A stretch of 64,000 bases of DNA from Chryseobacterium oleae (lineage in GTDB: Bacteria > Bacteroidota > Bacteroidia > Flavobacteriales > Weeksellaceae). A model generated the notes under the pieces. It did not search any database, was not told the origin of the DNA, and saw only the letters and a list, made by a program, of their open reading frames with translations. Positions 1-64,000 of the stretch are shown piece by piece (position 1 is the stretch's first letter; each line of letters begins with the position of its first letter). Location: positions 186,001-250,000 of the forward strand of contig NZ_FOVD01000001.1 in assembly GCF_900115055.1 (NCBI RefSeq). The letters are read 5' to 3'. The position numbers were made by a program, and so were the translations under genes.

Positions 1-169
1 CTATGTCACATCGCAAATGAAGTCATATCAATATCTTCTACAATCAGTTAACTTAAGTTATCAACAATTTATCCTATTAAAAAACAAAAAAACATTTGAC
101 AAACACCTGTTTTTTAATTCTCAAATAAATTAATACTGAATAACTTACGGTTTTTTAAATTAAAAAGCT

Positions 170-177
170 TAATTTTG
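170..177 (+). promoter_or_regulatory. -7 promoter box of the KTSC gene
   Basis: TAATTTTG matches the Bacteroidota -7 consensus TAnnTTTG and lies 25 bp before the ATG at 203. No good TTTG is seen 17-23 bp upstream, only GGTT, so the assignment rests on the -7 box alone. The preceding 169 bases are AT-rich and show no other gene or clear signal. Confidence 0.45.
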
Positions 178-202
178 CACCCCGAAATAAGGATTTACAG
201 TT

Positions 203-649
203 ATGAAAAAATTAGGCGAATACAGAAAACTTCTTAATGTTGATAAGACCGTTACTTTAAAGGAATTAAAGACAATTTACAGAAATACGATGAAAGATTC
301 GCATCCTGATAAATTTATTGATGACGAAGCCGGGAAACTGGAAGCAGAAGAAAAAAGTAAGGCTGTGATTGAAGCATACCATTTCTTGGTAAGCATCAAC
401 CAGGAAACACAGGAAAAATATAAAGAGGAGTATACTGAAACGATCACAAAATCTAATATTCAGGATTTTTATCTTGAAAAGGCAGTTTTAAAAGTTCAGC
501 ACCTGAACGGAAATATGTACGAATACATCGGAGTTCCAAAAAACACGTATATCAAAATGGTGAATGCTGATTCGCCAAGCCGTTTTGCAAGAAGACACAT
601 TTACGGAAGTTTTGTCTACAGAAAAGCCGGTGAGGCGATGGTAGATTAA
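203..649 (+). CDS. J-domain-like protein with C-terminal KTSC domain
   Basis: This 148-residue protein has an N-terminal segment resembling a DnaJ J-domain, with the HPD tripeptide at residues 34-36 in SHPDKF. The C-terminal half matches the KTSC domain, a short domain known from the end of some lysyl-tRNA synthetases and as stand-alone proteins; its visible signature is YEYIGVPKNTY followed by SRFARRHIYG. Family knowledge suggests the HPD motif could stimulate an Hsp70 ATPase, but no DnaK partner is nearby and the rest of the J-domain is atypical. There is no signal peptide, so it is probably cytosolic. It is monocistronic, with its own promoter box and a terminator just after the stop. The domain calls are fairly safe; the function is unknown. 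Confidence 0.75.
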   Translation: MKKLGEYRKLLNVDKTVTLKELKTIYRNTMKDSHPDKFIDDEAGKLEAEEKSKAVIEAYHFLVSINQETQEKYKEEYTETITKSNIQDFYLEKAVLKVQHLNGNMYEYIGVPKNTYIKMVNADSPSRFARRHIYGSFVYRKAGEAMVD

Positions 650-674
650 GTTGTTTCCGCATCAAAATATTTGA

Positions 675-706
675 AGGCTTTCAGACTAGTTCTGGAAGCT
701 TTTTTA
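675..706 (+). terminator. Rho-independent terminator after the KTSC gene
   Basis: Inverted repeat GCTTTCAGA / TCTGGAAGC (677-685 and 691-699, one G-T wobble) around a 5-nt loop, followed by a run of seven T. It lies 25 bases after the stop codon. Confidence 0.8.
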
Positions 707-726
707 TTTTAAATTAAGAGAGGAAA

Positions 727-944
727 AATTGAGAGATTCAGGAATTAAGATACTTAGAAATTAAAGAATTCAGTGTAAGCTGAAATTTAATCTCAAAAAA
801 CAAAAAATTTCATTTAGGAGACTATGTTAAGAGATTGCTTCGTCGCTTTGCTCCTCGCAATGACAGAATGAAACCAATGGCTCTTTTCATTACTGAAATC
901 CACTTTGTCGAAAACCTCATCCTTAATTTCTAAATCTCTCAATT
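727..944. repeat. Composite intergenic repeat with inverted ends
   Basis: The 12-mer AATTGAGAGATT at 727-738 returns as its exact reverse complement at 933-944. Both ends continue into short degenerate AATT-containing repeats (CCTCAATT, ATTTAATT, CCCCAATT on the right, period 8). The GC-rich hairpin element at 832-865 sits inside. No open frame of note is present. The gap from 650 to 1029 is thus two terminators plus this element. Confidence 0.45.
832..865. repeat. Dispersed TTCG hairpin element, copy 1
   Basis: ATTGC (834-838) pairs with GCAAT (857-861) around TTCGTCGCTTTGCTCCTC, followed by GACA. A related element at 34448-34472 has the same plan: TTCG directly after the left arm, CTC before the right arm, then GAC. 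Similar short elements are common between genes of Bacteroidota as far as I recall; this was not checked. Confidence 0.5.
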
Positions 945-976
945 CCTCAATTATTTAATTCCCCAATTCTAATATA

Positions 977-1009
977 AAAAAGCGCCACAGAAGTTCTGCA
1001 GCGCTTTTA
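977..1009 (-). terminator. Terminator of the RND efflux operon
   Basis: AAAAGCGC (978-985) pairs with GCGCTTTT (1001-1008), with an inner CAGAA/TTCTG extension. On the minus strand the stem ends in TTTT and is about 20 bases past the stop codon of the RND gene. Confidence 0.8.
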
Positions 1010-1029
1010 GGTTAATTAAGGTTGTTATA

Positions 1030-4000
1030 TTATTCTACGTGTTTCGGAGTGTATCCGTCTTCACTTAGTTCTTTATGTACGTATTCAGCTTTCATTTCAG
1101 CTTCATAGTCTACTTTTTCACCTTTGCCCATTCTTCTTAGAATAGAATCAAATAATGAGTATACTACCGGTACAATGATCAACGTCAGGAATAATGATGA
1201 TGTCAAACCACCGATAATTACCCAGGCCAATCCGTTGTTCATCTCTGCTCCGGCTCCTTTTGCAATCGCAATCGGGATCATACCGAAGATCATCGCAATC
1301 GTGGTCATCAGGATCGGACGAAGACGGGCGTGGTTTGCCTGAATCAAAGCATCATGGGTATTCGCACCTGCTGCTTTTCTCATATTCGCAAAGTCGACAA
1401 TCATAATCGCGTTCTTCGCTACCAAACCAATCAACATGATCATCCCCAGCATCGTAAAGATGTTTAATGAGTTTCCGGTGATGGCAAGAATAACCATTAC
1501 CCCGATCAATGCCAGAGGAATAGAGAACAATACCACGAACGGATATACAAATGAGTCATACAGTGAAACCATTACCAGATAAACCAATACGATGGCTGCC
1601 ATCAAGGCAATTCCTAACGTACCGAAACCTTCCGTCTGGTTTTCCATATCACCACTCCAGATATAGCTTACTCCTGCCGGTTTGGTCTTTTCGTTATCCA
1701 TAAACTGAGCTGCCCATTCGTTGGCAACGTCTCCTACAGGACGACCTACCACCTTAGATTTTACTTTTACAGAAGGTGCTTTATCTCTACGTTCAAGCAA
1801 ACTCGGTCCTGAACCCATTTTTACATCAGCAAACTGGCTCAGTCTGATCTGTTCTCCCTGAGGGTTTGTAAACATCAGGTTTCTTACATCATCAATAGAC
1901 TTTCTGTTGGCATCACCAAAACGGATGTTGATATCATATTCATATTCTCCGGCTCTGAATTTTCCGTCTGTATTTCCACTGAATGCAGTCTGCATCGTTT
2001 TTCCTACACTGGAAAGATTTAAGCCTAAAGACGCCATTTTATCTCTGTCAATATTCACCTGTACTTCAGGACTACCAGAGTCCGTAGATAATTCTGCATC
2101 TACAGAACCGGGAACTTTTTTAAGCAATTCAAGAATTCTGTTCGCTTCTTTATTAGCCGTTTCGTTGTCCTGAGCCGTTACTACCATTTCAATTGGTGCA
2201 TTATCTGCTCCCATTAATCCGATTGGTGCCGTTTTAAATTCAACACCTGTGAATTTTTCTTCTAAAGCTCTCTTGATTTTTGCAGACTTGATATCTGTGC
2301 TTTCGTTACGCTCAGATTTATCTACCAAAATCACCTGAATTTCTGACTGATACAATGTAGCCTGTGCTCCACCAAAACCTGATGACTGCTGACCAACTGT
2401 CGTGATCATATCCACTACATCTTTATCATTTCTAAGATATCTTTCAACCGCTAAAGTAATCTGATTGGTTTTTTCTACGGAAGCGTCTTTTGGTAATTCC
2501 ATCTGAACAAGGAACTGGCCTCTGTCCATTTTAGGAAAGAATTCACCACCGATAAATCCGAAAGCTACCAACATGAATGAAGAAATCAAAATAATAAACG
2601 TTACGATTACGGTCATCACTCTTCTTAAGGTAGATTTCAATGCCCACTCCAGAATCCCTGTGATCCAGTGTGTAAATTTGTCTAACTGCTTTTCAAACCA
2701 AAGGATAAATTTCTCAAAAGGATTTTTACCTGTCAGATGTACCAGTTTACCATATCTTGATGACAACCAAGGAATAATGGTAAATGATGCCAATAACGAG
2801 AATAATGTCGCAATAACTACCGTGACACAGAATTGCGCCAGGATATCAGCAACCAATCCTGAACTCATCGCGATCGGTAAGAATACCACCACGATTACCA
2901 GGGTAATAGCGGTTACCGTAAATCCAATTTCCGAAGCACCATCGTAAGCTGCACGGATTCTGCTTTTTCCCATCTCCATGTGACGGTAAACGTTCTCCAG
3001 TACTACAATCGCGTCATCCACAAGAATACCCACAACCAATGAAAGTCCAAGTAAACTCATCAGGTTTAAGGTGTACCCCATCAGATACATTCCAATTACC
3101 GTTGCAATCAATGACATCGGAATAGAAACCATTACGATGAATGCGTTTCTGATGTTATGAAGGAACAATAGCATTACTACTGCTACCAGGATAATCGCTA
3201 AGAATAAGTCGAAAATTACGTGGTCTGCAGCTTCAAGCGTAAAGTCTGTTGAGTCATCTACGGTATTGATTTTAATCGCCTGCGTTTTATAATCTTTCTG
3301 AACATTCTCAATAGTTTTCTGAATGGCTTCTGAAACGGAAACTGCATTGGCGTCAGATTGTTTTTTAACCTGAAGTAAAATCGTAGAATTCTGGTTGTAT
3401 CTTGCCACTTTCTCCACATCTTTCTGTGTATCGAAAACGGTTGCAATATCAGACAAACGAACCTGAGCTCCATCTTTATTGGAAACCACAAGGCTGTTCA
3501 TCTCATCTACACTTTTATACTTACCGGAAAGTCTGATCGTAGATCTTGAAGTTCTTGTCTTCAAAGCTCCCGTCGGGAAATCCAGGTTGGAGGTAAGAAT
3601 GGCCTGCTGTACGTCTGCGATGGCAATACCATACCCCTGCATTTTCTTTTCATCTAAATTCACCTGAATCTCTCTCTCCTGTCCACCTACAAGGTCAACC
3701 TGAGCCACACCGTTTACACGGGAGAAAATAGGTTCTATTTTTTTATCTAAAAGGTCATAAAGATCTTTATTATTCAGCTTGTTACTGGAAATACTCAAAG
3801 TCATGATCGGAAGATCATCCAATGAGAACTTTTGCAGAGAAGGAGGATCGGCATCGTCCGGAAGGTCTGCCAGAATAGCATTTACCTTTCTCTGTGCGTC
3901 ATTCAAAGCGTAGTTTACATCGGCACCGGTATTCAACTGAACCATGATTACCGATAAACTTTCGTAAGATGAAGATTCTACTTTCTTTACGTTTTCCAGG

Positions 4001-4218
4001 GAACCCACGGCATCTTCAATCTTTCGGGTTACCGAAGTTTCCACCTCAGCAGGCGAAGCTCCCGGATATACCGTAGAAATGGTTACCATATTGGTTTCAA
4101 ACTTTGGAATCAACTCGTACCCCATCATGGAGTAACTTAATAAACCACCCAGCGTAAGTATCGTAAACAATACGATAACCAGGGACGGCCTTTTAATGGA
4201 TATTTCTGCTAACTTCAT
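1030..4218 (-). CDS. RND efflux pump inner-membrane permease (HAE1 family)
   Basis: This 1062-residue protein is a full-length RND transporter of the AcrB/MexB (HAE1) type, which uses proton influx to export drugs or other hydrophobic compounds from the periplasm or inner membrane. Visible features are the N-terminal helix entering with ISIKRPSLVIVLFTIL, two large periplasmic loops, and the paired acidic residues of TM4 in GILVDDAIVVLENVYRHM near residue 405. The C-terminal signature LIGLVAKNAIMIVDFAN and a final helix near residue 1020 are also present. It is the last gene of a tetR-tolC-MFP-RND operon, 6 bp after the membrane-fusion gene, so it should form a tripartite pump with them. The substrate cannot be read from sequence. 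Confidence 0.95.
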   Translation of the reverse strand: MKLAEISIKRPSLVIVLFTILTLGGLLSYSMMGYELIPKFETNMVTISTVYPGASPAEVETSVTRKIEDAVGSLENVKKVESSSYESLSVIMVQLNTGADVNYALNDAQRKVNAILADLPDDADPPSLQKFSLDDLPIMTLSISSNKLNNKDLYDLLDKKIEPIFSRVNGVAQVDLVGGQEREIQVNLDEKKMQGYGIAIADVQQAILTSNLDFPTGALKTRTSRSTIRLSGKYKSVDEMNSLVVSNKDGAQVRLSDIATVFDTQKDVEKVARYNQNSTILLQVKKQSDANAVSVSEAIQKTIENVQKDYKTQAIKINTVDDSTDFTLEAADHVIFDLFLAIILVAVVMLLFLHNIRNAFIVMVSIPMSLIATVIGMYLMGYTLNLMSLLGLSLVVGILVDDAIVVLENVYRHMEMGKSRIRAAYDGASEIGFTVTAITLVIVVVFLPIAMSSGLVADILAQFCVTVVIATLFSLLASFTIIPWLSSRYGKLVHLTGKNPFEKFILWFEKQLDKFTHWITGILEWALKSTLRRVMTVIVTFIILISSFMLVAFGFIGGEFFPKMDRGQFLVQMELPKDASVEKTNQITLAVERYLRNDKDVVDMITTVGQQSSGFGGAQATLYQSEIQVILVDKSERNESTDIKSAKIKRALEEKFTGVEFKTAPIGLMGADNAPIEMVVTAQDNETANKEANRILELLKKVPGSVDAELSTDSGSPEVQVNIDRDKMASLGLNLSSVGKTMQTAFSGNTDGKFRAGEYEYDINIRFGDANRKSIDDVRNLMFTNPQGEQIRLSQFADVKMGSGPSLLERRDKAPSVKVKSKVVGRPVGDVANEWAAQFMDNEKTKPAGVSYIWSGDMENQTEGFGTLGIALMAAIVLVYLVMVSLYDSFVYPFVVLFSIPLALIGVMVILAITGNSLNIFTMLGMIMLIGLVAKNAIMIVDFANMRKAAGANTHDALIQANHARLRPILMTTIAMIFGMIPIAIAKGAGAEMNNGLAWVIIGGLTSSLFLTLIIVPVVYSLFDSILRRMGKGEKVDYEAEMKAEYVHKELSEDGYTPKHVE

Positions 4219-4224
4219 CTTATC

Positions 4225-5286
4225 TTACTTTACGATGTTGATTTTCGAACCGTTATCAAGGTTGATCTGTCCGCTGGTGATTACCTGTTCTCCGCCATTC
4301 AGTCCGCTTAAGATCTGAACTTTGTCACCGTATACTTTTCCGGTTTGTACTTTGATCAGTTTAGCCGTTCCATTGCTTACGACAAATAATTGTCCTGAAC
4401 TTACTCCGTTCACAAAAGCTTCTGCCGGAACGGTCAGCATATTCTGAGTTTCAGCACCGTGATTGGTTTTAAATAAAGCCGTTGCGTACATACCTGCTTT
4501 TAAGTTTCCTCTGTTCTGAACTTCAATTTCAACCGGGAAATTTAAAGAAGCATCACTTTTAGGAGCAATAAATGTAATTCTACCGCTGAATGAATCTTCA
4601 GGTAAAACATTCACATTGATCGGAACTTCCTGACCTAATGCAATTCTTCCCACCTGGCTTTCGTCTACCAGTACAGATAATTTAAGGCTATTGATGTTAA
4701 CGATTTCAAACATAGAAGTTCCTACAGAAACAACAGTTCCCGGTTCTACCATTTTCTTGTTGATCGTACCGCTGATTCCTGCACGGATGCTGGTGTCATT
4801 CACTCTTACACCCTGAGCTCTTACAGCTGCCTGTGCGTTTTTCAACTGCAGTCTTGAATTATCAACCTGCTGCTTCGTAACTCCTCCAGTTTTGAAGGCG
4901 CTTTCGTAACGCTGATTGTCAATAATTGCATTCTGTAAATTATTCTGAGCCTGAGAAACGTCAACCTCAATGGCGTCTTTTTTGATCACAGCCAAAGTCT
5001 GCCCTGCAGAAACTCTAGATCCTTCTTTTACCAGAACGCTTACGATACGTCCTGCGATTTCAGAAGACTGGTTCATTTCCTGCTTTGGAATGAAAGTTCC
5101 GTTGGCTGAGTAATCGGTATTGATATTTTCTCTTGAAACAGTTACTATATTCACGTTGATTTTGTCAACCTGTTTAGCAACTTCCTTTACTTCTTTCGTC
5201 TGCTTCTCTTTATTATCTGCAATCTTGTAAGCCGCTAAACCGACTAAGACCGCTGCTACGATGATATATATTAAAGTTTTTTTCAT
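4225..5286 (-). CDS. Efflux RND transporter periplasmic adaptor subunit (MFP)
   Basis: A 353-residue membrane-fusion protein linking the RND pump to the outer-membrane channel. The N-terminus is a signal anchor (MKKTLIYIIVAAVLVGLAAY) without a lipobox cysteine. A biotinyl-lipoyl-like half motif follows at about residue 90 (AGRIVSVLVKEGSRVSAGQT). Then come a short alpha-hairpin rich in Q, N and A, the second lipoyl half (IRAGISGTINKKMVEPGTVV), a beta-barrel and a C-terminal membrane-proximal domain. It is 6 bp upstream of the RND gene and 9 bp downstream of the tolC-like gene. Family and context make the assignment firm. Confidence 0.93.
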   Translation of the reverse strand: MKKTLIYIIVAAVLVGLAAYKIADNKEKQTKEVKEVAKQVDKINVNIVTVSRENINTDYSANGTFIPKQEMNQSSEIAGRIVSVLVKEGSRVSAGQTLAVIKKDAIEVDVSQAQNNLQNAIIDNQRYESAFKTGGVTKQQVDNSRLQLKNAQAAVRAQGVRVNDTSIRAGISGTINKKMVEPGTVVSVGTSMFEIVNINSLKLSVLVDESQVGRIALGQEVPINVNVLPEDSFSGRITFIAPKSDASLNFPVEIEVQNRGNLKAGMYATALFKTNHGAETQNMLTVPAEAFVNGVSSGQLFVVSNGTAKLIKVQTGKVYGDKVQILSGLNGGEQVITSGQINLDNGSKINIVK

Positions 5287-5295
5287 TTTAGTTTA

Positions 5296-6648
5296 TTATA
5301 AGTTTTGTAGTGTGTTCAGTTCCCCTTTAGCTTTTATGAGTTTAATTTCAGCCTGTTTGTAGTCCAGTAATGCGTTTGAATAGTTCTGTTTTGCCTGTGT
5401 TAAAGCGTTTTCAGAATCCAGCACTTCGGTAAGTGTCGCCAAACCGTATTGGTAATTGGACTGTGTATTCTTCTGTACTCTTTCTGCAAGTTCAACGTTA
5501 TCTTTCATGCTCTGGATATTGATAATGGCATTTTCCATATTGGTAACGGCATTTTTATGATCCAAATCTAAAGTCAACTGTTTATTTTGGATATCCTGAT
5601 CAAGATCCTGAATATCTATTTCTGCCTGCTGAATTTTAGCTTTTGTAGCACCACCGGTGAAAATAGGAACATTGATGTTCAAGCCTATCGCTGAATAGTC
5701 GCTCCAAAGAACTCCGTTGTTAAGACCGTTGGTTAAAGGAAACTTTTTTCCCATACCAGCCCATCCATAGTTGGCTGTAAGGCTAACAGTAGGATAAAGG
5801 TAAGCTTCCGTTGCTTTTTTGTTAAACTGAAGAAGTTCTCTGTTTTTATTTAAAACTTTGATCTCTGTACGGTCATCCAGATTTACTGTACTTGCAATAA
5901 GTTCAGGTTTTGGCTCGATTGTTTTTTCTTCAAGCTCGATGTCTGTCCCGATGGGAACTCCCATATAAAATTTCAAAGAATTTTTTGAAAGTTCAACAGA
6001 ATTGATCAGCTGTTGCTTGTTTGAACCGATGTTGGTAAGCTGTACGTTGGTACGGTCTAAGTCGATTGCTTTTGCAAGACCATTATCTACCAGACTTTTA
6101 ATTACGTTTCTTACTCTTTCCGTATTGGCGTAACTTGCTTCTACCGTTTTCAGATTTTCAACCTGTACAAACACCTGATAATAGGCTGTTGCCACATTTT
6201 CAATGATCTGTTCGTTCGTCAGCTGAGCATTCAGAACATAGAATTCCCTGGTAGACTTCGCCGCTTTAAGACCTGTGAAAACTCTCTGGTCAAATAAAGC
6301 CTGCTGAAGCTGTACGGAAGCCGTTGAGCTCCAAGGCTGTCCCAGTTGTGCTCTGATTCTTTCTCCGCCAAATTCAAGCAAAGACTCCTGAATAACAGGA
6401 TTGTAGGTTAATCCGGCAGTGGCAGTGATCTGCGGTAAAGCACCGGCTCTGGCCTCATCAATCTTATATTCAGCTTTTTTGATCTGTAGTGCTGCTTTTT
6501 TAGCTTCTGCTTTATTCTGCAGTGCCTGCTTGATGGCTTCCTGTAAAGAAACCTGCTGCTGGGCAGATACCGATGAAAAGCCGAAAATCATAAATGCTGC
6601 AGCTATCCCAATTTTTAGCTTATTAGCAGTTATACGTTTTCTTTTCAT
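5296..6648 (-). CDS. TolC-family outer-membrane efflux channel
   Basis: A 450-residue outer-membrane factor with a signal peptide ending near SSVSAQ (about residue 29) and two long homologous coiled-coil halves typical of TolC/OprM. Heptad-rich segments include ALQNKAEAKKAALQIKKAEY in the first half and QAEIDIQDLDQDIQNKQLTL in the second. It provides the exit duct for the RND pump. No convincing -7 box is seen in the 96 bp between it and tetR, so it is likely transcribed from the tetR promoter. Confidence 0.92.
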   Translation of the reverse strand: MKRKRITANKLKIGIAAAFMIFGFSSVSAQQQVSLQEAIKQALQNKAEAKKAALQIKKAEYKIDEARAGALPQITATAGLTYNPVIQESLLEFGGERIRAQLGQPWSSTASVQLQQALFDQRVFTGLKAAKSTREFYVLNAQLTNEQIIENVATAYYQVFVQVENLKTVEASYANTERVRNVIKSLVDNGLAKAIDLDRTNVQLTNIGSNKQQLINSVELSKNSLKFYMGVPIGTDIELEEKTIEPKPELIASTVNLDDRTEIKVLNKNRELLQFNKKATEAYLYPTVSLTANYGWAGMGKKFPLTNGLNNGVLWSDYSAIGLNINVPIFTGGATKAKIQQAEIDIQDLDQDIQNKQLTLDLDHKNAVTNMENAIINIQSMKDNVELAERVQKNTQSNYQYGLATLTEVLDSENALTQAKQNYSNALLDYKQAEIKLIKAKGELNTLQNL

Positions 6649-6744
6649 AATTGTATACTTCGTTTATTTTTTTAATGTAATTTTTCTCGTCAAGGTTTTT
6701 GTTTCTAAAGGACGTATCATTTCCCAAAATACTTTAACATTTTT

Positions 6745-7338
6745 TTAATTTTTAAAAAGCATGTTGATAATGATCTCTTTTCTTTCGGAAATAATCTGGT
6801 CATATTCTTTATCACTGATCATCAGATTCTCCATAAACAAAGGCCTTACAGCACTTGGGAATACAAGCAGCGAAACCATATTCAGAATAAACTGAACCGG
6901 CGCCATTTTTTCTATATTTCCCAATTCCATTTCTTTTTCGATGTCTTTATACAGCGTATTCAGTACATCTTCTTCTATTTCTCTCTGATGACAGTTTCCC
7001 TTATTGATCTGTGAAACGATGTAGGTTTCCAGATACGGATATTGAAGGCTGGTAGAAAGACTGCTTTCTATAAACTTGCTGATCTTTACTTTAAAAGGAA
7101 GATCTGCATCCTGAATAATCTTAGATTTTTCCTGTTCCACTCTCTGTGCTTCGTCAAAAATGATCTGAATCAGATTATCCCTTGAACGGAAATAATAGTT
7201 AATCAATGTTCTGTTCACTCCGGCTTCATCGGCAATCTCCTGGGTAGTAGCATCAAACTTCCCCTTCACAAAGAATAAATTCTTCGCTGTCTCCTTGATC
7301 AATTCCTGTGTTTGGTCTTTTTTCGCTTGATTTGACAT
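6745..7338 (-). CDS. TetR-family transcriptional regulator of the efflux operon
   Basis: A 197-residue TetR-type protein. The N-terminal helix-turn-helix is clear at about residues 28-50 (TQEIADEAGVNRTLINYYF), followed by an alpha-helical ligand-binding region. It is the first gene of the efflux operon, and two copies of an odd palindrome flank its promoter, so autoregulation and repression of the pump are likely. Family knowledge says an inducer, often a pump substrate, would release it. The inducer is not predictable from the sequence. Confidence 0.9.
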   Translation of the reverse strand: MSNQAKKDQTQELIKETAKNLFFVKGKFDATTQEIADEAGVNRTLINYYFRSRDNLIQIIFDEAQRVEQEKSKIIQDADLPFKVKISKFIESSLSTSLQYPYLETYIVSQINKGNCHQREIEEDVLNTLYKDIEKEMELGNIEKMAPVQFILNMVSLLVFPSAVRPLFMENLMISDKEYDQIISERKEIIINMLFKN

Positions 7339-7340
7339 TA

Positions 7341-7401
7341 TTGTTAAACAATTTTGTGCAAATGTAAATCAAATTCTGTTTTTGACAAAATTGTTAAACA
7401 A
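7341..7401 (-). promoter_or_regulatory. tetR/efflux promoter with two flanking operators
   Basis: On the minus strand a -33 TTTG (7386-7389) is followed after 19 bp by the -7 box TACATTTG (7359-7366). The 11-bp palindrome TTGTTAAACAA occurs twice: at 7391-7401, immediately upstream of the -33 element, and at 7341-7351, covering about +4 to +14. Another related half site (TTAAACAAAATTGTTA) lies at 7408-7423. The arrangement fits TetR binding to two operators to block the promoter. The promoter is predicted about 16 nt ahead of the ATG at 7338. Confidence 0.75.
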
Positions 7402-7512
7402 AATAATTAAACAAAATTGTTATGACTTACATCATGTTTTTTGATGTTCAGTTTGAGGACATTCAGGTAAAGTAGCTGTAGAAGCTGGAAGTTAAAGGGG
7501 TACAGGGCACAA

Positions 7513-7543
7513 GTTTGAGTGGGAGCGTTTTTGGGTTTGAGAG
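7513..7543 (+). repeat. Dispersed GTTTGAG...GCGTTTT repeat, copy 1
   Basis: The stretch GTTTGAGTGGGAGCGTTTT followed by TGGGTTTGAGAG aligns with the reverse complement of 31620-31650 and with 36897-36925. It lies in the 476-bp gap between tetR and the CvfB-like gene, which otherwise holds only the palindrome at 7645-7677 and a terminator. Confidence 0.5.
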
Positions 7544-7644
7544 TTTCGGGATGAAAATTCTTTGCGCCTGAGTTTAGGTAAGAAGATTAGATAGTAGAAA
7601 TGAAAGCTGAAAAAAGAAGGCGAAAATTACTAATTGGGATTTTT

Positions 7645-7677
7645 ATCCTAGCCAAGGTTTGAAACCTTGGCTAGGAT
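7645..7677. repeat. 33-bp perfect palindrome with TTTGAAA core, copy 1
   Basis: ATCCTAGCCAAGGTTT (7645-7660) and its exact reverse complement (7662-7677) are separated by a single G. No T-run follows, and it is over 130 bp from either neighbouring stop codon, so it is not an ordinary terminator. The palindrome at 31808-31840 has the same 16+1+16 design. Confidence 0.7.
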
Positions 7678-7781
7678 TATTCAATATTTCGTCTTGGAAT
7701 CGCTAAAACCACCGGAGAGGTAGACTACAAGGCAGATTTGAGAGCCGCACAGTTTTAAGATACTGACCAAAAGCAAAAAAA

Positions 7782-7811
7782 AAAACGGGCAGAAAATTCT
7801 GCCCGTTTTTA
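7782..7811 (-). terminator. Terminator of the CvfB-like gene
   Basis: AAAACGGGCAGAA (7782-7794) pairs with TTCTGCCCGTTTT around a short loop. On the minus strand it ends in a long T-run and begins directly after the stop codon at 7815. Confidence 0.88.
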
Positions 7812-7814
7812 TTG

Positions 7815-8639
7815 TTATACTAATTTGATTTTATCATCTGAAATATCGACGATCTTATCTTTATAAAGTCCGCCGAGTGCCTTTTTAAAGTTCTTTTTAC
7901 TCATCTGAAGTTCAGCTTTGATTTCCTCCGGAGAAGACTTGTCTGAGAGATAAAGAAGTCCGTAATTCTCATCCAGTTTATCCAGAATCTTTTGTTTGAA
8001 TTCATCTATGTTTTCAAAACCTTCCGGCTGTAGAGATACATCAATCTTACCGTCTTCACGGATATCCTTGATATAACCACCTTCTTCTGATAAAGGATAC
8101 AGTTTTTTGAACACATCAGATGCATAAATAAGTCCGATATATTTCTTATTGATCACCACATTCCAGCCCAATTCACTTTCATTCATCATGATCAGATCTA
8201 CTTTCTCTCCTTTTTGCAAAGGAAGATCCTGGTACTGTGGATTTCTTTTGAATTTTGTAGTTCCGGTGATCAGATCAAGCGCTTCATCTACATACAGATA
8301 AACCAGGTATCTTTTTCCTTCTATAATTTTGGATTTTTGCTGCTTGTAAGGGATAAAAAGATCTTTAATGATTCCCCAATCCATAAATGCCCCGCTCGGA
8401 AGACTCTGCACACAGCTCATTACAGCATACTCACCTACTTCCGCCAATGGAATTTCAGTGGTTGCTTTTAATTTACCGTCGTCCTGATAGACAAAAACTT
8501 CAACGTCATCATCAATTTCTTTTTCATCGCTGGTGAAAACCTTAGGCAGGAAAGCTTTTTCGCCTGATTCGTCCTTAAGGATCCATCCTGAATAGTTTTT
8601 GTCTGAAATTTTTAAAGTCTGGGTTTTTCCGAGTTGCAT
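7815..8639 (-). CDS. S1-like RNA-binding protein, CvfB family
   Basis: A protein of 274 residues with OB-fold/S1-like segments (for example AVMSCVQSLPSGAFMDWG and a later GWNVVINKKYIGLIYASDVF). A C-terminal winged-helix-like region (SSPEEIKAELQMSKKNFKKA) follows. This is the layout of CvfB/YitL proteins, which bind RNA and affect virulence-factor and growth gene expression in Firmicutes; the role in Bacteroidota is not established. The start is set at the ATG at 8639 (MQLGKTQ). A longer frame reaches 8660, but a TACCTTTG promoter box at 8658-8665 overlaps that position, so its ATG would not be transcribed. No signal peptide; cytosolic. Confidence 0.82.
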   Translation of the reverse strand: MQLGKTQTLKISDKNYSGWILKDESGEKAFLPKVFTSDEKEIDDDVEVFVYQDDGKLKATTEIPLAEVGEYAVMSCVQSLPSGAFMDWGIIKDLFIPYKQQKSKIIEGKRYLVYLYVDEALDLITGTTKFKRNPQYQDLPLQKGEKVDLIMMNESELGWNVVINKKYIGLIYASDVFKKLYPLSEEGGYIKDIREDGKIDVSLQPEGFENIDEFKQKILDKLDENYGLLYLSDKSSPEEIKAELQMSKKNFKKALGGLYKDKIVDISDDKIKLV

Positions 8640-8657
8640 TGAATATAAAATTAGCCA

Positions 8658-8665
8658 CAAAGGTA
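8658..8665 (-). promoter_or_regulatory. -7 box of the CvfB-like gene
   Basis: TACCTTTG on the minus strand (plus strand CAAAGGTA) predicts a start of transcription near 8653, about 14 nt upstream of the ATG at 8639. It decides between the two candidate starts. No clear -33 TTTG is seen. Confidence 0.6.
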
Positions 8666-8739
8666 CGGAAAATTGAAGATTTTAAAACTACATATACTGC
8701 TTAACCTGAACTTAGGTCAAGAAAATTAAGGTTATGAGG

Positions 8740-8900
8740 GCTTGGAAGCCGGAAGAGGGAGGCTGGAAGTTACTATTGGCCATTCATTTTAGAGGTTCTT
8801 TTAAAATTTGATGAAATGATAGTCTAAAAAAAATAAGAAAAATCATAATAGTTATGCTTTTGGACTTCAAGAACTTCCCTCTTCAAGCTTCAAGCTTCCT
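8740..8900. repeat. Inverted pair of short 7-bp repeat tracts
   Basis: At 8740-8767 the sequence reads as four heptads (GCTTGGA AGCCGGA AGAGGGA GGCTGGA). At 8873-8900 a similar tract appears in the opposite sense (ACTTCCC TCTTCAA GCTTCAA GCTTCCT). The bases between are AT-rich and carry no gene. This accounts for most of the 331-bp gap between the CvfB-like gene and the gene at 8971. Confidence 0.4.
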
Positions 8901-8920
8901 TACATCAAAGAATTTTGAGG

Positions 8921-8952
8921 TTGTCAGACTGAGGATAAAACCTGTACATTTG
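8921..8952 (+). promoter_or_regulatory. Promoter of the secreted protein at 8971
   Basis: TTG at 8921-8923, a 21-bp spacer and the -7 box TACATTTG at 8945-8952. Transcription would begin near 8957, which excludes the upstream ATG at 8854 and supports the ATG at 8971. Confidence 0.65.
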
Positions 8953-8970
8953 ATTCCACAAAATACGGCT

Positions 8971-9426
8971 ATGAAACTCTATTCTTTTCTGATTCTTTGT
9001 CTGCTTACCATCACAGCTCATGCGCAGGTATTGGACAAAACAGTTTTTAATGTGGCCTATCGTTATGCAGGAAGAAATGTATTTCAGGGCGGCTTATCTT
9101 ACAAAATCAATAAATCGAGCCAAAAATCATTTGTAGCAGGGGCTTCGGTATTGTACACTCCCATAAACAGCAAAGCCAAATTTTTACCGGAAGCCAGTTT
9201 TCACTATTCCAACCACGGCGGTTATTTATTTGGTGTTTCTTTAAATCCATATTCCATAGAACCAAGATTGGGAATTTCGCTTTTTAATTTTATGTATCTC
9301 AATACAGGATATGCATTGCCGATCCAAAGAGAAAAATATTTCAAAGGATTGACTTTTGGAGTACAGTTCAATATTGCTCCGGTAAAAAATTCAGATTTTT
9401 ATGAACGTATGAGGTTGATACAATAA
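8971..9426 (+). CDS. Hypothetical exported protein, possibly a small beta-barrel
   Basis: I do not recognise this family. The chosen start gives 151 residues beginning with a clean signal peptide (MKLYSFLILCLLTITAHAQ). A longer frame from 8854 would add 39 residues with no signal features and lies upstream of the promoter. The mature part alternates polar and aromatic residues (FNVAYRYAGRNVFQGGLSYK, SFHYSNHGGYLFGVSL, FNFMYLNTGYALPI), as expected for strands of a small outer-membrane beta-barrel; this is inference. It stands alone, followed by a terminator hairpin shared with the convergent N-acetyltransferase gene. Confidence 0.7.
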   Translation: MKLYSFLILCLLTITAHAQVLDKTVFNVAYRYAGRNVFQGGLSYKINKSSQKSFVAGASVLYTPINSKAKFLPEASFHYSNHGGYLFGVSLNPYSIEPRLGISLFNFMYLNTGYALPIQREKYFKGLTFGVQFNIAPVKNSDFYERMRLIQ

Positions 9427-9428
9427 AA

Positions 9429-9453
9429 AAGAGAAGCTTCAACTTCTCTTTCA
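9429..9453. terminator. Bidirectional terminator hairpin (AAGAGAAG type)
   Basis: AAGAGAAG (9429-9436) pairs with CTTCTCTT (9443-9450) around CTTCAA, with A-runs and T-rich sequence outside. It sits between the stops of two convergent genes and can serve both. It belongs to a set of look-alike hairpins also found at 11414, 12340 and 45895. Confidence 0.75.
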
Positions 9454-9469
9454 ATTTTGGGATCAATTT

Positions 9470-10312
9470 CTATTGCGTTACACTGAAATGGGTCTTGATT
9501 TCCTTCAGTTTTCCATATACTTTTTCTAATAATTCATCAGAAAGGTGATGAAGATTAAAATAGGTTTTGAGGGTAAAAGCCAGCTGATCCAGCTCTGTAA
9601 TCTCTGAACTTTCTTTTCTTCCGTCGTTCCAGCGGATATTCAATGTACCGTTAAAAAGAGCATATCTGGCCTCTTCATCCACTCTGATGATCATTAAAAA
9701 CTGGTTAAACATTGAACCCGGACCCGTCGCAATATACCAATTGGCCATTTCCAGATCTGATTGCTCCACTTCTTCCAGCGAAAATTTATAAATAGGCAGC
9801 CATTCATCCTTTAAAACTTCCAATGTGTAAAAATCTTCTGTTTTTATCAAGCGAAACAGACCATTCGGTGTTTCCTGCTCGATATCTGACTTCAGTATAA
9901 TCGGGGAAGTAAGGGTCATAGATCCGAATCCTACATCAACAAGGTATTTCACACCGTCTATATCCGTGGTAAGCATCATATGGGAGCGTGCGGTTCCGGT
10001 TCCGTCTTTACTACCCCACACCACTCTCGCGAGATGCATTTTTATCGTAAACCCTAAAGTTTCCAAAACATCTTTGAACAATGAATTCTGCTCATAGCAA
10101 TACCCTCCTCTCTGACGTGTAACCAATTTATTGAAGACAGCATCCAATTGTAATGAAGGTGTTTCTCCGGTAAATGTTTCTATATTTTCAAAAGTAATAT
10201 TTTTAGGATGCAGCTGATGAAGTTTTTTCAAAAGCTCTAATTTCCCTATATTTTCTGCTGGTTGTTCTGCCTGTATTCTCTTTAAGTACAGATCCAGTTG
10301 CTGGTTTTCCAT
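9470..10312 (-). CDS. Arylamine N-acetyltransferase
   Basis: A 280-residue cytosolic enzyme of the arylamine N-acetyltransferase (NAT) family, which transfers acetyl from acetyl-CoA to aromatic amines, hydrazines or related compounds. The catalytic triad is visible: Cys72 in RGGYCYEQN, His111 in RSHMML and Asp126 in YLVDVGFG. Length matches the family (about 270-290). A CAAAAATA sequence at 10366-10373 could be its -7 box on the minus strand. The gene lies just downstream of the AraC-type regulator on the same strand, 76 bp apart, so regulation by it is possible but unproven. Confidence 0.92.
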   Translation of the reverse strand: MENQQLDLYLKRIQAEQPAENIGKLELLKKLHQLHPKNITFENIETFTGETPSLQLDAVFNKLVTRQRGGYCYEQNSLFKDVLETLGFTIKMHLARVVWGSKDGTGTARSHMMLTTDIDGVKYLVDVGFGSMTLTSPIILKSDIEQETPNGLFRLIKTEDFYTLEVLKDEWLPIYKFSLEEVEQSDLEMANWYIATGPGSMFNQFLMIIRVDEEARYALFNGTLNIRWNDGRKESSEITELDQLAFTLKTYFNLHHLSDELLEKVYGKLKEIKTHFSVTQ

Positions 10313-10388
10313 AATGCTGATATTTTAAATTTATTCTTATTCAAATATCGGGATTGTTCAGGGTTCAAAAATAGGTCAAAAGAGACAA

Positions 10389-11306
10389 TTATGAGGACAA
10401 ATCAATCATTTTCCGGTATTCACGGGGCGTCATTCCGGATTGCTTTTTAAAAAACCTCGCAAAGTACGAAGGATCACTGATCCCTATTGCATAGGCCGCT
10501 TCACTAATGCTCATTTCGAAGATCGATAAAAACGCTTTGGCTTCAATCATGAGAAACTTATTGATAAATTCTGAAGCCGTAGAACCGGTGAAATCTTTCA
10601 CACATTTATTCAGATGATTTGGGGTGACATTCAGCATTGAAGCATATTCATGAACGTTGTGGATCTTATGAATATTTTTCGTTACTGCTTTTTTAAATTT
10701 CAGAACCAATTTTTCATTAGCTGTCCATTTAATCTCCGGTAAGGTTTTGATAATTTCCTTCAGTTCACCCAGAAAACACATCAGATAAAAGCTGATGAGC
10801 TGTGTATTTCTTTCGTTTTTTTCGCTATTATTTAAACGTTCCATCCGGTTGAGAAGTGGCAATAAAGTGTCTGCCGAATCCACAGGAATGACATAGCGGT
10901 TATGAGAATCCAGATAATTTAAAATTTCCAGAAGGTATTTAATCTGATCATTTTTTGCAATAAAATCATCAGAAAAATGACAGTAAAAGCCTTCAATATC
11001 TTCAGAAAGCAGATCGATGGTTCTTATTTTTTCCGGGGCCAGCAGTAAAATGGATCCGGCAGAAAGATGATAGTGTTCGTTGTATACAGTCTGCTCCAGT
11101 CTGCCTTTGGTCACCCATACAAAATCATTCACTGTTTTCCGGTGAGGGAGAAAAGGAGTCCGGAGCTTCACTTTTGTTGTGGACAGTTTTGAAATAAAAA
11201 AATCATTGATTGTCTTATCCTTCCAGTGCTTCTCATCAGTTTCAATGAATGCTGAAAAATTCTCCGGTTTATATTCCGGTACGATTTGTTTTTTATCCAT
11301 GATCAT
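10389..11306 (-). CDS. AraC-family transcriptional regulator
   Basis: A 305-residue regulator with an N-terminal cupin-like sensing domain and a C-terminal AraC DNA-binding domain of two helix-turn-helix motifs. The C-terminal signature is ISDPSYFARFFKKQSGMTPREY, preceded by HEYASMLNVTPNHLNKCVKDFTG in the first HTH. The translation may start at the first Met or two codons later (MDKKQIVPEY). It is upstream of the N-acetyltransferase gene on the same strand. The effector is unknown. Confidence 0.88.
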   Translation of the reverse strand: MIMDKKQIVPEYKPENFSAFIETDEKHWKDKTINDFFISKLSTTKVKLRTPFLPHRKTVNDFVWVTKGRLEQTVYNEHYHLSAGSILLLAPEKIRTIDLLSEDIEGFYCHFSDDFIAKNDQIKYLLEILNYLDSHNRYVIPVDSADTLLPLLNRMERLNNSEKNERNTQLISFYLMCFLGELKEIIKTLPEIKWTANEKLVLKFKKAVTKNIHKIHNVHEYASMLNVTPNHLNKCVKDFTGSTASEFINKFLMIEAKAFLSIFEMSISEAAYAIGISDPSYFARFFKKQSGMTPREYRKMIDLSS

Positions 11307-11408
11307 TCAGTAACCAATTAAATGAAATATGATTGTTCTAGACTTATGTAAAGGTACAAAAGTTAATGGGGATCATAATTTGCTTTAGTCTTAATCTGAA
11401 TTTTAAAC

Positions 11409-11435
11409 AAAAAAGAGAAACATTACTGCTTCTCT
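11409..11435 (-). terminator. Terminator of the DUF4476 gene
   Basis: AGAGAA (11414-11419) pairs with TTCTCT (11430-11435). Read on the minus strand the stem is followed by a T-run. It lies within 10 bases of the stop codon at 11443. Confidence 0.65.
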
Positions 11436-11442
11436 CTATATT

Positions 11443-12297
11443 TTAGGATTTTGCGACAAACTCCATGAGTTCCCTCTTGCTGTTTTCAAAATCAAATGCA
11501 TCGTAGACTAAGAAATACCTGTTTTTATCTGCACATCTTTTGTACATCGATTTAGCCAGTGCCAGTTTATTGTTATCAAAACTGATATATTTCACCAGAT
11601 CTCTGATTTGTGCAGAAGTGAACATAGAGCTGCGCATCTGCTGATTGATCAGAGCCAGTTTACCATCATCGAACTTTTCGTTTTTCTGCAACATATCAAA
11701 AAACTGACGGAAAGTATTATTATCCATTACATTTCCTGAATTATATCCGTCTCCCGGATGATTTCCATAGGGATTATTCCAGACATCATTCCAGTCATTA
11801 AAACCGTAAGACTGGCTTTTAACAGGGTAAAGATCCAGTAAGTAAAGACCTTCATTGGTGAAGAAATCCAGAACCATTCTGTTGTTGTTACGCAGCATTA
11901 GAGTTGTTCTGTACAGCAAAAATCCATTTTCATAGATCGATACAGGCATTTTACCGGATTGTAGGTCAAAAAAACGGTATTTTCCGGAACCGTTTGAAAT
12001 CATCTGGTCACCAACTTCAACCGTGAAAAAGCCTTGCTCAGGGATTCTCAGAAAAACTTCTGCGTAACCATAGTTTTTATTCCACTGATAGTTTGGATTT
12101 TTTGATGTATGGTTTGAATTACCTGTCTGATTATATTTTGACTGATCAAAACCCTTCCCTTTTGTCTTTGCATTTCCGGAAACCTGCATTTCTGCTGTGG
12201 AAGCTTCATTTTTTAAAAGCTCGCCTGCCTTTCCTGCTTCCTGAGCAAACGAATATATTGCTGCAAAAAACGCTAAACCTATAAAAAATTTCTTCAT
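11443..12297 (-). CDS. Exported DUF4476-domain protein
   Basis: A 284-residue protein with a signal peptide (MKKFFIGLAFFAAIYSFAQ). A low-complexity linker rich in N, G and K follows. A middle beta-rich segment has a PEGA-like turn (FFTVEVGDQMISNGSGKYRF). The C-terminal region of about 90 residues matches DUF4476 (DMLQKNEKFDDGKLALINQQ, then IRDLVKYISFDNNKLALAKS), a helical domain of unknown function common in Bacteroidota. Probably periplasmic or surface located. It has no co-directional partner in close contact and is bracketed by terminators. Confidence 0.82.
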   Translation of the reverse strand: MKKFFIGLAFFAAIYSFAQEAGKAGELLKNEASTAEMQVSGNAKTKGKGFDQSKYNQTGNSNHTSKNPNYQWNKNYGYAEVFLRIPEQGFFTVEVGDQMISNGSGKYRFFDLQSGKMPVSIYENGFLLYRTTLMLRNNNRMVLDFFTNEGLYLLDLYPVKSQSYGFNDWNDVWNNPYGNHPGDGYNSGNVMDNNTFRQFFDMLQKNEKFDDGKLALINQQMRSSMFTSAQIRDLVKYISFDNNKLALAKSMYKRCADKNRYFLVYDAFDFENSKRELMEFVAKS

Positions 12298-12334
12298 AAA
12301 ATAAATTTGCTTTGTCGATTTCCATTTTTATGCC

Positions 12335-12364
12335 AAAAAAAAGAGAAGCATACTACTTCTCTTT
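12335..12364 (-). terminator. Terminator of lpdA
   Basis: AAAGAGAAG (12340-12348) pairs perfectly with CTTCTCTTT (12356-12364) around a 7-nt loop. On the minus strand it runs into eight T. It is 44 bases downstream of the lpdA stop. Confidence 0.8.
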
Positions 12365-12407
12365 AATTTGTTTTATTATTTAAATTTTTAAATCTTTCAA
12401 TTAAAAA

Positions 12408-13811
12408 TTAGATATGGATAGGTCTCTTACCTGTAGCATCCAATGCAGCTTCTTTAATAGCTTCAGCATACGTTGGGTGTGCATGAGAACTTCTTGCCAC
12501 ATCTTCAGCACTTGCACGGAATTCCATTGCAATAACTCCTTCAGCGATAAGGTCGGCTGCTCTTGCTCCGATGATGTGCATTCCTAAAATCTCGTCTGTT
12601 TTCTCGTCAGCGATAATTTTAACCAAACCATCAACGTCACCACTTGCACGGCTTCTACCTAACGCTCTCATTGGGAAAGAACCTACTTTAATGGCCACTC
12701 CTTCTTCTTTCAACTGCTCTTCTGTTTTACCTACTCCTGCAACTTCAGGCCAAGTGTATACAACACCCGGGATTAAGTTATAGTTGATATGTGGTTTTTG
12801 GCCAGCAATGATTTCAGCCACCAAAGTTCCTTCTTCACTAGCTTTGTGAGCAAGCATTGCTCCTTTGATCACGTCACCAATTGCGTAAATGTTCGCAACG
12901 TTAGTCTGTAAATGGTCGTTTGTTTTTACTCTTCCTCTTTCATCAAGTTCTACCCCTGCTTTTTCAAGACCAAGACCGTCTGTATAAGGTTTTCTTCCTA
13001 CAGAAACTAAACAGTAATCTCCTTCTACAACTACCTCTTCTCCTTTTTTATCTTTAGCGGTAACTTTTACAGTATCTCCATTTCTTTCCACTGCAGATAC
13101 AGCGGTAGAAAGCATGAACTTCATTCCCTGCTTTTTAAGAACTTTAGTCAATTCTTTACTCAATGCACCGTCCATTCCAGGGATGATTTTATCCATGAAT
13201 TCAACAACAGTTACCTGAGCTCCTAATCTTAAATATACAGAACCTAGCTCAAGACCGATTACTCCTCCACCGATTACTACCAGGTGTTTAGGAATTTCTT
13301 TAAGGTTTAGCGCTTCTGTAGAAGTGATCACTCTTTCTTTATCAAGACTGATGAAAGGAAGTGAAGACGGTTTAGAACCTGTTGCAATGATGGTATATTT
13401 AGATTCAATGGTTTCAGAAGAACCATCGTTTTTCGTGATTTTGATCTGAGTAGCAGATTCGAAGCTTCCCAATCCTTCAAAAACAGTGATTTTGTTTTTG
13501 TCCATCAAAAACTGGATTCCTTTAGTCGTCTGATCTACCACCTCGTTTTTACGGGCAACCATTCTTGCGATATCAGCCTGTGGCTCATTGATAATGATTC
13601 CGTGACCTGCAAAATTGTGTTTTGCATTTTCGAAATGTTCAGAACTGTCTAAAAGTGCTTTTGACGGGATACATCCAACGTTAAGACAAGTTCCGCCTAA
13701 AGTTGAATATTTTTCAATAATTGCTGTTTTGAAACCTAACTGAGCTGCACGGATAGCAGCTACATAACCACCAGGACCAGAACCTATTACAGTAACATCG
13801 AATTGACTCAT
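12408..13811 (-). CDS. lpdA: Dihydrolipoyl dehydrogenase (E3)
   Basis: A 467-residue flavoprotein that reoxidises dihydrolipoamide with NAD+ in 2-oxoacid dehydrogenase complexes and the glycine cleavage system. The FAD-binding GxGxxG is at the N-terminus (VIGSGPGGYVAAIRAA) and the redox-active disulfide is Cys42/Cys47 in GGTCLNVGCIPSK. The NAD-binding GGGVIGLELGSV is in the middle, and the C-terminal catalytic His445 is in HAHPTYAEA. Full length for the family. No E1 or E2 gene is adjacent, so this looks like a shared stand-alone E3. Confidence 0.96.
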   Translation of the reverse strand: MSQFDVTVIGSGPGGYVAAIRAAQLGFKTAIIEKYSTLGGTCLNVGCIPSKALLDSSEHFENAKHNFAGHGIIINEPQADIARMVARKNEVVDQTTKGIQFLMDKNKITVFEGLGSFESATQIKITKNDGSSETIESKYTIIATGSKPSSLPFISLDKERVITSTEALNLKEIPKHLVVIGGGVIGLELGSVYLRLGAQVTVVEFMDKIIPGMDGALSKELTKVLKKQGMKFMLSTAVSAVERNGDTVKVTAKDKKGEEVVVEGDYCLVSVGRKPYTDGLGLEKAGVELDERGRVKTNDHLQTNVANIYAIGDVIKGAMLAHKASEEGTLVAEIIAGQKPHINYNLIPGVVYTWPEVAGVGKTEEQLKEEGVAIKVGSFPMRALGRSRASGDVDGLVKIIADEKTDEILGMHIIGARAADLIAEGVIAMEFRASAEDVARSSHAHPTYAEAIKEAALDATGKRPIHI

Positions 13812-13854
13812 GTTATTTTATGAATTTGTTTATTATTATCTATCTTAAGTCTCA

Positions 13855-13885
13855 CAAATTTACATATAAATTACCAAGCACCAAA
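13855..13885 (-). promoter_or_regulatory. Promoter of lpdA
   Basis: On the minus strand, TTTG (13882-13885), a 19-bp spacer and the -7 box TAAATTTG (13855-13862). It predicts a leader of about 40 nt before the ATG at 13811. Confidence 0.75.
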
Positions 13886-13942
13886 GTGAGTTTTATCAAT
13901 TTTAAAAATGATAATTATATGCTTTTAGTTTTATGAAAAATG

Positions 13943-14329
13943 TTATTTTATGAATTTTATGTTTTCCTCACTTCCTGCCTTCAGATAAATGGCAGTAAAG
14001 ACCAGTGGTTTTTCAGCTGATGCATTATCAAAATGAAGGATTTTCACATTTTTAGGTTCATAAAAAGCATCTCCTTCACGAAGGATCACTTTCTCCTGTC
14101 CTTCTATCTGAAAAACTGCTTCGCCGGAATTTATTATTCCTAAAACGGGACAGGGGTGCAAATGTTCCGGAGCACCTTGCCCTGCAGCCATCGTGATCTC
14201 CTGAATCTCTGTGGATTTTACTTTCTGATCAAGAGCAGTTTTTAATAATTCTTTTCTGGAGATTGATTTTTGCTGAGCCATCGCTACAACAGCATTCAGC
14301 ATCAAAATAACAATTATAAATGGCTTCAT
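13943..14329 (-). CDS. Exported cupin-domain protein
   Basis: A 128-residue protein with a signal peptide (MKPFIIVILMLNAVVAMAQ) and one cupin barrel. Cupin motif 1 is visible as HLHPCPVLGIINSGE, with metal-ligand-like His residues, and motif 2 as GDAFYEPKNVKILHF. Such small exported cupins bind metal or small ligands; enzymatic activity cannot be assumed. It stands apart from its neighbours on the same strand. Confidence 0.8.
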   Translation of the reverse strand: MKPFIIVILMLNAVVAMAQQKSISRKELLKTALDQKVKSTEIQEITMAAGQGAPEHLHPCPVLGIINSGEAVFQIEGQEKVILREGDAFYEPKNVKILHFDNASAEKPLVFTAIYLKAGSEENIKFIK

Positions 14330-14367
14330 TGATTTGATATTTATTTTTATTCAATCAGCATAAAATA

Positions 14368-14712
14368 CTAGACACTCAACTTTCCCTGTCCAATTGTGCC
14401 TGTACTTTCAAAAAACGAGCCCCCATACACATACCATTCAAGGCTTTCTAAATAATCAACTGTATTTTCTGGGGTCATCTGTAAGCGGTCTTTTTTCGTA
14501 ACGATGCCTTTGTACCATCTTCCCGATTTAGAAAAATGCTCGAATTCAACGAAATAGCGAACCCATATTCTTTGACAAAGTTTACACTGTTGAATCGTTA
14601 CTTCTGCATATCTTCCGTTCGTATGATCTATACCTAATTCAGAACTTCTGTATTCTGTATAGTCCGAAGTCGGTTTTTCACAGGCACATCCAATTTTGGG
14701 GATTTTATTCAT
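14368..14712 (-). CDS. Hypothetical protein with a CxC...CxxC putative zinc site
   Basis: I do not recognise this 114-residue protein. It has no signal peptide or membrane segment. Four cysteines are arranged as CAC near residues 9-11 and CKLC near residues 43-46, which could form a small zinc-ribbon. The second half is rich in aromatic residues (RIWVRYFVEFEHF, LEWYVYGGSFF). The frame has typical local codon use and begins at a single clear ATG. Confidence 0.6.
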   Translation of the reverse strand: MNKIPKIGCACEKPTSDYTEYRSSELGIDHTNGRYAEVTIQQCKLCQRIWVRYFVEFEHFSKSGRWYKGIVTKKDRLQMTPENTVDYLESLEWYVYGGSFFESTGTIGQGKLSV

Positions 14713-14789
14713 TGATGAATATTGATTTTAAATATAATTAATGATGGCCAAATGTAGAAAAATATGAAGTCATATTGCAAATCTGCCCA

Positions 14790-15872
14790 TTATTTCTTCA
14801 TCAGATCCATCAGAACCTTTTCATATTTATCGAGAATGATATTCTTTGAGAATCTTGATCGGATAGAGTTTTTTATCGCATCACGGTTATAGTTCCCCTG
14901 AAGAACCTTCATTATTTTCAGAGAAAAATCTTCATAGTCTTCGATATTGGAAACTTCCCCATTGATCTGATGCTGAATGATCTCATTGATCCCTCCGGGA
15001 CAGTTATTGGCCAGAGAATAGGTTCCGCACGCTCCTGCTTCCAGAAGCACATTCGGGAAACCTTCATACCTTGAAGAAAGGATAAAAAGATCTGCGTATT
15101 TCAGATACTGGTAAGGATTGTCCTGTCTGCCATGAAAAATGACATTCTTTAATCCAAGAAAATCCTTTGTCTGAAGCAAAACATCTTTGTCCTTACCATC
15201 ACCCAGAATATGAAGCATGATATTTTCGTTTTTAAGTCTTGAAAACACTTTCAAAAGATTGTCAAAGCCTTTTCTCGAAGACAAATTTCCGATTGCTACT
15301 ACGTTTTTATAATTGTATTTGAAACAGTCCGGCTTGGTGGAAATGGCCAGTTTTTCGTTTATGAAATCAAAATCTACAGGATTGTTTATTTTGACAATTT
15401 TCTTTTTCTTAATATTGAAATTATCGACAAGATCATTCATCATATCATCACTTTGTGCGATGATCTTCTGGTAGTTATTGTAAAAATTATAGAAGAATTT
15501 AATTTCTTTTCTGGTCACATGCTGCGTAACTACATTGGTTTCCCTTGCGATGAATTTCGTTCTCGGAAAAAGTCTGATAAATAAAGCCAGGTAAGCATTC
15601 ACCTCACCGAAACCTGAAAACACTATGTCCGGTTTTCGTCTGTAAATTTCACCAAGAATAGGCTTTAAAGAATGTCTGATCCGCTCCGTATTGATGTCAA
15701 TGATTTCAACATCTTTTTTCAGAAAATTAAGATATCCGCCCTGTTTGCGGAGCAGCAGGATTTTAGGTTCAAACCGATCTCTGGACAGGTGATTCGCAAT
15801 GGTGGTAACAATCCTTTCTGCACCACCGGTTTCCAGATCCGGCAGAATAAATATGACAGAAATCTTTTTCAT
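14790..15872 (-). CDS. Glycosyltransferase, GT4-like (GT-B fold)
   Basis: A 360-residue glycosyltransferase. The N-terminal acceptor domain starts with ILPDLETGGAERIVTTIANH, a form common in GT4 enzymes that build surface polysaccharides. The C-terminal domain has the nucleotide-sugar motif with the paired glutamates in SRYEGFPNVLLEAGACG (near residue 270). It lies alone rather than in a polysaccharide cluster, so the product could be a capsule, O-antigen or glycolipid. The donor sugar cannot be predicted. Confidence 0.88.
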   Translation of the reverse strand: MKKISVIFILPDLETGGAERIVTTIANHLSRDRFEPKILLLRKQGGYLNFLKKDVEIIDINTERIRHSLKPILGEIYRRKPDIVFSGFGEVNAYLALFIRLFPRTKFIARETNVVTQHVTRKEIKFFYNFYNNYQKIIAQSDDMMNDLVDNFNIKKKKIVKINNPVDFDFINEKLAISTKPDCFKYNYKNVVAIGNLSSRKGFDNLLKVFSRLKNENIMLHILGDGKDKDVLLQTKDFLGLKNVIFHGRQDNPYQYLKYADLFILSSRYEGFPNVLLEAGACGTYSLANNCPGGINEIIQHQINGEVSNIEDYEDFSLKIMKVLQGNYNRDAIKNSIRSRFSKNIILDKYEKVLMDLMKK

Positions 15873-15969
15873 CTATGTAAAATTAGTAAAAAGTTTTGGT
15901 AAGTTTCAAATAATGATAGACGGATCGGCCTAAAGACAAATAGCATTTCTTTTTAGAACCTTAAACGAT

Positions 15970-15998
15970 ATAAAAGTTTTTTTGAAAAAAACTTTTAT
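15970..15998. repeat. 29-bp perfect palindrome with TTTGAAA core, copy 2
   Basis: ATAAAAGTTTTTTT (15970-15983), a single central G and the exact reverse complement (15985-15998). It shares the single-G centre with the palindromes at 7645 and 31808. It lies in a 360-bp gap without genes between the glycosyltransferase and the PH-like gene. Confidence 0.6.
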
Positions 15999-16060
15999 CA
16001 TGAGTGTATGCAGTATAGAGCTGAATGGTTTGAGAATCTGATAGGACTGCATCCTATCTT

Positions 16061-16094
16061 GGGCTAAATCGCCACGTTGTGGCTGATTTAGCCC
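16061..16094. repeat. Long GC-rich hairpin in the same gap
   Basis: GGGCTAAATC (16061-16070) pairs with GATTTAGCCC (16085-16094), and inside it GCCAC (16071-16075) pairs with GTGGC (16079-16083) around GTT, leaving one unpaired T. There is no T-run and it is over 130 bp from either gene, so it looks like an extragenic palindrome rather than a terminator. Confidence 0.65.
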
Positions 16095-16232
16095 AGCAGT
16101 TTTTAATTTTGATTTCTTAAACTTTATGATAAAAAAGTATAGCTTAAAAAATCTTTAGATTTTCTCTTAACTATTCTTTTTCTCTTCACTGATCTTAATG
16201 CTTAAAAAAAACACGCAGATCTTTTTCATCAG

Positions 16233-16781
16233 TTAATGTAAGTAAAAAGTTTTATTAACCTTTAATTTTAAGTTTTCGAAGATGGGAATAATCTCGCTGA
16301 TATTGTCAACACTTAAAAAGGTATATTTGTCTTCATCAAAGTTCATCCCACTTCTTTTAAAAAGAGAAAAAGGCTCATCATTTCTTCCGAAAATAGTCTC
16401 AGGTTCACCAAAAATAATATTTCCAAAAAATTTATTATTCATTTCGATGTTGATCTGATCTATTTCTTCCAATTTTTTTTCCTTTATAATTTCTTTAGTT
16501 GACTTCTCAGCAATAATAATTCGCTCATTGGTAATGAGATAATAATTATTTTTTAAATCTGAATATCTTAGAATCCATCTGAAAAATGCTAAATATAACC
16601 CCGTTCCAAACATAAATATGGCAAAAAAGAAAAAGACAGAAGTCATATTTATAAGTAATAGCATGGAAATTCCTAAATAAAAAAAAGAGAAAACAATTCT
16701 CAGCTTCTCTGTCATATTAAAAAAGAAACCCTTCTTTGGAAGAATTTCTTTTAAAATTATTTCGTTATTCTGTAAATTCAT
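16233..16781 (-). CDS. PH-like (DUF304/bPH2-type) membrane protein
   Basis: A 182-residue protein with two adjacent membrane helices (FSFFYLGISMLLLINM and VFFFFAIFMFGTGLYLAF). A soluble segment follows that begins YYLITNERIIIAEKSTKEII, the typical opening of bacterial PH-like domains (DUF304/YdbT type). It begins 2 bp after the recQ stop codon, so it is probably translated from the recQ transcript. Its role is unknown; a link to RecQ beyond co-transcription is not implied by the sequence. Confidence 0.65.
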   Translation of the reverse strand: MNLQNNEIILKEILPKKGFFFNMTEKLRIVFSFFYLGISMLLLINMTSVFFFFAIFMFGTGLYLAFFRWILRYSDLKNNYYLITNERIIIAEKSTKEIIKEKKLEEIDQINIEMNNKFFGNIIFGEPETIFGRNDEPFSLFKRSGMNFDEDKYTFLSVDNISEIIPIFENLKLKVNKTFYLH

Positions 16782-16783
16782 TC

Positions 16784-18988
16784 TTAGTTAGCTACGTCAC
16801 TGATGAATTTTATTCTCAGCATTCTCACTTCTTCATCAGACAGTTCATCCCCAAATTCATCGAGAAGCACTTTCATGCTGTCGCTTTCAGATTCGGTCAT
16901 GAATTCCATGAAGCCGTCTACAATGTCTTCATCGAAATTATCTTCAATATAATAATCGATATTCAGCTTTGTCCCCTGATAAACGATGCTTTCCATTTCT
17001 TTTAAAAGTTCGGTCATCGAAAGGTTTTTTGCTCTTGCAATATCTTCAAGATCTATCTTTTTATCGGTACTCTGAATGATGAAAACCTTGTGGCTGGATT
17101 TATTTGCCACCTGTTTAAGCACCATATCCTGGGTACGCTCGATATTATTAGCTTCAACGTAGGTTTTAATGAAGTCTGCGAATTCTTTACCGTATTTTTT
17201 GGCTTTTCCTTCTCCTACTCCATAGATTTTTGCAATCTCATCCACCGAAACCGGATACTGAACCGTCATATCTTCCAGACTCGGGTCCATGAAAACCGTA
17301 TAAGGCGGAATTCCATATTTCTTGGCTACTTTTTTTCTCAAGTCTTTTAACTGACCGAACAGATTTTGGTCAAGTCCGCTGCTGGCCTGTAACTGTACCT
17401 GCTCACTCTCCGCTTTGGTCTGGGAAAGGTCAAATTCACGGTCTTCAGCAATCAAGAATGGTTCTTTAGGCTGATTATCGAGGAAGTTTCTTGCTTTGTC
17501 CGACATTTTCAAAACGCCATACGTTTCAATATCTTTCTGCAGATACCCCTGAACGGTAGCCTGTCTTAAAATGGTTTTCCAGTAATTATCTTTTTCCTCT
17601 TTTCCGAAACCGAAATGAGAAGTCTGTTCCAGTTTATAGGATTTTGTAACGGCATTTTCTTTTCCGACGATCACGGAGATCAGATCTTTAGATTTGAATT
17701 TTTCCTGGGTATCTCTGATGAGTTCCAGCACTTTTCTCAGATCTGCTGTAGCTTCTTTTAATTTTGGAGGATCGGAGGAATTGTCGCACATGTCTGCACC
17801 ATCTCCTTTTACCGGATCAAAATTTTCCCCGAAATAATACAGAATATACTGTCTTCGGCTCATAGAAGTTTCAGCATAACCTACCACTTCATTTAAAAGC
17901 TGAAGCCCGATTTCTCTTTCGGAAACAGGTTTCTGGGCAAGGAATTTTTCCAATTTTTCAATATCCTTAGGATCGTAAAATGCAAGACAATAGCCTTCGC
18001 CACCGTCTCTTCCTGCTCTTCCGGTTTCCTGGTAATAACTTTCAAGAGATTTTGGAAAATCATAATGGATCACAAAACGTACATCCGGTTTGTCAATTCC
18101 CATTCCGAATGCAATGGTTGCCACGATCACATCTACTTCCTCCATCAGGAATTTGTCCTGATTGGCGACTCGTACTTTCTGATCGAGACCCGCATGATAA
18201 GGAAGCGCATTGATCCCGTTGACCTGCAACAGCTGCGCAAACTCTTCCACCTTTCTTCGGCTCAGACAGTATATAATTCCTGATTTTCCTTTGTGATGAT
18301 TGATAAATCTCACAATTTCCTTATCTACATTGACTTTTGGTCGTACCTCATAATATAGATTGGGACGGTTGAAACTTTCTTTAAAAACCAGCGCATCCGT
18401 CATTCCCAAAGTTTTCTGGATATCATCCTGAACTTTTGGTGTTGCGGTGGCTGTCAAAGCGATCACCGGAACATCAGCAATCCTGTCGATAATAGATTTC
18501 AGGTTCCGGTACTCAGGTCTGAAATCATGTCCCCATTCAGAAATACAGTGTGCTTCATCAATAGCTACGAAAGAAATTTTCACTTCTTTCAGAAAATCCA
18601 GATAATCATCTTTAATTAATGATTCCGGAGCTACGTATAAAAGCTTGGTTTTGCCGCCTTTGATATCATCAAAGACCTGTTTTGTCTGTGTTTTGTTTAA
18701 TGATGAATTTAAAACGTGTGCCACCCCGTCATCAGATGAAAGACCGTTTACCGCATCTACCTGATTCTTCATTAACGCTATTAAAGGCGAAACTACTATT
18801 GCCGTGCCTTCTGAAATAAGTGCCGGAAGTTGGTAACACAATGACTTACCTCCTCCTGTTGGCATTAAGACAAATATATCCTTCCCACTGAGTAGGTTTT
18901 CTATAATTTCTTCCTGCTGGCCTTTAAATGTAGAAAACCCGAAATACTTTTTCAATTCGCCTGATAAATTGGCTTTTTTTGCGCTCAT
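16784..18988 (-). CDS. recQ: ATP-dependent DNA helicase RecQ, zinc site degenerate
   Basis: A 734-residue 3'-5' DNA helicase for recombination and replication-fork repair. Walker A (MPTGGGKS, residues 42-49), DEAH box (144-147) and motif VI (QETGRAGRDGG, about 320-330) are intact. The RecQ-Ct and HRDC domains follow (HRDC near residues 535-610), then an acidic C-terminal tail. The zinc-binding motif, normally four cysteines, is reduced here. The region around residues 375-405 (SMSRRQYILYYFGENF...DMCDNSSDPP) retains only one cysteine, Cys401. The frame is intact and the flanking motif residues are conserved, so the enzyme is likely functional but structurally different. Divergent from kdsD. 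Confidence 0.92.
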   Translation of the reverse strand: MSAKKANLSGELKKYFGFSTFKGQQEEIIENLLSGKDIFVLMPTGGGKSLCYQLPALISEGTAIVVSPLIALMKNQVDAVNGLSSDDGVAHVLNSSLNKTQTKQVFDDIKGGKTKLLYVAPESLIKDDYLDFLKEVKISFVAIDEAHCISEWGHDFRPEYRNLKSIIDRIADVPVIALTATATPKVQDDIQKTLGMTDALVFKESFNRPNLYYEVRPKVNVDKEIVRFINHHKGKSGIIYCLSRRKVEEFAQLLQVNGINALPYHAGLDQKVRVANQDKFLMEEVDVIVATIAFGMGIDKPDVRFVIHYDFPKSLESYYQETGRAGRDGGEGYCLAFYDPKDIEKLEKFLAQKPVSEREIGLQLLNEVVGYAETSMSRRQYILYYFGENFDPVKGDGADMCDNSSDPPKLKEATADLRKVLELIRDTQEKFKSKDLISVIVGKENAVTKSYKLEQTSHFGFGKEEKDNYWKTILRQATVQGYLQKDIETYGVLKMSDKARNFLDNQPKEPFLIAEDREFDLSQTKAESEQVQLQASSGLDQNLFGQLKDLRKKVAKKYGIPPYTVFMDPSLEDMTVQYPVSVDEIAKIYGVGEGKAKKYGKEFADFIKTYVEANNIERTQDMVLKQVANKSSHKVFIIQSTDKKIDLEDIARAKNLSMTELLKEMESIVYQGTKLNIDYYIEDNFDEDIVDGFMEFMTESESDSMKVLLDEFGDELSDEEVRMLRIKFISDVAN

Positions 18989-19028
18989 CTAATTTTCTAT
19001 TGCTAAATTTGCATCCAACCCAAAGTTA
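18978..19028. promoter_or_regulatory. Divergent promoters of recQ and kdsD
   Basis: Plus strand: TTTG (18978-18981), a 22-bp spacer and TAAATTTG (19004-19011), giving kdsD a leader of about 130 nt. Minus strand: TAACTTTG (19021-19028), about 32 bases ahead of the recQ ATG. The two promoters face each other and overlap, so transcription of one could interfere with the other. Confidence 0.5.
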
Positions 19029-19146
19029 TAAAAATTCTGCTTAAAATAAAAGCGAACGAATTTATAAAAAATAAAACTTATATTAAATATTCTTTTTTAA
19101 ATATAACGTTTTTCATTGGATTTTTTGTATACCTTATACTTATAAA

Positions 19147-20106
19147 ATGGAAAGAACCGACATTATTTCAATTGCGAAGAGCACTTTAGAGATAGAAATT
19201 TCAGAACTTGAAAAATTAAAGAACAGGATAGATGAAGATTTCGCCAAAGCAGTAGAGATTATTCATTCGGCAAAAGGGAAGTTAATCGTTGTGGGAATCG
19301 GGAAATCTGCCCATGTAGGCAATAAAATAGTAGCCACTTTAAATTCCACCGGAACACCGTCACAGTTCCTTCATGCTTCCGAAGCGATCCACGGAGATCT
19401 GGGCGTAATTCAGAAGCAGGATGTTGTTTTATGCATTTCCAACTCCGGAAATTCACCGGAAATAGCAAATCTTGTCCCTTTTCTGAAAGATTATTCTTCC
19501 GCATTGATAGGGATGACCGGAAATAAAAAGAGTAAGCTTGCAGAATTCTCTGAAATTGTCCTGGATACCCATGTAGATGTGGAAGCCTGCCCGAACAAGT
19601 TGGCTCCTACAAGTTCTACCACGATTCAGATGGCTCTTGGAGACGCCATGGCAGTTGCTTTAATGGAACTTAATGATTTCAGAGAGAATGATTTTGCTAA
19701 ATTCCATCCGGGAGGAAGTTTAGGAAAGAATCTTGTTTCAAAGGTAGACCAGTTTTTATCCCCTCAAAAACCTCAGGTAGAGGAAAACGCACCGGTAAGA
19801 GACGTCATTATCTCGATCAGTGCATCCAGCCACGGAATTACGGTGGTCACTCATGATGAAAAGATCATCGGCGTGATTACAGACGGGGATTTAAGAAGAA
19901 TGCTGATGAAGGGCGATGATATTGCTAAGGTTCAGGCCAGAGACATCATGTCTGCCCATCCTAAAACCATTGAAAGAGATACATTGGCTAAAGACGCTAT
20001 GAAAATTCTGAAAGAAAACAATATCGGGCAACTGATCGTCACAGAAAACGGAACATATTTCGGGATCATTGATCTGCACAAACTGCTTGATGAAGGGATT
20101 AATTAA
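19147..20106 (+). CDS. kdsD: Arabinose-5-phosphate isomerase (KdsD/KpsF/GutQ family)
   Basis: A 319-residue enzyme converting ribulose 5-phosphate to arabinose 5-phosphate, the first step to Kdo for lipopolysaccharide. The N-terminal SIS domain shows VVGIGKSAHVGNKIVATLNS and the downstream EAIHGDLGVI, and the C-terminal half carries two CBS domains (the second with DGDLRRML just before it). Length and order match the family. It is followed by its own terminator, so it is monocistronic. Confidence 0.93.
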   Translation: MERTDIISIAKSTLEIEISELEKLKNRIDEDFAKAVEIIHSAKGKLIVVGIGKSAHVGNKIVATLNSTGTPSQFLHASEAIHGDLGVIQKQDVVLCISNSGNSPEIANLVPFLKDYSSALIGMTGNKKSKLAEFSEIVLDTHVDVEACPNKLAPTSSTTIQMALGDAMAVALMELNDFRENDFAKFHPGGSLGKNLVSKVDQFLSPQKPQVEENAPVRDVIISISASSHGITVVTHDEKIIGVITDGDLRRMLMKGDDIAKVQARDIMSAHPKTIERDTLAKDAMKILKENNIGQLIVTENGTYFGIIDLHKLLDEGIN

Positions 20107-20144
20107 TTCCAATTGAAGTCATCTTCATCTTTAAAAAATAAATC

Positions 20145-20182
20145 AACAGACGGTATTCTTCAAAATACCGTCTGTTTTTTTC
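20145..20182 (+). terminator. Terminator of kdsD
   Basis: AACAGACGGTATT (20145-20157) pairs with AATACCGTCTGTT (20164-20176), followed by seven T. It is 39 bases past the stop. Confidence 0.92.
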
Positions 20183-20328
20183 TGAAAATCAAACATAAAG
20201 GTATTGTCCTTATAAACTTACACAAAATCATTCCCAATAATTCTGAATACTGATTATTATTTCATAATTTCGCAGACTTAAACAGCTTAACTCTGACGAG
20301 TTTACTATTATTAGATAGACTGTAGTAT

Positions 20329-21156
20329 ATGGACGAAAAAAAAGACATGTCCTTCCTGGGGCATATTGGAGAATTAAGAGGTCATCTTGTCCGCTCAATT
20401 ATTGCTATTATAGTGGTAGCTTTTGCCGTAGGATTCAATATCAACTGGATCATGGACCACATCTTTTTTGGACCGACAAGAAATGATTTTCCAACTTTCA
20501 GGGTAGTCAACCATTTTTCAAGGATGCTTTTAGGGGAAGACAGTATTCACCTTCCAAAAGAGTTTCCTGTTCGTGTGCAGAGGCTTTATCAGCAATTCAA
20601 CGTCATGATGGCTGTGTCTGTTTTCGGAGGTCTAGTAGGAGCTTTTCCTTATATTGTATGGGAATTGTGGAGATTTATCGGACCTGCTCTTCATCCGAAA
20701 GAAAGAAAAAACTCAATCTTTATTATCAATGCGGTCTGGATTCTTTTTATGACCGGCGTTTTATGCGGGTATTTCCTAATCCTTCCATTTGCTGTTAATT
20801 TTGGAGTTATTTTCAAAATCTCAGATATTATCATTCCGCTTTATGACTTAAGCGACTATACCACACTCTTTTTACAGGTTATTTTAGGTATGGGGATTAT
20901 CTTCCTCTTCCCTATTCTGATCTATTTCCTTACGAGTATAGGTATTCTTACGCCTATGTTTATGAAAACTTATCGCCGTCACGCAATCGTATTGATCATG
21001 GTTGTTGCCGCGATCATTACCCCGGCCGATGTATTAAGTATGATGATGGCTGCTTTCCCATTATTGATTCTGTATGAATTCAGTATTATCATGTGTAGTT
21101 TTACCTACAAGAAAGTTCAGAAAAACGCTGCAAATTTGCCAGTAGTTCAGAAGTAA
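20329..21156 (+). CDS. tatC: Twin-arginine translocase subunit TatC
   Basis: A 275-residue integral membrane protein with six predicted helices. It is the twin-arginine signal receptor of the Tat pathway, which exports folded proteins. The N-terminal SFLGHIGELRGHLVRSI corresponds to the TatC signature (MSFxxHLxELRxR), with the conserved Glu in GELR. The loop PYIVWELWRFIGPALHPKER and the later FPILIYFL are typical. tatA is not in the window. The kdsD-tatC neighbourhood looks conserved in related flavobacteria as far as I recall. Confidence 0.95.
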   Translation: MDEKKDMSFLGHIGELRGHLVRSIIAIIVVAFAVGFNINWIMDHIFFGPTRNDFPTFRVVNHFSRMLLGEDSIHLPKEFPVRVQRLYQQFNVMMAVSVFGGLVGAFPYIVWELWRFIGPALHPKERKNSIFIINAVWILFMTGVLCGYFLILPFAVNFGVIFKISDIIIPLYDLSDYTTLFLQVILGMGIIFLFPILIYFLTSIGILTPMFMKTYRRHAIVLIMVVAAIITPADVLSMMMAAFPLLILYEFSIIMCSFTYKKVQKNAANLPVVQK

Positions 21157-21439
21157 AAGACGTCTTCTATTTTACATTTCCAGCTTATATATTCTTTAGT
21201 TTTGACATAAAAAACTAAGGCAATAGTATCATCCATTTAATCCAGCCTTATCATAGGCTGATAAAGCTGTATTTTATAAAAAGACTAATTTTAAATAAAT
21301 TATTTTTTGTGAAAAATTTTTCTATTTAAAATCACATACCAAAAAATAAATACTTTTAAACCTTTATTTTTTATTAATTTTTTTCTCAACTCCAGATAAA
21401 ACACCCAGCATAAATAGCTATAAAACAACACATTACATA
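21157..21439. other. AT-rich gap after tatC
   Basis: No gene is visible. A weak CAGCC/GGCTG inverted repeat lies at 21243-21260 without a T-run, so no convincing tatC terminator could be named. The remainder is AT-rich DNA leading into the promoter at 21440. Confidence 0.5.
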
Positions 21440-21469
21440 TTGCATAGATATTATTTTATTTTATATTTG
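21440..21469 (+). promoter_or_regulatory. Promoter of the secreted metalloprotease
   Basis: TTG (21440-21442), a 19-bp spacer and the -7 box TATATTTG (21462-21469). The ATG at 21497 follows after a predicted leader of about 23 nt. Confidence 0.7.
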
Positions 21470-21496
21470 CTTTAAAGAAATATTAAAATAATATAT

Positions 21497-24454
21497 ATGA
21501 AAAAGAAAATTATTTTTGTTTTAGCTTTGGCTTCTGGTTTAGCAGGCCTGCAGGCACAGCGCTGGGAGCCTATATCCCACAAAGTGGCTCCGATAAGAAA
21601 GGAAGTAAATGTATTATACTCCTATAAAGTAGATCTCAACTCACTTAGAAGTCTCCTAAAAGATGCTCCCGAAAAAGAACAAGGTAAAACTCCTGTCATT
21701 ATTTCTTTACCCACGGCTGATGGAAGAGTAGAAAGGTTTTCAGTTTACAGTTCCCCGGTAGTAGAAAAATCTATGGCAGACCGTTATGAACTAGGATCAT
21801 ACTCAGGAACCGGAATAGATAATCCACACAAACAGGTAAGATTTAGTACGGCTCCAAATGATTTTCAGTCAATGATTTTTGACGGAGTTACAGGAAAGCA
21901 TGAATTTATTGAACCTATCAATAAGGAAAGAGATGTATACGGAGTATTTTTTAAGTCCAATAAAACCCAGGATGGAAATCCGTTTGAATGTACAACATCA
22001 GAATCAGAACAGTCAAAAATGGAAATCAGTAAACTGCTGAAATCTAAAAATGTTCTGGGCTCAGGATCTGGCCACAAAAACAACGACTTAAAGTACAGAA
22101 CCTACAGACTGGCAATTTCTGTAAATGCAGAATACACTCAGCTTGCCGGAGGTGTGGCAAGTGCTGCTACCCGCATTAATGCTACGATGACAAGGGTAAA
22201 CGGTGTATTTGAAAAAGATTTTGCTATTCACATGAATGTCCTGGATCTTCCGCAGCTTATTTTTACAGATGCTGCAACCGACCCCTATTCCAATGTCATT
22301 CAGAATGCCAATGGAACTTATAGTGCTCCGGGAGCCTGGAATCTTCAGGTACAGCAGACTATCACAGCTGCTATAGGAGATGCAGGTTATGATATCGGAC
22401 ATTTCTTCGGGCATAGAGGTGGTGGTGGAAGCGCCGGCCGTGTAGGAAATGTGTGTATAAATCCGGCCAATAATAATGATGCCACTTCAAAAGGAGCGGG
22501 AATTACATCCCCAAATATTGTAGATCAACCATTCGGAGATACTTATGATATAGACTTTGTAGCCCATGAAATTGGCCATCAGTTTGGAGGAGCTCATACG
22601 ATGTCTATCTCCCAGCATGGGGCTCATATGGAACCAGGATCAGGATCCACCATAATGGGATATGCAGGTATTACCAATGCCAATGTGCAAATGAATTCAG
22701 ATGCTTATTTCCATGTTAAAAATATTGAGGAAATACAGGCCTATGTGAATTCTAAAGAATGTGGCATTACGACCACTATTACCAATAATACTCCTCCTAC
22801 AATTCAACCACTCGTAACTAAGGCAATTCCGAAAGGAACAGCATTTGTTCTTACAGCATCGGCAGCAGATGCACAAAATGACCCGATGACCTACACCTGG
22901 GAACAATATGACCTGGCAGGCCTGACTTTTGGTCCGGTAAGCCCAACCCGTAACAACGGAGCCAACTTCAGATCAATACTTCCTACAACTTCTCCAACAA
23001 GATACTTCCCTAAATTTTCAGATGTTCTCAACGGAACTCTTTCAAATATTACAGGTTGGGAAACGGTTTCCGATGTGCCAAGAACCATGCATTTTAAAGT
23101 TACAGTAAGAGATAATAACCCCGATATCACAAAACAACAAACTCAAAGTGAAAAAATAACGCTGGAAGTTGGAAATGACGGGCCATTCAAAGTAACTTCA
23201 ACTACCGTTTACAACAATACACCAGCTGCTATTACATGGGATGTTGTCAATACCAACAGCAGTATATACAATGTGCAGAATGTTAAAATTGACTATACGA
23301 CAGATAACGGAGCCAACTGGGTCTTAATAACTCCCTCCACTCCGAATGATGGCGCTGAACCATTCTCATTCTCTTCACTGGCTACAGGCGCTAATCTAAA
23401 GATAAGAGTAAGTGCGATTGATAACGTATTCTATGCAGTAGGCAATGCGACTGTTTCAGCATCTGAAGGTTGTTCTTCAGCAGCGCCGGCAGGAGTTACA
23501 GTTTCCGGAATTACCAGGTTTTCTGCCAATGTAAACTGGACTGCATTGCAAGGAGCTACCTATTCCCTGATGTATAGAAAAACAGGGGCAACCACATGGA
23601 CTACAGTTCCTGTAGCAACAAATTCCTATTATATTTCAGGATTGGAAGAAGCTACTCAATATGAAGTTCAGATCGCCAATGTGTGCGGATCTGCTATAGG
23701 AAATTATTCAGCGTCCACCAATTTCACCACCCTTCCGTTTACTAAATGTGTAATAACAGGTACAAGCTCTAGTGACGAATTCATTTCCAATGTTACCGTA
23801 ACACCTTCCGGAATGAGCGCTGTTTCAAACACCAGCACAGCTTCCCCTTATACCGACTACACGACTGATCCTACTAAATTGATCACCCTTGTCAAAGGAA
23901 CTTCAGGCAATACCGTAAGCGTTACCAAGCAGTGGTCAGCGGGTCTGTATAACGAAGGAGTGACTGCATGGATAGATTTTAACCGAGATGGAGCCTTCTC
24001 TGATTCCGAAATTATTCACACCAGTGCCGCTAGTACAATAACTCCGGTTTCCGGAACATTTGCAGTCCCTGTAAATGCTTATACTGCTGGAAACGTAATC
24101 ATGAGAGTTGTACTGGCTTACGACAACCAACCAGACAATGGATGTGGAAGTCACAGATATGGGGAGGTTGAAGACTATCCGGTTCGTATCCAGGAGCAGG
24201 CATTAAGTACGAATGATGTCGTGAAAGACAATACTTCAGTACAGATTTATCCTAATCCGGCCTATAATATTCTGAATGTGACTAATATTTCTTCTAAAGC
24301 ACAATTCAGCATTTTCAATATGGCAGGACAGGCTATCATGAATGGTACTATTTCCAACCAGAAAATTCCGGTATCCAAACTAAGCACCGGGGTATATGTA
24401 ATTACAATCGACGATAAAGGAACCGTATCCAAGCTTAAATTCATTAAGAAATAA
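21497..24454 (+). CDS. T9SS-secreted reprolysin-like metalloprotease
   Basis: A 985-residue secreted protein. A signal peptide (MKKKIIFVLALASGLAGLQA) is followed by a pro-region. A metzincin zinc-protease domain has the motif HEIGHQFGGAH (His357, Glu358, His361, His367) and a downstream Met-turn candidate TIMGYAG. Then come Ig/fibronectin type III-like domains (about 650-720, ANVNWTALQGATYSLMYRKT) and a GEVEDY-type domain (CGSHRYGEVEDYPVRI near 890). The C-terminal type IX secretion sorting tail (IYPNPAYNILNVTN...GVYVITI) completes the protein. It is presumably exported across the outer membrane, and the tail is removed or anchored. Likely role: extracellular protein degradation. Monocistronic. 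Confidence 0.93.
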   Translation: MKKKIIFVLALASGLAGLQAQRWEPISHKVAPIRKEVNVLYSYKVDLNSLRSLLKDAPEKEQGKTPVIISLPTADGRVERFSVYSSPVVEKSMADRYELGSYSGTGIDNPHKQVRFSTAPNDFQSMIFDGVTGKHEFIEPINKERDVYGVFFKSNKTQDGNPFECTTSESEQSKMEISKLLKSKNVLGSGSGHKNNDLKYRTYRLAISVNAEYTQLAGGVASAATRINATMTRVNGVFEKDFAIHMNVLDLPQLIFTDAATDPYSNVIQNANGTYSAPGAWNLQVQQTITAAIGDAGYDIGHFFGHRGGGGSAGRVGNVCINPANNNDATSKGAGITSPNIVDQPFGDTYDIDFVAHEIGHQFGGAHTMSISQHGAHMEPGSGSTIMGYAGITNANVQMNSDAYFHVKNIEEIQAYVNSKECGITTTITNNTPPTIQPLVTKAIPKGTAFVLTASAADAQNDPMTYTWEQYDLAGLTFGPVSPTRNNGANFRSILPTTSPTRYFPKFSDVLNGTLSNITGWETVSDVPRTMHFKVTVRDNNPDITKQQTQSEKITLEVGNDGPFKVTSTTVYNNTPAAITWDVVNTNSSIYNVQNVKIDYTTDNGANWVLITPSTPNDGAEPFSFSSLATGANLKIRVSAIDNVFYAVGNATVSASEGCSSAAPAGVTVSGITRFSANVNWTALQGATYSLMYRKTGATTWTTVPVATNSYYISGLEEATQYEVQIANVCGSAIGNYSASTNFTTLPFTKCVITGTSSSDEFISNVTVTPSGMSAVSNTSTASPYTDYTTDPTKLITLVKGTSGNTVSVTKQWSAGLYNEGVTAWIDFNRDGAFSDSEIIHTSAASTITPVSGTFAVPVNAYTAGNVIMRVVLAYDNQPDNGCGSHRYGEVEDYPVRIQEQALSTNDVVKDNTSVQIYPNPAYNILNVTNISSKAQFSIFNMAGQAIMNGTISNQKIPVSKLSTGVYVITIDDKGTVSKLKFIKK

Positions 24455-24474
24455 GCTTTGATCTTTATCATACG

Positions 24475-24504
24475 AAAAGCCCGGTTTATGCCGGGCTTTT
24501 TTTA
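24475..24504 (+). terminator. Terminator of the metalloprotease gene
   Basis: AAAAGCCCGG (24475-24484) pairs with CCGGGCTTTT (24491-24500) around TTTATG, followed by more T. It is 20 bases after the stop. Confidence 0.95.
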
Positions 24505-24659
24505 TAGGTATCCCAACACAATGTTTGTGAAAACTTCCTATTCTTTAACAATACAGATTAAGCAAAACCCTAAACAACTGTAAAACAAGTGTTTAAATTA
24601 AAATAGTTATTTTTTTAATTTTTTATTTTCAATAATTACTGAAAGTTCAAAAATATCTT

Positions 24660-24667
24660 TATATTTG
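24660..24667 (+). promoter_or_regulatory. -7 box of the DoxX operon
   Basis: TATATTTG, 30 bp upstream of the ATG at 24698. The -33 element is not clear. Confidence 0.5.
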
Positions 24668-24697
24668 AATAGAAATTAATAAGATAAATTCTTCACC

Positions 24698-25084
24698 ATG
24701 AAAAGCATCTATAACATTATCAATTATGGTATTGCCACAGTCTGGATCATCAATGGTCTTTTCTGTAAAATATTGAACTTTGTTCCACGCCATGAAGAGA
24801 TTGTTGCCAGAATTTTAGGTCGTGATTATTCAAGACTGCTAACGGTTCTGATCGGATGTTCAGAAATAGTGATGGCGGTGTGGATTTTAACGGGAATCAA
24901 TTCCAGATGTAATGCAATTGCCCAAATTACAATTATTGCTGCGATGAATCTGCTTGAATTTATATTGGCTCCCGATTTACTGCTTTGGGGCAAATTCAAT
25001 TCCCTGTTTGCTTTTCTGTTTATTTTGCTTATCTATTTTAATGAATTTCATTTGAATCCAAAAAAACTAAATCATCATGTTTAA
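24698..25084 (+). CDS. DoxX-like membrane protein
   Basis: A 128-residue protein with four membrane helices in the layout of DoxX-like proteins (YGIATVWIINGLFCKILNFV, LLTVLIGCSEIVMAVWIL, ITIIAAMNLLEFILAPDLLL, LFAFLFILLIYFNEF). Biochemical function unknown. It opens a four-gene operon: its last 8 bases overlap the start of the DUF2071 gene, indicating coupled translation. Confidence 0.75.
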   Translation: MKSIYNIINYGIATVWIINGLFCKILNFVPRHEEIVARILGRDYSRLLTVLIGCSEIVMAVWILTGINSRCNAIAQITIIAAMNLLEFILAPDLLLWGKFNSLFAFLFILLIYFNEFHLNPKKLNHHV

Positions 25085-25841
25085 CTTTTTAAAAACCCAT
25101 CCGTTCGCTGTTGAAGCTTTTTTCGAAAGTTCTCTTGTTCTGACCTTTGCGGTTCCTAAAGAACAACTGCAGCGCCTTATCCCGGAATGTCTGGAACTCG
25201 ATACTTTTCAGGATCAATGGGCCTTTGTAGCAGCAGCAATGGTTCAGACAAAAGATTTACGCCCAAAAGGTTTTCCAAAATTCATGGGAAATGATTTTTA
25301 CCTGATCGGCTACCGGGTATTTGTACGATACAGGAGCAATACCGGAAAGAAACTTCGTGGACTGTATATTCTTAAATCTGAAACAGATAAAAAGAAAATG
25401 GAATTCATGGGTAATGTATTTACTCATTACAATTATTCTACAACAGACATTCGGCAGACACAAACAGAAAATACAAAAGAAATACAGTCTGTGAAGTCCG
25501 GATTTAAAGTAAGCATCAGCAAAAAAGAAGAAAATATATCGCTACCTCCCCAATCTCCCTTTGCAGACTGGAAAGAAGCAAGAAGATTTGCAGGACCACT
25601 GCCATTTACTTTTACTTACAATGAAGAAACCAAGGAAGTTCTTATCATTGAAGGCGTAAGACAAAACTGGACTCCCGCACCGGTAGAAATTCTTGATTAT
25701 CATTTCGGTTTTTTAGATGCGCTTAAACTGGAAAACCCTGTTTTAGCCAATGCTTTTATCATTAAAAACATTCCATACTACTGGAAAAAAGGAAAAATTG
25801 AATCATGGAAACAACAAGAAGACAATTTCAGGGCGTCTTAA
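25077..25841 (+). CDS. DUF2071 (YqjF-like) protein
   Basis: A 254-residue soluble protein matching the DUF2071/YqjF acetoacetate-decarboxylase-like fold family. Visible blocks are FAVPKEQLQRLIPECLELDT near the start, FVAAAMVQTKDLRPKGFPKF, and the late PVEILDYHFGF. No catalytic function is established for the family. The gene overlaps DoxX upstream by 8 bp and the methyltransferase downstream by 37 bp. Confidence 0.75.
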   Translation: MFNFLKTHPFAVEAFFESSLVLTFAVPKEQLQRLIPECLELDTFQDQWAFVAAAMVQTKDLRPKGFPKFMGNDFYLIGYRVFVRYRSNTGKKLRGLYILKSETDKKKMEFMGNVFTHYNYSTTDIRQTQTENTKEIQSVKSGFKVSISKKEENISLPPQSPFADWKEARRFAGPLPFTFTYNEETKEVLIIEGVRQNWTPAPVEILDYHFGFLDALKLENPVLANAFIIKNIPYYWKKGKIESWKQQEDNFRAS

Positions 25842-26557
25842 ATATTTTAAGCTTCAACCGCCATTTTTATATCATAGGAATAGGGATTTTAGCTTTAATA
25901 ACGCTCAGCCATCAACTATTTGAATGGTCAGATCTTTTATACTGGATCATCATCGCTGCATTTCTTTACGGATTGATCATGCCTTTAATCGTATCCGCCT
26001 ATGTCTATGATTTCTCGGGATATTATGATTTTGAATGGCTGAAAGACTGCTCTATTGATGAATCTAAAGTAAAAAAGATTTTAAATATCAATGCCGGCTT
26101 TGATGAAACGAGCTACATTATTAAAGACAATTTCCCACAAGCCGATGTAAAGGTATTTGATTTTTATGATGCCAAACGGCATACGGAACCGGCTATCGTA
26201 AGAGCCCGAAAAGTGAGCATTGTATATCCTGACACCCAACAGATGCAGTCTAATTCAATGCCTTTGCCTGATCAGTCAGTTGATCTTATTTTCCTGCTTT
26301 CTGCGGTACACGAAATAAGGTCAAATGAGGAAAAAATCCTGTTTTTGAAAGAATGTCACCGTTTATGCAAAACCGAAGGAAAAATAATTATGGTAGAACA
26401 CCTGCGAGATTTTCCGAATTTTCTGGCTTTTTCTGTAGGCTTCACACATTTTTTTTCAAAAGCGATATGGAAAAATGCTTTTAGCCATGCTGGTTTTGCA
26501 TCCATCAAAGAAGTAAAATTCACTCCTTTTATGTCAATTTTTATCTGTACCCCATAA
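25805..26557 (+). CDS. Membrane-anchored methyltransferase-like protein
   Basis: A 250-residue protein with two N-terminal membrane helices (FYIIGIGILALITLSHQLF and LLYWIIIAAFLYGLIMPLIV). A class I methyltransferase-like domain follows. Motif I is degenerate: NINAGFDETSY stands where DxGxGxG is usual. Later motifs look normal (LPDQSVDLIFLLSAVHEI, then HRLCKTEGKIIMVEHLRDF). Either the SAM site is atypical or the protein has lost activity. The start at 25805 overlaps the upstream gene by 37 bp; no better internal start preserves the first helix. Confidence 0.7.
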   Translation: METTRRQFQGVLNILSFNRHFYIIGIGILALITLSHQLFEWSDLLYWIIIAAFLYGLIMPLIVSAYVYDFSGYYDFEWLKDCSIDESKVKKILNINAGFDETSYIIKDNFPQADVKVFDFYDAKRHTEPAIVRARKVSIVYPDTQQMQSNSMPLPDQSVDLIFLLSAVHEIRSNEEKILFLKECHRLCKTEGKIIMVEHLRDFPNFLAFSVGFTHFFSKAIWKNAFSHAGFASIKEVKFTPFMSIFICTP

Positions 26558-26569
26558 TTATCTCATCCT

Positions 26570-26965
26570 ATGGAACTTCATTTACAAATCATCGGAACGC
26601 TTTTCATTGCTTTAGCATTTGTACATCTTATTTTTCCTAAATATTTTAACTGGGAAAAAGAACTTCAGTCCTTGAGCCTTATGAATAGGGAAATGATGAG
26701 GGTTCATACCATTTTCATTGCTTTAACGGTATTTCTTATGGGTTTGCTTTGTCTTACCTCTCCGCAAGAATTGACAGAAGCCGGTTTAGGCAAAAAAATC
26801 ACCCTTGGATTAGCCATCTTTTGGACCACCCGACTGTTCATTCAATTTTTTGGATATTCTTCAGAATTATGGAAGGGAAAAGCTTTTGAAACCGTTATCC
26901 ATATCATTTTCTCTTTATTCTGGATATATGTAAGCGCCTTATTTTGGATCATCTATTTCCAATAA
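26570..26965 (+). CDS. Small integral membrane protein
   Basis: A 131-residue protein with about four membrane helices (LQIIGTLFIALAFVHLIFP, VHTIFIALTVFLMGLLCL, ITLGLAIFWTTRLFIQFFGY, VIHIIFSLFWIYVSALFWII). I do not recognise a named family. It ends the operon, 12 bp after the methyltransferase-like gene. No clear terminator follows. Confidence 0.65.
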   Translation: MELHLQIIGTLFIALAFVHLIFPKYFNWEKELQSLSLMNREMMRVHTIFIALTVFLMGLLCLTSPQELTEAGLGKKITLGLAIFWTTRLFIQFFGYSSELWKGKAFETVIHIIFSLFWIYVSALFWIIYFQ

Positions 26966-27016
26966 GCAGAATAAAATTATTTGTGCTTACATCTAAATTA
27001 TTGACATTAATTTTTC

Positions 27017-27024
27017 TATTTTTG
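27017..27024 (+). promoter_or_regulatory. -7 box of the M1 peptidase gene
   Basis: TATTTTTG, 22 bp upstream of the ATG at 27047. No TTTG was found at the expected distance upstream. Confidence 0.45.
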
Positions 27025-27046
27025 ATAGAATTTAATTTGATTTTAA

Positions 27047-28678
27047 ATGAAAAAGCTGACATATACACTTTTATTCGCTTCGGGGCTGGTCTTCGGGCAG
27101 TTCTTTGAAAAGGATAAAGTTTTCACCAAACAGGATACTCTGAAAGGTTCTGATACGAAATTCAGGAATTTTTGGGATGTCAAAAAATATGATATTTCCG
27201 TAGAACCTGATTTTGCCAAGAAAAGCATTAAAGGATATAATAAAATCAGCTTTGAGATCACCAAAGATATTGCAAACCCTGTTTTCCAGATCGACCTGCA
27301 AAAGCCGATGAAAGCTGATAAAGTGGAAGGCAATTTTCCAATTGCCAACTATAAGCAGGATGGTGATTTTATCTTTGTTACCACAAAAAAGAACTTCAAA
27401 AAAGGAGAAAAATATACTATTGACGTTACCTATTCCGGAAATCCTGTGATTGCAAAAAACGCACCGTGGGACGGAGGCTGGGTTTTCGCTAAGGATGAAA
27501 AAGGAAATCCGTGGATGAGTGTTGCCGATGAAGGAATCGGTGCATCCATCTGGCTTCCGACAAAAGATATCTGGAGCGATGAACCTGAAAACGGGATCAT
27601 TATGAAGATCATTACTCCGAATGACCTTGTGGGTGTAGGAAACGGAAGGCTGATCAGCAAAAAAACAGAAGGCGATAAAACGGCTTATACGTGGGAAGTG
27701 AAAAATGCGATCAATGCCTACTCTATCATCCCGAATATTGGTAAATACGTCAATTTTAAAGACACATTTACCGGTGAAAAAGGAAAATTGGATCTGGATT
27801 ACTGGGTATTGGATTACAATCTTGAAAAAGCAAAAAAACATTTCCAGCAGGTAAAACCTATGATGTCTGCTTTTGAATACTGGTTCGGGCCGTATCCTTT
27901 CTATGAAGATTCTTACAAACTGGTTGATTCCCCGTATCTGGGTATGGAGCACCAAAGTAATGTTGCCTATGGAAATGGCTATACCAATGGTTATCTGGGC
28001 AGAGACCTTTCGGGAACGGGTGTAGGCCTTAACTGGGATTATATCATCATCCACGAAAGCGGACATGAATGGTATGCCAATAATATCACAGCAAAAGATC
28101 AGGCGGATATGTGGATCCATGAGAGTTTTACCATGTATTCCGAGGTTCTTTTTACAGAAAAATACATGGATAAAAAATCGGCTGACCAATATGCCATAGG
28201 AATCCGTGGAAACATCCAGAATGATGTTCCTATTATCGGACAATATGGTGTGAGAAATGAAGGGAGCGGCGATATGTATCCAAAAGGGGCCAGCATGATC
28301 CACACCATCAGACAGGTAATCAACAATGATGAGAAATTCAGACAGATTCTGAGAGGAATGAACAAGGATTTCTATCATCAAACCGTTACCACCAAGCAAA
28401 TCGAAGATTATATGTCTTCAAAATCAGGAATTGATCTATCGAGTATTTTCAATCAATATTTAAGAACGGTTAAAATCCCTACTCTTGAGTATTCACAAAA
28501 CGGAGCCTCTTTAAAATTCAGATACACCAATGTGGTGAAGGATCTTAAACTTCCGGTGATCGTTAACGGAGATCAGACGATCAATCCAACAGAAAGCTGG
28601 CAGACCGTAAAACTGAAAAAATCTACCCCGATAGAATTCAACAAGAACTATTATATCAATTATAAGAACGTTCAGTAA
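27047..28678 (+). CDS. M1-family metallopeptidase (aminopeptidase type)
   Basis: A 543-residue exported peptidase with a signal peptide (MKKLTYTLLFASGLVFGQ). The M1 zinc site is complete: HESGH at 336-340 and the third ligand Glu359 in WIHES, 18 residues further. A GxMEx-type substrate motif is seen as LGMEHQS (298-304), shifted from the classical GAMEN. It is shorter than most M1 enzymes and lacks the long C-terminal helical domain, a form common in Bacteroidota. It probably trims peptides in the periplasm, together with the M61 enzyme encoded next. Confidence 0.92.
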   Translation: MKKLTYTLLFASGLVFGQFFEKDKVFTKQDTLKGSDTKFRNFWDVKKYDISVEPDFAKKSIKGYNKISFEITKDIANPVFQIDLQKPMKADKVEGNFPIANYKQDGDFIFVTTKKNFKKGEKYTIDVTYSGNPVIAKNAPWDGGWVFAKDEKGNPWMSVADEGIGASIWLPTKDIWSDEPENGIIMKIITPNDLVGVGNGRLISKKTEGDKTAYTWEVKNAINAYSIIPNIGKYVNFKDTFTGEKGKLDLDYWVLDYNLEKAKKHFQQVKPMMSAFEYWFGPYPFYEDSYKLVDSPYLGMEHQSNVAYGNGYTNGYLGRDLSGTGVGLNWDYIIIHESGHEWYANNITAKDQADMWIHESFTMYSEVLFTEKYMDKKSADQYAIGIRGNIQNDVPIIGQYGVRNEGSGDMYPKGASMIHTIRQVINNDEKFRQILRGMNKDFYHQTVTTKQIEDYMSSKSGIDLSSIFNQYLRTVKIPTLEYSQNGASLKFRYTNVVKDLKLPVIVNGDQTINPTESWQTVKLKKSTPIEFNKNYYINYKNVQ

Positions 28679-28691
28679 TCATAAAACTTGT

Positions 28692-28732
28692 AAAAGGGCA
28701 AATTTGAAAATAAGCAAGTTTGCCCTTTTTTA
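28692..28732 (+). terminator. Terminator of the M1 gene
   Basis: AAAAGGGCAAA (28692-28702) pairs with TTTGCCCTTTT (28719-28729), extended inward by TTTG/CAAG pairs with one wobble, then T-run. Confidence 0.9.
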
Positions 28733-28836
28733 TTTCACTCATCTTTCGCGTTTAAAAATTTTAAGAAAAGTTTAATATTACATTTCGTAACAAAACGATA
28801 AAAAAAACTACTATTTAACTATAATATTTAAACCTA

Positions 28837-30693
28837 ATGAGAAAAACAGCAATCAGCCTGGGTCTATTCGCCGCATTTCTGGCCAATGCCCAATCCATAA
28901 AAACTACGATTGATCTTGTGAATGTAAAAGACGACAAGGTAGCCGTTACCATGGAATTCCCGAAAATGAAATCCGGAGACATCAAGTTTCATTTTCCGAA
29001 AACCGTTCCGGGTACCTATTCTGTAGATGACTACGGAAGATTTGTGGAAGGCATCAAGTTTGCGGACAACAAAGGAAGAGAAATTGCGTACACCAAAGTA
29101 AACGACAATACCTATTCATTAAAAAATGCTAAAGATTTAACCAAAGTAACTTATCTGGTAAATGACAGTTTTGATGATGAAATGGACAGTTCAAAACATA
29201 AAGCCGTATTTTCTCCGTCAGGAACTGATATTGAGGAAGGAAAGATCTTTATGATCAATACCCATGGTTTCATCGGATATATCGACAATATGCAGGATGT
29301 TCCGTATCAGCTTATCGTTCAGAAGCCTGCCGGTTTTTATGGGACGACAGCTTTGGTAGATCAGGACAAATCTGATGCTACGGATACCTTTACATTGGCT
29401 AATTATGCTAAAGTAACTGATTCTCCGCTAATGTACACCAAACCGGATTATATCACCTTCAATGCAGGAGGAATGGATCTGGTACTGGGCGTTTATTCTC
29501 CAACAGGAAAATACAAAGCGGCAGACTTTAAAGAGAATCTTGAAAAAATGGTACTGGCTCAGAAGAAATTCCTGGGTGACATGAATACCAATAAAAAATA
29601 TGCGATCATGCTTTACCTTTCAGGAGGTGACGGGCCAAAAATCAAAGGTTTCGGAGCATTGGAGCATCATGAATCCACCAGTGTGGTCCTTCCTGAAATG
29701 ATGCCGAAAGAAGCGATTGACAAAACGATTACAGATGTTGTTTCCCATGAATTCTTCCACACGGTGAATCCTTTGAAAACGCATTCAGAGGAGATTCATT
29801 ATTTCGATTATGCAGATCCTAAAATGTCTCAGCACCTTTGGATGTATGAAGGAGGAACAGAATATTTTGCGAATCTTTTCCAAATCCAGGAAGGACTGAT
29901 CAATAAAGACGAATTCCTTCACAGAATGAACGAAAAGATCACCAATTCCAAGAGTTATGACGATACGATGCCGTTTACGGTGATGAGTAAAAATATCCTG
30001 CAGGACGCATACAAAGATCAGTACAGAAACGTATACGAAAAAGGAGCTTTACTGGCTATGTGCTTGGATATTGAACTGAGAAAACTGTCTAATGGGGAAA
30101 TGGGTTACCGTGATATGATCAGAAAACTGTCTCAGAGGTTCGGTGAAAACAAACCTTTCAAAGATGACAAACTGATCGACGAACTGGTAACCGTAACCGG
30201 ATATCCTCAGGTAAAAGATTTCTATAACAAATATATCGCAGGAAACCAGCCTACCCCTTATGCAGAATATCTGAATATGGTAGGCGTAGAAGCTAAAAAG
30301 AAAGATACACCTCCATTGTTCTGGTTCATTAAAGACCCGAATCAGACAGGTTATAACGATAAGAACAACACGTTTATCTTTGATGAGAGCTCAGCATTAT
30401 CGCCTTTTGCAAAAAGCATAGGATTCAAAATTACAGATGAAATTCTTGCTCTGGATGGAAAAACAATCGATATTCAGAAAATGCAGGATTTCATCAATTA
30501 TGCTAAATCAATTAAGGAAGGCCAGAACGTTACTGTGACCATCCTTAGAAAAAATGGCGACAAGAATGATAAAATGGAACTTAAAGGAAAAGCTATTTTA
30601 GACAAAATGACGATTGAAAGCCTGCAGTATAAAGCCAATCCTACTCCGGCAGAACTGAAACTGCAAACTCAGTGGCTGACAGGAAAGAAATAA
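28837..30693 (+). CDS. M61-family (glycyl) aminopeptidase with PDZ domain
   Basis: A 618-residue exported peptidase with a signal peptide (MRKTAISLGLFAAFLANAQ). The M61 core includes GALEHHES (273-280) and the zinc motif HEFFH (304-308) with downstream Glu338 in WMYEGGTEYF. A PDZ domain near residues 520-590 (GFKITDEILALDGKTIDIQK) ends the protein. M61 enzymes favour N-terminal glycine or alanine. It is transcribed in the same direction as the M1 gene but after that gene's terminator. Confidence 0.92.
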   Translation: MRKTAISLGLFAAFLANAQSIKTTIDLVNVKDDKVAVTMEFPKMKSGDIKFHFPKTVPGTYSVDDYGRFVEGIKFADNKGREIAYTKVNDNTYSLKNAKDLTKVTYLVNDSFDDEMDSSKHKAVFSPSGTDIEEGKIFMINTHGFIGYIDNMQDVPYQLIVQKPAGFYGTTALVDQDKSDATDTFTLANYAKVTDSPLMYTKPDYITFNAGGMDLVLGVYSPTGKYKAADFKENLEKMVLAQKKFLGDMNTNKKYAIMLYLSGGDGPKIKGFGALEHHESTSVVLPEMMPKEAIDKTITDVVSHEFFHTVNPLKTHSEEIHYFDYADPKMSQHLWMYEGGTEYFANLFQIQEGLINKDEFLHRMNEKITNSKSYDDTMPFTVMSKNILQDAYKDQYRNVYEKGALLAMCLDIELRKLSNGEMGYRDMIRKLSQRFGENKPFKDDKLIDELVTVTGYPQVKDFYNKYIAGNQPTPYAEYLNMVGVEAKKKDTPPLFWFIKDPNQTGYNDKNNTFIFDESSALSPFAKSIGFKITDEILALDGKTIDIQKMQDFINYAKSIKEGQNVTVTILRKNGDKNDKMELKGKAILDKMTIESLQYKANPTPAELKLQTQWLTGKK

Positions 30694-30717
30694 TACATTG
30701 AAAATTAATGGTCAATA

Positions 30718-30746
30718 AAAAAGCGGAGAAGTTTTCTCCGCTTTTT
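30718..30746. terminator. Bidirectional terminator between M61 and metallo-beta-lactamase genes
   Basis: AAAAAGCGGAGAA (30718-30730) pairs perfectly with TTCTCCGCTTTTT (30734-30746) around GTT. It serves the convergent genes on both strands. Confidence 0.95.
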
Positions 30747-30751
30747 ATTTT

Positions 30752-31486
30752 TTATTTACCGCTTTGCTTTTGTAATAATTCCAGCGTATGCTTCACATGG
30801 TCGTTGCCTTTCCATTCATCATGGCCCGGAATTACTTTCGCACTGGCCGGGTATTTGGCTTTCAGTTTTTGCATCGTCGATGGCGATTGCTGTACATTGG
30901 CTTCTCCTGTGTACCCAAGATCAACTGCAGAACTGCTTTTTACTAAGCAGCCACCGTCCAGAACATTGTATTTTGGAAACCACACCACTACATTATCCGC
31001 AGTATGTCCTTCTCCAAGAAAATCTACCGTAAATTCTTCGCCTCCGATTTTATATTTTTTTCCGGTTTTTATGATCTTACGGGATGTCGCTTTACCTTCT
31101 TTCTTTAGTAATTCATTCGTTTTTTCAGTAGCATAGGTATCAATTCCTTTATTATTGTAAAAACTCAGATCTCCTGCTCTGTCAGAATGGGAATGGGTTG
31201 CAAATACCGCAATCACCGGTAAATCGTGACGCTTTTTGATGGTATCCATAAGGCTTTGATACTGGGATTTCTGCCAGGGAACATCAAATAACACCACCCC
31301 TTTCTTCGTAATCAGATAAAGCGCATTGGTTGAATATTCTTTACCGCCAAAAACGCCGAATGTTTTGTATAAATACAGGTTCGGGCTAAGAGGCGGCTCG
31401 ATCTCAAAATCGCGTACCTGCTGCGCGTTAAAAAAATTAATTAAGAATAAAAACAACATTGTAAAGACCTTAACACTTTTCTTCAT
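30752..31486 (-). CDS. bla: Subclass B1 metallo-beta-lactamase (IND/CGB-like)
   Basis: A 244-residue exported zinc hydrolase of beta-lactams, including carbapenems by family knowledge. The signal peptide ends near FFNAQ. All six B1 zinc ligands are present: His98, His100 and Asp102 in THSHSDRAGD, His161 in GEGHTADNVVVW, Cys180 in GGCLVKS and His222 in PGHDEWKG. From memory the sequence resembles the chromosomal IND/CGB enzymes of Chryseobacterium, which supports the host assignment; the exact allele class needs a search. No mobile element or integron feature flanks it, so it looks native. The BlaI/M56 pair is 10 kb away, with no evidence that it controls this gene. Confidence 0.93.
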   Translation of the reverse strand: MKKSVKVFTMLFLFLINFFNAQQVRDFEIEPPLSPNLYLYKTFGVFGGKEYSTNALYLITKKGVVLFDVPWQKSQYQSLMDTIKKRHDLPVIAVFATHSHSDRAGDLSFYNNKGIDTYATEKTNELLKKEGKATSRKIIKTGKKYKIGGEEFTVDFLGEGHTADNVVVWFPKYNVLDGGCLVKSSSAVDLGYTGEANVQQSPSTMQKLKAKYPASAKVIPGHDEWKGNDHVKHTLELLQKQSGK

Positions 31487-31519
31487 AATTTTTTATGGTA
31501 TTAAATTGATTTGTAATCT

Positions 31520-31575
31520 GATCTAAGATTCAAGAACCAAGAACCAAGATTTCAGACATCAGATGTCAGATATGT
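31520..31575. repeat. Tract of eight degenerate 7-bp repeats
   Basis: Reading in sevens from 31520 gives GATCTAA, GATTCAA, GAACCAA, GAACCAA, GATTTCA, GACATCA, GATGTCA, GATATGT, all starting with GA. It is the reverse complement, rotated, of the TCTGACA heptads at 36969-37017. It lies in the 399-bp gene-free gap upstream of the metallo-beta-lactamase gene. Confidence 0.65.
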
Positions 31576-31619
31576 TTCGGGATATGAGTTCTGAGATTTG
31601 AACCAGCAACTATGTTACT

Positions 31620-31650
31620 TTTAAACCCTAAAACGCTCCGACTCTCAAAC
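31620..31650 (-). repeat. Dispersed GTTTGAG...GCGTTTT repeat, copy 2
   Basis: The 23-mer at 31628-31650 matches the reverse complement of 36897-36919 at 21 of 23 positions, and a related copy is at 7513-7543. It lies 52 bp beyond the heptad tract. Confidence 0.55.
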
Positions 31651-31807
31651 GCAGAATTGAACGAATCGCGAAACTAATTATAATTTCGATAAAATGAGGA
31701 GGATGAAAAGGGGTTTAACTTTTTTTTAATAGAAAGCTGTGGGAGAAGATGATAATTGGTCCGAGAAAATTTTAATATCTCGTTAAATACTATTATGTAA
31801 GCGAAAG

Positions 31808-31840
31808 AAACCTTATAGGTTTTGAAAACCTATAAGGTTT
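31808..31840. repeat. 33-bp perfect palindrome with TTTGAAA core, copy 3
   Basis: AAACCTTATAGGTTTT (31808-31823), central G, exact reverse complement (31825-31840). It is 46 bp past the histidine-kinase stop on the minus strand, but no clean T-run follows, so a terminator role is possible but not obvious. Confidence 0.7.
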
Positions 31841-31885
31841 GACGGTATGATCAATTGACAATTAAATTTAGATAATGCGATTAGA

Positions 31886-33037
31886 CTAAGCTTTTTTTAC
31901 AGTTATCCTAAACGTAGTTCCCTTTCCTACCTCAGTCTGGGAAATTTTAATATCTCCGTTATGGTATTCATGGATTACTCTTCTGGCCAGGGAAAGTCCT
32001 AATCCCCAACCTCTTTTCTTCGTTGAATAGCCAGGTTTAAAAGCATTTCTTGCCTGCTGCTTCGTCATTCCGGTTCCGGTATCTTTGACTTCGATCAGAA
32101 TATTTTTGTTTCTTTCGAAAACGTACATATCCAGTATTCCTTCGCCTTTCATAGCATCTACGGCATTTTTAACAAGGTTTTCAATCACCCAGCTCATCAG
32201 GATTTTATTGTGGGGAACCAGAATAGTATAGGTTGGAAGGTGGAGTGTAAAATTGATTTTCTTTGAAATCCTTGTCTTCAGATAATCATAGTTTTCTGAG
32301 ATGGTTTCATTGAAATTCAGATCATTGAGCTCAGGAATAGAACCGATTTTTGAAAAACGTTCAGAAATGGTCCTCAGTCTTTCGATATCTCTTTCAATTT
32401 CGTGTATGCCTTCAGATTCAGGATTATCCAGCTTCATAATCTCCATCCAACCGATCATAGAGGAAAGCGGAGTTCCGATCTGGTGTGCCGTTTCTTTCGC
32501 CAGTCCGGCCCAGAGATAACCTTCATCCGTTTTCTTGATCGTCCTTAAAAACCAGAATGAAAACAGGAAATAACACAGAATAAAAAATCCTAATATATAA
32601 GGTGAATACCGTAAATTATTAAGGATTTGCGAGTTGTCATAATACACAAACTGATTGTTCCCGTCGGGTACTTTAATTTCAATAGGCGGATAACTTTTCG
32701 CCATTTTCTTAGCCAGAATCGTAACCTGCACAGGATCGCTTTCAATCTCCTGAGGAATATTTTTATGAACCATCGGGCGGTCATCCCTATCCAGTACAAC
32801 CATTGGAATGGTGGTATTGGAACTGTATATTTTGAGGATCAGTTCCTGAACTTCAAGGCTGGGGGTTACTTCCTGCTGAAACTTCAGGGCACTTACCAGA
32901 ATGTCTACCCTTTTGATCTCTTCTTTTCTCAGAAAATTGATCAGAATCGTTGAGGCTACCACAATGGTCACCACCACAATGGTCATCAGTAAAAATATAA
33001 TCCAGTTATTCAGTCTGGCCAGTATGGATTTCCTCAA
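31886..33037 (-). CDS. Sensor histidine kinase, orphan
   Basis: A 383-residue membrane kinase. The first helix is at residues 12-35, a periplasmic sensor of about 110 residues follows, and the second helix is near 145-165. The H-box carries His185 in AKETAHQIGTPLSS, and the catalytic domain has the N-box NLVKNAVDAM and G-box KDTGTGMTKQ and GWGLGLSLARRV. No HAMP domain is evident. There is no response regulator next to it. It is encoded 6 bp downstream of dacB, so the two are co-transcribed, which suggests a possible cell-envelope role (inference). Confidence 0.9.
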   Translation of the reverse strand: MRKSILARLNNWIIFLLMTIVVVTIVVASTILINFLRKEEIKRVDILVSALKFQQEVTPSLEVQELILKIYSSNTTIPMVVLDRDDRPMVHKNIPQEIESDPVQVTILAKKMAKSYPPIEIKVPDGNNQFVYYDNSQILNNLRYSPYILGFFILCYFLFSFWFLRTIKKTDEGYLWAGLAKETAHQIGTPLSSMIGWMEIMKLDNPESEGIHEIERDIERLRTISERFSKIGSIPELNDLNFNETISENYDYLKTRISKKINFTLHLPTYTILVPHNKILMSWVIENLVKNAVDAMKGEGILDMYVFERNKNILIEVKDTGTGMTKQQARNAFKPGYSTKKRGWGLGLSLARRVIHEYHNGDIKISQTEVGKGTTFRITVKKA

Positions 33038-33043
33038 AGCTTT

Positions 33044-34435
33044 TTATTTTAAGACATTCAGAATTTTCTGCAGTTCTGCGCCTCCGCTTCCCTGATAATT
33101 ATTAATAATGATTGAAAATACATATTTTTTACCATCTTTCGCGGTATGGTAGCCTGCAAAAGATTTGGTATCTCTCATCGTTCCGCTTTTCATCTTCATG
33201 CCGTTGTCCTGAACCGGAAAACCATCATAGTAAGCATCAAACCAACCTTGCTTTTTAGCATACAGTAAAGCCTGAACTTCAGCTTTGGCCGCTACATAAT
33301 TTTGAGGAGAAAGTCCGCTTCCGTCTGCAAAATTGATCATATTCGGATTGATTCCTTTAGATTTCCAGAATTCTTTCAGATAAGCTACGCCACTTTTAAA
33401 ACTTGAATTCCCTTTCTTTTCTTTTCCTAAGGTTTTAATGAAGGTTTCTCCGTAAAGATTGACACTTTTTCTCAAAAACCAATAGACCATTTTATCCAAA
33501 GTTGGCGATTCGTAGGTAAGAATTACATTTTTGGGAGCTTCCGGTACTTGTTTTCCTTCCAGCTCCAACTGTGAACTTGTCACTGTTTTTCCTGAAATTT
33601 CAATCCCGGATTCTTTCAGCCATTGAAGTGCTTCAGTTCCTAGTTGCAGCGGTGGATTGGGCAAAGCACCGGAAACGGTCACTGTTTTTCCAGCCGGCAG
33701 CGTTCCATTGATCAAAGCGACATCGGAATAAGGTGCTGTAAAAATGAGACTCTGGTCTGAGCTTCCACCTGCTTTGAGATCATTCAGCCATTTTATATTG
33801 TCCAGCGGATAGGAAAACCCTTTGAATTCCGTTCCGTTAATATTGATATCAAACTGATTTTCTCTCCAGTTGATTCCCCAGACTCCCGCTCCGTAATAGT
33901 TTCCGAGGTCATCCCACGGCCATCCTCCCGGAACCGTCTGATGGTCAAAATAAGAATCATCAATGATCAGATTTCCCATAATCTTTTTTATTCCGGAATT
34001 TTTAAGTGCTTCAATGAATTTCTTTTTAAAGCTTTCCGGCTTATAGGCATCATACCGCCAGCTTCCAAGGGTTGGATCACCGTTTGAACCAATGATAAGA
34101 TCTCCGTTCAAAGTGCCTGATGAAAGATTTCCCGAATAACCGGCCGTTGTTTTATAGGTGTAATTTTTTCCCAATGTTTCCAGAGCGGCGCCAGCCGTAA
34201 ATATTTTCTGGGTGGACGCCGTTGAAAGCCCTTTATTCCCCTGATATTCGTAGATCAAAGTACCGCTTTCATCAGTTACATAAAAAGATAACCCGGATGA
34301 CAGTGCTCCCGAAGAATCCATCAGGTCTTTGGTAGCTTTATCCAGTTTCTGCGCCATATTCTGGGCAGATAATAGCTGAACCGACAGTATAAGAACTGCA
34401 AGTGTTTTTTTCATTGCCATGTTTTTATAGATCAT
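33044..34435 (-). CDS. dacB: D-alanyl-D-alanine carboxypeptidase/endopeptidase (PBP4 type)
   Basis: A penicillin-binding protein of up to 463 residues that trims or cleaves peptidoglycan cross-links in the periplasm. The serine acylation motif is Ser74-x-x-Lys77 in STASTQKIF, the second motif region is DGSGLSPQNY and the KTG-like motif is MKSGTM. A signal peptide follows the start; the likely start is one of the Met codons at positions 6 or 8 (MKKTLAVLILSVQ) rather than the first. It heads a short operon with the histidine kinase. A dispersed hairpin element sits directly upstream of its start. Confidence 0.93.
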   Translation of the reverse strand: MIYKNMAMKKTLAVLILSVQLLSAQNMAQKLDKATKDLMDSSGALSSGLSFYVTDESGTLIYEYQGNKGLSTASTQKIFTAGAALETLGKNYTYKTTAGYSGNLSSGTLNGDLIIGSNGDPTLGSWRYDAYKPESFKKKFIEALKNSGIKKIMGNLIIDDSYFDHQTVPGGWPWDDLGNYYGAGVWGINWRENQFDININGTEFKGFSYPLDNIKWLNDLKAGGSSDQSLIFTAPYSDVALINGTLPAGKTVTVSGALPNPPLQLGTEALQWLKESGIEISGKTVTSSQLELEGKQVPEAPKNVILTYESPTLDKMVYWFLRKSVNLYGETFIKTLGKEKKGNSSFKSGVAYLKEFWKSKGINPNMINFADGSGLSPQNYVAAKAEVQALLYAKKQGWFDAYYDGFPVQDNGMKMKSGTMRDTKSFAGYHTAKDGKKYVFSIIINNYQGSGGAELQKILNVLK

Positions 34436-34447
34436 AATTGTATAAAT

Positions 34448-34472
34448 ATGCTTCGACTCCGCTCAGCATGAC
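34448..34472. repeat. Dispersed TTCG hairpin element, copy 2
   Basis: ATGCT and AGCAT arms enclose TCGACTCCGCTC, followed by GAC. The plan matches the element at 832-865. It begins about 13 bases upstream of the annotated dacB start, so it would lie in the leader or promoter of dacB. Confidence 0.5.
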
Positions 34473-34572
34473 GGCGTAAACAAAATTCAGTATGTGAATC
34501 TGCTTTTAAACCAAAGAATACTTATTCAATTCCAGATCAAATATAATAAAAATAAGAGCTGGTTCTTACAGC

Positions 34573-35265
34573 TTATACTATACTTCCCGCCGCTATTTCA
34601 TAAGGTTCTTTCCCTTTTTCAAAGATTCTGGTCAGTTCACTGCCTTCTACGGTGATTGTATTTCCTATTCTTCTGATCCAGTTTCCTTCACGAAGACCGA
34701 CAACCTTCAGATCATTTTGAGTTAAAAATTCTCTGATTCTTGTTTCTCTGGTTTCGCCATTGTGCTTCAGTTCAGGATTTGGGTCCAGATAATGCGGATT
34801 GAGATTGAACGGAACCAGTCCCATACACTCAAAACTTGGTGGATAAACAATAGGCATATCATTCGTGGTCTTCATATTCTGACCTCCGATATTACTTCCG
34901 GCACTGCATCCCAGATAAGCTTTTCCGTTTTCTACGTTCTCTTTAAGAACAGACATCAGACCTTCTTCATGCAACGTTTTCACCAGTAAGAATGTATTTC
35001 CTCCTCCTGTAAAATATCCCTGAGCATTATGTAAAGCTTCTGTTTTATTGTCAAATTCGTGAAGGCCTTTTACTTTAATGTTGAGGGTTTCAAAGAAAGA
35101 ACGGGCTTTTGCCGTATAATCGTCGTGGGAAATTCCACCAGGTCTTGCAAAAGGAACGAAGATGATCTCATCTATTCCTTTATATAGCTGTATTAATTCT
35201 TCTCTTAAGTATTCCAGATATTCGCCACCGAAAATAGTGGAAGTTGAGGCTAATATGATATTCAT
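34573..35265 (-). CDS. pepE: Peptidase E (alpha-aspartyl dipeptidase, S51)
   Basis: A 230-residue cytosolic serine peptidase that hydrolyses Asp-X dipeptides. The triad by homology is Ser121 in GCSAGSN, Asp136 in TNDMPIV and His158 in NLNPHYLDP. The frame is open further upstream to 35382, but the added 39 residues are unlike the family. A -33/-7 promoter at 35310-35340 also lies within that extension, so the ATG at 35265 is chosen; the resulting length equals that of E. coli PepE (229). Confidence 0.9.
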   Translation of the reverse strand: MNIILASTSTIFGGEYLEYLREELIQLYKGIDEIIFVPFARPGGISHDDYTAKARSFFETLNIKVKGLHEFDNKTEALHNAQGYFTGGGNTFLLVKTLHEEGLMSVLKENVENGKAYLGCSAGSNIGGQNMKTTNDMPIVYPPSFECMGLVPFNLNPHYLDPNPELKHNGETRETRIREFLTQNDLKVVGLREGNWIRRIGNTITVEGSELTRIFEKGKEPYEIAAGSIV

Positions 35266-35309
35266 TGAAGTAAGAAAATTATAGTGATTATAAAAAAATG
35301 TTTGAATCA

Positions 35310-35340
35310 CAAAGATAAACTCAAACATCAACGAATCAAA
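35310..35340 (-). promoter_or_regulatory. Promoter of pepE
   Basis: On the minus strand TTTG (35337-35340), a 19-bp spacer and TATCTTTG (35310-35317). Predicted leader about 40 nt. It decides the pepE start. Confidence 0.78.
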
Positions 35341-35463
35341 AATTAAGCTAAAAAAAAACATGTATCCGTTAATATTTTCCAAAAAAACTTAAAGCTTCTA
35401 AAAATTGAGCTTTTGTGGAATTATTATTGAATTTTAGAATGTAGAATTTAAAAATGTAAGATT

Positions 35464-36030
35464 ATGAAAATGACTAAAATCAATATCAAAAACCTATTTT
35501 TAGGATTGATCCTTGCAGGAGGTGCAAGTTTTGTAAATGCACAAACTACTCAAACAGATACAGCAACTACGACAACTGCCACAGCTGCTACAACAACGAC
35601 TACACAATCAAACCCAGCTATTGATGCACTTAAAAAGCAAATTGAGGCCAATCCAAAAGATACAGATGCTTTAGCAAAATTAGCAACAGCTTATCAGGAT
35701 GCTTCTGATTGGACCAATGCAGTAGATACCTGGAAAAAAATATCAGCTTTATTACCGGATTGGGCTCCATCATATTACAGTCAGGCCTATGCTTATCAGT
35801 CTGCTAAAGACGATGCCAATGCGAAACTGGCTTATGAAAAATATATTGCCACTGTAAAACCGGCAGAAGTAGATCAGAATAAGAAAAATCTAGCCTACGC
35901 TTATTTCTATATTGCCTTTGCAGAACAGAAAAATGATCCTGCCAAAGCAAAAGAGCATATTGCTAAATCTATTCAATATGATCCAACCAATCAGGATGCG
36001 TTAAAACTTAGTAAAGTTTTAAACTCATAA
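35464..36030 (+). CDS. Exported TPR-repeat protein
   Basis: A 188-residue protein with a signal peptide ending near SFVNAQ (about residue 27). A threonine/alanine-rich low-complexity linker follows (TQTDTATTTTATAATTTTTQ). Then come TPR-like helical repeats (NPKDTDALAKLATAYQDASD, PSYYSQAYAYQSAKDDANAK, KNLAYAYFYIAFAEQKNDPA). Likely a periplasmic scaffold or assembly factor; partner unknown. Monocistronic with its own terminator. Confidence 0.82.
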   Translation: MKMTKINIKNLFLGLILAGGASFVNAQTTQTDTATTTTATAATTTTTQSNPAIDALKKQIEANPKDTDALAKLATAYQDASDWTNAVDTWKKISALLPDWAPSYYSQAYAYQSAKDDANAKLAYEKYIATVKPAEVDQNKKNLAYAYFYIAFAEQKNDPAKAKEHIAKSIQYDPTNQDALKLSKVLNS

Positions 36031-36057
36031 TAAAAACAAAGTCCCAAATATATGGGT

Positions 36058-36094
36058 TGCCTCTAAGAAGTTTAACTTTTTAGGGGCATTTTTA
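36058..36094 (+). terminator. Terminator of the TPR gene
   Basis: TGCCTCTAA (36058-36066) pairs with TTAGGGGCA (36080-36088, one wobble), followed by T-rich sequence. Confidence 0.75.
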
Positions 36095-36178
36095 TTTAAA
36101 ATACTTGATTACAACAGATAATAAAATATCCGCTTAGTAGAACTTTACGTTTTGATAGATTAAGCCAGTCAAAATCTT

Positions 36179-36263
36179 TTTTAAACGCAAAGTTTTAAAA
36201 TCATGCTTTATATTTCAGGAAGGCAAAGGAAAGAATCAATTTCATTGATTCGATGAAGCGTAT
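36179..36263 (-). repeat. Half copy of the ACGCAAAG inverted-repeat element (copy B)
   Basis: It begins with TTTAAACGCAAAG and contains TATTTCAGGAAGGCAAAGG and the central hairpin GAATCAAT (36233-36240) / ATTGATTC (36244-36251). It then reads CGATGAAGCGTATG and loses similarity. It aligns with the reverse complement of the right half of the full copy at 37877-38049. The opposite terminal repeat is absent, so it is truncated. It fills most of the 324-bp gap after the TPR gene. Confidence 0.65.
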
Positions 36264-36354
36264 GAAGAAAGTTGAAAACAGGTCATATATCTTTATTTTG
36301 TGTAAGGACAAACCTGTCGTTTTCTTTTAAGTTTTTGGATCAGATGCTTTAATT

Positions 36355-36843
36355 TTAATCAATTCTTTTACCAAAGAAATCCGTCTCGCCGTGAAGATGC
36401 CGCATAATCTTTTCAATATTTCTTTCGATGCTGGCTTCTGTTTTCAGGTTGTTGATATAGCGGATCAGTTCGTTTCTTCTTGAAGGAATCAGGTTTTCAA
36501 AATTACGGGTGGCTATCGGACTGCCTTTAATTGCTTCATCCAGCCTGGGATGAATGGAAATACGTCTGTCAGATTCATCAAATTCTAAAACAATTTCAAG
36601 CGTTTCTCCTATTCTTTTGGGGGAGTTTTTCAGCATCAGTAAATTGACATACAGTCTCCATTCCCCTAAATATTTCATCAGGTTCTGTTGAAATTCCTTT
36701 CCATTCACGGTTCCCTTCACAGGAATAGGGCTTTTATCCTTCCCTGCTGCTTTGAAAATTTCATTCAAAATCTCATCAGGAACGAAAACAAAAGGATTAA
36801 TGCCTATAATTTCCAGTAGGGCTGTAAAGCTGCTGTTTTTCAT
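36355..36843 (-). CDS. DUF1905 / YdeI-OmdA-like protein
   Basis: A 162-residue soluble protein. The N-terminal half resembles DUF1905 (FVFVPDEILNEIF, IPVKGTVNGKEFQQNLM, LYVNLLML). The C-terminal half resembles the YdeI/OmdA 'bacteriocin-protection' domain (LIRYINNLKTEASIERNIEK). The family function is poorly understood. The ATG at 36843 is chosen over 36852, because the -7 box TATCTTTG at 36850-36857 covers the latter. This leaves a leader of 0 to 3 nt, so the mRNA is probably leaderless. Confidence 0.75.
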   Translation of the reverse strand: MKNSSFTALLEIIGINPFVFVPDEILNEIFKAAGKDKSPIPVKGTVNGKEFQQNLMKYLGEWRLYVNLLMLKNSPKRIGETLEIVLEFDESDRRISIHPRLDEAIKGSPIATRNFENLIPSRRNELIRYINNLKTEASIERNIEKIMRHLHGETDFFGKRID

Positions 36844-36849
36844 GTTTAA

Positions 36850-36857
36850 CAAAGATA
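36850..36857 (-). promoter_or_regulatory. -7 box of the YdeI-like gene
   Basis: TATCTTTG on the minus strand, ending 6 bases before the chosen ATG. No -33 TTTG at the usual distance. Confidence 0.55.
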
Positions 36858-36896
36858 ATATTTTATGGTGAATGAGTTGTCGGGTACGGGTTATGG

Positions 36897-36925
36897 GTTT
36901 TAGAGTCGGAGAGTTTTAGAGTTTG
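36897..36925 (+). repeat. Dispersed GTTTGAG...GCGTTTT repeat, copy 3
   Basis: GTTTTAGAGTCGGAGAGTTT continuing TAGAGTTTGAG. 36897-36919 is the near-exact inverse of 31628-31650. It precedes the heptad tract at 36969 by 49 bp, mirroring the arrangement at 31.5 kb. Confidence 0.55.
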
Positions 36926-36968
36926 AGGATCTTGGGATATCATTTGTTTTAAGGTGTTAGTATAAAAG

Positions 36969-37017
36969 TTTCATGTCTGATGTCTTGTGTCTAACATCTG
37001 ACTTCTGACATCTGACA
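36969..37017. repeat. Tract of seven degenerate 7-bp repeats
   Basis: In sevens: TTTCATG, TCTGATG, TCTTGTG, TCTAACA, TCTGACT, TCTGACA, TCTGACA. The register is uninterrupted. It lies upstream of the fsa promoter. Confidence 0.65.
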
Positions 37018-37027
37018 AAATTAAAAT

Positions 37028-37058
37028 TTTCCACTCACGAAGGGAATCATTATCTTTG
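37028..37058 (+). promoter_or_regulatory. Promoter of the transaldolase gene
   Basis: TTTC (37028-37031), a 19-bp spacer and TATCTTTG (37051-37058); the ATG at 37082 follows after about 18 nt of leader. Confidence 0.7.
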
Positions 37059-37081
37059 CATTAATAAATCTATCAAACGAA

Positions 37082-37735
37082 ATGAAATTTTTTATTGACA
37101 CAGCTAATCTGGAACAGATCAAAGAAGCAAGAGACCTTGGAATTTTAGATGGTGTAACCACCAACCCTTCATTGATGGCTAAAGAAGGAATTCAGGGAAA
37201 TGAAGCGATCAAGAACCATTATAAGGCGATCTGCGAGATTGTAGACGGAGATATTTCTGCTGAAGTACTTTCTACTACGTACGAAGAAATGATCAAGGAA
37301 GGTGAAGAACTGGCAGCGATCCACCCGAATATCGTGGTAAAAATCCCAATGATCAAAGACGGGATCAAGGCATTAAAATATTTCTCTGATAAAGGGATCA
37401 GAACGAACTGTACGCTTATTTTCTCTGCAGGGCAAGCGCTTTTAGCAGCTAAAGCAGGAGCTACTTATGTTTCTCCTTTCTTAGGAAGACTGGATGATAT
37501 CTCTACAGACGGACTGGGTCTTATTCAGGAGATCAGATTAATTTTCGACAACTATATGTATGAAACTGAGATCCTGGCAGCATCTATCCGTCATTCTATG
37601 CACATCATCGACTGTGCTAAAATCGGGGCAGATGTGATCACTTCTCCACTTCCTCCGATCTTGAGCTTATTAAAGCACCCATTAACGGACAGCGGACTGG
37701 CTCAGTTTATCGCAGATTCTCAGAAATTAGCTTAA
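37082..37735 (+). CDS. fsa: Transaldolase / fructose-6-phosphate aldolase (TalC/FSA type)
   Basis: A 217-residue class I aldolase. The start [20 protein letters not shown] and [13 protein letters not shown] are hallmark blocks of short transaldolases, and the Schiff-base lysine is Lys87 in NIVVKIPMI. Such enzymes usually act as transaldolases in the pentose phosphate pathway; some are F6P aldolases. The sequence alone does not separate the two. Cytosolic, monocistronic. Confidence 0.93.
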
Positions 37736-37765
37736 TTATTGAAAAGCTATTCAGATATAAAGGGG

Positions 37766-37795
37766 CTGTCTCAAAATTGAGACGGTCTTTTTTTA
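37766..37795 (+). terminator. Terminator of the transaldolase gene
   Basis: GTCTCAA (37768-37774) pairs with TTGAGAC (37777-37783), followed by a long T-run. Confidence 0.85.
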
Positions 37796-37876
37796 TTAGT
37801 TTTCAACGCAAAGTCCGATTTTGATTCTTTACTTTTCTTTAAATTCAGTATCACCTAAAGTAAAAAAATTAAAAAA

Positions 37877-38049
37877 TTTAACGCAAAGATTTCATGCTAT
37901 ATCTCCTGATTTTAAGGTAAGCAAAGAGGTGCGGCTGTGCCACTGAATAAGCGGACGTTTTATGCACACGCTTCATCGAATCAATTGAAATTGATTCTCT
38001 ACTTTGCATTCCTGAAATATATAGTATGATCTTCAAACTTTGCGTTTAA
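37877..38049. repeat. Full ACGCAAAG inverted-repeat element (copy A, 173 bp)
   Basis: TTTAACGCAAAG (37877-37888) and CTTTGCGTTTAA (38038-38049) form terminal inverted repeats (11 of 12). Inside are a second pair (AGCAAAG near 37920 / CTTTGCA near 38002) and a central GAATCAATT/AATTGATTC hairpin (37978-37997). It holds no open frame of note. It aligns with copy B at 36179 and copy C at 48803. It occupies much of the 429-bp gap after fsa. Confidence 0.75.
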
Positions 38050-38164
38050 TAAAATTACTCCTTTTGCCGGAAACCAGTCTTAAATAATAAACGACAAAAA
38101 TAATCCCCGGAACTTTTAGATTCGGGGATTATTCCTGGGAAGTTTTTTAGACAACTTCATTCTT

Positions 38165-39025
38165 TTATTTCAACAGATCCAGTTCCAGAATATTATTTTC
38201 TTTTTTAATTTGATTAATCAATTGCATTTCTCTCTCCTTTCTCTTCGCATTAGAAGTTTTTACCAGTTTTCCTGAATCATCAATTTCCAAAACATCACGG
38301 CTTTGTGCCTGCATCAGCTTTTCACTTTTCATCGGATCTTTACAATAATCTTTAAAAGCTTGTTTATATTTTGTTTCATTCAATTTAATAAGGTTAAAAC
38401 CATTCTCTCCGGAATTCTTCCATTCATATCCTTCCGGAAGTTTTTTAATTCCCTTTAGTTCGAATGAATGCGTCTGGCTGGAATCCTCTAGCTTTACAAT
38501 GAGTCCGGGAAGCCCATAAAATTTAGAGGGTCCGTCCTGAATGAGCAAGTCTGTGGTAAACCATGCAGTCCATTTTCTGCCTGCAAATTCGCAAACAGCT
38601 TTTTGAGCTGCCAATTCTCCGATCTTTGCTTTGTCAGGAAGAATTTTCCATTTTTGTTTTCTTCTCTCCTCTACCATATACCTATCAATACCCAGAGAAT
38701 TGAAAAAAATTACCGAATAATCAGGATATGACTTTTCAACACTATAACGAATTTTGCCTTTGAATTTAATTTTTGAAAAATCTGTCTCTATTCCACGCTT
38801 AACATGCATATCCATAGCAGCAGCCCAAATAGAATCTGATTTAAAGACATCGCTGCTGTAAAAATTAGATCCCTTCGGAATAACATCCAGAAACATTATT
38901 TCAGTCTCTTGGACATCTCTTGCTGTAGAATCAATGCTGAACTTATACTCATAAATGAATCTCTGACTCTGAGCACAGACTGAAAGGGTTAATAGGAGAA
39001 TGAATAAGGTAATTACTTTTTTCAT
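38165..39025 (-). CDS. GLPGLI-family exported protein
   Basis: A 286-residue protein with a signal peptide (MKKVITLFILLLTLSVCAQS). The family-naming motif appears in SKFYGLPGLIVKLED near residue 175, preceded by WTAWFTTDLLIQDGPSKF. The family (TIGR01200/Porph_ging) is restricted largely to Bacteroidota and has no known biochemical function; members are exported. It is 8 bp downstream of the acetyltransferase gene and is the last of the minus-strand series starting at blaI. Confidence 0.88.
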   Translation of the reverse strand: MKKVITLFILLLTLSVCAQSQRFIYEYKFSIDSTARDVQETEIMFLDVIPKGSNFYSSDVFKSDSIWAAAMDMHVKRGIETDFSKIKFKGKIRYSVEKSYPDYSVIFFNSLGIDRYMVEERRKQKWKILPDKAKIGELAAQKAVCEFAGRKWTAWFTTDLLIQDGPSKFYGLPGLIVKLEDSSQTHSFELKGIKKLPEGYEWKNSGENGFNLIKLNETKYKQAFKDYCKDPMKSEKLMQAQSRDVLEIDDSGKLVKTSNAKRKEREMQLINQIKKENNILELDLLK

Positions 39026-39033
39026 GATAATGA

Positions 39034-39609
39034 TTAAGATGATTTTAAATTTTCTTCAACATTTTTAATTATCCTGCAAGGATTTCCGACAGCAACAGCA
39101 TGATCAGGAATGTCTTTGGTGACCACACTTCCCGCTCCAATCACGGCATTATTTCCGATCGAAACTCCCGGAAGAACCACAACATTTCCTCCCAGCCACA
39201 CATTATCTCCTATCTTGATGGGATGGGCATATTCCAGGCCTTCGTTTCTTTGTTTTGCATCAAGCGGATGTCCGGCGGTATAAAAACTGCAGTTGGGTCC
39301 GATGAAAACATTATCTCCGAACGTCACCATCGCACAGTCTAAAATAATCAGGTTATGATTGGCATAAAAGTTTTCTCCCACTTCAATATTATACCCGTAA
39401 TCACACCAAAAGTTAGGCTCGATACAGATGTGTTCTTTGGTTTTCCCAAGAATCTTTTTGATTAATCTGTTCCTGTTTTCAGCATCAGAATTCTTTAGCT
39501 GGTTATATTCCAGACACAGGTCTTTAACGGCAATTCGTTCGTTGATCAGCTCCTGATCATAGTTGGCATTGTACATCAATCCTTGCCGACATTTCTCTTT
39601 CTCTGTCAT
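39034..39609 (-). CDS. Sugar O-acetyltransferase (Maa/LacA type)
   Basis: A 191-residue left-handed beta-helix acetyltransferase. The N-terminal maltose-acetyltransferase-type helix region (LMYNANYDQELINERI) is followed by hexapeptide repeats (IGDNVWLGGNVVVLPGVSIG, NNAVIGAGSVVTKDIPDHAV). The active-site His is in YTAGHPLDAKQR. It acetylates a sugar or related acceptor with acetyl-CoA in the cytosol. It is inserted between two GLPGLI genes, which is unexpected by function; the downstream GLPGLI gene is 8 bp away. Confidence 0.9.
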   Translation of the reverse strand: MTEKEKCRQGLMYNANYDQELINERIAVKDLCLEYNQLKNSDAENRNRLIKKILGKTKEHICIEPNFWCDYGYNIEVGENFYANHNLIILDCAMVTFGDNVFIGPNCSFYTAGHPLDAKQRNEGLEYAHPIKIGDNVWLGGNVVVLPGVSIGNNAVIGAGSVVTKDIPDHAVAVGNPCRIIKNVEENLKSS

Positions 39610-39650
39610 GATTTGGGTGTAAAGTTTTAAGTATTCAAGATAATAAAAGA

Positions 39651-39681
39651 AAACAGGATGACTTAGAAAATCATCCTGTTT
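39651..39681 (-). terminator. Terminator of the upstream GLPGLI gene
   Basis: AAACAGGATGA (39651-39661) pairs with TCATCCTGTTT (39671-39681). On the minus strand T-rich sequence follows. It separates the GLPGLI gene at 39705 from the acetyltransferase gene. Confidence 0.8.
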
Positions 39682-39704
39682 TTTATCACGTAGAAACCAA
39701 TTGC

Positions 39705-40595
39705 TTATTTATACAGTTCTGGCTCTATTTTATTGTTATTTTTGGCTACTTCTTCTTTTGCTCTTTTTTCGATATTCCTGTACATTTCATTCATGTCAAT
39801 GCTTTTTCCATCCGCATTTTTCATATTGACTACAGCGCCTGCTGGCAATGTACTCATGGTCTGCTTCATATCTTTGGTAGGATCTGTAAGGTAGTCTTTC
39901 CAGGCTTTTTTAAACTGCTTTTTGGTGACTTCAATTTCTTTTCCTCCCATTCCAATCAAGGTCAGTCCCGGTATCTGAAGATCTTCATCTGAAGCGGCCT
40001 CCGTTTTCTTATTTCCTATTAAAGTCATAATGTGAGAGCCTGTTTTGTCTTCAATTTTTACAATAAGTCCAGGCAATCCATAAAATTTATACGGTCCGTC
40101 CTGAAAAGGAATATCTGTTGAAAACCATGCGGTCCAGGTTCTTCCCCCGTAATTGGTTGTGGCTTTCTGCGTATTATAATCTCCTATCTTTTCTTTATCC
40201 GGTAAGATTTTCCATTCGGGTTTCTGATCTTCCGCTACTTTATAGGTAGTGTTCCCTACTTTTTCAGAAAACGACATATTGTAGTCCGGATACTTTTTGG
40301 TAACGCTTGTGAAAATGGTTCCAGGCTTTATATTTTTCTTCATATTAATGCTTCCGCCAAATCCGCTCTTCATATGCTTGAGAATATCAGCTTTTGTGAT
40401 AGAATCTGAAATAAATTTTTCACGGCTGTAATATTTTGATCCGCTTTTATCGATATCCAAAAGCATAATATCACTTTTCACTTCTGCTCTGTTGGTAGAA
40501 TCTGCAATGTATTTGTAATCATAAAAGAATCTGTTGACCTGTGCCTGGGCGAATACACTTAAAAATGCCAATACAACGAAATAATTTCTTTTCAT
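39705..40595 (-). CDS. GLPGLI-family exported protein
   Basis: A 296-residue exported protein (signal peptide MKRNYFVVLAFLSVFAQAQ). It carries the motif YKFYGLPGLIVKIED and the preceding WTAWFSTDIPFQDGP, closely parallel to the protein at 38165. The two are recent paralogues by their shared blocks (RFFYDYKYIADST, WKILPDKEKIGDYNTQKA). It is preceded by the M56 gene and a hairpin, and followed by a terminator. Confidence 0.88.
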   Translation of the reverse strand: MKRNYFVVLAFLSVFAQAQVNRFFYDYKYIADSTNRAEVKSDIMLLDIDKSGSKYYSREKFISDSITKADILKHMKSGFGGSINMKKNIKPGTIFTSVTKKYPDYNMSFSEKVGNTTYKVAEDQKPEWKILPDKEKIGDYNTQKATTNYGGRTWTAWFSTDIPFQDGPYKFYGLPGLIVKIEDKTGSHIMTLIGNKKTEAASDEDLQIPGLTLIGMGGKEIEVTKKQFKKAWKDYLTDPTKDMKQTMSTLPAGAVVNMKNADGKSIDMNEMYRNIEKRAKEEVAKNNNKIEPELYK

Positions 40596-40620
40596 AACTG
40601 ATGTCTATTTCTCTTGTTTA

Positions 40621-40664
40621 AAAAAATTAAAGCTTTGCCAATTAATTAGTATTGACAAAGCTTA
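40621..40664 (-). terminator. Hairpin after the M56 gene, likely terminator
   Basis: AAAGCTTTG (40629-40637) pairs with CAAAGCTT (40656-40663), with further pairing of CCAAT/ATTG inside. On the minus strand a T-run follows. It lies just past the M56 stop; read-through into the GLPGLI gene may occur. Confidence 0.65.
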
Positions 40665-40672
40665 AGGGTACT

Positions 40673-42718
40673 TTATTTCTTTGTCTGAATTCTGATCTCT
40701 CCGCTTTTATTGCCATCCGTACTTTGCTTGTTCACACTGACGCTTGAAATCTTTTCCGGTTTCAGGGCCTGGGCTTCCTCTTTGGAAACTTCTTTTCCGT
40801 CTATATAAACTTTTAAGTTGTCCCACCCGTTGATATTGAATTTTTTCACTCCATTCATCGCAATGTTTCCGTTGCCATCTCTTTTGATGTAATCAGCCTC
40901 CATTATCATTGTTCTTGCCTTTGAACTGAGTTTATCAAAGTCCGTCCCGTTATAAAAATACACATTTGCACCTCCATTTTCGGTAAGCCTTTTAGTCACT
41001 TCCAATCTGATTTTCTCACCCATCTGTCTGGCTTTTTCGCCATCAATTCTTGCTTTTTCTCCTGCTATACGGGCTTTTTCTCCAGCCAGTCTACCAATTT
41101 CACCGGCCTTCATTGCTTCGATACGGGCATTGTCTCCGGCTAACCTTCCGATTTCGCCAGCCTTCATTGCTTCAATCCTTGCTTTCTCACCAGCTATTCT
41201 TGCAATTTGCCCTTGCTGTCTGGCTTCTTCACCCATGATCCTGGCTTTTTCACCTGCTTTTATCGCCTCAGCTCTTGCTTTTTCAGCAACTTTTCTGGCA
41301 GCTTTCCTTTCTTTCATGGCTTTACGGGTTTCTTTTTCTGTGAGCGGACCCAAATTCTGGTAACCTATATCATTAAATCTGAACACTCTTACTCCATTAG
41401 AATTTGAAGGTGTAGGAGGTAATGGCGGAACTCCAAGGAAATCTATATTCAGACTGGATAAATCCGGCATTTCTATCCCCATATTTTCAAGCTCTTTAGT
41501 TTTGTTTTTCCATTCATCTGACTGGAAAAATTCATTTACCTTTTTTGCTTCTGCTGCAGAAACTTTCATAGCCATTTTAAAATCATTAGAGCTGGTAATC
41601 TCTCCTAATTCCCCTGAAAGTTCACTGATCTCATCAACTCTCTGTTGAAATTCTTTGCTTTCCGGGTGTAGATTTTTTAAGGCTTTACTTTTTTCCTCAA
41701 TCTTCTTTCCAAGCTCTGTCAGTTTTTTCTCACTGTCAGGATGTACGGAGTATTTAGGTTCTATAACTTCTTTTCTTCCGATTTTCTCAGGTCTTACCGT
41801 GTCTTTTTTGATCTGGGCAACGGCATCCTCAATCGCTATGTTGGTTTCCTTAATTTCCTGGTTCTTGGCATTTACCATATAGGCAAAGGCTACTGAAAAT
41901 AAAACCGGTAATGCAAAAATTCTACGCGCATATCCGAATTTGGTTTTTGGTTTTTGTAACATTTTGAGTCGTTTTTTTAGATTTGAACTTAGAAACGGAC
42001 TGGCTGCAGGCAACTGTGTTCCGGAAAAGTGGCTTGCTAAAAGCATCTGCGCAAATGCTTTGGTGTCCGATTGTTTGACGGCTTTTTTGTCCGCCAGGTA
42101 TTCGTGGATCAGACTGATCTCTTTTTTAATGATATGAAAAAACGGATTGAACCAGAAAACAGCGGTGATGATTTCAATAAATATTTTATCGAAGGAGTGT
42201 TTCTGTTCAATGTGTACCATTTCATGTTTTAAAATCTGTTCTCCTACATCAGAATTGAGCGTGATGGTGTTTTTCCAGAATAGATTTTTAAAATATGAAA
42301 AGGGAGCTTCAGTCAGGTCTGTACGGTAAAAATTGATCCCGTCAAAACTTTCTTTTTGAAACTGTTTCTTTAGTTGCTGAATTTTTAAAATTCCAAAAAT
42401 CAACTTCCCTAAACAATAGAGAGAAACCAGTCCCAAAGCTGAAAAAATAATTCTAAAATAAATGTGACCATTGTCTATGTTTTTTTCTGAATTAAAATTC
42501 TGTATCTTATCAAGAAGCATATATAAATTACTATTCACTTCTATCGTAAAATCATCTACCCTGATAAGGGGCAGCAGCAGCGATATCACCATGGCACCCA
42601 ACAGATAAAATCTGTTATAATGATGGAATGTCTTGTCCTTTAAAGACAACTGATAGTATAAATACATTACACCGGAGCTTAAAATTACTTTTCCAAAGTA
42701 TAGAAGTACAGTTTCCAT
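40673..42718 (-). CDS. M56-family metallopeptidase, BlaR1-like, with long repeat linker
   Basis: A 681-residue membrane protein. About four helices frame a cytosolic zinc-protease domain with HEMVH (165-169) and a downstream Glu206 in HEYLADKKAV, the M56/BlaR1 pattern. The region after the fourth helix (about 265-285) carries a basic/acidic linker and an R/G/E/K-rich repeat at 480-570. The C-terminus (VYIDGKEVSKEEAQALKPEK) resembles the fold-back segment of TonB-dependent receptor plugs. There is no penicillin-binding sensor domain, so the signal is unlikely to be a beta-lactam. The stop of blaI is 6 bp upstream, so the two act as a signalling pair: the protease presumably inactivates BlaI on a signal. 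Confidence 0.88.
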   Translation of the reverse strand: METVLLYFGKVILSSGVMYLYYQLSLKDKTFHHYNRFYLLGAMVISLLLPLIRVDDFTIEVNSNLYMLLDKIQNFNSEKNIDNGHIYFRIIFSALGLVSLYCLGKLIFGILKIQQLKKQFQKESFDGINFYRTDLTEAPFSYFKNLFWKNTITLNSDVGEQILKHEMVHIEQKHSFDKIFIEIITAVFWFNPFFHIIKKEISLIHEYLADKKAVKQSDTKAFAQMLLASHFSGTQLPAASPFLSSNLKKRLKMLQKPKTKFGYARRIFALPVLFSVAFAYMVNAKNQEIKETNIAIEDAVAQIKKDTVRPEKIGRKEVIEPKYSVHPDSEKKLTELGKKIEEKSKALKNLHPESKEFQQRVDEISELSGELGEITSSNDFKMAMKVSAAEAKKVNEFFQSDEWKNKTKELENMGIEMPDLSSLNIDFLGVPPLPPTPSNSNGVRVFRFNDIGYQNLGPLTEKETRKAMKERKAARKVAEKARAEAIKAGEKARIMGEEARQQGQIARIAGEKARIEAMKAGEIGRLAGDNARIEAMKAGEIGRLAGEKARIAGEKARIDGEKARQMGEKIRLEVTKRLTENGGANVYFYNGTDFDKLSSKARTMIMEADYIKRDGNGNIAMNGVKKFNINGWDNLKVYIDGKEVSKEEAQALKPEKISSVSVNKQSTDGNKSGEIRIQTKK
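41009..41281 (-). repeat. Repeats encoding the R/G/E/K-rich segment of the M56 protein
   Basis: Within residues 480-570 an 18-residue unit (IEAMKAGEIGRLAGDNAR, 515-532) is repeated immediately (533-550, two changes). 7-residue units follow (IAGEKAR, IDGEKAR). Matching 54-bp DNA repeats are visible around 41100-41200. Such tracts expand and contract by slippage. Confidence 0.65.
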
Positions 42719-42724
42719 AGTCTG

Positions 42725-43108
42725 CTAATTTTTCTTTTTGAGTTCGTCCAGAAGCATTTCAAGGTCTTCCACGGTCATTTCATTTTTTTCTACCAGAAAA
42801 GAAACCGCACTTTTATAAGATCCTTTAAAATAATTTTTCACAAGACTTTTCATGGTTTTCCCGGAATATTGTTCTTTGGTAACCAGCGGGAAATACTCAT
42901 GCTGTCTTCCGTATACATGGTAGTCTACAAATTCTTTATCCTTCAATACTTTTAAAATCGTAGAGACTGTATTGGTATGAGGCTTCGGTTCCGGAAACAG
43001 ATCAAGAACATCTTTCAGAAATCCTTTTTCCAGTTTCCATAAATACTGCATCACCTGCTCTTCCGCTTTCGTTAAATTTTGAATTTTCATATCCTTTTCA
43101 TTTATCAT
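42725..43108 (-). CDS. BlaI/MecI/CopY-family repressor
   Basis: A 127-residue winged-helix repressor. It begins with the family signature KIQNLTKAEEQVMQYLWKLE, and the recognition region is HTNTVSTILKVLKDKEFV, the segment cleaved in BlaI proteins being near its end. The start may be 43108 or the internal ATG at 43090 (MKIQNL), which is closer to the family. It is the first gene of the minus-strand series and has two operator-like dyads around its promoter. Confidence 0.9.
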   Translation of the reverse strand: MINEKDMKIQNLTKAEEQVMQYLWKLEKGFLKDVLDLFPEPKPHTNTVSTILKVLKDKEFVDYHVYGRQHEYFPLVTKEQYSGKTMKSLVKNYFKGSYKSAVSFLVEKNEMTVEDLEMLLDELKKKN

Positions 43109-43137
43109 TATTGTGACCAGAATTGTATTGAATTCTA

Positions 43138-43206
43138 TATCACTAAGAAATTAGTTATACAAATGTAGAAATAAATCTGATTCTAACAACTAATTTTCTA
43201 GTGATA
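43138..43206 (-). promoter_or_regulatory. blaI promoter with two BlaI-type operators
   Basis: On the minus strand: -33 GTTG (43187-43190), a 19-bp spacer and -7 TACATTTG (43160-43167). Two dyads ACTAnnnnnnTAGT lie at 43142-43155 and 43189-43202, and the whole forms a long inverted repeat (43138-43156 against 43188-43206). One dyad overlaps the -33 box, the other follows the -7 box, so binding by BlaI would occlude RNA polymerase. The bases 43207-43476 beyond it are AT-rich and show nothing clear. Confidence 0.75.
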
Positions 43207-43500
43207 AAAAACAAATATACATAACCAATTGATAATCAATGAAATAAATTTTATTAAAATATGTTAAATTTTTAATACTCTTATTTATTGTCTGTTTAAT
43301 CTACAGAAAAAACTCCAATTAAGTTATAAATTCTTACCCCTGACTTCAAAAATATGCGGGTTACATATTTTTCATACTGATCTAAAAACAATCTTTGTTT
43401 ACTTGTATAAAAATAATCTGTATCTATCCAAATAGTCCAAACTGTAACTGTTTAGATTAATCCTGTTTGATGAAATTTGTATTCAACGAAAAAAAGAAGT

Positions 43501-44370
43501 ATGAAAATCGCAATAGTTGGTTATAAAAAACAGGAAAGATTGACACAGGGCGTTACCAATGATGAGGATGCTGATCTTTTAAAATTTCTGAGCGGGAAAG
43601 GATTGGATGTTGTTCCCGTCATCTGGAACGATGAAAATGTGGATTGGGCCAGTTTTAATGTAGCCATCATTAAGTCCCCGTGGGATTATCATAATCACTT
43701 ACCAGAGTTTTTAAACTGGCTGAGTCAACTTGAAAAATCAGGTATCAAGGTATTAAACCCCGTAGAGATCATCCAATGGAACAGTCATAAGAAGTATCTT
43801 AAAGACATTGCAGAAAACGGACTTCCGGTAATTCCATCGGCGTATATTGACAAAGGTTCTGATTTCGACGGAAGTTTTTTTGATTTGTTCGGTACAGACC
43901 GGGTGGTTGTAAAACCCTGTGTGAGTGCAGGCGCGCACAATACGGTTGTTGTTACTAAAAACAATCTTGAGGAACGTACACAAGAAATCAGGCAATTTTT
44001 AACAACGGAAGATTATATGGTGCAGCCATTTACAGAGGAAATAAAAAATGGGGAATGGTCGTTTCTGTTTTTCAATGGCCAATACAGCCATTGTTCGTTG
44101 AAGACACCTAAGCAGGATGATTTCAGAGTACAGCATTATCACGGAGGAAGCATCAGTTATCCTACACCTGACCCGATTCATATAGAACAGGCAGGCGCCT
44201 TCTTAAAAAATCTGCCTCAACCTACGCTTTATGCACGAGTGGACGGTGTACTCATCAACCATTCATTTACATTAATGGAACTGGAGCTGATAGAGCCCTA
44301 TCTATTCCTTAATGGTAACGTTGATTTACTGGAAATCTATTACCGGGCATTAATGGATTTAATCTCTTAA
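43501..44370 (+). CDS. ATP-grasp protein (RimK/glutathione-synthetase-like)
   Basis: A 289-residue enzyme of the ATP-grasp superfamily, which joins a carboxylate to an amine or thiol through an acylphosphate. Visible blocks are MKIAIVGYKKQ at the N-terminus, the lysine/ATP-binding strand DRVVVKPCVSAGAHNTVV, the YMVQPFTEEIKNGEWSFLFF acceptor region and a metal-binding LMELELIEPYLF near the end. A frame with TTG at 43477 adds eight residues but the ATG at 43501 is preferred. Specific substrate unknown. Confidence 0.82.
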   Translation: MKIAIVGYKKQERLTQGVTNDEDADLLKFLSGKGLDVVPVIWNDENVDWASFNVAIIKSPWDYHNHLPEFLNWLSQLEKSGIKVLNPVEIIQWNSHKKYLKDIAENGLPVIPSAYIDKGSDFDGSFFDLFGTDRVVVKPCVSAGAHNTVVVTKNNLEERTQEIRQFLTTEDYMVQPFTEEIKNGEWSFLFFNGQYSHCSLKTPKQDDFRVQHYHGGSISYPTPDPIHIEQAGAFLKNLPQPTLYARVDGVLINHSFTLMELELIEPYLFLNGNVDLLEIYYRALMDLIS

Positions 44371-44611
44371 AGAGAAGCTGAAGGTCGCTATTCAGTGTTA
44401 TTTTGTGAAATTAACCTTCTTTCCCGAGCTGTAAATTAAATTACTTCATGTCAAGAAGTAAAAAAATAGCATTAATAAACAGGGTGCAATCATCATTTGT
44501 ACAATAATGAACTCATTATATTAAAGATTTGTTAAAATTTATTAAATAAAATTAAAATGAATTTGTTTAAAGTGAGAAAATATATTTATTTTAGTGCTTT
44601 AAAAATTTCTC

Positions 44612-45193
44612 ATGAAAAGATATAATTTATTGATTGTACTATTACTGCTTATTTTTAACGTGACTACGGCTCAAAAGAAGAATTCTCCGGCTGCAGATCT
44701 CAGTATCTTAAAAGAAACCAAAACGAAGATCGAAAATACGGTTCCATTGGTGATCAAACATCTTCAGGCCATTGCTGATAAAGAAGGTGACAACAACATC
44801 GTAACCAACGGAAAGACGGCGTTAGGAAAAGAATACGGCATTCTGGAATCTGAATGGTTCCTGTACAGAAATAACATGAAGAACTGTATCCTGAACAATT
44901 CTTCCAAAAAAGCTAAAAAATGTATGGAATACCATACACAATACCTGAGAAATACATTCATCAACTACGCAAACTATATCTCAAATCTTACGAGAAAGAA
45001 CGGATACCTGGGTGTGGAAGGTGATACCAAATTTGATTTTAAACCGGCTGATATTGCCACAAAGCTAAGTGAAGCGTATTTCAACGCCAATGATGCTGCA
45101 GGCAGAATGAAAGGTGATCAGAAAAAAGACTTTTTAGGACAAACGATGTCTGATGACAACAAGCTTGCTCCTTTCAGTCAGTTAGCTCAATAA
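44612..45193 (+). CDS. Hypothetical exported protein
   Basis: Not recognised. A 193-residue protein with a signal peptide (MKRYNLLIVLLLLIFNVTTAQ). The mature part is helical and lysine-rich, with two cysteines (KNCILNN and KKCMEY near 93 and 105) that could form a disulfide, and no repeat or enzyme motif. A -7 box could not be named confidently. It is followed by a shared terminator. Confidence 0.65.
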   Translation: MKRYNLLIVLLLLIFNVTTAQKKNSPAADLSILKETKTKIENTVPLVIKHLQAIADKEGDNNIVTNGKTALGKEYGILESEWFLYRNNMKNCILNNSSKKAKKCMEYHTQYLRNTFINYANYISNLTRKNGYLGVEGDTKFDFKPADIATKLSEAYFNANDAAGRMKGDQKKDFLGQTMSDDNKLAPFSQLAQ

Positions 45194-45212
45194 TATTAAC
45201 CTATACCATAAT

Positions 45213-45243
45213 AAATCCCGCTTTTTTAAAGTGGGATTTTTAT
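45213..45243. terminator. Bidirectional terminator between convergent genes
   Basis: AAATCCCGCTTT (45213-45224) pairs with AAAGTGGGATTT (45228-45239, one G-T wobble) around TTT, with A/T runs on both sides. It overlaps the stop of the minus-strand gene at 45240. Confidence 0.92.
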
Positions 45244-45815
45244 TTTACATCTGACTCTTCCCTCTTAATATTCTTCTGATATTCTTCACAAATAGCTAAT
45301 ATTGCATTCGGGTGTTCTTCAAATTTACCTAGACTGATGCCATAATAATCAGGACTGAATTTCACAAAATCACCATCACTCCTGTCTTTATTTTTTATTT
45401 TAACAATAAGACTGTATTTGATTGTGGTGCTATAACCGCCGCCTTCTGTGGGTTCCTGCCGTTCGTAAGCATCGATATGAAATCCTGTCACGTTTGACCA
45501 CGGGGTTTCATGAGCAGCCGGTATGGAAAAACCGCCTTCAAAATGCATAATATCAACGAAATTCCGTCCGTAGCATAGTTGTATACCTCCTTCTGATAAA
45601 ATTATTTTCTGTTTGACATCCCAAATGTATCCGGAAATAGTCACTACTGGCAAAAACAATGTAACAATGATCAAAAAAACAATAAATATTCTCCCTTCAT
45701 CTACTAAAAACAACCATCTTATCAGGAAAAATAAAGGAACAACACAGAATACGGTCAATAAGATCGAATCGGTAATGATTGATTTTTTCCTTTCTGTAAT
45801 GATGATAGTTTCCAT
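45240..45815 (-). CDS. Hypothetical membrane protein
   Basis: A 191-residue protein with two N-terminal membrane helices (ILLTVFCVVPLFFLIRWLFL and IFIVFLIIVTLFLPVVTISG). A soluble beta-rich tail follows (IILSEGGIQLCYGRNFVDIM, FEGGFSIPAAHETPWSNVTG), reminiscent of small PH-like envelope proteins. No definite family. Single gene. Confidence 0.6.
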   Translation of the reverse strand: METIIITERKKSIITDSILLTVFCVVPLFFLIRWLFLVDEGRIFIVFLIIVTLFLPVVTISGYIWDVKQKIILSEGGIQLCYGRNFVDIMHFEGGFSIPAAHETPWSNVTGFHIDAYERQEPTEGGGYSTTIKYSLIVKIKNKDRSDGDFVKFSPDYYGISLGKFEEHPNAILAICEEYQKNIKREESDVK

Positions 45816-45891
45816 ATAAGATGATGAATTAAACCTTAAATCTTTAACCTACCAAGTTAATCTAAAAAAACCATAAGAATCTGTTTCGAAT

Positions 45892-45922
45892 AAAAAAGAG
45901 AACCACAGATGCAGTTCTCTTT
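45892..45922. terminator. Orphan terminator-like hairpin
   Basis: AAAGAGAAC (45895-45903) pairs with GTTCTCTTT (45914-45922) around a 10-nt loop. On the minus strand a T-run follows. No intact gene lies directly before it on either strand; it may mark a lost gene. Same family as the hairpins at 9429, 11414 and 12340. Confidence 0.5.
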
Positions 45923-45940
45923 ATCGTTAGAATATATACA

Positions 45941-46218
45941 ATTCATTTCATCATTAATAAAGCCGATGAAACGTTTTTTAAGGGTGTAGAAAAAGATCCC
46001 CGCCATGAAAGCTGTTATGTACTCATCATAAAAACATTCGGGAAAAAGTAGAAAATGAAGGCGGAGATCTATTAAACATAAATAAACTCTACCACCGGTC
46101 TCCCGGTCAGTAAGAGCGGTACAAAAGTAAGCTTCCGGCCTATTATGCTGAAAAATATTTTGTAGAATTAAATCGATAGCCGTGTAGAAGTAGTATTACT
46201 TGATGTGGTGATGTGGTA
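45941..46218 (+). pseudogene. Possible decayed gene fragment
   Basis: Three plus-strand frames join into a protein-like string: FFKGVEKDPRHESCYVLIIK, then NIREKVENEGGDLLNINKLY, then ERYKSKLPAYYAEKYFVELN. They are separated by an apparent frameshift at the A-run 46030-46034, a stop at 46111 and a stop at 46177. It lies in a 522-bp gap. The family is not recognised, so this is only a suggestion of a broken gene. Confidence 0.3.
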
Positions 46219-46286
46219 ATTTGATAATATTATGATGCGGTAATGCGATTACTGACAACCAGAAATAATACCGAGATTTCCCATCC

Positions 46287-46342
46287 TTCCAACTTCTAAC
46301 TTCTAATTTCTAACATCTAACCTCTAACATCTATTTACTAAC
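46287..46342. repeat. Tract of eight degenerate 7-bp repeats
   Basis: In sevens: TTCCAAC, TTCTAAC, TTCTAAT, TTCTAAC, ATCTAAC, CTCTAAC, ATCTATT, TACTAAC. It overlaps the stop codon of the GNAT gene at 46338. Same pattern class as 31520 and 36969. Confidence 0.65.
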
Positions 46343-46787
46343 TTCTCCACCAATGATAATAATTATGAAGTCCGTCATACTCAAACCCGCAGCGTGGGTA
46401 AAGAGCATTTCCGACATCATTGGTTTTCTCCGTTTCAAGCATCAGTCCGCAGGCATCTGTTTCTTCGCACCATTGTTTGCTTCTGTTGATAAGTCCCACG
46501 GAAATTCCCTTTCCGCGGTAATCCGGGTGTACAAACAGATCACTTAAAAGCCACTGCTTCTGCAATCTGGTGTAATGAAACAGTTTATAAAGTTGCACAA
46601 AACCTACTGCTTTCCCGTCGGCAAAAGCCAGGAATACGTCTGATTCGTTATTCTGAAATCTTTCTTTCAGGAATAGCTTTCCTTTTTCCACATCTGATTC
46701 CTGGCGGTAAAAAATCCGATAAAGATTGAAAAGTTCTGCCGTTTCATTGAGATCTTCCAGACCTGCTTTTTTAATGGTGTAATTCAT
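46338..46787 (-). CDS. GNAT-family N-acetyltransferase
   Basis: A 149-residue acetyltransferase with the acetyl-CoA-binding signature DYRGKGISVGLINRS (near residue 95) and the preceding LSDLFVHP strand. It transfers acetyl to an amine; the substrate is unknown. It is divergently arranged with the MocR regulator, whose putative operators lie in the shared 89-bp intergenic region. Possible -7 box TATTTTTG at 46815-46822. Confidence 0.88.
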   Translation of the reverse strand: MNYTIKKAGLEDLNETAELFNLYRIFYRQESDVEKGKLFLKERFQNNESDVFLAFADGKAVGFVQLYKLFHYTRLQKQWLLSDLFVHPDYRGKGISVGLINRSKQWCEETDACGLMLETEKTNDVGNALYPRCGFEYDGLHNYYHWWRS

Positions 46788-46814
46788 TTCTGTATTATTT
46801 TTTTATTAACAGTA

Positions 46815-46873
46815 CAAAAATATTTTTAAATAGGACTACATTTGTACTCCAGATTTTAAACTCAAGGTAGTCC
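46815..46873. promoter_or_regulatory. Divergent GNAT/MocR promoters with inverted repeat
   Basis: Plus strand -7 box TACATTTG (46837-46844) for mocR; minus strand TATTTTTG (46815-46822) for the GNAT gene. GGACTAC (46833-46839) pairs with GTAGTCC (46867-46873), and an additional GTACTCC (46844-46850) resembles the right half. MocR proteins often bind such spaced half sites in divergent promoters, so this is a candidate operator set. Confidence 0.6.
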
Positions 46874-46876
46874 AGT

Positions 46877-48325
46877 ATGCTTCCATTCAAACACATCATA
46901 CCTATTAATAAAGAAAGTAAAACTGCAGTTTACAGGCAGATCGCGATCTCTGTCATCAAAGCAATCAGAAATGGAGTCTTAAAGCCTGGCAATCATCTTC
47001 CCGGAACCCGTGAACTTTCAAAAACATTGGGAGTACACCGCAAAACAGTAATAGCAGCCTACGAAGAACTCCATGCGCAAGACTGGATCATTATCATTCC
47101 AAGAAAATATACTGCAGTAGCCGACCGTATTCCTATACTAAGGCCTCAACAGTGGAATCTGGAAAATGCTCTTTCCTCTTATGAACATCATTTCAACCTT
47201 CCTTTTAAAATTATTGATCAAAAAATAGAAAAGCTCCATACTGTCGTACTTCCTGAGATCGTCATCGACGACGGACATCCGGATGTAAGACTTTCTCCCA
47301 TTGATGACCTTCTGAAAACGTATCGATCCTACACATCCAAAAGACACACCATCAAGAATGCCAATATCGGTACAGAACAAGGCACCATAAGGCTTCGGGA
47401 AGAACTTGCAAAATATCTTTCTGACACTCGGGGTCTGAATATCCGCTCAGAAAATCTTCTGATTACTCACGGTGCACAAATGAGCATCTACCTCGCTGCA
47501 CAACTCATTCTCGGCCCCGGCTCGAATATCATTGTGGGATCTCCCAATTATCCGGCAGCTAATGTAGCATTTGAACAGACCGGTGCAACACTTACAGAAG
47601 TACCTGTGGACGAAAATGGCATTGATACAGAGGCCATTGAAATCATCTGCAGGAAGAAAAAAATCAATGCGGTATATGTTATTCCCCATCATCATTATCC
47701 TACAACGGTCACACTTAGTGCGGCCAGAAGAATGAAGCTTCATGAATTATCGGCTACTTACTCGTTTGCCATTATAGAAGATGATTACGACTATGATTAT
47801 CATTATACTTCTTCACCCTATCTTCCTCTGGCGGGAAGCAGTCATCAGGGAAATATCATTTATACAGGATCTTTCTCCAAGATCTTAGATCCTTCACTCA
47901 GGATAGGTTTTATGGTTGCCCCGAAAAATTTTATAGATCAGTGTACGGCCTTACGGAAAATCATTGATATTGGTGGTGACGGATATATGCAAAATGCCCT
48001 GGCTTTTCTCATCAGGGAAGGTGAGCTTAAGCGACATATTAAAAAGGCAAAAAAAATCTACCATCAACGGAGAGACTTTCTGGATACTCTGTTAAAAGAT
48101 AGAATGAGTCCATACATTTCCTATGTCCGGCCATCTGGTGGAATGGCTATCTGGATTCAACTTTCATCGGAATATCCTGTCCATCGCTTATTAGAAATTC
48201 CTCAATTAAAGATTTTACGTGTTGATGAAAATCTCAATGCTTTCCGGTTTGGTTTTGCTTCAATGGATGAAAAAGAGCTGGAAAAAACGGTGGATTTCTT
48301 AAAAACGGCATTGAATCGCTTCTGA
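46877..48325 (+). CDS. MocR-type PLP-dependent regulator (GntR HTH plus aminotransferase-like domain)
   Basis: A 482-residue fusion of an N-terminal GntR winged helix (residues ~15-80, with VLKPGNHLPGTRELSKTLGV) and a fold-type I aminotransferase-like domain. The PLP lysine is in YTGSFSKILDPSLRIGF and the aspartate in IIEDDYDYDYHY. Members such as PdxR and GabR control pyridoxine or GABA metabolism. No pdx or gab gene is next to it; the divergent GNAT gene is the best local target. Confidence 0.9.
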   Translation: MLPFKHIIPINKESKTAVYRQIAISVIKAIRNGVLKPGNHLPGTRELSKTLGVHRKTVIAAYEELHAQDWIIIIPRKYTAVADRIPILRPQQWNLENALSSYEHHFNLPFKIIDQKIEKLHTVVLPEIVIDDGHPDVRLSPIDDLLKTYRSYTSKRHTIKNANIGTEQGTIRLREELAKYLSDTRGLNIRSENLLITHGAQMSIYLAAQLILGPGSNIIVGSPNYPAANVAFEQTGATLTEVPVDENGIDTEAIEIICRKKKINAVYVIPHHHYPTTVTLSAARRMKLHELSATYSFAIIEDDYDYDYHYTSSPYLPLAGSSHQGNIIYTGSFSKILDPSLRIGFMVAPKNFIDQCTALRKIIDIGGDGYMQNALAFLIREGELKRHIKKAKKIYHQRRDFLDTLLKDRMSPYISYVRPSGGMAIWIQLSSEYPVHRLLEIPQLKILRVDENLNAFRFGFASMDEKELEKTVDFLKTALNRF

Positions 48326-48396
48326 TCATCAATTTACTCAGCCAATATCGCAAGCTTTGGATTGTCTACGTACACGTAACTTAAGATCTTTATCCA

Positions 48397-48642
48397 ATGG
48401 AAAAGCATACCGAGATAGCTGATTCTGATGTAAGGAGTAAAATCAGAAAGAAGGAAATTAATTTTGGAGGAAATAGAAAGCTGAAAATTTACGGACGACT
48501 TTATTGTTCTTCCGGTAAAAAAATGAAACGGGAAAACAGAGTCTTTTTCACATCAGAACAGGAGGCATTGGAAAATAGTTACCGTCCCTGCGGGCATTGT
48601 ATGCAGGAAGATTATATACTTTGGAAGAATAAAGAAAAATAG
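48397..48642 (+). CDS. Small Ada-like zinc-binding-domain protein
   Basis: An 81-residue protein resembling the N-terminal metal-binding domain of Ada (YCSSGKKMKRENRVFFTSEQ and RPCGHCM). Only three cysteines are visible (one in YCSS, two in PCGHC), and the first of the four Ada zinc ligands is replaced by a tyrosine-glycine context (KIYGRLYC). It lacks the AraC-type and methyltransferase domains, so it is unlikely to repair DNA methylation by itself. Function unknown. Confidence 0.7.
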   Translation: MEKHTEIADSDVRSKIRKKEINFGGNRKLKIYGRLYCSSGKKMKRENRVFFTSEQEALENSYRPCGHCMQEDYILWKNKEK

Positions 48643-48803
48643 TTTATGCGAATTTCAATGTTTTCATTACAACACACAAGAAACAGAATCATCACGGAAT
48701 TCTGACAATTAGGATATTTTGCGAATACGGAAATGAATATCCATATCAAGTATTCTACTACTTTTCCGTATTAAAATCTGAATGCCTATTTTTTTATTTA
48801 TTT

Positions 48804-48970
48804 TAAAACGCAAAGTTTTATCTTAATAATGTATTACTCTGAGGGTTGCATAGACAGAATCAATCTCTGATTGATTTGACTAAGCGAATGTCTTATCCAT
48901 GAACTTAATCAACGACATAGCTACCTTCTTTGCCTTCCTAAATATGCAGTTTCTTCACTCGATTTTGCGT
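48804..48970. repeat. ACGCAAAG inverted-repeat element (copy C, about 167 bp)
   Basis: It begins TTAAAACGCAAAG (48803-48815) and has the central GAATCAAT...ATTGATTT region (about 48857-48876) followed by GACTAAGCGAATG. It ends with CTTTGCCTTCCTAAATATG and TTTTGCGT (48963-48970). The order of blocks matches the reverse complement of copy A. It fills part of the 496-bp gap before 49139; the remainder is AT-rich with no other visible feature. Confidence 0.65.
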
Positions 48971-49138
48971 GGAAAAAACTATTGAATTAAAATTTATTTA
49001 TTACATAAATGGCTTCTATTTTACATAATAAAAAAGTTTTAAAAAATATTGACTCCCTTAATTGTGAATAAAAAAATATTTGTATACTTGTTTTCAGATT
49101 GCAATCTGACAAAATAACAAACTAAAAATTAGACAATT

Positions 49139-49441
49139 ATGAAAAAAATCATTTTATTAGCAGCTTTCGGAGTTGCTGGCCTTATGGGGGCAAAAGAATC
49201 TGTTGAAAACAAATTTGAAAACAAACAAAGTGCTAAAGTTGCATTTGATCTTTGTGGAGTACTGGTTACTTATTATAATGCTGACGGACAGCCAACAGGG
49301 CAACAATGGTTTACTAGTGATCAGCCAAACTTAACATCCTGTATGGCATATCAAGCGGGTGTAATCGCAGACCTAAGGTCTAAAGGTTACATTGTACAGC
49401 AACAAACAGAACCCACTACTCCCAGTACCGATGTAAATTAA
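49139..49441 (+). CDS. Small secreted peptide with two cysteines
   Basis: A 100-residue protein with a predicted signal peptide (MKKIILLAAFGVAGLMGAKE). The mature part is Gln/Thr/Pro-rich and has a cysteine pair in FDLCGVLVTYYNADGQPT and NLTSCMAY. The C-terminus is a Thr/Pro-rich tail (TEPTTPSTDV). The opening MKKIILLAAFGVAGLM is, as I recall, typical of a set of small exported peptides in Chryseobacterium and relatives. No function is known. It is 21 bp upstream of a GLPGLI gene, so the two form a probable operon. Confidence 0.65.
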   Translation: MKKIILLAAFGVAGLMGAKESVENKFENKQSAKVAFDLCGVLVTYYNADGQPTGQQWFTSDQPNLTSCMAYQAGVIADLRSKGYIVQQQTEPTTPSTDVN

Positions 49442-49462
49442 GTATAAAACAGCCAATCTATT

Positions 49463-50215
49463 ATGAGCAAATTTCTTTTAATATCCTTTCTAATCCTTTT
49501 TGGAAACTCTTATGCACAGGAGCAGTTACATATTCAGTATCTTAATGTTAGATCGCAAATAGCCAACGTATATGAGGATTTGTATACAGATGGCAAAAGG
49601 GTGATATCAATACAGGATGGTAATATAATGTGGACAGATCCCAGCCGTAACAAAGCAGGGAATAAAAAAAGACAGGATTTTTATTTCATTTCGAACATAG
49701 ATGAGACTTCTAAAGAAAGAAATTTCTTTTTCACATCCTTTGTTAAAGAGAATGCGGAAGATTATTATTTTGTTTATGATAAGGTTCCGCATATTGAATG
49801 GAAAATTAATAAAGAAAGCACAAAAAAAATACTTGGTTATGAGTGTATAAAGGCAACTGCTATTTTTCGCGGATCTCCAATTACAGCATATTACACTGAT
49901 GAAATTCCTTATTCTGTTGGCCCTTTTAAATTTTTTGGATTACCTGGCGCAATACTTGACATAAGAGTTGATAATAAGAATTACGATTTATGGAAAGCAG
50001 TAAAAGTTGACCGCAATGACAATACCAAAGTTGACTATAATCCCGATTTTAAAACATATACAAAAGCTAAAATGGAGGATTATGTAAAGCTAAAAGATGC
50101 CACTAATAAAGCATTTTTGAGTAATAGTAAAGTTGATGGAAGCACCGGAAAGATATTAACAGTACGCATGGGTATTGAAAAACAATTTGAATGGGAAGCT
50201 CAACCCTCCAATTAG
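49463..50215 (+). CDS. GLPGLI-family exported protein
   Basis: A 250-residue protein with a signal peptide (MSKFLLISFLILFGNSYAQE). The family motif appears as FKFFGLPGAILDIRVD near residue 150, with the LI of GLPGLI changed to AI. It follows the small peptide gene closely. It differs from the two GLPGLI proteins at 38-40 kb in sequence and is not near a BlaI/M56 pair. A hairpin at 50258-50288 ends the transcript. Confidence 0.85.
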   Translation: MSKFLLISFLILFGNSYAQEQLHIQYLNVRSQIANVYEDLYTDGKRVISIQDGNIMWTDPSRNKAGNKKRQDFYFISNIDETSKERNFFFTSFVKENAEDYYFVYDKVPHIEWKINKESTKKILGYECIKATAIFRGSPITAYYTDEIPYSVGPFKFFGLPGAILDIRVDNKNYDLWKAVKVDRNDNTKVDYNPDFKTYTKAKMEDYVKLKDATNKAFLSNSKVDGSTGKILTVRMGIEKQFEWEAQPSN

Positions 50216-50257
50216 ATAAAGATGCATTGACTCTAGTTTAGCATTATATAAAATAAA

Positions 50258-50288
50258 AAATCGGTATAACTTTCTGTTATACCGATTT
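50258..50288. terminator. Strong hairpin ending the GLPGLI and tRNA units
   Basis: AAATCGGTATAAC (50258-50270) pairs perfectly with GTTATACCGATTT (50276-50288) around TTTCT. The minus strand has a long T-run after it, so it is mainly the tRNA terminator; it may also end the GLPGLI gene. Confidence 0.85.
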
Positions 50289-50295
50289 AGTTTAG

Positions 50296-50368
<73 letters not shown>

Positions 50369-50407
50369 GTGTATTTTTAGAGTGCTTACCGAAAGCACTT
50401 AACTTAG

Positions 50408-50480
<73 letters not shown>

Positions 50481-50519
50481 GTGTATTTTTAGAGTGTTTA
50501 CCGAAAACACTTAGCTTAG

Positions 50520-50592
<73 letters not shown>

Positions 50593-50631
50593 GTGTATTT
50601 TTAGAGTGCTTACCGAAAGCACTTAACTTAG

Positions 50632-50704
<73 letters not shown>

Positions 50705-50715
50705 ATATTGGATTG

Positions 50716-50723
50716 CAAAGATA
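50716..50723 (-). promoter_or_regulatory. -7 box of the tRNA array
   Basis: TATCTTTG on the minus strand (plus CAAAGATA), ending 12 bases before the first tRNA. No -33 element is clear. Confidence 0.6.
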
Positions 50724-50770
50724 CGTCTATTTTTTGAAAATCCTAATTTTTCTTTTAAATAAAGGACTTT

Positions 50771-50801
50771 TATGAAAACTATTTTATTATTTGTATCTTT
50801 G
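50771..50801 (+). promoter_or_regulatory. Promoter of the tsaC-like gene
   Basis: TATG (50771-50774, a weak -33), a 19-bp spacer and TATCTTTG (50794-50801). The start of transcription would fall at about 50805-50807, at the ATG at 50806. Confidence 0.6.
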
Positions 50802-50805
50802 TTTT

Positions 50806-51417
50806 ATGGCAAAAATACTTAAAATTTACCCTGATAACCCTCAGGAAAATCTTGTGAATGAGGTGATTAAAACCTTGAAAAACGGCGGATTGATTATCTA
50901 TCCTTCAGATACGATTTATGCCTTAGGATGTAATATTTTTGACATAAAGGCCATGGAAAAACTGGCCCAGATCAAGAAAGTCAAGCTGGAAAAGTCTAAA
51001 TTCTCAATTATCTGTAATGATTTAAGCCATCTTTCAGATTTTACAAGACCCATTGACACTTCCGTTTTCAGGTTTCTGAAAAGCCATCTTCCTGGACCGT
51101 TCACGTTTATCCTTGATGCCAATAAAAGTCTTCCATTAGCCTATAAAAACCATAAAACAATCGGTATCCGTGTTCCTGACCACCCGATTCCACAGCTTAT
51201 CGTGGAAAAACTGGGACATCCGATTGCTTCAACCTCTATAAGAGATGATGACGAAATCATTGAATATTCTACAGATCCGGAACTGATCGCCGAAAAATAT
51301 GATCATCTGGTAGATATTGTCATTGATTCAGGATACGGAGATAACGTAGCATCTACTATTGTAGATCTTACTTCCGGAGAACCGGAGATCATCCGTCAGG
51401 GAAAAGGAATTATTTAG
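50806..51417 (+). CDS. tsaC: L-threonylcarbamoyladenylate synthase (TsaC/Sua5/YwlC family)
   Basis: A 203-residue enzyme making threonylcarbamoyl-AMP for t6A37 modification of ANN-decoding tRNAs. Blocks visible: GGLIIYPSDTIYALGCNIF, KSKFSIICNDLSHLSDFTRP, HLPGPFTFIL and a C-terminal PIASTSIRDDDE. A longer frame from 50791 begins within the -7 box, so the ATG at 50806 (MAKILKIYPDN) is chosen and the mRNA is probably leaderless. It lacks the long C-terminal Sua5 extension. It is divergent from the initiator tRNA array. Confidence 0.9.
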   Translation: MAKILKIYPDNPQENLVNEVIKTLKNGGLIIYPSDTIYALGCNIFDIKAMEKLAQIKKVKLEKSKFSIICNDLSHLSDFTRPIDTSVFRFLKSHLPGPFTFILDANKSLPLAYKNHKTIGIRVPDHPIPQLIVEKLGHPIASTSIRDDDEIIEYSTDPELIAEKYDHLVDIVIDSGYGDNVASTIVDLTSGEPEIIRQGKGII

Positions 51418-51459
51418 TAAAATATTAAAGGAGGCTGAAAACGCTTATCATCTGGAATT

Positions 51460-52161
51460 ATGAGTTTAAACGGAAAATATGGACTGGGAATTCTTTTGAC
51501 CTTTGTACTCCTTGCTGCACTGATGCTTTATGTTTTTCCGCTTATCTATGTTATCACGGGAGTCAAAGTATTTAATGCTGCTAATTTCTTTTATACAAGA
51601 TTCGCGCTCTGGGCGGTTCTTGGATTGATTTTTCTTTACAGCCTTTTTGTCGAAAAAAACACTTTTCTGTTGTGGAAAGATAAGAAATACTCCAGCCTGT
51701 TTTACATCAAAGCAGTCATTGCGCTGTATCTGATCTGTGCTTTCGGTGGTTCTTTTCTGAATCTGATCGTTCAGCTTTTGACCCGGGAAGGAATGAGTAG
51801 TAAACTGGTTCAGTTCTCTTCTGTCTTTAAAAATAACTATCCGCTGATTATCTTTATCTGCCTGACTGCAGGCGCCGTGGAAGAGTTTCTGATGCGGGGA
51901 TACATCCAGCCGAGACTTGAAAAAATATACAGCAGCCCGTACATTGGCATTATTGGTTCTGCCGTGTTATTTGGGATTCTGCACAGCACCTACGGAACGA
52001 TTGGACAGGTCGTAGTTCCTTTCTTTATCGGAACCGTTTTTGCTTTATTTTATAAAAAATATTCAAATATTAAGATTCTGATCATCTGTCATTTTATGTA
52101 CGACTTTGTGTCTATGATGATTATGAATTTTATTGACATTAAACATTTATCTGCATTCTAA
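51460..52161 (+). CDS. CPBP-family intramembrane metalloprotease
   Basis: A 233-residue polytopic membrane protein with about seven helices and the CPBP/Abi motifs: EE at 141-142 in AVEEFLMRGYI, His175 in FGILHSTYGT and His211 in ICHFMYDF. These residues place a metal within the membrane, as in prenyl-protein endopeptidase-like enzymes; substrate unknown. It is part of a plus-strand run with tsaC and yaaA. Confidence 0.88.
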   Translation: MSLNGKYGLGILLTFVLLAALMLYVFPLIYVITGVKVFNAANFFYTRFALWAVLGLIFLYSLFVEKNTFLLWKDKKYSSLFYIKAVIALYLICAFGGSFLNLIVQLLTREGMSSKLVQFSSVFKNNYPLIIFICLTAGAVEEFLMRGYIQPRLEKIYSSPYIGIIGSAVLFGILHSTYGTIGQVVVPFFIGTVFALFYKKYSNIKILIICHFMYDFVSMMIMNFIDIKHLSAF

Positions 52162-52166
52162 ACATT

Positions 52167-52925
52167 ATGAAAATTATAACTTCTCCAGCGAAACTGATGA
52201 ACGTTGAGAATTCAACCGACTTACTGAGATCTACAACTCCGAAATTCATCGAAGAAGCTGCATTGATACAGTCTTATTTAAAACATAAATCGCCGAAATA
52301 TCTTTCCGAACTCATGGAAATATCGCCTAAACTGGCTGATGAAAACTGGGAACGAAATCAGAGATGGAAAGACAAACCTACAGCCAAAGAATCCGCTCCT
52401 GCCATGTTCGCCTTTACCGGTGAAGTCTACAGAGGACTGGATGCCAAAACCCTGGACAAAAATGCGGTAGATTACTTACAGAAAAACTACAGAATGCTTT
52501 CCGGACTGTATGGTCTGCTGAAACCTTCTGACAAAGTGATGCTTTACCGATTGGAGATGGGACGTCATTTTGAGTTCGATGAATACAAAAACCTGTATGA
52601 ATTCTGGAGAGAAAAAATCACGGAACAGCTTAATTCTGAAATGAAAAAAGGAGAATTTCTGCTTCATCTGGCCAGTAACGAATACGGAAAAGTGATCGAC
52701 AGAAAAAAACTGAATCATAAGGTGATTGATTTTGAATTTTACGAACTGAAAGAAGGAAAGCTGAAAACCATCGTTGTTTACACCAAACATGCAAGAGGTC
52801 TTGTGGTAAGATTCTGCGCAGAAACCAATGCCAAAACGCTAAATGACGTAAAAGCATTCAACTATGAAGGCTACCTGATCAATGAAGAAAAATCTACGGA
52901 CACAAAACTGGTTTTCACAAGATAA
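52167..52925 (+). CDS. yaaA: Peroxide stress protein YaaA
   Basis: A 252-residue soluble protein of the YaaA/DUF328 family, which in E. coli lowers free iron and limits DNA damage during peroxide stress. It begins MKIITSPAKLMN and has the conserved blocks PAMFAFTGEVYRGLDA, MLSGLYGLLKPSDKVMLYRL and LHLASNEYGKVID. The stop codon is immediately followed by the prmC ATG. Confidence 0.92.
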   Translation: MKIITSPAKLMNVENSTDLLRSTTPKFIEEAALIQSYLKHKSPKYLSELMEISPKLADENWERNQRWKDKPTAKESAPAMFAFTGEVYRGLDAKTLDKNAVDYLQKNYRMLSGLYGLLKPSDKVMLYRLEMGRHFEFDEYKNLYEFWREKITEQLNSEMKKGEFLLHLASNEYGKVIDRKKLNHKVIDFEFYELKEGKLKTIVVYTKHARGLVVRFCAETNAKTLNDVKAFNYEGYLINEEKSTDTKLVFTR

Positions 52926-53777
52926 ATGACGATATCAGCATTCAAAAAATATTTTAAAACTGAACTTTCCGAACGGTATACTGATTCGGAAAGTGCTTTT
53001 TTATCTGCTCTTTTTATACAGAAAATAGTAGGTTTCGATTCATTTCATCAGAGAAGGCTTTCGGAGCAGGAACTTCTTATTGATGACGAAAAACAGCTTA
53101 TTCAGATTGTTTCTGATTTAAAAACCGGCAGACCTTATCAGCAGATTCTGGGTGAAACTGAGTTTTACGGAATGTTATTTTTCGTAGACGAGCATGTCCT
53201 CATTCCACGTCCTGAAACAGAGGAGCTCCTAGAAATTGCGATTCAAAAGATTCATGATTCAGAACTTCCTGTTCAGGGTTTAAAGATTTTGGATATCGGA
53301 ACCGGCAGCGGTGTGATTCCGTTGGTTTTAAAAAAGCATTTTCCCGAAGCCCAAATTTCTTCCATTGATTTTTCAGAAAAAGCTTTGGAAACGGCTAAAC
53401 GAAATGCAGAACATCATCAGCTGGAAATCAATTTTATTCATGGGGATTATCTCAACTTCGAATTAGCCGAAAGTTATGATGTTATTATTTCCAATCCGCC
53501 GTATATAGGAATTGAAGAGGAAATTGAAATTGCAGATTCTGTCAAGGAATTTGAGCCCAAAATGGCACTATTTTCTCCTGTTCAGGATGCTTTAATCTTC
53601 TACAGGAAAATCGCGGAAGATGCTAAACAGTGTTTGAAAAACAACGGTCTTTTATTTTTGGAAATCAATCAGAAACTTGGACCAGAAACCCTTGAACTGT
53701 ATACCGGACATTTTTCTGAAGCCCAACTCATCAAAGATTTATCTGAAAACGACCGCTTTATTGTTGGAAAGAAATAA
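52926..53777 (+). CDS. prmC: Release factor glutamine methyltransferase PrmC
   Basis: A 283-residue enzyme that methylates the GGQ glutamine of release factors RF1/RF2. SAM motif I is DIGTGSG (123-129) and the catalytic motif is NPPY (190-193, in IISNPPYIG). The N-terminal helical domain and the IPRPETEELLE block are typical. It begins directly after the yaaA stop, indicating translational coupling. Confidence 0.95.
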   Translation: MTISAFKKYFKTELSERYTDSESAFLSALFIQKIVGFDSFHQRRLSEQELLIDDEKQLIQIVSDLKTGRPYQQILGETEFYGMLFFVDEHVLIPRPETEELLEIAIQKIHDSELPVQGLKILDIGTGSGVIPLVLKKHFPEAQISSIDFSEKALETAKRNAEHHQLEINFIHGDYLNFELAESYDVIISNPPYIGIEEEIEIADSVKEFEPKMALFSPVQDALIFYRKIAEDAKQCLKNNGLLFLEINQKLGPETLELYTGHFSEAQLIKDLSENDRFIVGKK

Positions 53778-53806
53778 GTACTTTTATCTTCTTAATCCAT
53801 ACCTCT

Positions 53807-54832
53807 ATGCGGACATCCTTATTCAGTGCAATGCTCGGCTTTATCTTTATTCTGCAGCTTTCATCCTGTGAGAAAAACTCGCGTAATGTGGTCAAAAACT
53901 ATTACGACAAGGGAGAATTCAACGGTTCTGTTTTAGCTGTAAACCATGGAAAAACAGTTTGCGATACCGCTTTAGGGCTTAGCAATCTGGAGAAAAATAT
54001 AAAAATGGAGAAAACAACTCCGATCTATATTGCCTCGTTAAGCAAGCCTTTTACCGCAGTTTCGGTTATGCTTCTGCAACAAGAAGGATTATTGAATTAT
54101 GACGATAAAGCATCAAAATATATTGAGCTGCCTGCCTATGCACAAAATATAAGCATCAGGCAGCTTTTAAACCATACTTCAGGAATAAAGGATTACGAAT
54201 CGATTATTTTCAGCAAAAAAGGACTGACCAACCAAGATGTACTGAGCTGGCTGAACGGTCTCAACCAATTGGAATTCCCTTCAGGAAGCAAGTTTGAATA
54301 TAGTAACAGCGGTTTCATTATCCTGTCGTTGATCATTGAAAAAGTTTCAAAACAGTCTTATGGAAACTTTCTCAATGAATATATTTTTGTTCCGTTGGGA
54401 ATGAAAAATACCTGGGTATACGATTCCTCAACTTCCCATAAAAACAGAGCTACAGGGTATAATAAAGACAAACATTTGGATGATTATTCAATCCTAACAA
54501 CCGGAGACGGCGGCATCTACTCCACTCCTGAAGATTTGTTCCGTTTTGACCAGGCATTAAGGAGTTTCAAACTGATTAATAAAAGCAATACGGATCTCAT
54601 GTACACACCTGCTAAACTGTCTGATGGAAAACTTTCCAACTACGGTTTCGGATGGTTTATTGAAGAATCTGATGGAGGAAAAACCGTCAGTCACACTGGT
54701 GGTCTGAGTGGTTTCCGGGCGATATTCTGGAGGGATCTGAATAATAACAGTAGCATCATAGCACTGACCAATCAGGGTGATGTATTTCCGCTGGCTGATT
54801 TTTTAAAAGATATGAAAAGAACTTTACAATAG
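53807..54832 (+). CDS. Serine hydrolase, beta-lactamase class C/PBP-like lipoprotein
   Basis: A 341-residue lipoprotein of the AmpC/esterase superfamily (Beta-lactamase domain). The lipobox is LSSC (18-21). The catalytic motif is Ser77-x-x-Lys80 in IASLSKPFTAV, the tyrosine motif is YSN in FEYSNSGFII and the third motif is HTGG. These proteins are usually esterases or D-amino peptidases; a true AmpC is unlikely, since the third motif is HTGG instead of KTG. Located 29 bp after prmC. Confidence 0.85.
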   Translation: MRTSLFSAMLGFIFILQLSSCEKNSRNVVKNYYDKGEFNGSVLAVNHGKTVCDTALGLSNLEKNIKMEKTTPIYIASLSKPFTAVSVMLLQQEGLLNYDDKASKYIELPAYAQNISIRQLLNHTSGIKDYESIIFSKKGLTNQDVLSWLNGLNQLEFPSGSKFEYSNSGFIILSLIIEKVSKQSYGNFLNEYIFVPLGMKNTWVYDSSTSHKNRATGYNKDKHLDDYSILTTGDGGIYSTPEDLFRFDQALRSFKLINKSNTDLMYTPAKLSDGKLSNYGFGWFIEESDGGKTVSHTGGLSGFRAIFWRDLNNNSSIIALTNQGDVFPLADFLKDMKRTLQ

Positions 54833-54838
54833 CACTGT

Positions 54839-55198
54839 ATGAAAATCAAATCTCACGACATTAATTCCATAAAAATTGCAGAAGTTGTTTCTGACGAAGT
54901 CATCATCAAATCCGCTCAGGATGGGCTGGATCTTCTTGGAGACATTTATTATCAGGGCTTTGATAAGGTAATTGTTTATGAAGAAAACCTCACACCCGAA
55001 TTCTTTGATCTCAAAACAAAAATAGCCGGAGATATTCTACAAAAGTTCTCCAATTATCGGGTAAGTCTTGCCATCGTAGGAAATTTTGAAAAGTATCCCG
55101 GAAAAAGCATCAGGGATTTCATTTTTGAAAGCAATAAAACGAGACACATCAACTTTACGGAAACGCTTGAAGAGGCTTTGGAAAGGCTGGGAAGGTGA
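54839..55198 (+). CDS. DUF4180-domain protein
   Basis: A 119-residue soluble protein matching DUF4180, a small alpha/beta family of unknown function. Visible blocks are IKIAEVVSDEVIIKSAQDGLD at the start, DIYYQGFDKVIVYEENLTPE and DLKTKIAGDILQKFSNYRV. It follows the serine hydrolase gene by 6 bp and is the last of that run. Confidence 0.78.
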   Translation: MKIKSHDINSIKIAEVVSDEVIIKSAQDGLDLLGDIYYQGFDKVIVYEENLTPEFFDLKTKIAGDILQKFSNYRVSLAIVGNFEKYPGKSIRDFIFESNKTRHINFTETLEEALERLGR

Positions 55199-55218
55199 AA
55201 AATCTTTTGTTTTTTATT

Positions 55219-55248
55219 GACCACAGATGACACAGATTTTCACAGATG
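55219..55248. repeat. Short CACAGAT repeat cluster
   Basis: CCACAGATG, ACACAGATTTT and CACAGATG occur back to back, after the DUF4180 stop. A motif of this form is, from memory, common between genes in Bacteroidota; this was not checked. No terminator was identified for either neighbour. Confidence 0.4.
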
Positions 55249-55320
55249 TTTTTCACAAATAAATTTTTGAAATTATTTATGATGTAAAGATTAACATTCC
55301 AGACTGTCTACACTATAGTT

Positions 55321-56313
55321 TTATATCTGGCGCTCTACCTTAACTTCGTTATTTTTCCTTTCAAAAAAACGGATTGCATCTTCAACGGCTTTATCAACGG
55401 ACTGATACCGGACTCCCAGTTCTTCCGAAGATTTCCGGTTTGAATAGAAATTATTGATTCTTAAAGCTTTCATATTGGGAGAACTCAGGCTGGTTTTTAT
55501 CTTCAGCTTTCTCAGAAAGTCCCCGATCATTCCCAGCATCGCCAGTCCGGCATCCGGAATTGGAATCATGAGGGGAGCCTGTCCTGTAATCGTATTTATT
55601 TTTCCGAAAAACTCTTTATACGTCAGGTTTTCATTGGCCAGCAGGTATTTTTCACCGTTTTTTCCTTTTTCAACTGCTTTGATAATTCCTTCGGCTGCAT
55701 CTTCGGCATGGACAAAGTTTTTCCCGCCTTTTGGGTAGAAAACCAACTTCTTTTTCCAGGTCCAAAAAATGATTTTCCCAGAACTTGGCTTACGGTCATA
55801 GGCGCCAATCATAAAAGTTGGGTTTACAATAACCACCTTTGTCCCCCTGTTTTGCTGAAGAAGATAATTCTCTGTCTCCAGTTTGCTTTGAGCGTAATAA
55901 GAATGGGTAAAAGGATAAATCTGAGGTGCTTTTTCACTTCCCCAGACGGCAGAACTCCCATATCCCAACGTATTGGCTGTACTCACGAAGAGAAATTTCT
56001 CCGCTCCAGCCGCCGCAGCCTGCGCAAACAGATGAACCGCAGCATCGTAATTCGTCTTTTTATAATCTTCATAATGCAGCAGATCCTGGCTGGTTTCTGC
56101 AGCTATATGAATCACAGCATCCACATCCTGCAGATATTCTGAAATATCTGAGAACAGGTCTCCTTCTATGAGTCTGAGATTTTCATTTTCTTCGCCCATC
56201 CAGCTGCTTTTTTTGCGCACCAGAGCAGTAACAGTATAATCATATCGTAGTAATTTAATAACGGTATTGGCACCCAGAAGCCCTGTGGCTCCGGTCACGA
56301 AAACTTTTTTCAT
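55321..56313 (-). CDS. NAD-dependent epimerase/dehydratase-like (extended SDR) protein
   Basis: A 330-residue extended short-chain dehydrogenase. The Rossmann motif is VTGATGLLGANTVIKLL and the active-site YxxxK is in HSYYAQSKLETENYL, with the preceding Ser in VSTANTLGYGSS. The family includes nucleotide-sugar epimerases and dihydroflavonol reductase-like enzymes; the substrate is open. It overlaps the preceding SDR gene by 4 bp, so they form an operon. Confidence 0.88.
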   Translation of the reverse strand: MKKVFVTGATGLLGANTVIKLLRYDYTVTALVRKKSSWMGEENENLRLIEGDLFSDISEYLQDVDAVIHIAAETSQDLLHYEDYKKTNYDAAVHLFAQAAAAGAEKFLFVSTANTLGYGSSAVWGSEKAPQIYPFTHSYYAQSKLETENYLLQQNRGTKVVIVNPTFMIGAYDRKPSSGKIIFWTWKKKLVFYPKGGKNFVHAEDAAEGIIKAVEKGKNGEKYLLANENLTYKEFFGKINTITGQAPLMIPIPDAGLAMLGMIGDFLRKLKIKTSLSSPNMKALRINNFYSNRKSSEELGVRYQSVDKAVEDAIRFFERKNNEVKVERQI

Positions 56314-57095
56314 GCTTCAATTTCTTTTTTTATGGCACTGGTCATCAGAGGCAGCTTGATCCATATCGGCAGTATCTTCATGATCAGCCAGCTTATGGGA
56401 TTCACCATAATAACGGAATCTTTTTTGAAAAGTTGTCTGATACAGTAAGCTGCCACTTTATTAGGATCAAGTAAGGTAAGTTTTCCTAAAATACCCTGCT
56501 TTTCTATTCTTTTACAGACGTCGATATTCGTTTTCATCGCACCGGGATTTACAACGCTTACAAAAACATTGGTGTCTTTCAACTCCTCATGCAGTCCTCT
56601 TGAGAATGAATGGATAAAGGTTTTGGAAGCGGGATAGACTGTTTTAAAACCTATCGGAGAAAAAGCAGCCATGCTGGATACATTTAAAATATAGGCTTTC
56701 GGCTGTCTCAATAGATTGGGTAACAGCTGGTGTGTAATCAGTGAAGTGGCGGCTACATTCACCTGCAAAATCGTGTTGATGTAAGATGGCGATGCATCTA
56801 CAAATTTCTTCGTCCCGCCAAGTCCCGCATTATTGATCAGAACATGAATTTCAAAAGACTTGTTCAGCCATTCTGTAAGTTTCATGACATTTTCATTCAC
56901 GGAAAGGTCTACTTCATAATAATGGGCTTTAATGGGGTAGTTTTCCTCCAACCGTTGAGCCAGTTCTTTTAAATGCTGCCCCGGAAGACTGACCAGAACG
57001 ACATTGATATTTTTACTGGCCAGGTTTTCGGCAAATGCTTTTCCCAGTCCCTGACTTGCTCCCGTCACTACAGCATATGATTCTTTGGTGTTCAT
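56310..57095 (-). CDS. SDR-family oxidoreductase
   Basis: A 261-residue classical SDR with TGASQGLGKAFAENLA (TGxxxGxG) and the catalytic YPASK in FKTVYPASKTFIHSF, with Ser in NVSSMAAFSP. It reduces or oxidises an unknown carbonyl or alcohol with NAD(P)(H); the shape resembles DltE/YqjQ-like enzymes. It is first in a two-gene operon with the epimerase-like gene, transcribed from the promoter at 57113. Confidence 0.9.
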   Translation of the reverse strand: MNTKESYAVVTGASQGLGKAFAENLASKNINVVLVSLPGQHLKELAQRLEENYPIKAHYYEVDLSVNENVMKLTEWLNKSFEIHVLINNAGLGGTKKFVDASPSYINTILQVNVAATSLITHQLLPNLLRQPKAYILNVSSMAAFSPIGFKTVYPASKTFIHSFSRGLHEELKDTNVFVSVVNPGAMKTNIDVCKRIEKQGILGKLTLLDPNKVAAYCIRQLFKKDSVIMVNPISWLIMKILPIWIKLPLMTSAIKKEIEA

Positions 57096-57112
57096 AAAAC
57101 AATTTTATGGTA

Positions 57113-57141
57113 CAAAGCTATCTTGAAATGAGTCCTTCAAT
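57113..57141 (-). promoter_or_regulatory. Promoter of the SDR operon
   Basis: On the minus strand ATTG (57138-57141), a 17-bp spacer and TAGCTTTG (57113-57120). The ATG at 57095 follows after about 13 nt. Confidence 0.65.
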
Positions 57142-57238
57142 GTTCAGGATTATCTGAGCGAACCTATTTTTAATTTTAGAAACAAGACTACACAACTAAA
57201 TGAAAAACAAGTAGTTATTTAAATCAGGACGTTAAAAT

Positions 57239-58348
57239 TTATAAACCCGAACCATTTTTATACTCGGAAGGCGTCTGATCGGTCAGTTTTTTAAACGTGG
57301 TGTTGAAAGAAGTTTTGGAATTGAACCCGGATTCGTAAGCGATGCCCAGAATCGAAAGTTTGCTCTGGCTGTCTTTAAGAAGTTTTTTAGCATACTCAAT
57401 CCTGTATTCATTCACATACTGAAAAAAATTTTTTTTAAACCCGGTATTGATCACATAAGACAAATGATGAGTAGAAATAGACAGGAGTTCAGAAAGACGG
57501 ATCAGGTTGAGTTCGCTTTCAAGATACGGTTTTTGTCTGCCCATGATTTCTTCCAGCTGGTTCTTAATCTTCAGGAGTTCTTCATCGGAAATCAGTTTCT
57601 TTTTCACCTCTTCCGTGTCCGGATCTTCATCAATGGATATAAGTTCCTCACGCTGTTTTTCCTCCAAAGGATAAATTTCTTTCTGTTTTAAAGAATAATA
57701 TCCCACAAAATAAATAACCAGGAGGAAAGCTCCGTTAATGAAGAAATTTAATGCCGTAGAATCGTAGGATAGATTATAAACTACGTAGGCAATATTGATA
57801 ATAAAAATAATAATCGTGATGTATTCCAGCCAGTTCAGATTAATTCCTTCCGTATTGGCAGAAAACTGCTGGATTCTTTTCTTGTGTTTCCGGATGGTGA
57901 AGTAGGAAAGACCGGTATAGAATAAGGCCTGGAAAAGAATTAACCCGATAAAGACAACATTAAAAACAGTATTATCCTTAAATCCCCCGAAACGCTGTAA
58001 CAGAATATTGATCCAAAAGATAACGGGCAGAATCAGGTATTTAAGATCTGTAATTTTAAATTTAAAGGAAGGATTGGTATAAAATAATACACTGAAATAA
58101 AACATGATCGGCGTCAGAAACTGAATAATCTGCACAGAAATAATAGAATGAACCTCTACCTGGGAGTCTGTAACAAGCGTCAGGACTTCATCCAGCCAGA
58201 AACTTGACCACAGAAAAAGAAAAATCCCGAACCAGAAATTGGCTTTCCTGTTAACCCTCAAAGGATTGGACAGTTTCAGTAAAGAAAGCAAAACCAATGA
58301 ACCATAGATTAATACAACGATGAAGCGGTTTAATTCTGACGTGTTCAT
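57239..58348 (-). CDS. Membrane-tethered AraC-type regulator
   Basis: A 369-residue protein with about seven N-terminal membrane helices (residues ~10-235, e.g. FIVVLIYGSLVLLSLL and FINGAFLLVIYFVGYYSL). A coil and a C-terminal AraC HTH domain follow (LSELLSISTHHLSYVINTGF, then ILGIAYESGFNSKTSFNTTFKK). Such proteins sense an envelope signal and act at nearby promoters. It is 21 bp downstream of the T9SS repeat protein gene on the same strand, so co-transcription is likely. Target genes could include the SDR operon downstream (inference). Confidence 0.85.
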   Translation of the reverse strand: MNTSELNRFIVVLIYGSLVLLSLLKLSNPLRVNRKANFWFGIFLFLWSSFWLDEVLTLVTDSQVEVHSIISVQIIQFLTPIMFYFSVLFYTNPSFKFKITDLKYLILPVIFWINILLQRFGGFKDNTVFNVVFIGLILFQALFYTGLSYFTIRKHKKRIQQFSANTEGINLNWLEYITIIIFIINIAYVVYNLSYDSTALNFFINGAFLLVIYFVGYYSLKQKEIYPLEEKQREELISIDEDPDTEEVKKKLISDEELLKIKNQLEEIMGRQKPYLESELNLIRLSELLSISTHHLSYVINTGFKKNFFQYVNEYRIEYAKKLLKDSQSKLSILGIAYESGFNSKTSFNTTFKKLTDQTPSEYKNGSGL

Positions 58349-58369
58349 TGGTTTTGAGGTTTTAAAATT

Positions 58370-60418
58370 TTATTTTTTAATAATCTTGGTCACCTGTTTT
58401 GTTTGGTCACCATACATTATTTCTAAAAAGTACATTCCCGAATGATACTCAGAAATATTAATCTGTGAAGCGTTTTTTACAGTCTTCATTACCTTACCGG
58501 ATATATCAATTAATCTTATCTCCGTAATTTTTTTCTTTGCACTTACATTCACATCATTTGTGGCAGGGTTAGGATATACCTTAGCCATATCATGATTCAC
58601 AGGTGCTTCACTTGCGGAAAGAAATGCTAAAGAATACTTATAAACCCGTCCTCCATTACCAGACAAATATAAGTAATCACCTCCGATTTCCAGTGTCTTG
58701 ATATCAAAATCGTAGTTATTATTCAGAATTAAAGTCCAGGTCGTACCACCATCAATTGTTCTGTACACTCTTTCCTGATCAGCGATATATCCTACATTCT
58801 GATCTGCAAATTTTATTTTATCGAAAGAATAAAAAGGGGCCTGAGATTGTGCCCAGGTCGCTCCTCCATCACTGGATTTGAAGAAATCTCCGTTATCTCC
58901 TTTTAAAAAGATCTGGTTTTCATTTAATAAATCATAATAAATATTAGACGACCCTCCATTAAAACAGATGTTCCAGGTTATACCACCGTCTACGGTTTTG
59001 TATAATTTCCCATACGAGCTGGTCAGCACGCCATAGCCAACATTGTTGTTGAAGAATTTCAGCGATGAAAATCTTTGATCTGAAATCTTTTGCCAGCTAT
59101 TGGCTCCATCCACGGTTTTGTAAATCCCTTTATTCGGAGTGTCATATCCGCCGCTCACAAAACCTACATTTTCAGAAAGAAAACTCACTGAATACAAAGG
59201 TTCATACTGAATAACCGTACTTTGAGTCCAACTCATACCGCCATTTACCGTTTTATAAACCTGTCCCTGATTGGCACCGATAGAATATCCTGTGTTTTCA
59301 TTCACGAATCTAAAACCATTGCTGTATGATTCATGAGGAGGATACTGAACTTTCTGCCAGGAGTTTCCGGCATCCGATGTTTTGAAAAACTCCTCCATAT
59401 TGGTTTTAAAATAGGCATGGGTAGGATTTACAAAATGAAGTTCATTGATAATGTCATATGTTGGCGAGTAATTGGTCCAATTGGTGCCTCCATTTACCGT
59501 TTTAATGATTCTTCCGTTATTTCCAACACAAATTGCTTTTTGACTGTCAAAAAAATACAACCCGTTCAAATTATACTCATTGTCTGAACTGTATATGGAA
59601 TTGGGGCTGATCCATTGCCAGGAAGCTCCTCCGTTTGCTGTTTTATAAACTGCTCCGTCTTTTCCTACCGTATAGCCGTTGTTTTCATCAAAAAACTGCA
59701 TACCATATGTTTCCTTATTGTATACATTGTAGTTTAAGGTTGTCCAGGTCAGGCCCCCGTCAATCGTTTTAAGCATATCTCCAAAACCTTTATTCGCATA
59801 TCCTACATTTTGAGAAGGGAAAACAAGTGAATAAAAATTATTGCTTGAGCTTGAATCAGAAACAGTAGTCACCCAGGTATTCCCTCCGTCAACCGTTTTT
59901 CGAATTCTTCCGTCATAGGTGGCAACATGAGCTGAATTGGCGTCTGTAAAAACGGTAATCATTGCAGACATGCTATACATGGTGGTATCAACAGGAAAGG
60001 AAAGGCCCTTGTCAGATGATTTTAAGATCTGTGTCTGTCCCGAAATATACACCACATCATCATTGATAAAGTTGATGGAGTTTAATAATGACCCAAAAAC
60101 ATTGACCTTGTTCCATGTCATTCCGTAATCATCGGAACGAAGAATAGTGTTGTCTCCTACAATAAAACCTACATTATTTCTAAATTTTATATCCCGGGGA
60201 AGAAAGTTAAGCGTTTCCTTGACAGTCCAGTTAACTCCCTGATCCGTTGTATATAATAATTCTCTTTTACCATTGATAATGAATCCTGTATTGGTATTCG
60301 AAAAAACAACTTTATTGGCTTTTGAATCCGATGGTTTTGGAGTGATTAATGTAAAATTATTTTGTGATAAAAAATAGTTACTGACTAACAGTGAAAATAC
60401 GTATATCGTTTTCTTCAT
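58370..60418 (-). CDS. T9SS-secreted YCF48/BNR-like beta-propeller repeat protein
   Basis: A 682-residue secreted protein. The signal peptide is MKKTIYVFSLLVSNYFLSQ. The body consists of about fourteen repeats of the form 'KTxDGGxxW' plus 'FxxxxxGY' (YKTVNGGMSWTQ, YRTIDGGTTWTLI), the YCF48/sortilin-like repeat that builds beta-propellers. The C-terminus has the type IX sorting tail (VYPNPATNDVNVSAKKKITE, MYFLEI). It presumably binds surface or extracellular partners. It is 6 bp after the rhomboid gene, so it is in the parC-rhomboid operon. Confidence 0.9.
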   Translation of the reverse strand: MKKTIYVFSLLVSNYFLSQNNFTLITPKPSDSKANKVVFSNTNTGFIINGKRELLYTTDQGVNWTVKETLNFLPRDIKFRNNVGFIVGDNTILRSDDYGMTWNKVNVFGSLLNSINFINDDVVYISGQTQILKSSDKGLSFPVDTTMYSMSAMITVFTDANSAHVATYDGRIRKTVDGGNTWVTTVSDSSSSNNFYSLVFPSQNVGYANKGFGDMLKTIDGGLTWTTLNYNVYNKETYGMQFFDENNGYTVGKDGAVYKTANGGASWQWISPNSIYSSDNEYNLNGLYFFDSQKAICVGNNGRIIKTVNGGTNWTNYSPTYDIINELHFVNPTHAYFKTNMEEFFKTSDAGNSWQKVQYPPHESYSNGFRFVNENTGYSIGANQGQVYKTVNGGMSWTQSTVIQYEPLYSVSFLSENVGFVSGGYDTPNKGIYKTVDGANSWQKISDQRFSSLKFFNNNVGYGVLTSSYGKLYKTVDGGITWNICFNGGSSNIYYDLLNENQIFLKGDNGDFFKSSDGGATWAQSQAPFYSFDKIKFADQNVGYIADQERVYRTIDGGTTWTLILNNNYDFDIKTLEIGGDYLYLSGNGGRVYKYSLAFLSASEAPVNHDMAKVYPNPATNDVNVSAKKKITEIRLIDISGKVMKTVKNASQINISEYHSGMYFLEIMYGDQTKQVTKIIKK

Positions 60419-60424
60419 AACAAA

Positions 60425-61078
60425 TTAATTGATTCTCTTCCTTACAAAAATTTCGTAGCCCAGATAGATCAATGGCAACGACATAATTCCCAGATAAAGA
60501 GCATTATGCATTGCCGTATCCGGAGCTACAGCTACAGCATAAACCAATCCGAAGAATGCGCCTCCAAGGTGTGCCGCATGACCGATATTATCCTGCTGTC
60601 TGGGATTCATCATCATGTATACGGAATATCCGAAATACAGCAGCCCGAAAATATATCCTTTAATCGGAATGGGAATAAAGAAAATATAGATTCCGATATC
60701 AGGAATCATGGCTATGGAAGCAAATAATATCCCTGAAACCCCTCCACTCGCTCCTACCGCAGAATACCAAGGCTGTTTCTGATAAATGTACAGCGAAAGA
60801 AAGTTCCCCAGCAATATAGAGCCCAGATAGACAATCGCGAAACCGATGTTTCCGAAAGCCTGAATAACAATAGGTCCAAAGAAATACAGCGTCATCATAT
60901 TAAATACCAGGTGCATGATGTCCGCATGCAGAAACCCTGATGAAATAAGACGGATGTACTCTTTCCTGTGCAGAATAGGTCCCACACTGAATTTATATTT
61001 CTCGGTAATACCTGGATTGTTGAAGGCAACAAAACTGATAATGGCCGTAATGATGATAAATACGATTAGAATATTCAT
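60425..61078 (-). CDS. Rhomboid-family intramembrane serine protease
   Basis: A 217-residue membrane protease with six helices. The catalytic dyad is Ser111 in VGASGGVSG (GxSG) and His170 in HAAHLGGAFFG. The conserved HxxxN is HLVFNMMTLYFFG (His56 and Asn60). It cleaves membrane-anchored proteins; substrate unknown. It lies 11 bp after parC. Confidence 0.93.
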   Translation of the reverse strand: MNILIVFIIITAIISFVAFNNPGITEKYKFSVGPILHRKEYIRLISSGFLHADIMHLVFNMMTLYFFGPIVIQAFGNIGFAIVYLGSILLGNFLSLYIYQKQPWYSAVGASGGVSGILFASIAMIPDIGIYIFFIPIPIKGYIFGLLYFGYSVYMMMNPRQQDNIGHAAHLGGAFFGLVYAVAVAPDTAMHNALYLGIMSLPLIYLGYEIFVRKRIN

Positions 61079-61089
61079 AAGTTTAATGC

Positions 61090-63678
61090 TTAATTTTCTG
61101 GTTCACCGCTTTCAAACAGATCCCCGATTACAGTACGGTCGTCATCCACAATACCGTCTCCCGTTTCCGGCTCTTCATATACTTCCGGCTCCTCTTCTAC
61201 AGGTTCCGGAATCGTAATATTAATGGTTTTTACTTTAAATTTAGTAAACTGGTTTCCGATGGCCTTGATTCCTTTTACGGTAATAAATTCATCAAGATGG
61301 ATCATTTCAGCATCGCGATCTTTGCCTTTATCTTTAGCAAAAATAATTTCTGCCGACGCTCCGTTTGCTACGATTACATTTTCGATGAATGATTTCGGGT
61401 GCTCCGAAGGCATGAAAGTCTGCAGATTCACAGTATTTTCAAGCAGGAATCTCTTGATGAAATACATATCTTTTTCACCGTCGTAATAGATGCAGGTCAC
61501 CGGCTGTTGCGGCTTCCATTTTTCAAGAACTAAGTATTCATCATCAAAACGGTTTCCAAGATCGAAAGAAACGAGCTTCACTTCACCGTTTGTATTGATG
61601 GTCAGAATTCTGTCGTCTCCTTTGAAACTACCTAAAAGAGTTCCTCTTGCATCTGCATTCAGTCTTCGCACGGTATCATCGAACCAGATTCTTCTTGGAG
61701 CCAGCGTAGAAACGCCTTCCTCTTTCATATCCACCTTTTTCACCGAATATTTAGTTACCAGGTTTCCTTTGGAATCTCTTCCTTTAATCGCAAGATCGGA
61801 GAAATCGATTTCCATTTTGTTTTTCCTGATCCTCGGATTGGGTTTCAACAACACGGTTACTGTTTCTGCCTCACCATTAGGATTGGCAGAGAAATACAGC
61901 ACTTCCGAGCCTTTTTTATCGGAGGCCAGCGGATAATCTGTGTTTCGGGTTACTGCCGTTACGGAGAAACGTTTCATATAATAAGGTCCGGCGGTGCCTT
62001 CACGGTAGATCATATTGTAAACCGTTCTTTTATCGTTTTTCTTCCATATGGCAACGCTCAGAAGGTCTTTTCCGACGAATATTTTCGCATCCACCTTCAC
62101 CACCTTCATAGTTCCGTCTTTTCTGAATATAATGATATCATCAATATCCGAACAGTCGAACAGATACTGATCTTTTTTCAGCGATGTTCCGATAAAGCCT
62201 TCCTCGAAATTGGCATAGAACTTTTCATTGGCTACCGCTACTTTAGTGGCATCAATGGTGTCAAAGATTCTAAGCTCCGTCTTTCTCTGTCTGTCTTTTC
62301 CGTATTTCTTCTGAATATTTAAATAATAATCAATCGCGTACGCAATCAGATTGGCAAGATTGTATTTTACCTGCTCTATTTTGCCTTCTAGTGCGGCTAT
62401 ATTTTCTTTAAATTTATCTAAATCGAATCTTGAAATTCTCTTGATCCTGATCTCCGTCAGTTTTAAAATATCTTCCTCTGTTACCGCTCTTAAAAGATGC
62501 TTGGTATGAGGTTTCAATCCTTTATCAATAGTTTTGATAACATCTTCCCAGGTCTTAACTTCTTCAATATCGTGATAGATCCTGTTCTCGATGAAGATTC
62601 TTTCCAGTGAAGAAAAATGCCAGCTTTCCTGAAGTTCATGAAGCTCGATTTCCAGTTCTTTTTTAAGTAAAGAAACTGTGTGCTCCGTATTCATTTTCAG
62701 AATGTCTGAAACATTCATAAACATCGGCTTATCGCCTACAATAACGCAGGCATTCGGAGAAATCGTTACCTGACAGTCTGTAAAGGCATACAGTGCATCA
62801 ATGGTTTTATCCGGTGATACATCATTATGAAGATGAATCAGGATCTCTACGGTATCTGAAGTATTATCTTCAATCTTTTTGATCTTGATCTTTCCTTTTT
62901 CGTTGGCCTTCAGGATAGAATCAATCAGGTCGCTCGTTGTTTTTGAGAAAGGAAGTTCAGAAATCACCAGCATATGTTTGTCGGTGTGGGTAATTCTTGC
63001 TCTCGCTCTTACTTTTCCTCCCCTGTGGCCGTCATTATATTCTGAAACATCCAGATAACCTGCCGTCATAAAATCCGGAAAGAGTTCAAATTTCTTTCCT
63101 TTCAAATGGGCAACAGAAGCATTGATCAGTTCATTGAAGTTATGCGGTAGGATTTTCGTGGAAAGTCCTACCCCGATTCCCTCTACTCCCTGTGCCAGAA
63201 GCAAAGGAAATTTAACGGGAAGATCAATGGGTTCGTTATTTCTGCCGTCATAGGATTTCGCCCATTCCGTGGTTTTCGGATTGAAGACCACCTCCAGTGC
63301 GAAAGGGGTCAGCCTGGCTTCAATATATCTTGCCGCTGCTGCAGAGTCTCCGGTATAGATATTTCCCCAGTTTCCCTGAGTATCTATCAAGAGTTCTTTC
63401 TGCCCGATCTGTACCATGGCATCGGTAATGGAAGCATCTCCGTGAGGGTGATACTTCATGGTATTCCCTACGATATTGGCTACTTTATTGTAACGGCCGT
63501 CTTCCAGTTCCCGCATAGAGTGCATGATCCTTCTCTGAACGGGTTTTAGCCCATCATAGACGGAAGGAATCGCTCTATCCAGAATTACATAGGAAGCATA
63601 GTCCAGAAACCAGTCTTTATAAAGTCCTGAGACTTTTTTCAAGCTCTCACCTTCGTGCGAGTTTTCTTCTGTCGTCAT
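61090..63678 (-). CDS. parC: DNA topoisomerase IV subunit A (GyrA/ParC type)
   Basis: An 862-residue type IIA topoisomerase breakage-rejoining subunit that acts with ParE to separate replicated chromosomes. The catalytic tyrosine is Tyr118 in ARYIEARLTP. The quinolone-contact loop is GDASITD (80-86), with Ala at the position equivalent to GyrA Ser83 and Asp at the 87-equivalent. The middle and C-terminal beta-pinwheel region (FVGKDLLSVAIWKKND, DDRILTINTNGEVKL) is as expected. It is preceded by a small gene whose start is outside the window and followed by rhomboid. Confidence 0.94.
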   Translation of the reverse strand: MTTEENSHEGESLKKVSGLYKDWFLDYASYVILDRAIPSVYDGLKPVQRRIMHSMRELEDGRYNKVANIVGNTMKYHPHGDASITDAMVQIGQKELLIDTQGNWGNIYTGDSAAAARYIEARLTPFALEVVFNPKTTEWAKSYDGRNNEPIDLPVKFPLLLAQGVEGIGVGLSTKILPHNFNELINASVAHLKGKKFELFPDFMTAGYLDVSEYNDGHRGGKVRARARITHTDKHMLVISELPFSKTTSDLIDSILKANEKGKIKIKKIEDNTSDTVEILIHLHNDVSPDKTIDALYAFTDCQVTISPNACVIVGDKPMFMNVSDILKMNTEHTVSLLKKELEIELHELQESWHFSSLERIFIENRIYHDIEEVKTWEDVIKTIDKGLKPHTKHLLRAVTEEDILKLTEIRIKRISRFDLDKFKENIAALEGKIEQVKYNLANLIAYAIDYYLNIQKKYGKDRQRKTELRIFDTIDATKVAVANEKFYANFEEGFIGTSLKKDQYLFDCSDIDDIIIFRKDGTMKVVKVDAKIFVGKDLLSVAIWKKNDKRTVYNMIYREGTAGPYYMKRFSVTAVTRNTDYPLASDKKGSEVLYFSANPNGEAETVTVLLKPNPRIRKNKMEIDFSDLAIKGRDSKGNLVTKYSVKKVDMKEEGVSTLAPRRIWFDDTVRRLNADARGTLLGSFKGDDRILTINTNGEVKLVSFDLGNRFDDEYLVLEKWKPQQPVTCIYYDGEKDMYFIKRFLLENTVNLQTFMPSEHPKSFIENVIVANGASAEIIFAKDKGKDRDAEMIHLDEFITVKGIKAIGNQFTKFKVKTINITIPEPVEEEPEVYEEPETGDGIVDDDRTVIGDLFESGEPEN

Positions 63679-63684
63679 TTATTT

Positions 63685-64000
63685 TTAATCATTTTTCTCT
63701 TCATTAGCTTTCACTACTTTATTCAGAGAGAGTTTTAAATCGTTTACTTCTTTTTGGCTCAGATAAGATATTTCATATTTGAGGATAGTAGAACCGCTAT
63801 TCTTACTTGAAATTGTAATATATAATCTTTTGATAAAGAATACATTAACAACCTCATATTTCATCAGTTTATACTTCGGAAATTCATCATGAAGCGGTCT
63901 GTCTAAAAAAGGAATAATGTTCCTGTTTTTAAAGTTCAGCGCTTCTCCGTCACTGTCGTATTCAAAGATCTGTCTGCCGTTCAGGTGAAAAATCACCAGC
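63685..64000 (-). CDS. Hypothetical protein, 5' end outside the window
   Basis: The frame covers at least 103 codons and remains open to the window edge, so it is truncated at its 5' end. It is beta-rich (EYDSDGEALNFKNRNIIPFL, YEVVNVFFIKRLYITISSKN) with no recognised family. It ends 6 bp before the parC start on the same strand and is probably in its operon. Confidence 0.6.
   Translation of the reverse strand, partial: LVIFHLNGRQIFEYDSDGEALNFKNRNIIPFLDRPLHDEFPKYKLMKYEVVNVFFIKRLYITISSKNSGSTILKYEISYLSQKEVNDLKLSLNKVVKANEEKND

Follow-up and report, generated by a model that had tools for sequence, protein, structure and literature searches.

What kind of element is the palindromic repeat that recurs in the window (the whole stretch of DNA analyzed here, 64,000 nt, corresponding to C7:186001-250000 of the 5.28-Mb genome G000), and is there an enzyme that could account for its copies? 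An earlier note on this DNA had described two full copies and one half copy that encode no protein, and had read them as a non-autonomous mobile element or a structured RNA family. Using nhmmer, we recovered all three copies, and no open reading frame (ORF) of at least 80 amino acids overlaps any of them.

Copies, anatomy, and fold of the element

The first full copy (37881-38045, minus strand, 127 bits) is in reverse orientation relative to the model, with its B half first on the plus strand, and matches the covariance model described below with an E value of 5.1e-21 in the genome search. Its start had been placed at 37877; the additional 4 nt are flanking sequence, and the core begins at 37881. 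The terminal repeat ACGCAAAG is present at the B end (37881-37888, plus strand) and at the A end (38038-38045, minus strand), and the inner GCAAAG is located at 37921-37926 on the plus strand in the B half (pattern match C7:223881-223926) and at 38002-38007 on the minus strand in the A half (pattern match C7:224002-224045). As read from the sequence, hairpin 1 in the A half consists of GAATCAAT-TGAA-ATTGATTC (37978-37997, plus strand), and hairpin 2 in the B half consists of GTGGC-ACA-GCCGC with one G-T pair (37931-37943, minus strand). A further ACGCAAAG outside this copy (37806-37813, plus strand) lies within an outer module resembling the flanks of several copies in the genome G022. There, we observed a larger multi-copy composite that consists of the element and a common flank on one or both sides (L286, L289, L290, L291, and L298), and these flanks resemble those of the 37881 copy.

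The second full copy (48808-48970, plus strand, 98 bits) matches the model with an E value of 3.3e-15 (C7:234808), carries GACTAAGCG, and has a worn right end that reads ATTTTGCGT. The half copy (36185-36265, plus strand, 57 bits) covers model positions 1-81 of 163, i.e., the A half only, and contains ACGCAAAG, an inner GGCAAAG, the GAATCAAT/ATTGATTC hairpin, and GATGAAGCG; the relative G048 likewise has a half copy at this place. Regarding the internal parts that the three copies had been said to share, the GAATCAAT/ATTGATTC hairpin is indeed present in 3/3 window copies, while the 48808 copy is the only one without ATTTCAGGAA and GATGAAGCG. Over 68 nt, the arm at 36177-36244 is 88% complementary to the arm at 37986-38053. 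Within the window, ACGCAAAG occurs 5 times versus 1.6 times expected, an excess that is weak on its own (4 of 100 shuffles reach 5).

Elsewhere in the window, three related proteins sharing a motif, which we take to be GLPGLI-like, map to 38165-39025, 39705-40595, and 49463-50215, the first two with a common 98-nt stretch that is 77% alike. Four tandem tRNA genes of equal score at 50287-50704 have a 112-bp period and are 97-99% alike, including the spacers.

A genome-wide search with a covariance model, as the earlier note had proposed, identified many more copies. The element is palindromic and 163-170 nt long. A DNA search of G000 with the element gave 53 matches, and a pattern search for the paired motif ACGCAAAG-N18..40-GCAAAG gave 88 occurrences versus one for the reversed control. 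The covariance model, which was built from 23 copies that match it by construction and include both full window copies, gave 117 matches; many of these are one place read on both strands, and 43 distinct full-length places have an E value of 5e-14 or better, with copies below the score limits excluded from the counts. Tandem arrays of 4 and 5 copies are present at C9:159444-160272 and C12:269106-270360, respectively. Using stricter filters and scoring at most 48 candidates per genome, we found matches to the model in 56 of 60 genomes of the genus and none in G010, G029, G035, and G045. Based on simple ORF calls, 0 of 42 G000 copies are inside an ORF; 37 copies have neighbors on both sides, and these neighbors are convergent in 13, codirectional in 20, and divergent in 4 cases. 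At the gathering score, an Rfam scan of the window returned tRNA only and no family on the element, and scans of ten element loci likewise returned nothing on the element. We note that the DUF805b RNA (RF02914) scored above its gathering score at L028 1849-1883 and 2757-2792, of which the first lies ~190 nt beyond the end of the C12 array.

The element consists of two inverted halves, each with ACGCAAAG, ~25 nt, GCAAAG, a hairpin, and half of a central stem. In the A half, ACGCAAAG and ~25 nt are followed by AGG..GCAAAG, the hairpin GAATCAAT..ATTGATTC, and GATKAAGCG; the B half has the same layout with the hairpin GTGAC..GTCAC. Where the two halves meet, their GATKAAGCG segments pair to form a central stem, and thus the whole element can fold as a four-way junction. 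To this anatomy, the flanks of 148 copies add a T-rich left side and an A-rich right side that prolong the inverted ends.

Covariation supports this structure. Among 65 diverse copies from the genus (of 76 selected, with 11 left out), 94.9% of cells pair, and 74 cells changed on both sides versus a mean of 26 in shuffles that ignore relatedness, with 0 of 500 shuffles reaching 74. Compensated pairs number 11, with 5 of 8 in hairpin 1 (helix 3), 5 of 5 in hairpin 2 (helix 5), and 1 of 6 in the central stem; hence, the two hairpins together have compensatory changes in 10 of 13 pairs. The two end helices (14 pairs) have 0 compensated pairs, and their sequence is nearly fixed. We read this pattern in the aligned copies as probable selection on shape in the interior of the element and on the letters at its ends.

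Dispersal among relatives and sequence at the element ends

Confinement of the copies to conserved syntenic places, which the earlier note had named as speaking against its reading, was not observed. The place of the 37881 copy beside the gene at 37082-37735 is occupied in only 2 of 24 other genomes of the genus (G048 and G022), and in G034, a copy is located ~0.5 kb further downstream of this gene. The G022 element agrees with the window copy in 111 of 184 columns in the same orientation and in 115 of 179 columns when inverted, while the flanks are far more alike; gene conversion, inversion, and independent change would leave the same picture here because like flanks recur elsewhere in G022.

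G000 and its relative G048, with flanks mostly 91-97% alike, have 17 single-copy full places in common, a number that is biased upward because the first 20 G048 stretches were picked for holding an element; the second 20 were picked by predicted synteny. At one of these 17 places (C8:757602), the element is inverted in place, with 150 of 171 columns identical once inverted. For six full G000 copies, both flanks are present in G048 with no recognized element between them. Because the adjoining sequence also differs, with a remnant at C8:510538, these six places fit insertion and loss equally, and none was a clean empty site in which movement itself could be caught. In addition, the half copy at C7:454727 (L104/L160) corresponds to a full copy in G048 and looks like the product of a deletion.

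Target duplications, for which the earlier note had proposed to inspect the copies, were not evident at the core ends: among 148 copies and at equal offsets of 0-13, exact repeats of at least 5 bp were present in at most 3 copies per offset. At offsets 6-7, 2 copies have such repeats, slightly over the permuted maximum of 1, and 4-bp direct repeats at offset 0 are in an unexplained excess (17 versus a permuted maximum of 10). G000 and G048 together have 67 distinct copies, of which 14 lie within inverted GGATCA-like arms and most have no arms. One armed copy (L092; C8:283123) has an exact 8-bp duplication, GAATAATG, outside its arms. Similar GGATCA arms enclose a second ORF-less core (AACATTAAG...CTTAATGTT; L256, L265, and L104). 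By eye, no obvious transposase stood out among the ORFs listed for nine loci that have GGATCA-like ends. We also considered an outer palindrome as a general target and rejected it: among 63 de-duplicated copies, only 8 have flank inverted repeats that exceed the 95th percentile of crossed pairs and 2 have ones that exceed the 99th, and nesting in outer palindromes therefore holds for a subset only.

GxxExxY genes next to the repeats

In several genomes, copies of the element are located shortly before a gene whose product starts with MTENELSYKII and is a GxxExxY protein (149 bits for a cutoff of 35 and 143 bits for a cutoff of 22). PF13366 is present in 55 of the 60 genomes of the genus, with 1-9 genes each and 5 in G000. 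Among the first 30 PF13366 loci, an element is upstream in 23, all of the ELSYKIIG-like type and with 29-90 nt between the end of the nearest copy and the matched domain, and absent in 7, none of that type. Extending this to 74 loci, of which two without a readable gene (L483 in G035 and L348 in G033) were dropped, we found the element upstream of every one of the 27 ELSYKIIG/ELSYQIIG-type genes, a type set by these letters and not by a tree, versus 0 of 45 other GxxExxY genes; the scoring was lenient (12 bits), and the copies in G001 and G053 reach only 19 and 22, respectively. One to five copies precede the type gene at a fixed locus, with the one listed copy per locus in reverse orientation in 26 of 27; the G053 copy is further off (-288 to -141) and in the other orientation.

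The 27 type loci are one syntenic locus (same upstream neighbor in 27/27 and same downstream neighbor in 25/27) and not 27 independent events, and the Fisher value of 2e-20 therefore overstates the link. Within the genus, the association may go back to a single ancestral event that selection has preserved. In each of the 27 genomes where a type gene was read, this locus has retained the element, versus the 2 of 24 beside the gene at 37082-37735. Genomes with a type gene hold a median of 34 copies (n = 27) versus 9 for those in which none was read (n = 33; P = 1.7e-6), with at most 48 candidates scored per genome and with only some of the GxxExxY copies read in the latter group. G013, G047, G017, and G055 hold 30-43 copies, though no type gene was read there, and genomes without PF13366 still hold copies (15 in G019, 9 in G040, 9 in G043, and 7 in G024). 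By eye, most of 8 other GxxExxY loci in the genus have other inverted repeats, of the CACAGAT, CGCAGAT, or AACATTAAG type. The AACATTAAG-type repeat resembles the second core within GGATCA arms, and a motif like that of the second core flanks the GxxExxY gene at G000:C12:180439 (L474).

The G, E, and Y of the GxxExxY motif are invariant in 22 of 22 aligned proteins. Two alignments of 22 and 45 proteins, the larger one leaving out genes with stops (L382, L409, and L411), show the site residues Asp, Glu, and Lys in every member; among all 72 genes of the genus, D, E, and K are kept in 71, 71, and 72, respectively, and among the 27 of the ELSYKIIG type in 27, 26, and 27. We modeled the structure of a Flavobacterium member (L402; pLDDT 95). 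None of the Foldseek matches to this model reached an E value of 0.001; the best (E 0.0057) was SSO0001, presumably a Cas4 protein. VIA-align of the same model gave Z 9.9 for SSO0001 (99 aligned, rmsd 2.9), 8.3 for a restriction-endonuclease-like protein, 7.0 for Cas4 Pcal_0546, and 5.9-7.0 for Hjc Holliday resolvases. As judged from the model, the linked protein is a small protein with a predicted PD-(D/E)XK nuclease fold and the D, E, and K residues of the site, and the lower Z values (Cas4 Pcal_0546 and Hjc) may reflect the common fold only. A sequence search of the PDB returned no match, PADLOC only a weak similarity to Cas4 (E 3.6e-4), and PHROGs a single weak family of unknown function. 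GxxExxY proteins were found in 8 of 72,556 plasmid records and 0 of 50,697 phage records, from which records near the genome of the window may be excluded; based on this rarity on plasmids and absence from phage records, the gene looks chromosomal. An array copy of the element had no match among the plasmid records.

Beyond the genus, 29 GxxExxY loci of the phylum are bracketed by inverted CRCRRAG motifs, with 51 upstream and 46 downstream; shuffles gave 1.5 each, and the opposite strand carries 12 and 10, respectively. For 15 of these loci, the own inverted-repeat score exceeded the 95th percentile of crossed pairs, and for 8 it exceeded the 99th. For a wider set, we scanned named genomes with 22 proteins, without using the flanks, and took the best 80 of 573 relatives, which span Bacteroidota, Verrucomicrobia, Cyanobacteria, Chloroflexi, Proteobacteria, Acidobacteria, Planctomycetes, a methanogen, and others; 4 with short flanks were dropped. 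In the 76 usable loci, CRCRRAG occurs 1.99 times per 150 nt upstream and, inverted, 1.84 times downstream versus 0.09 and 0.15 times, respectively, for neighboring ORFs (n = 100). The sums are 151 and 140, with 37 and 62 on the opposite strand, and 45 of the 76 loci have the motif on both flanks; only 29 loci have an own inverted-repeat score that exceeds the 95th percentile of crossed pairs, and only 13 have one that exceeds the 99th.

Across 148 Bacteroidota genomes, the number of GxxExxY genes correlates with the count of CRCARAGNNCRCARAG, which includes repeats next to these genes themselves (rho 0.63 versus 0.02 for the reversed control; 0.58 for family means; 0 of 2000 within-family permutations). 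Three genomes (G103, G195, and G165) have at least 5 repeats, with 9-12 CRCARAG repeats each, and no PF13366 gene, and the stretches of G103 and G165 that we read offered no explanation for this. ORF-less inverted CRCRRAG units of ~90-100 nt are also present in other genera (G107, G083, and G180), the absence of a GxxExxY gene there being judged from ORF lists.

Candidate explanations for the repeat population

We favor, with a probability of about 0.6, the reading of the element as a REPIN-like, non-autonomous repeat of intergenic regions whose cognate enzyme is a GxxExxY (PF13366/TIGR04256) nuclease. The conserved ends, i.e., the T-rich stretch, ACGCAAAG, and the inner GCAAAG, repeated inverted, would be recognition motifs of the CRCRRAG type, while the hairpins and the central stem would let one strand, or extruded duplex, fold into a four-armed structure. 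The family, its fold, and its linkage to one GxxExxY type are observed directly; from them, we infer that the GxxExxY protein could bind these motifs and cut the folded repeat, and that such cutting, followed by repair or copying, could spread or maintain copies with no duplication of the target. These observations suggest a REP-like repeat system on an enzyme class not known for such a role. More tentatively, GxxExxY proteins across bacteria may be PD-(D/E)XK enzymes for palindromic CRCRRAG-type repeats, each clade with its own repeat type, that cut the repeats in folded or cruciform form and would in this way make and keep dispersed populations. If so, this would be a second REP-type system, with an enzyme unrelated to RAYTs, and a function for a large uncharacterized family, and it would explain part of the repeat-rich intergenic regions in the genus and in many Bacteroidota. 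The link makes both sides testable, since it provides a candidate substrate for the GxxExxY protein and a candidate driver for the repeats. We found no paper tying such repeats to the GxxExxY family, a weak absence given that most subscription papers were outside the search.

Several of the same observations could be read in other ways. We consider it unlikely that the element is transcribed and acts as an RNA, e.g., as a cis element in the 5' leader of the GxxExxY gene and in other transcripts. The compensated hairpins, in which GU pairs are tolerated, and the fixed place and nearly uniform orientation upstream of one gene would fit such a role, but DNA hairpins would show covariation as well, the near-fixed and uncompensated end helices are as expected of a binding motif, no Rfam family matches the element, and the copies lie between convergent, codirectional, and divergent ORFs, with none of the 42 placed copies inside one. 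Old repeats might also have spread passively by recombination or slippage with no dedicated enzyme, leaving the GxxExxY gene as a bystander or as a user of the repeats as operator sites. The tandem arrays, the half copy that reads as a deletion, the single in-place inversion among the 17 shared places, and the copies in genomes without PF13366 are consistent with this; given that related motifs bracket GxxExxY genes in many phyla and that gene and repeat numbers correlate, we regard it as quite improbable.

We give slightly less weight still to the reading of the element as an ordinary MITE that a DDE transposase mobilizes, through the ends of the element or with it as a passenger of an outer GGATCA-ended MITE. 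Like a DDE MITE, the element has inverted ends and is non-coding and intergenic, and one armed copy lies inside an outer unit with an exact 8-bp duplication. Unlike a DDE MITE, it lacks a clear duplication at the core ends, and a search that covered Y1_Tnp, the one family tried, identified no transposase with matching ends; moreover, most copies are without arms, and similar arms surround another core. Of the two classes originally proposed, a non-autonomous mobile element remains the better one, with a structure backed by covariation and no Y1_Tnp transposase to match.

Returning to the reading of a REPIN-like repeat with a GxxExxY enzyme, we compared the element with the systems described in the abstracts of published work. 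REPINs consist of two REPs in inverted arrangement and are associated with RAYTs (PMC3116915), and TnpA-REP enzymes belong to the HUH proteins, act on folded single-stranded REPs, and co-evolved with them (PMC8266576). Many bacteria carry dispersed palindromic repeats, and the repeat-linked enzyme family named in these abstracts is this HUH RAYT/TnpA-REP group. As in REPIN/RAYT systems, the element is extragenic, an inverted doublet able to fold, and present in many copies; the GxxExxY gene is, like a RAYT gene, chromosomal and kept in place beside its repeats; and differing repeat types lie beside differing genes of the family. Unlike a RAYT, the linked protein has a predicted PD-(D/E)XK fold and not an HUH Y1 fold, and unlike a REPIN, the element has a length of 163-170 nt with two hairpins and a central stem. 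Because the layout is that of a REPIN and the enzyme is not, we class the element as a variant and not as a member. GTAG- and CGTC-tagged repeats are described in an abstract as two super-families (PMC3733652). By eye, hairpin 1 of the element has no GTAG, and CGTC is present inside hairpin 2 of some copies and not at its foot.

A RAYT as partner was considered and rejected: the sole PF01797 (Y1_Tnp) gene of G000 is located at C8:675260, and the surrounding 3.3 kb are without ACGCAAA and contain other repeats. This RAYT-like gene (C8:675260-675598; L031) has its own repeats, TCGTCCCTTTGGGAC and TCGGACTGTATCCGA, which by eye look CGTC-tagged, REP-like, and separate from the element family.
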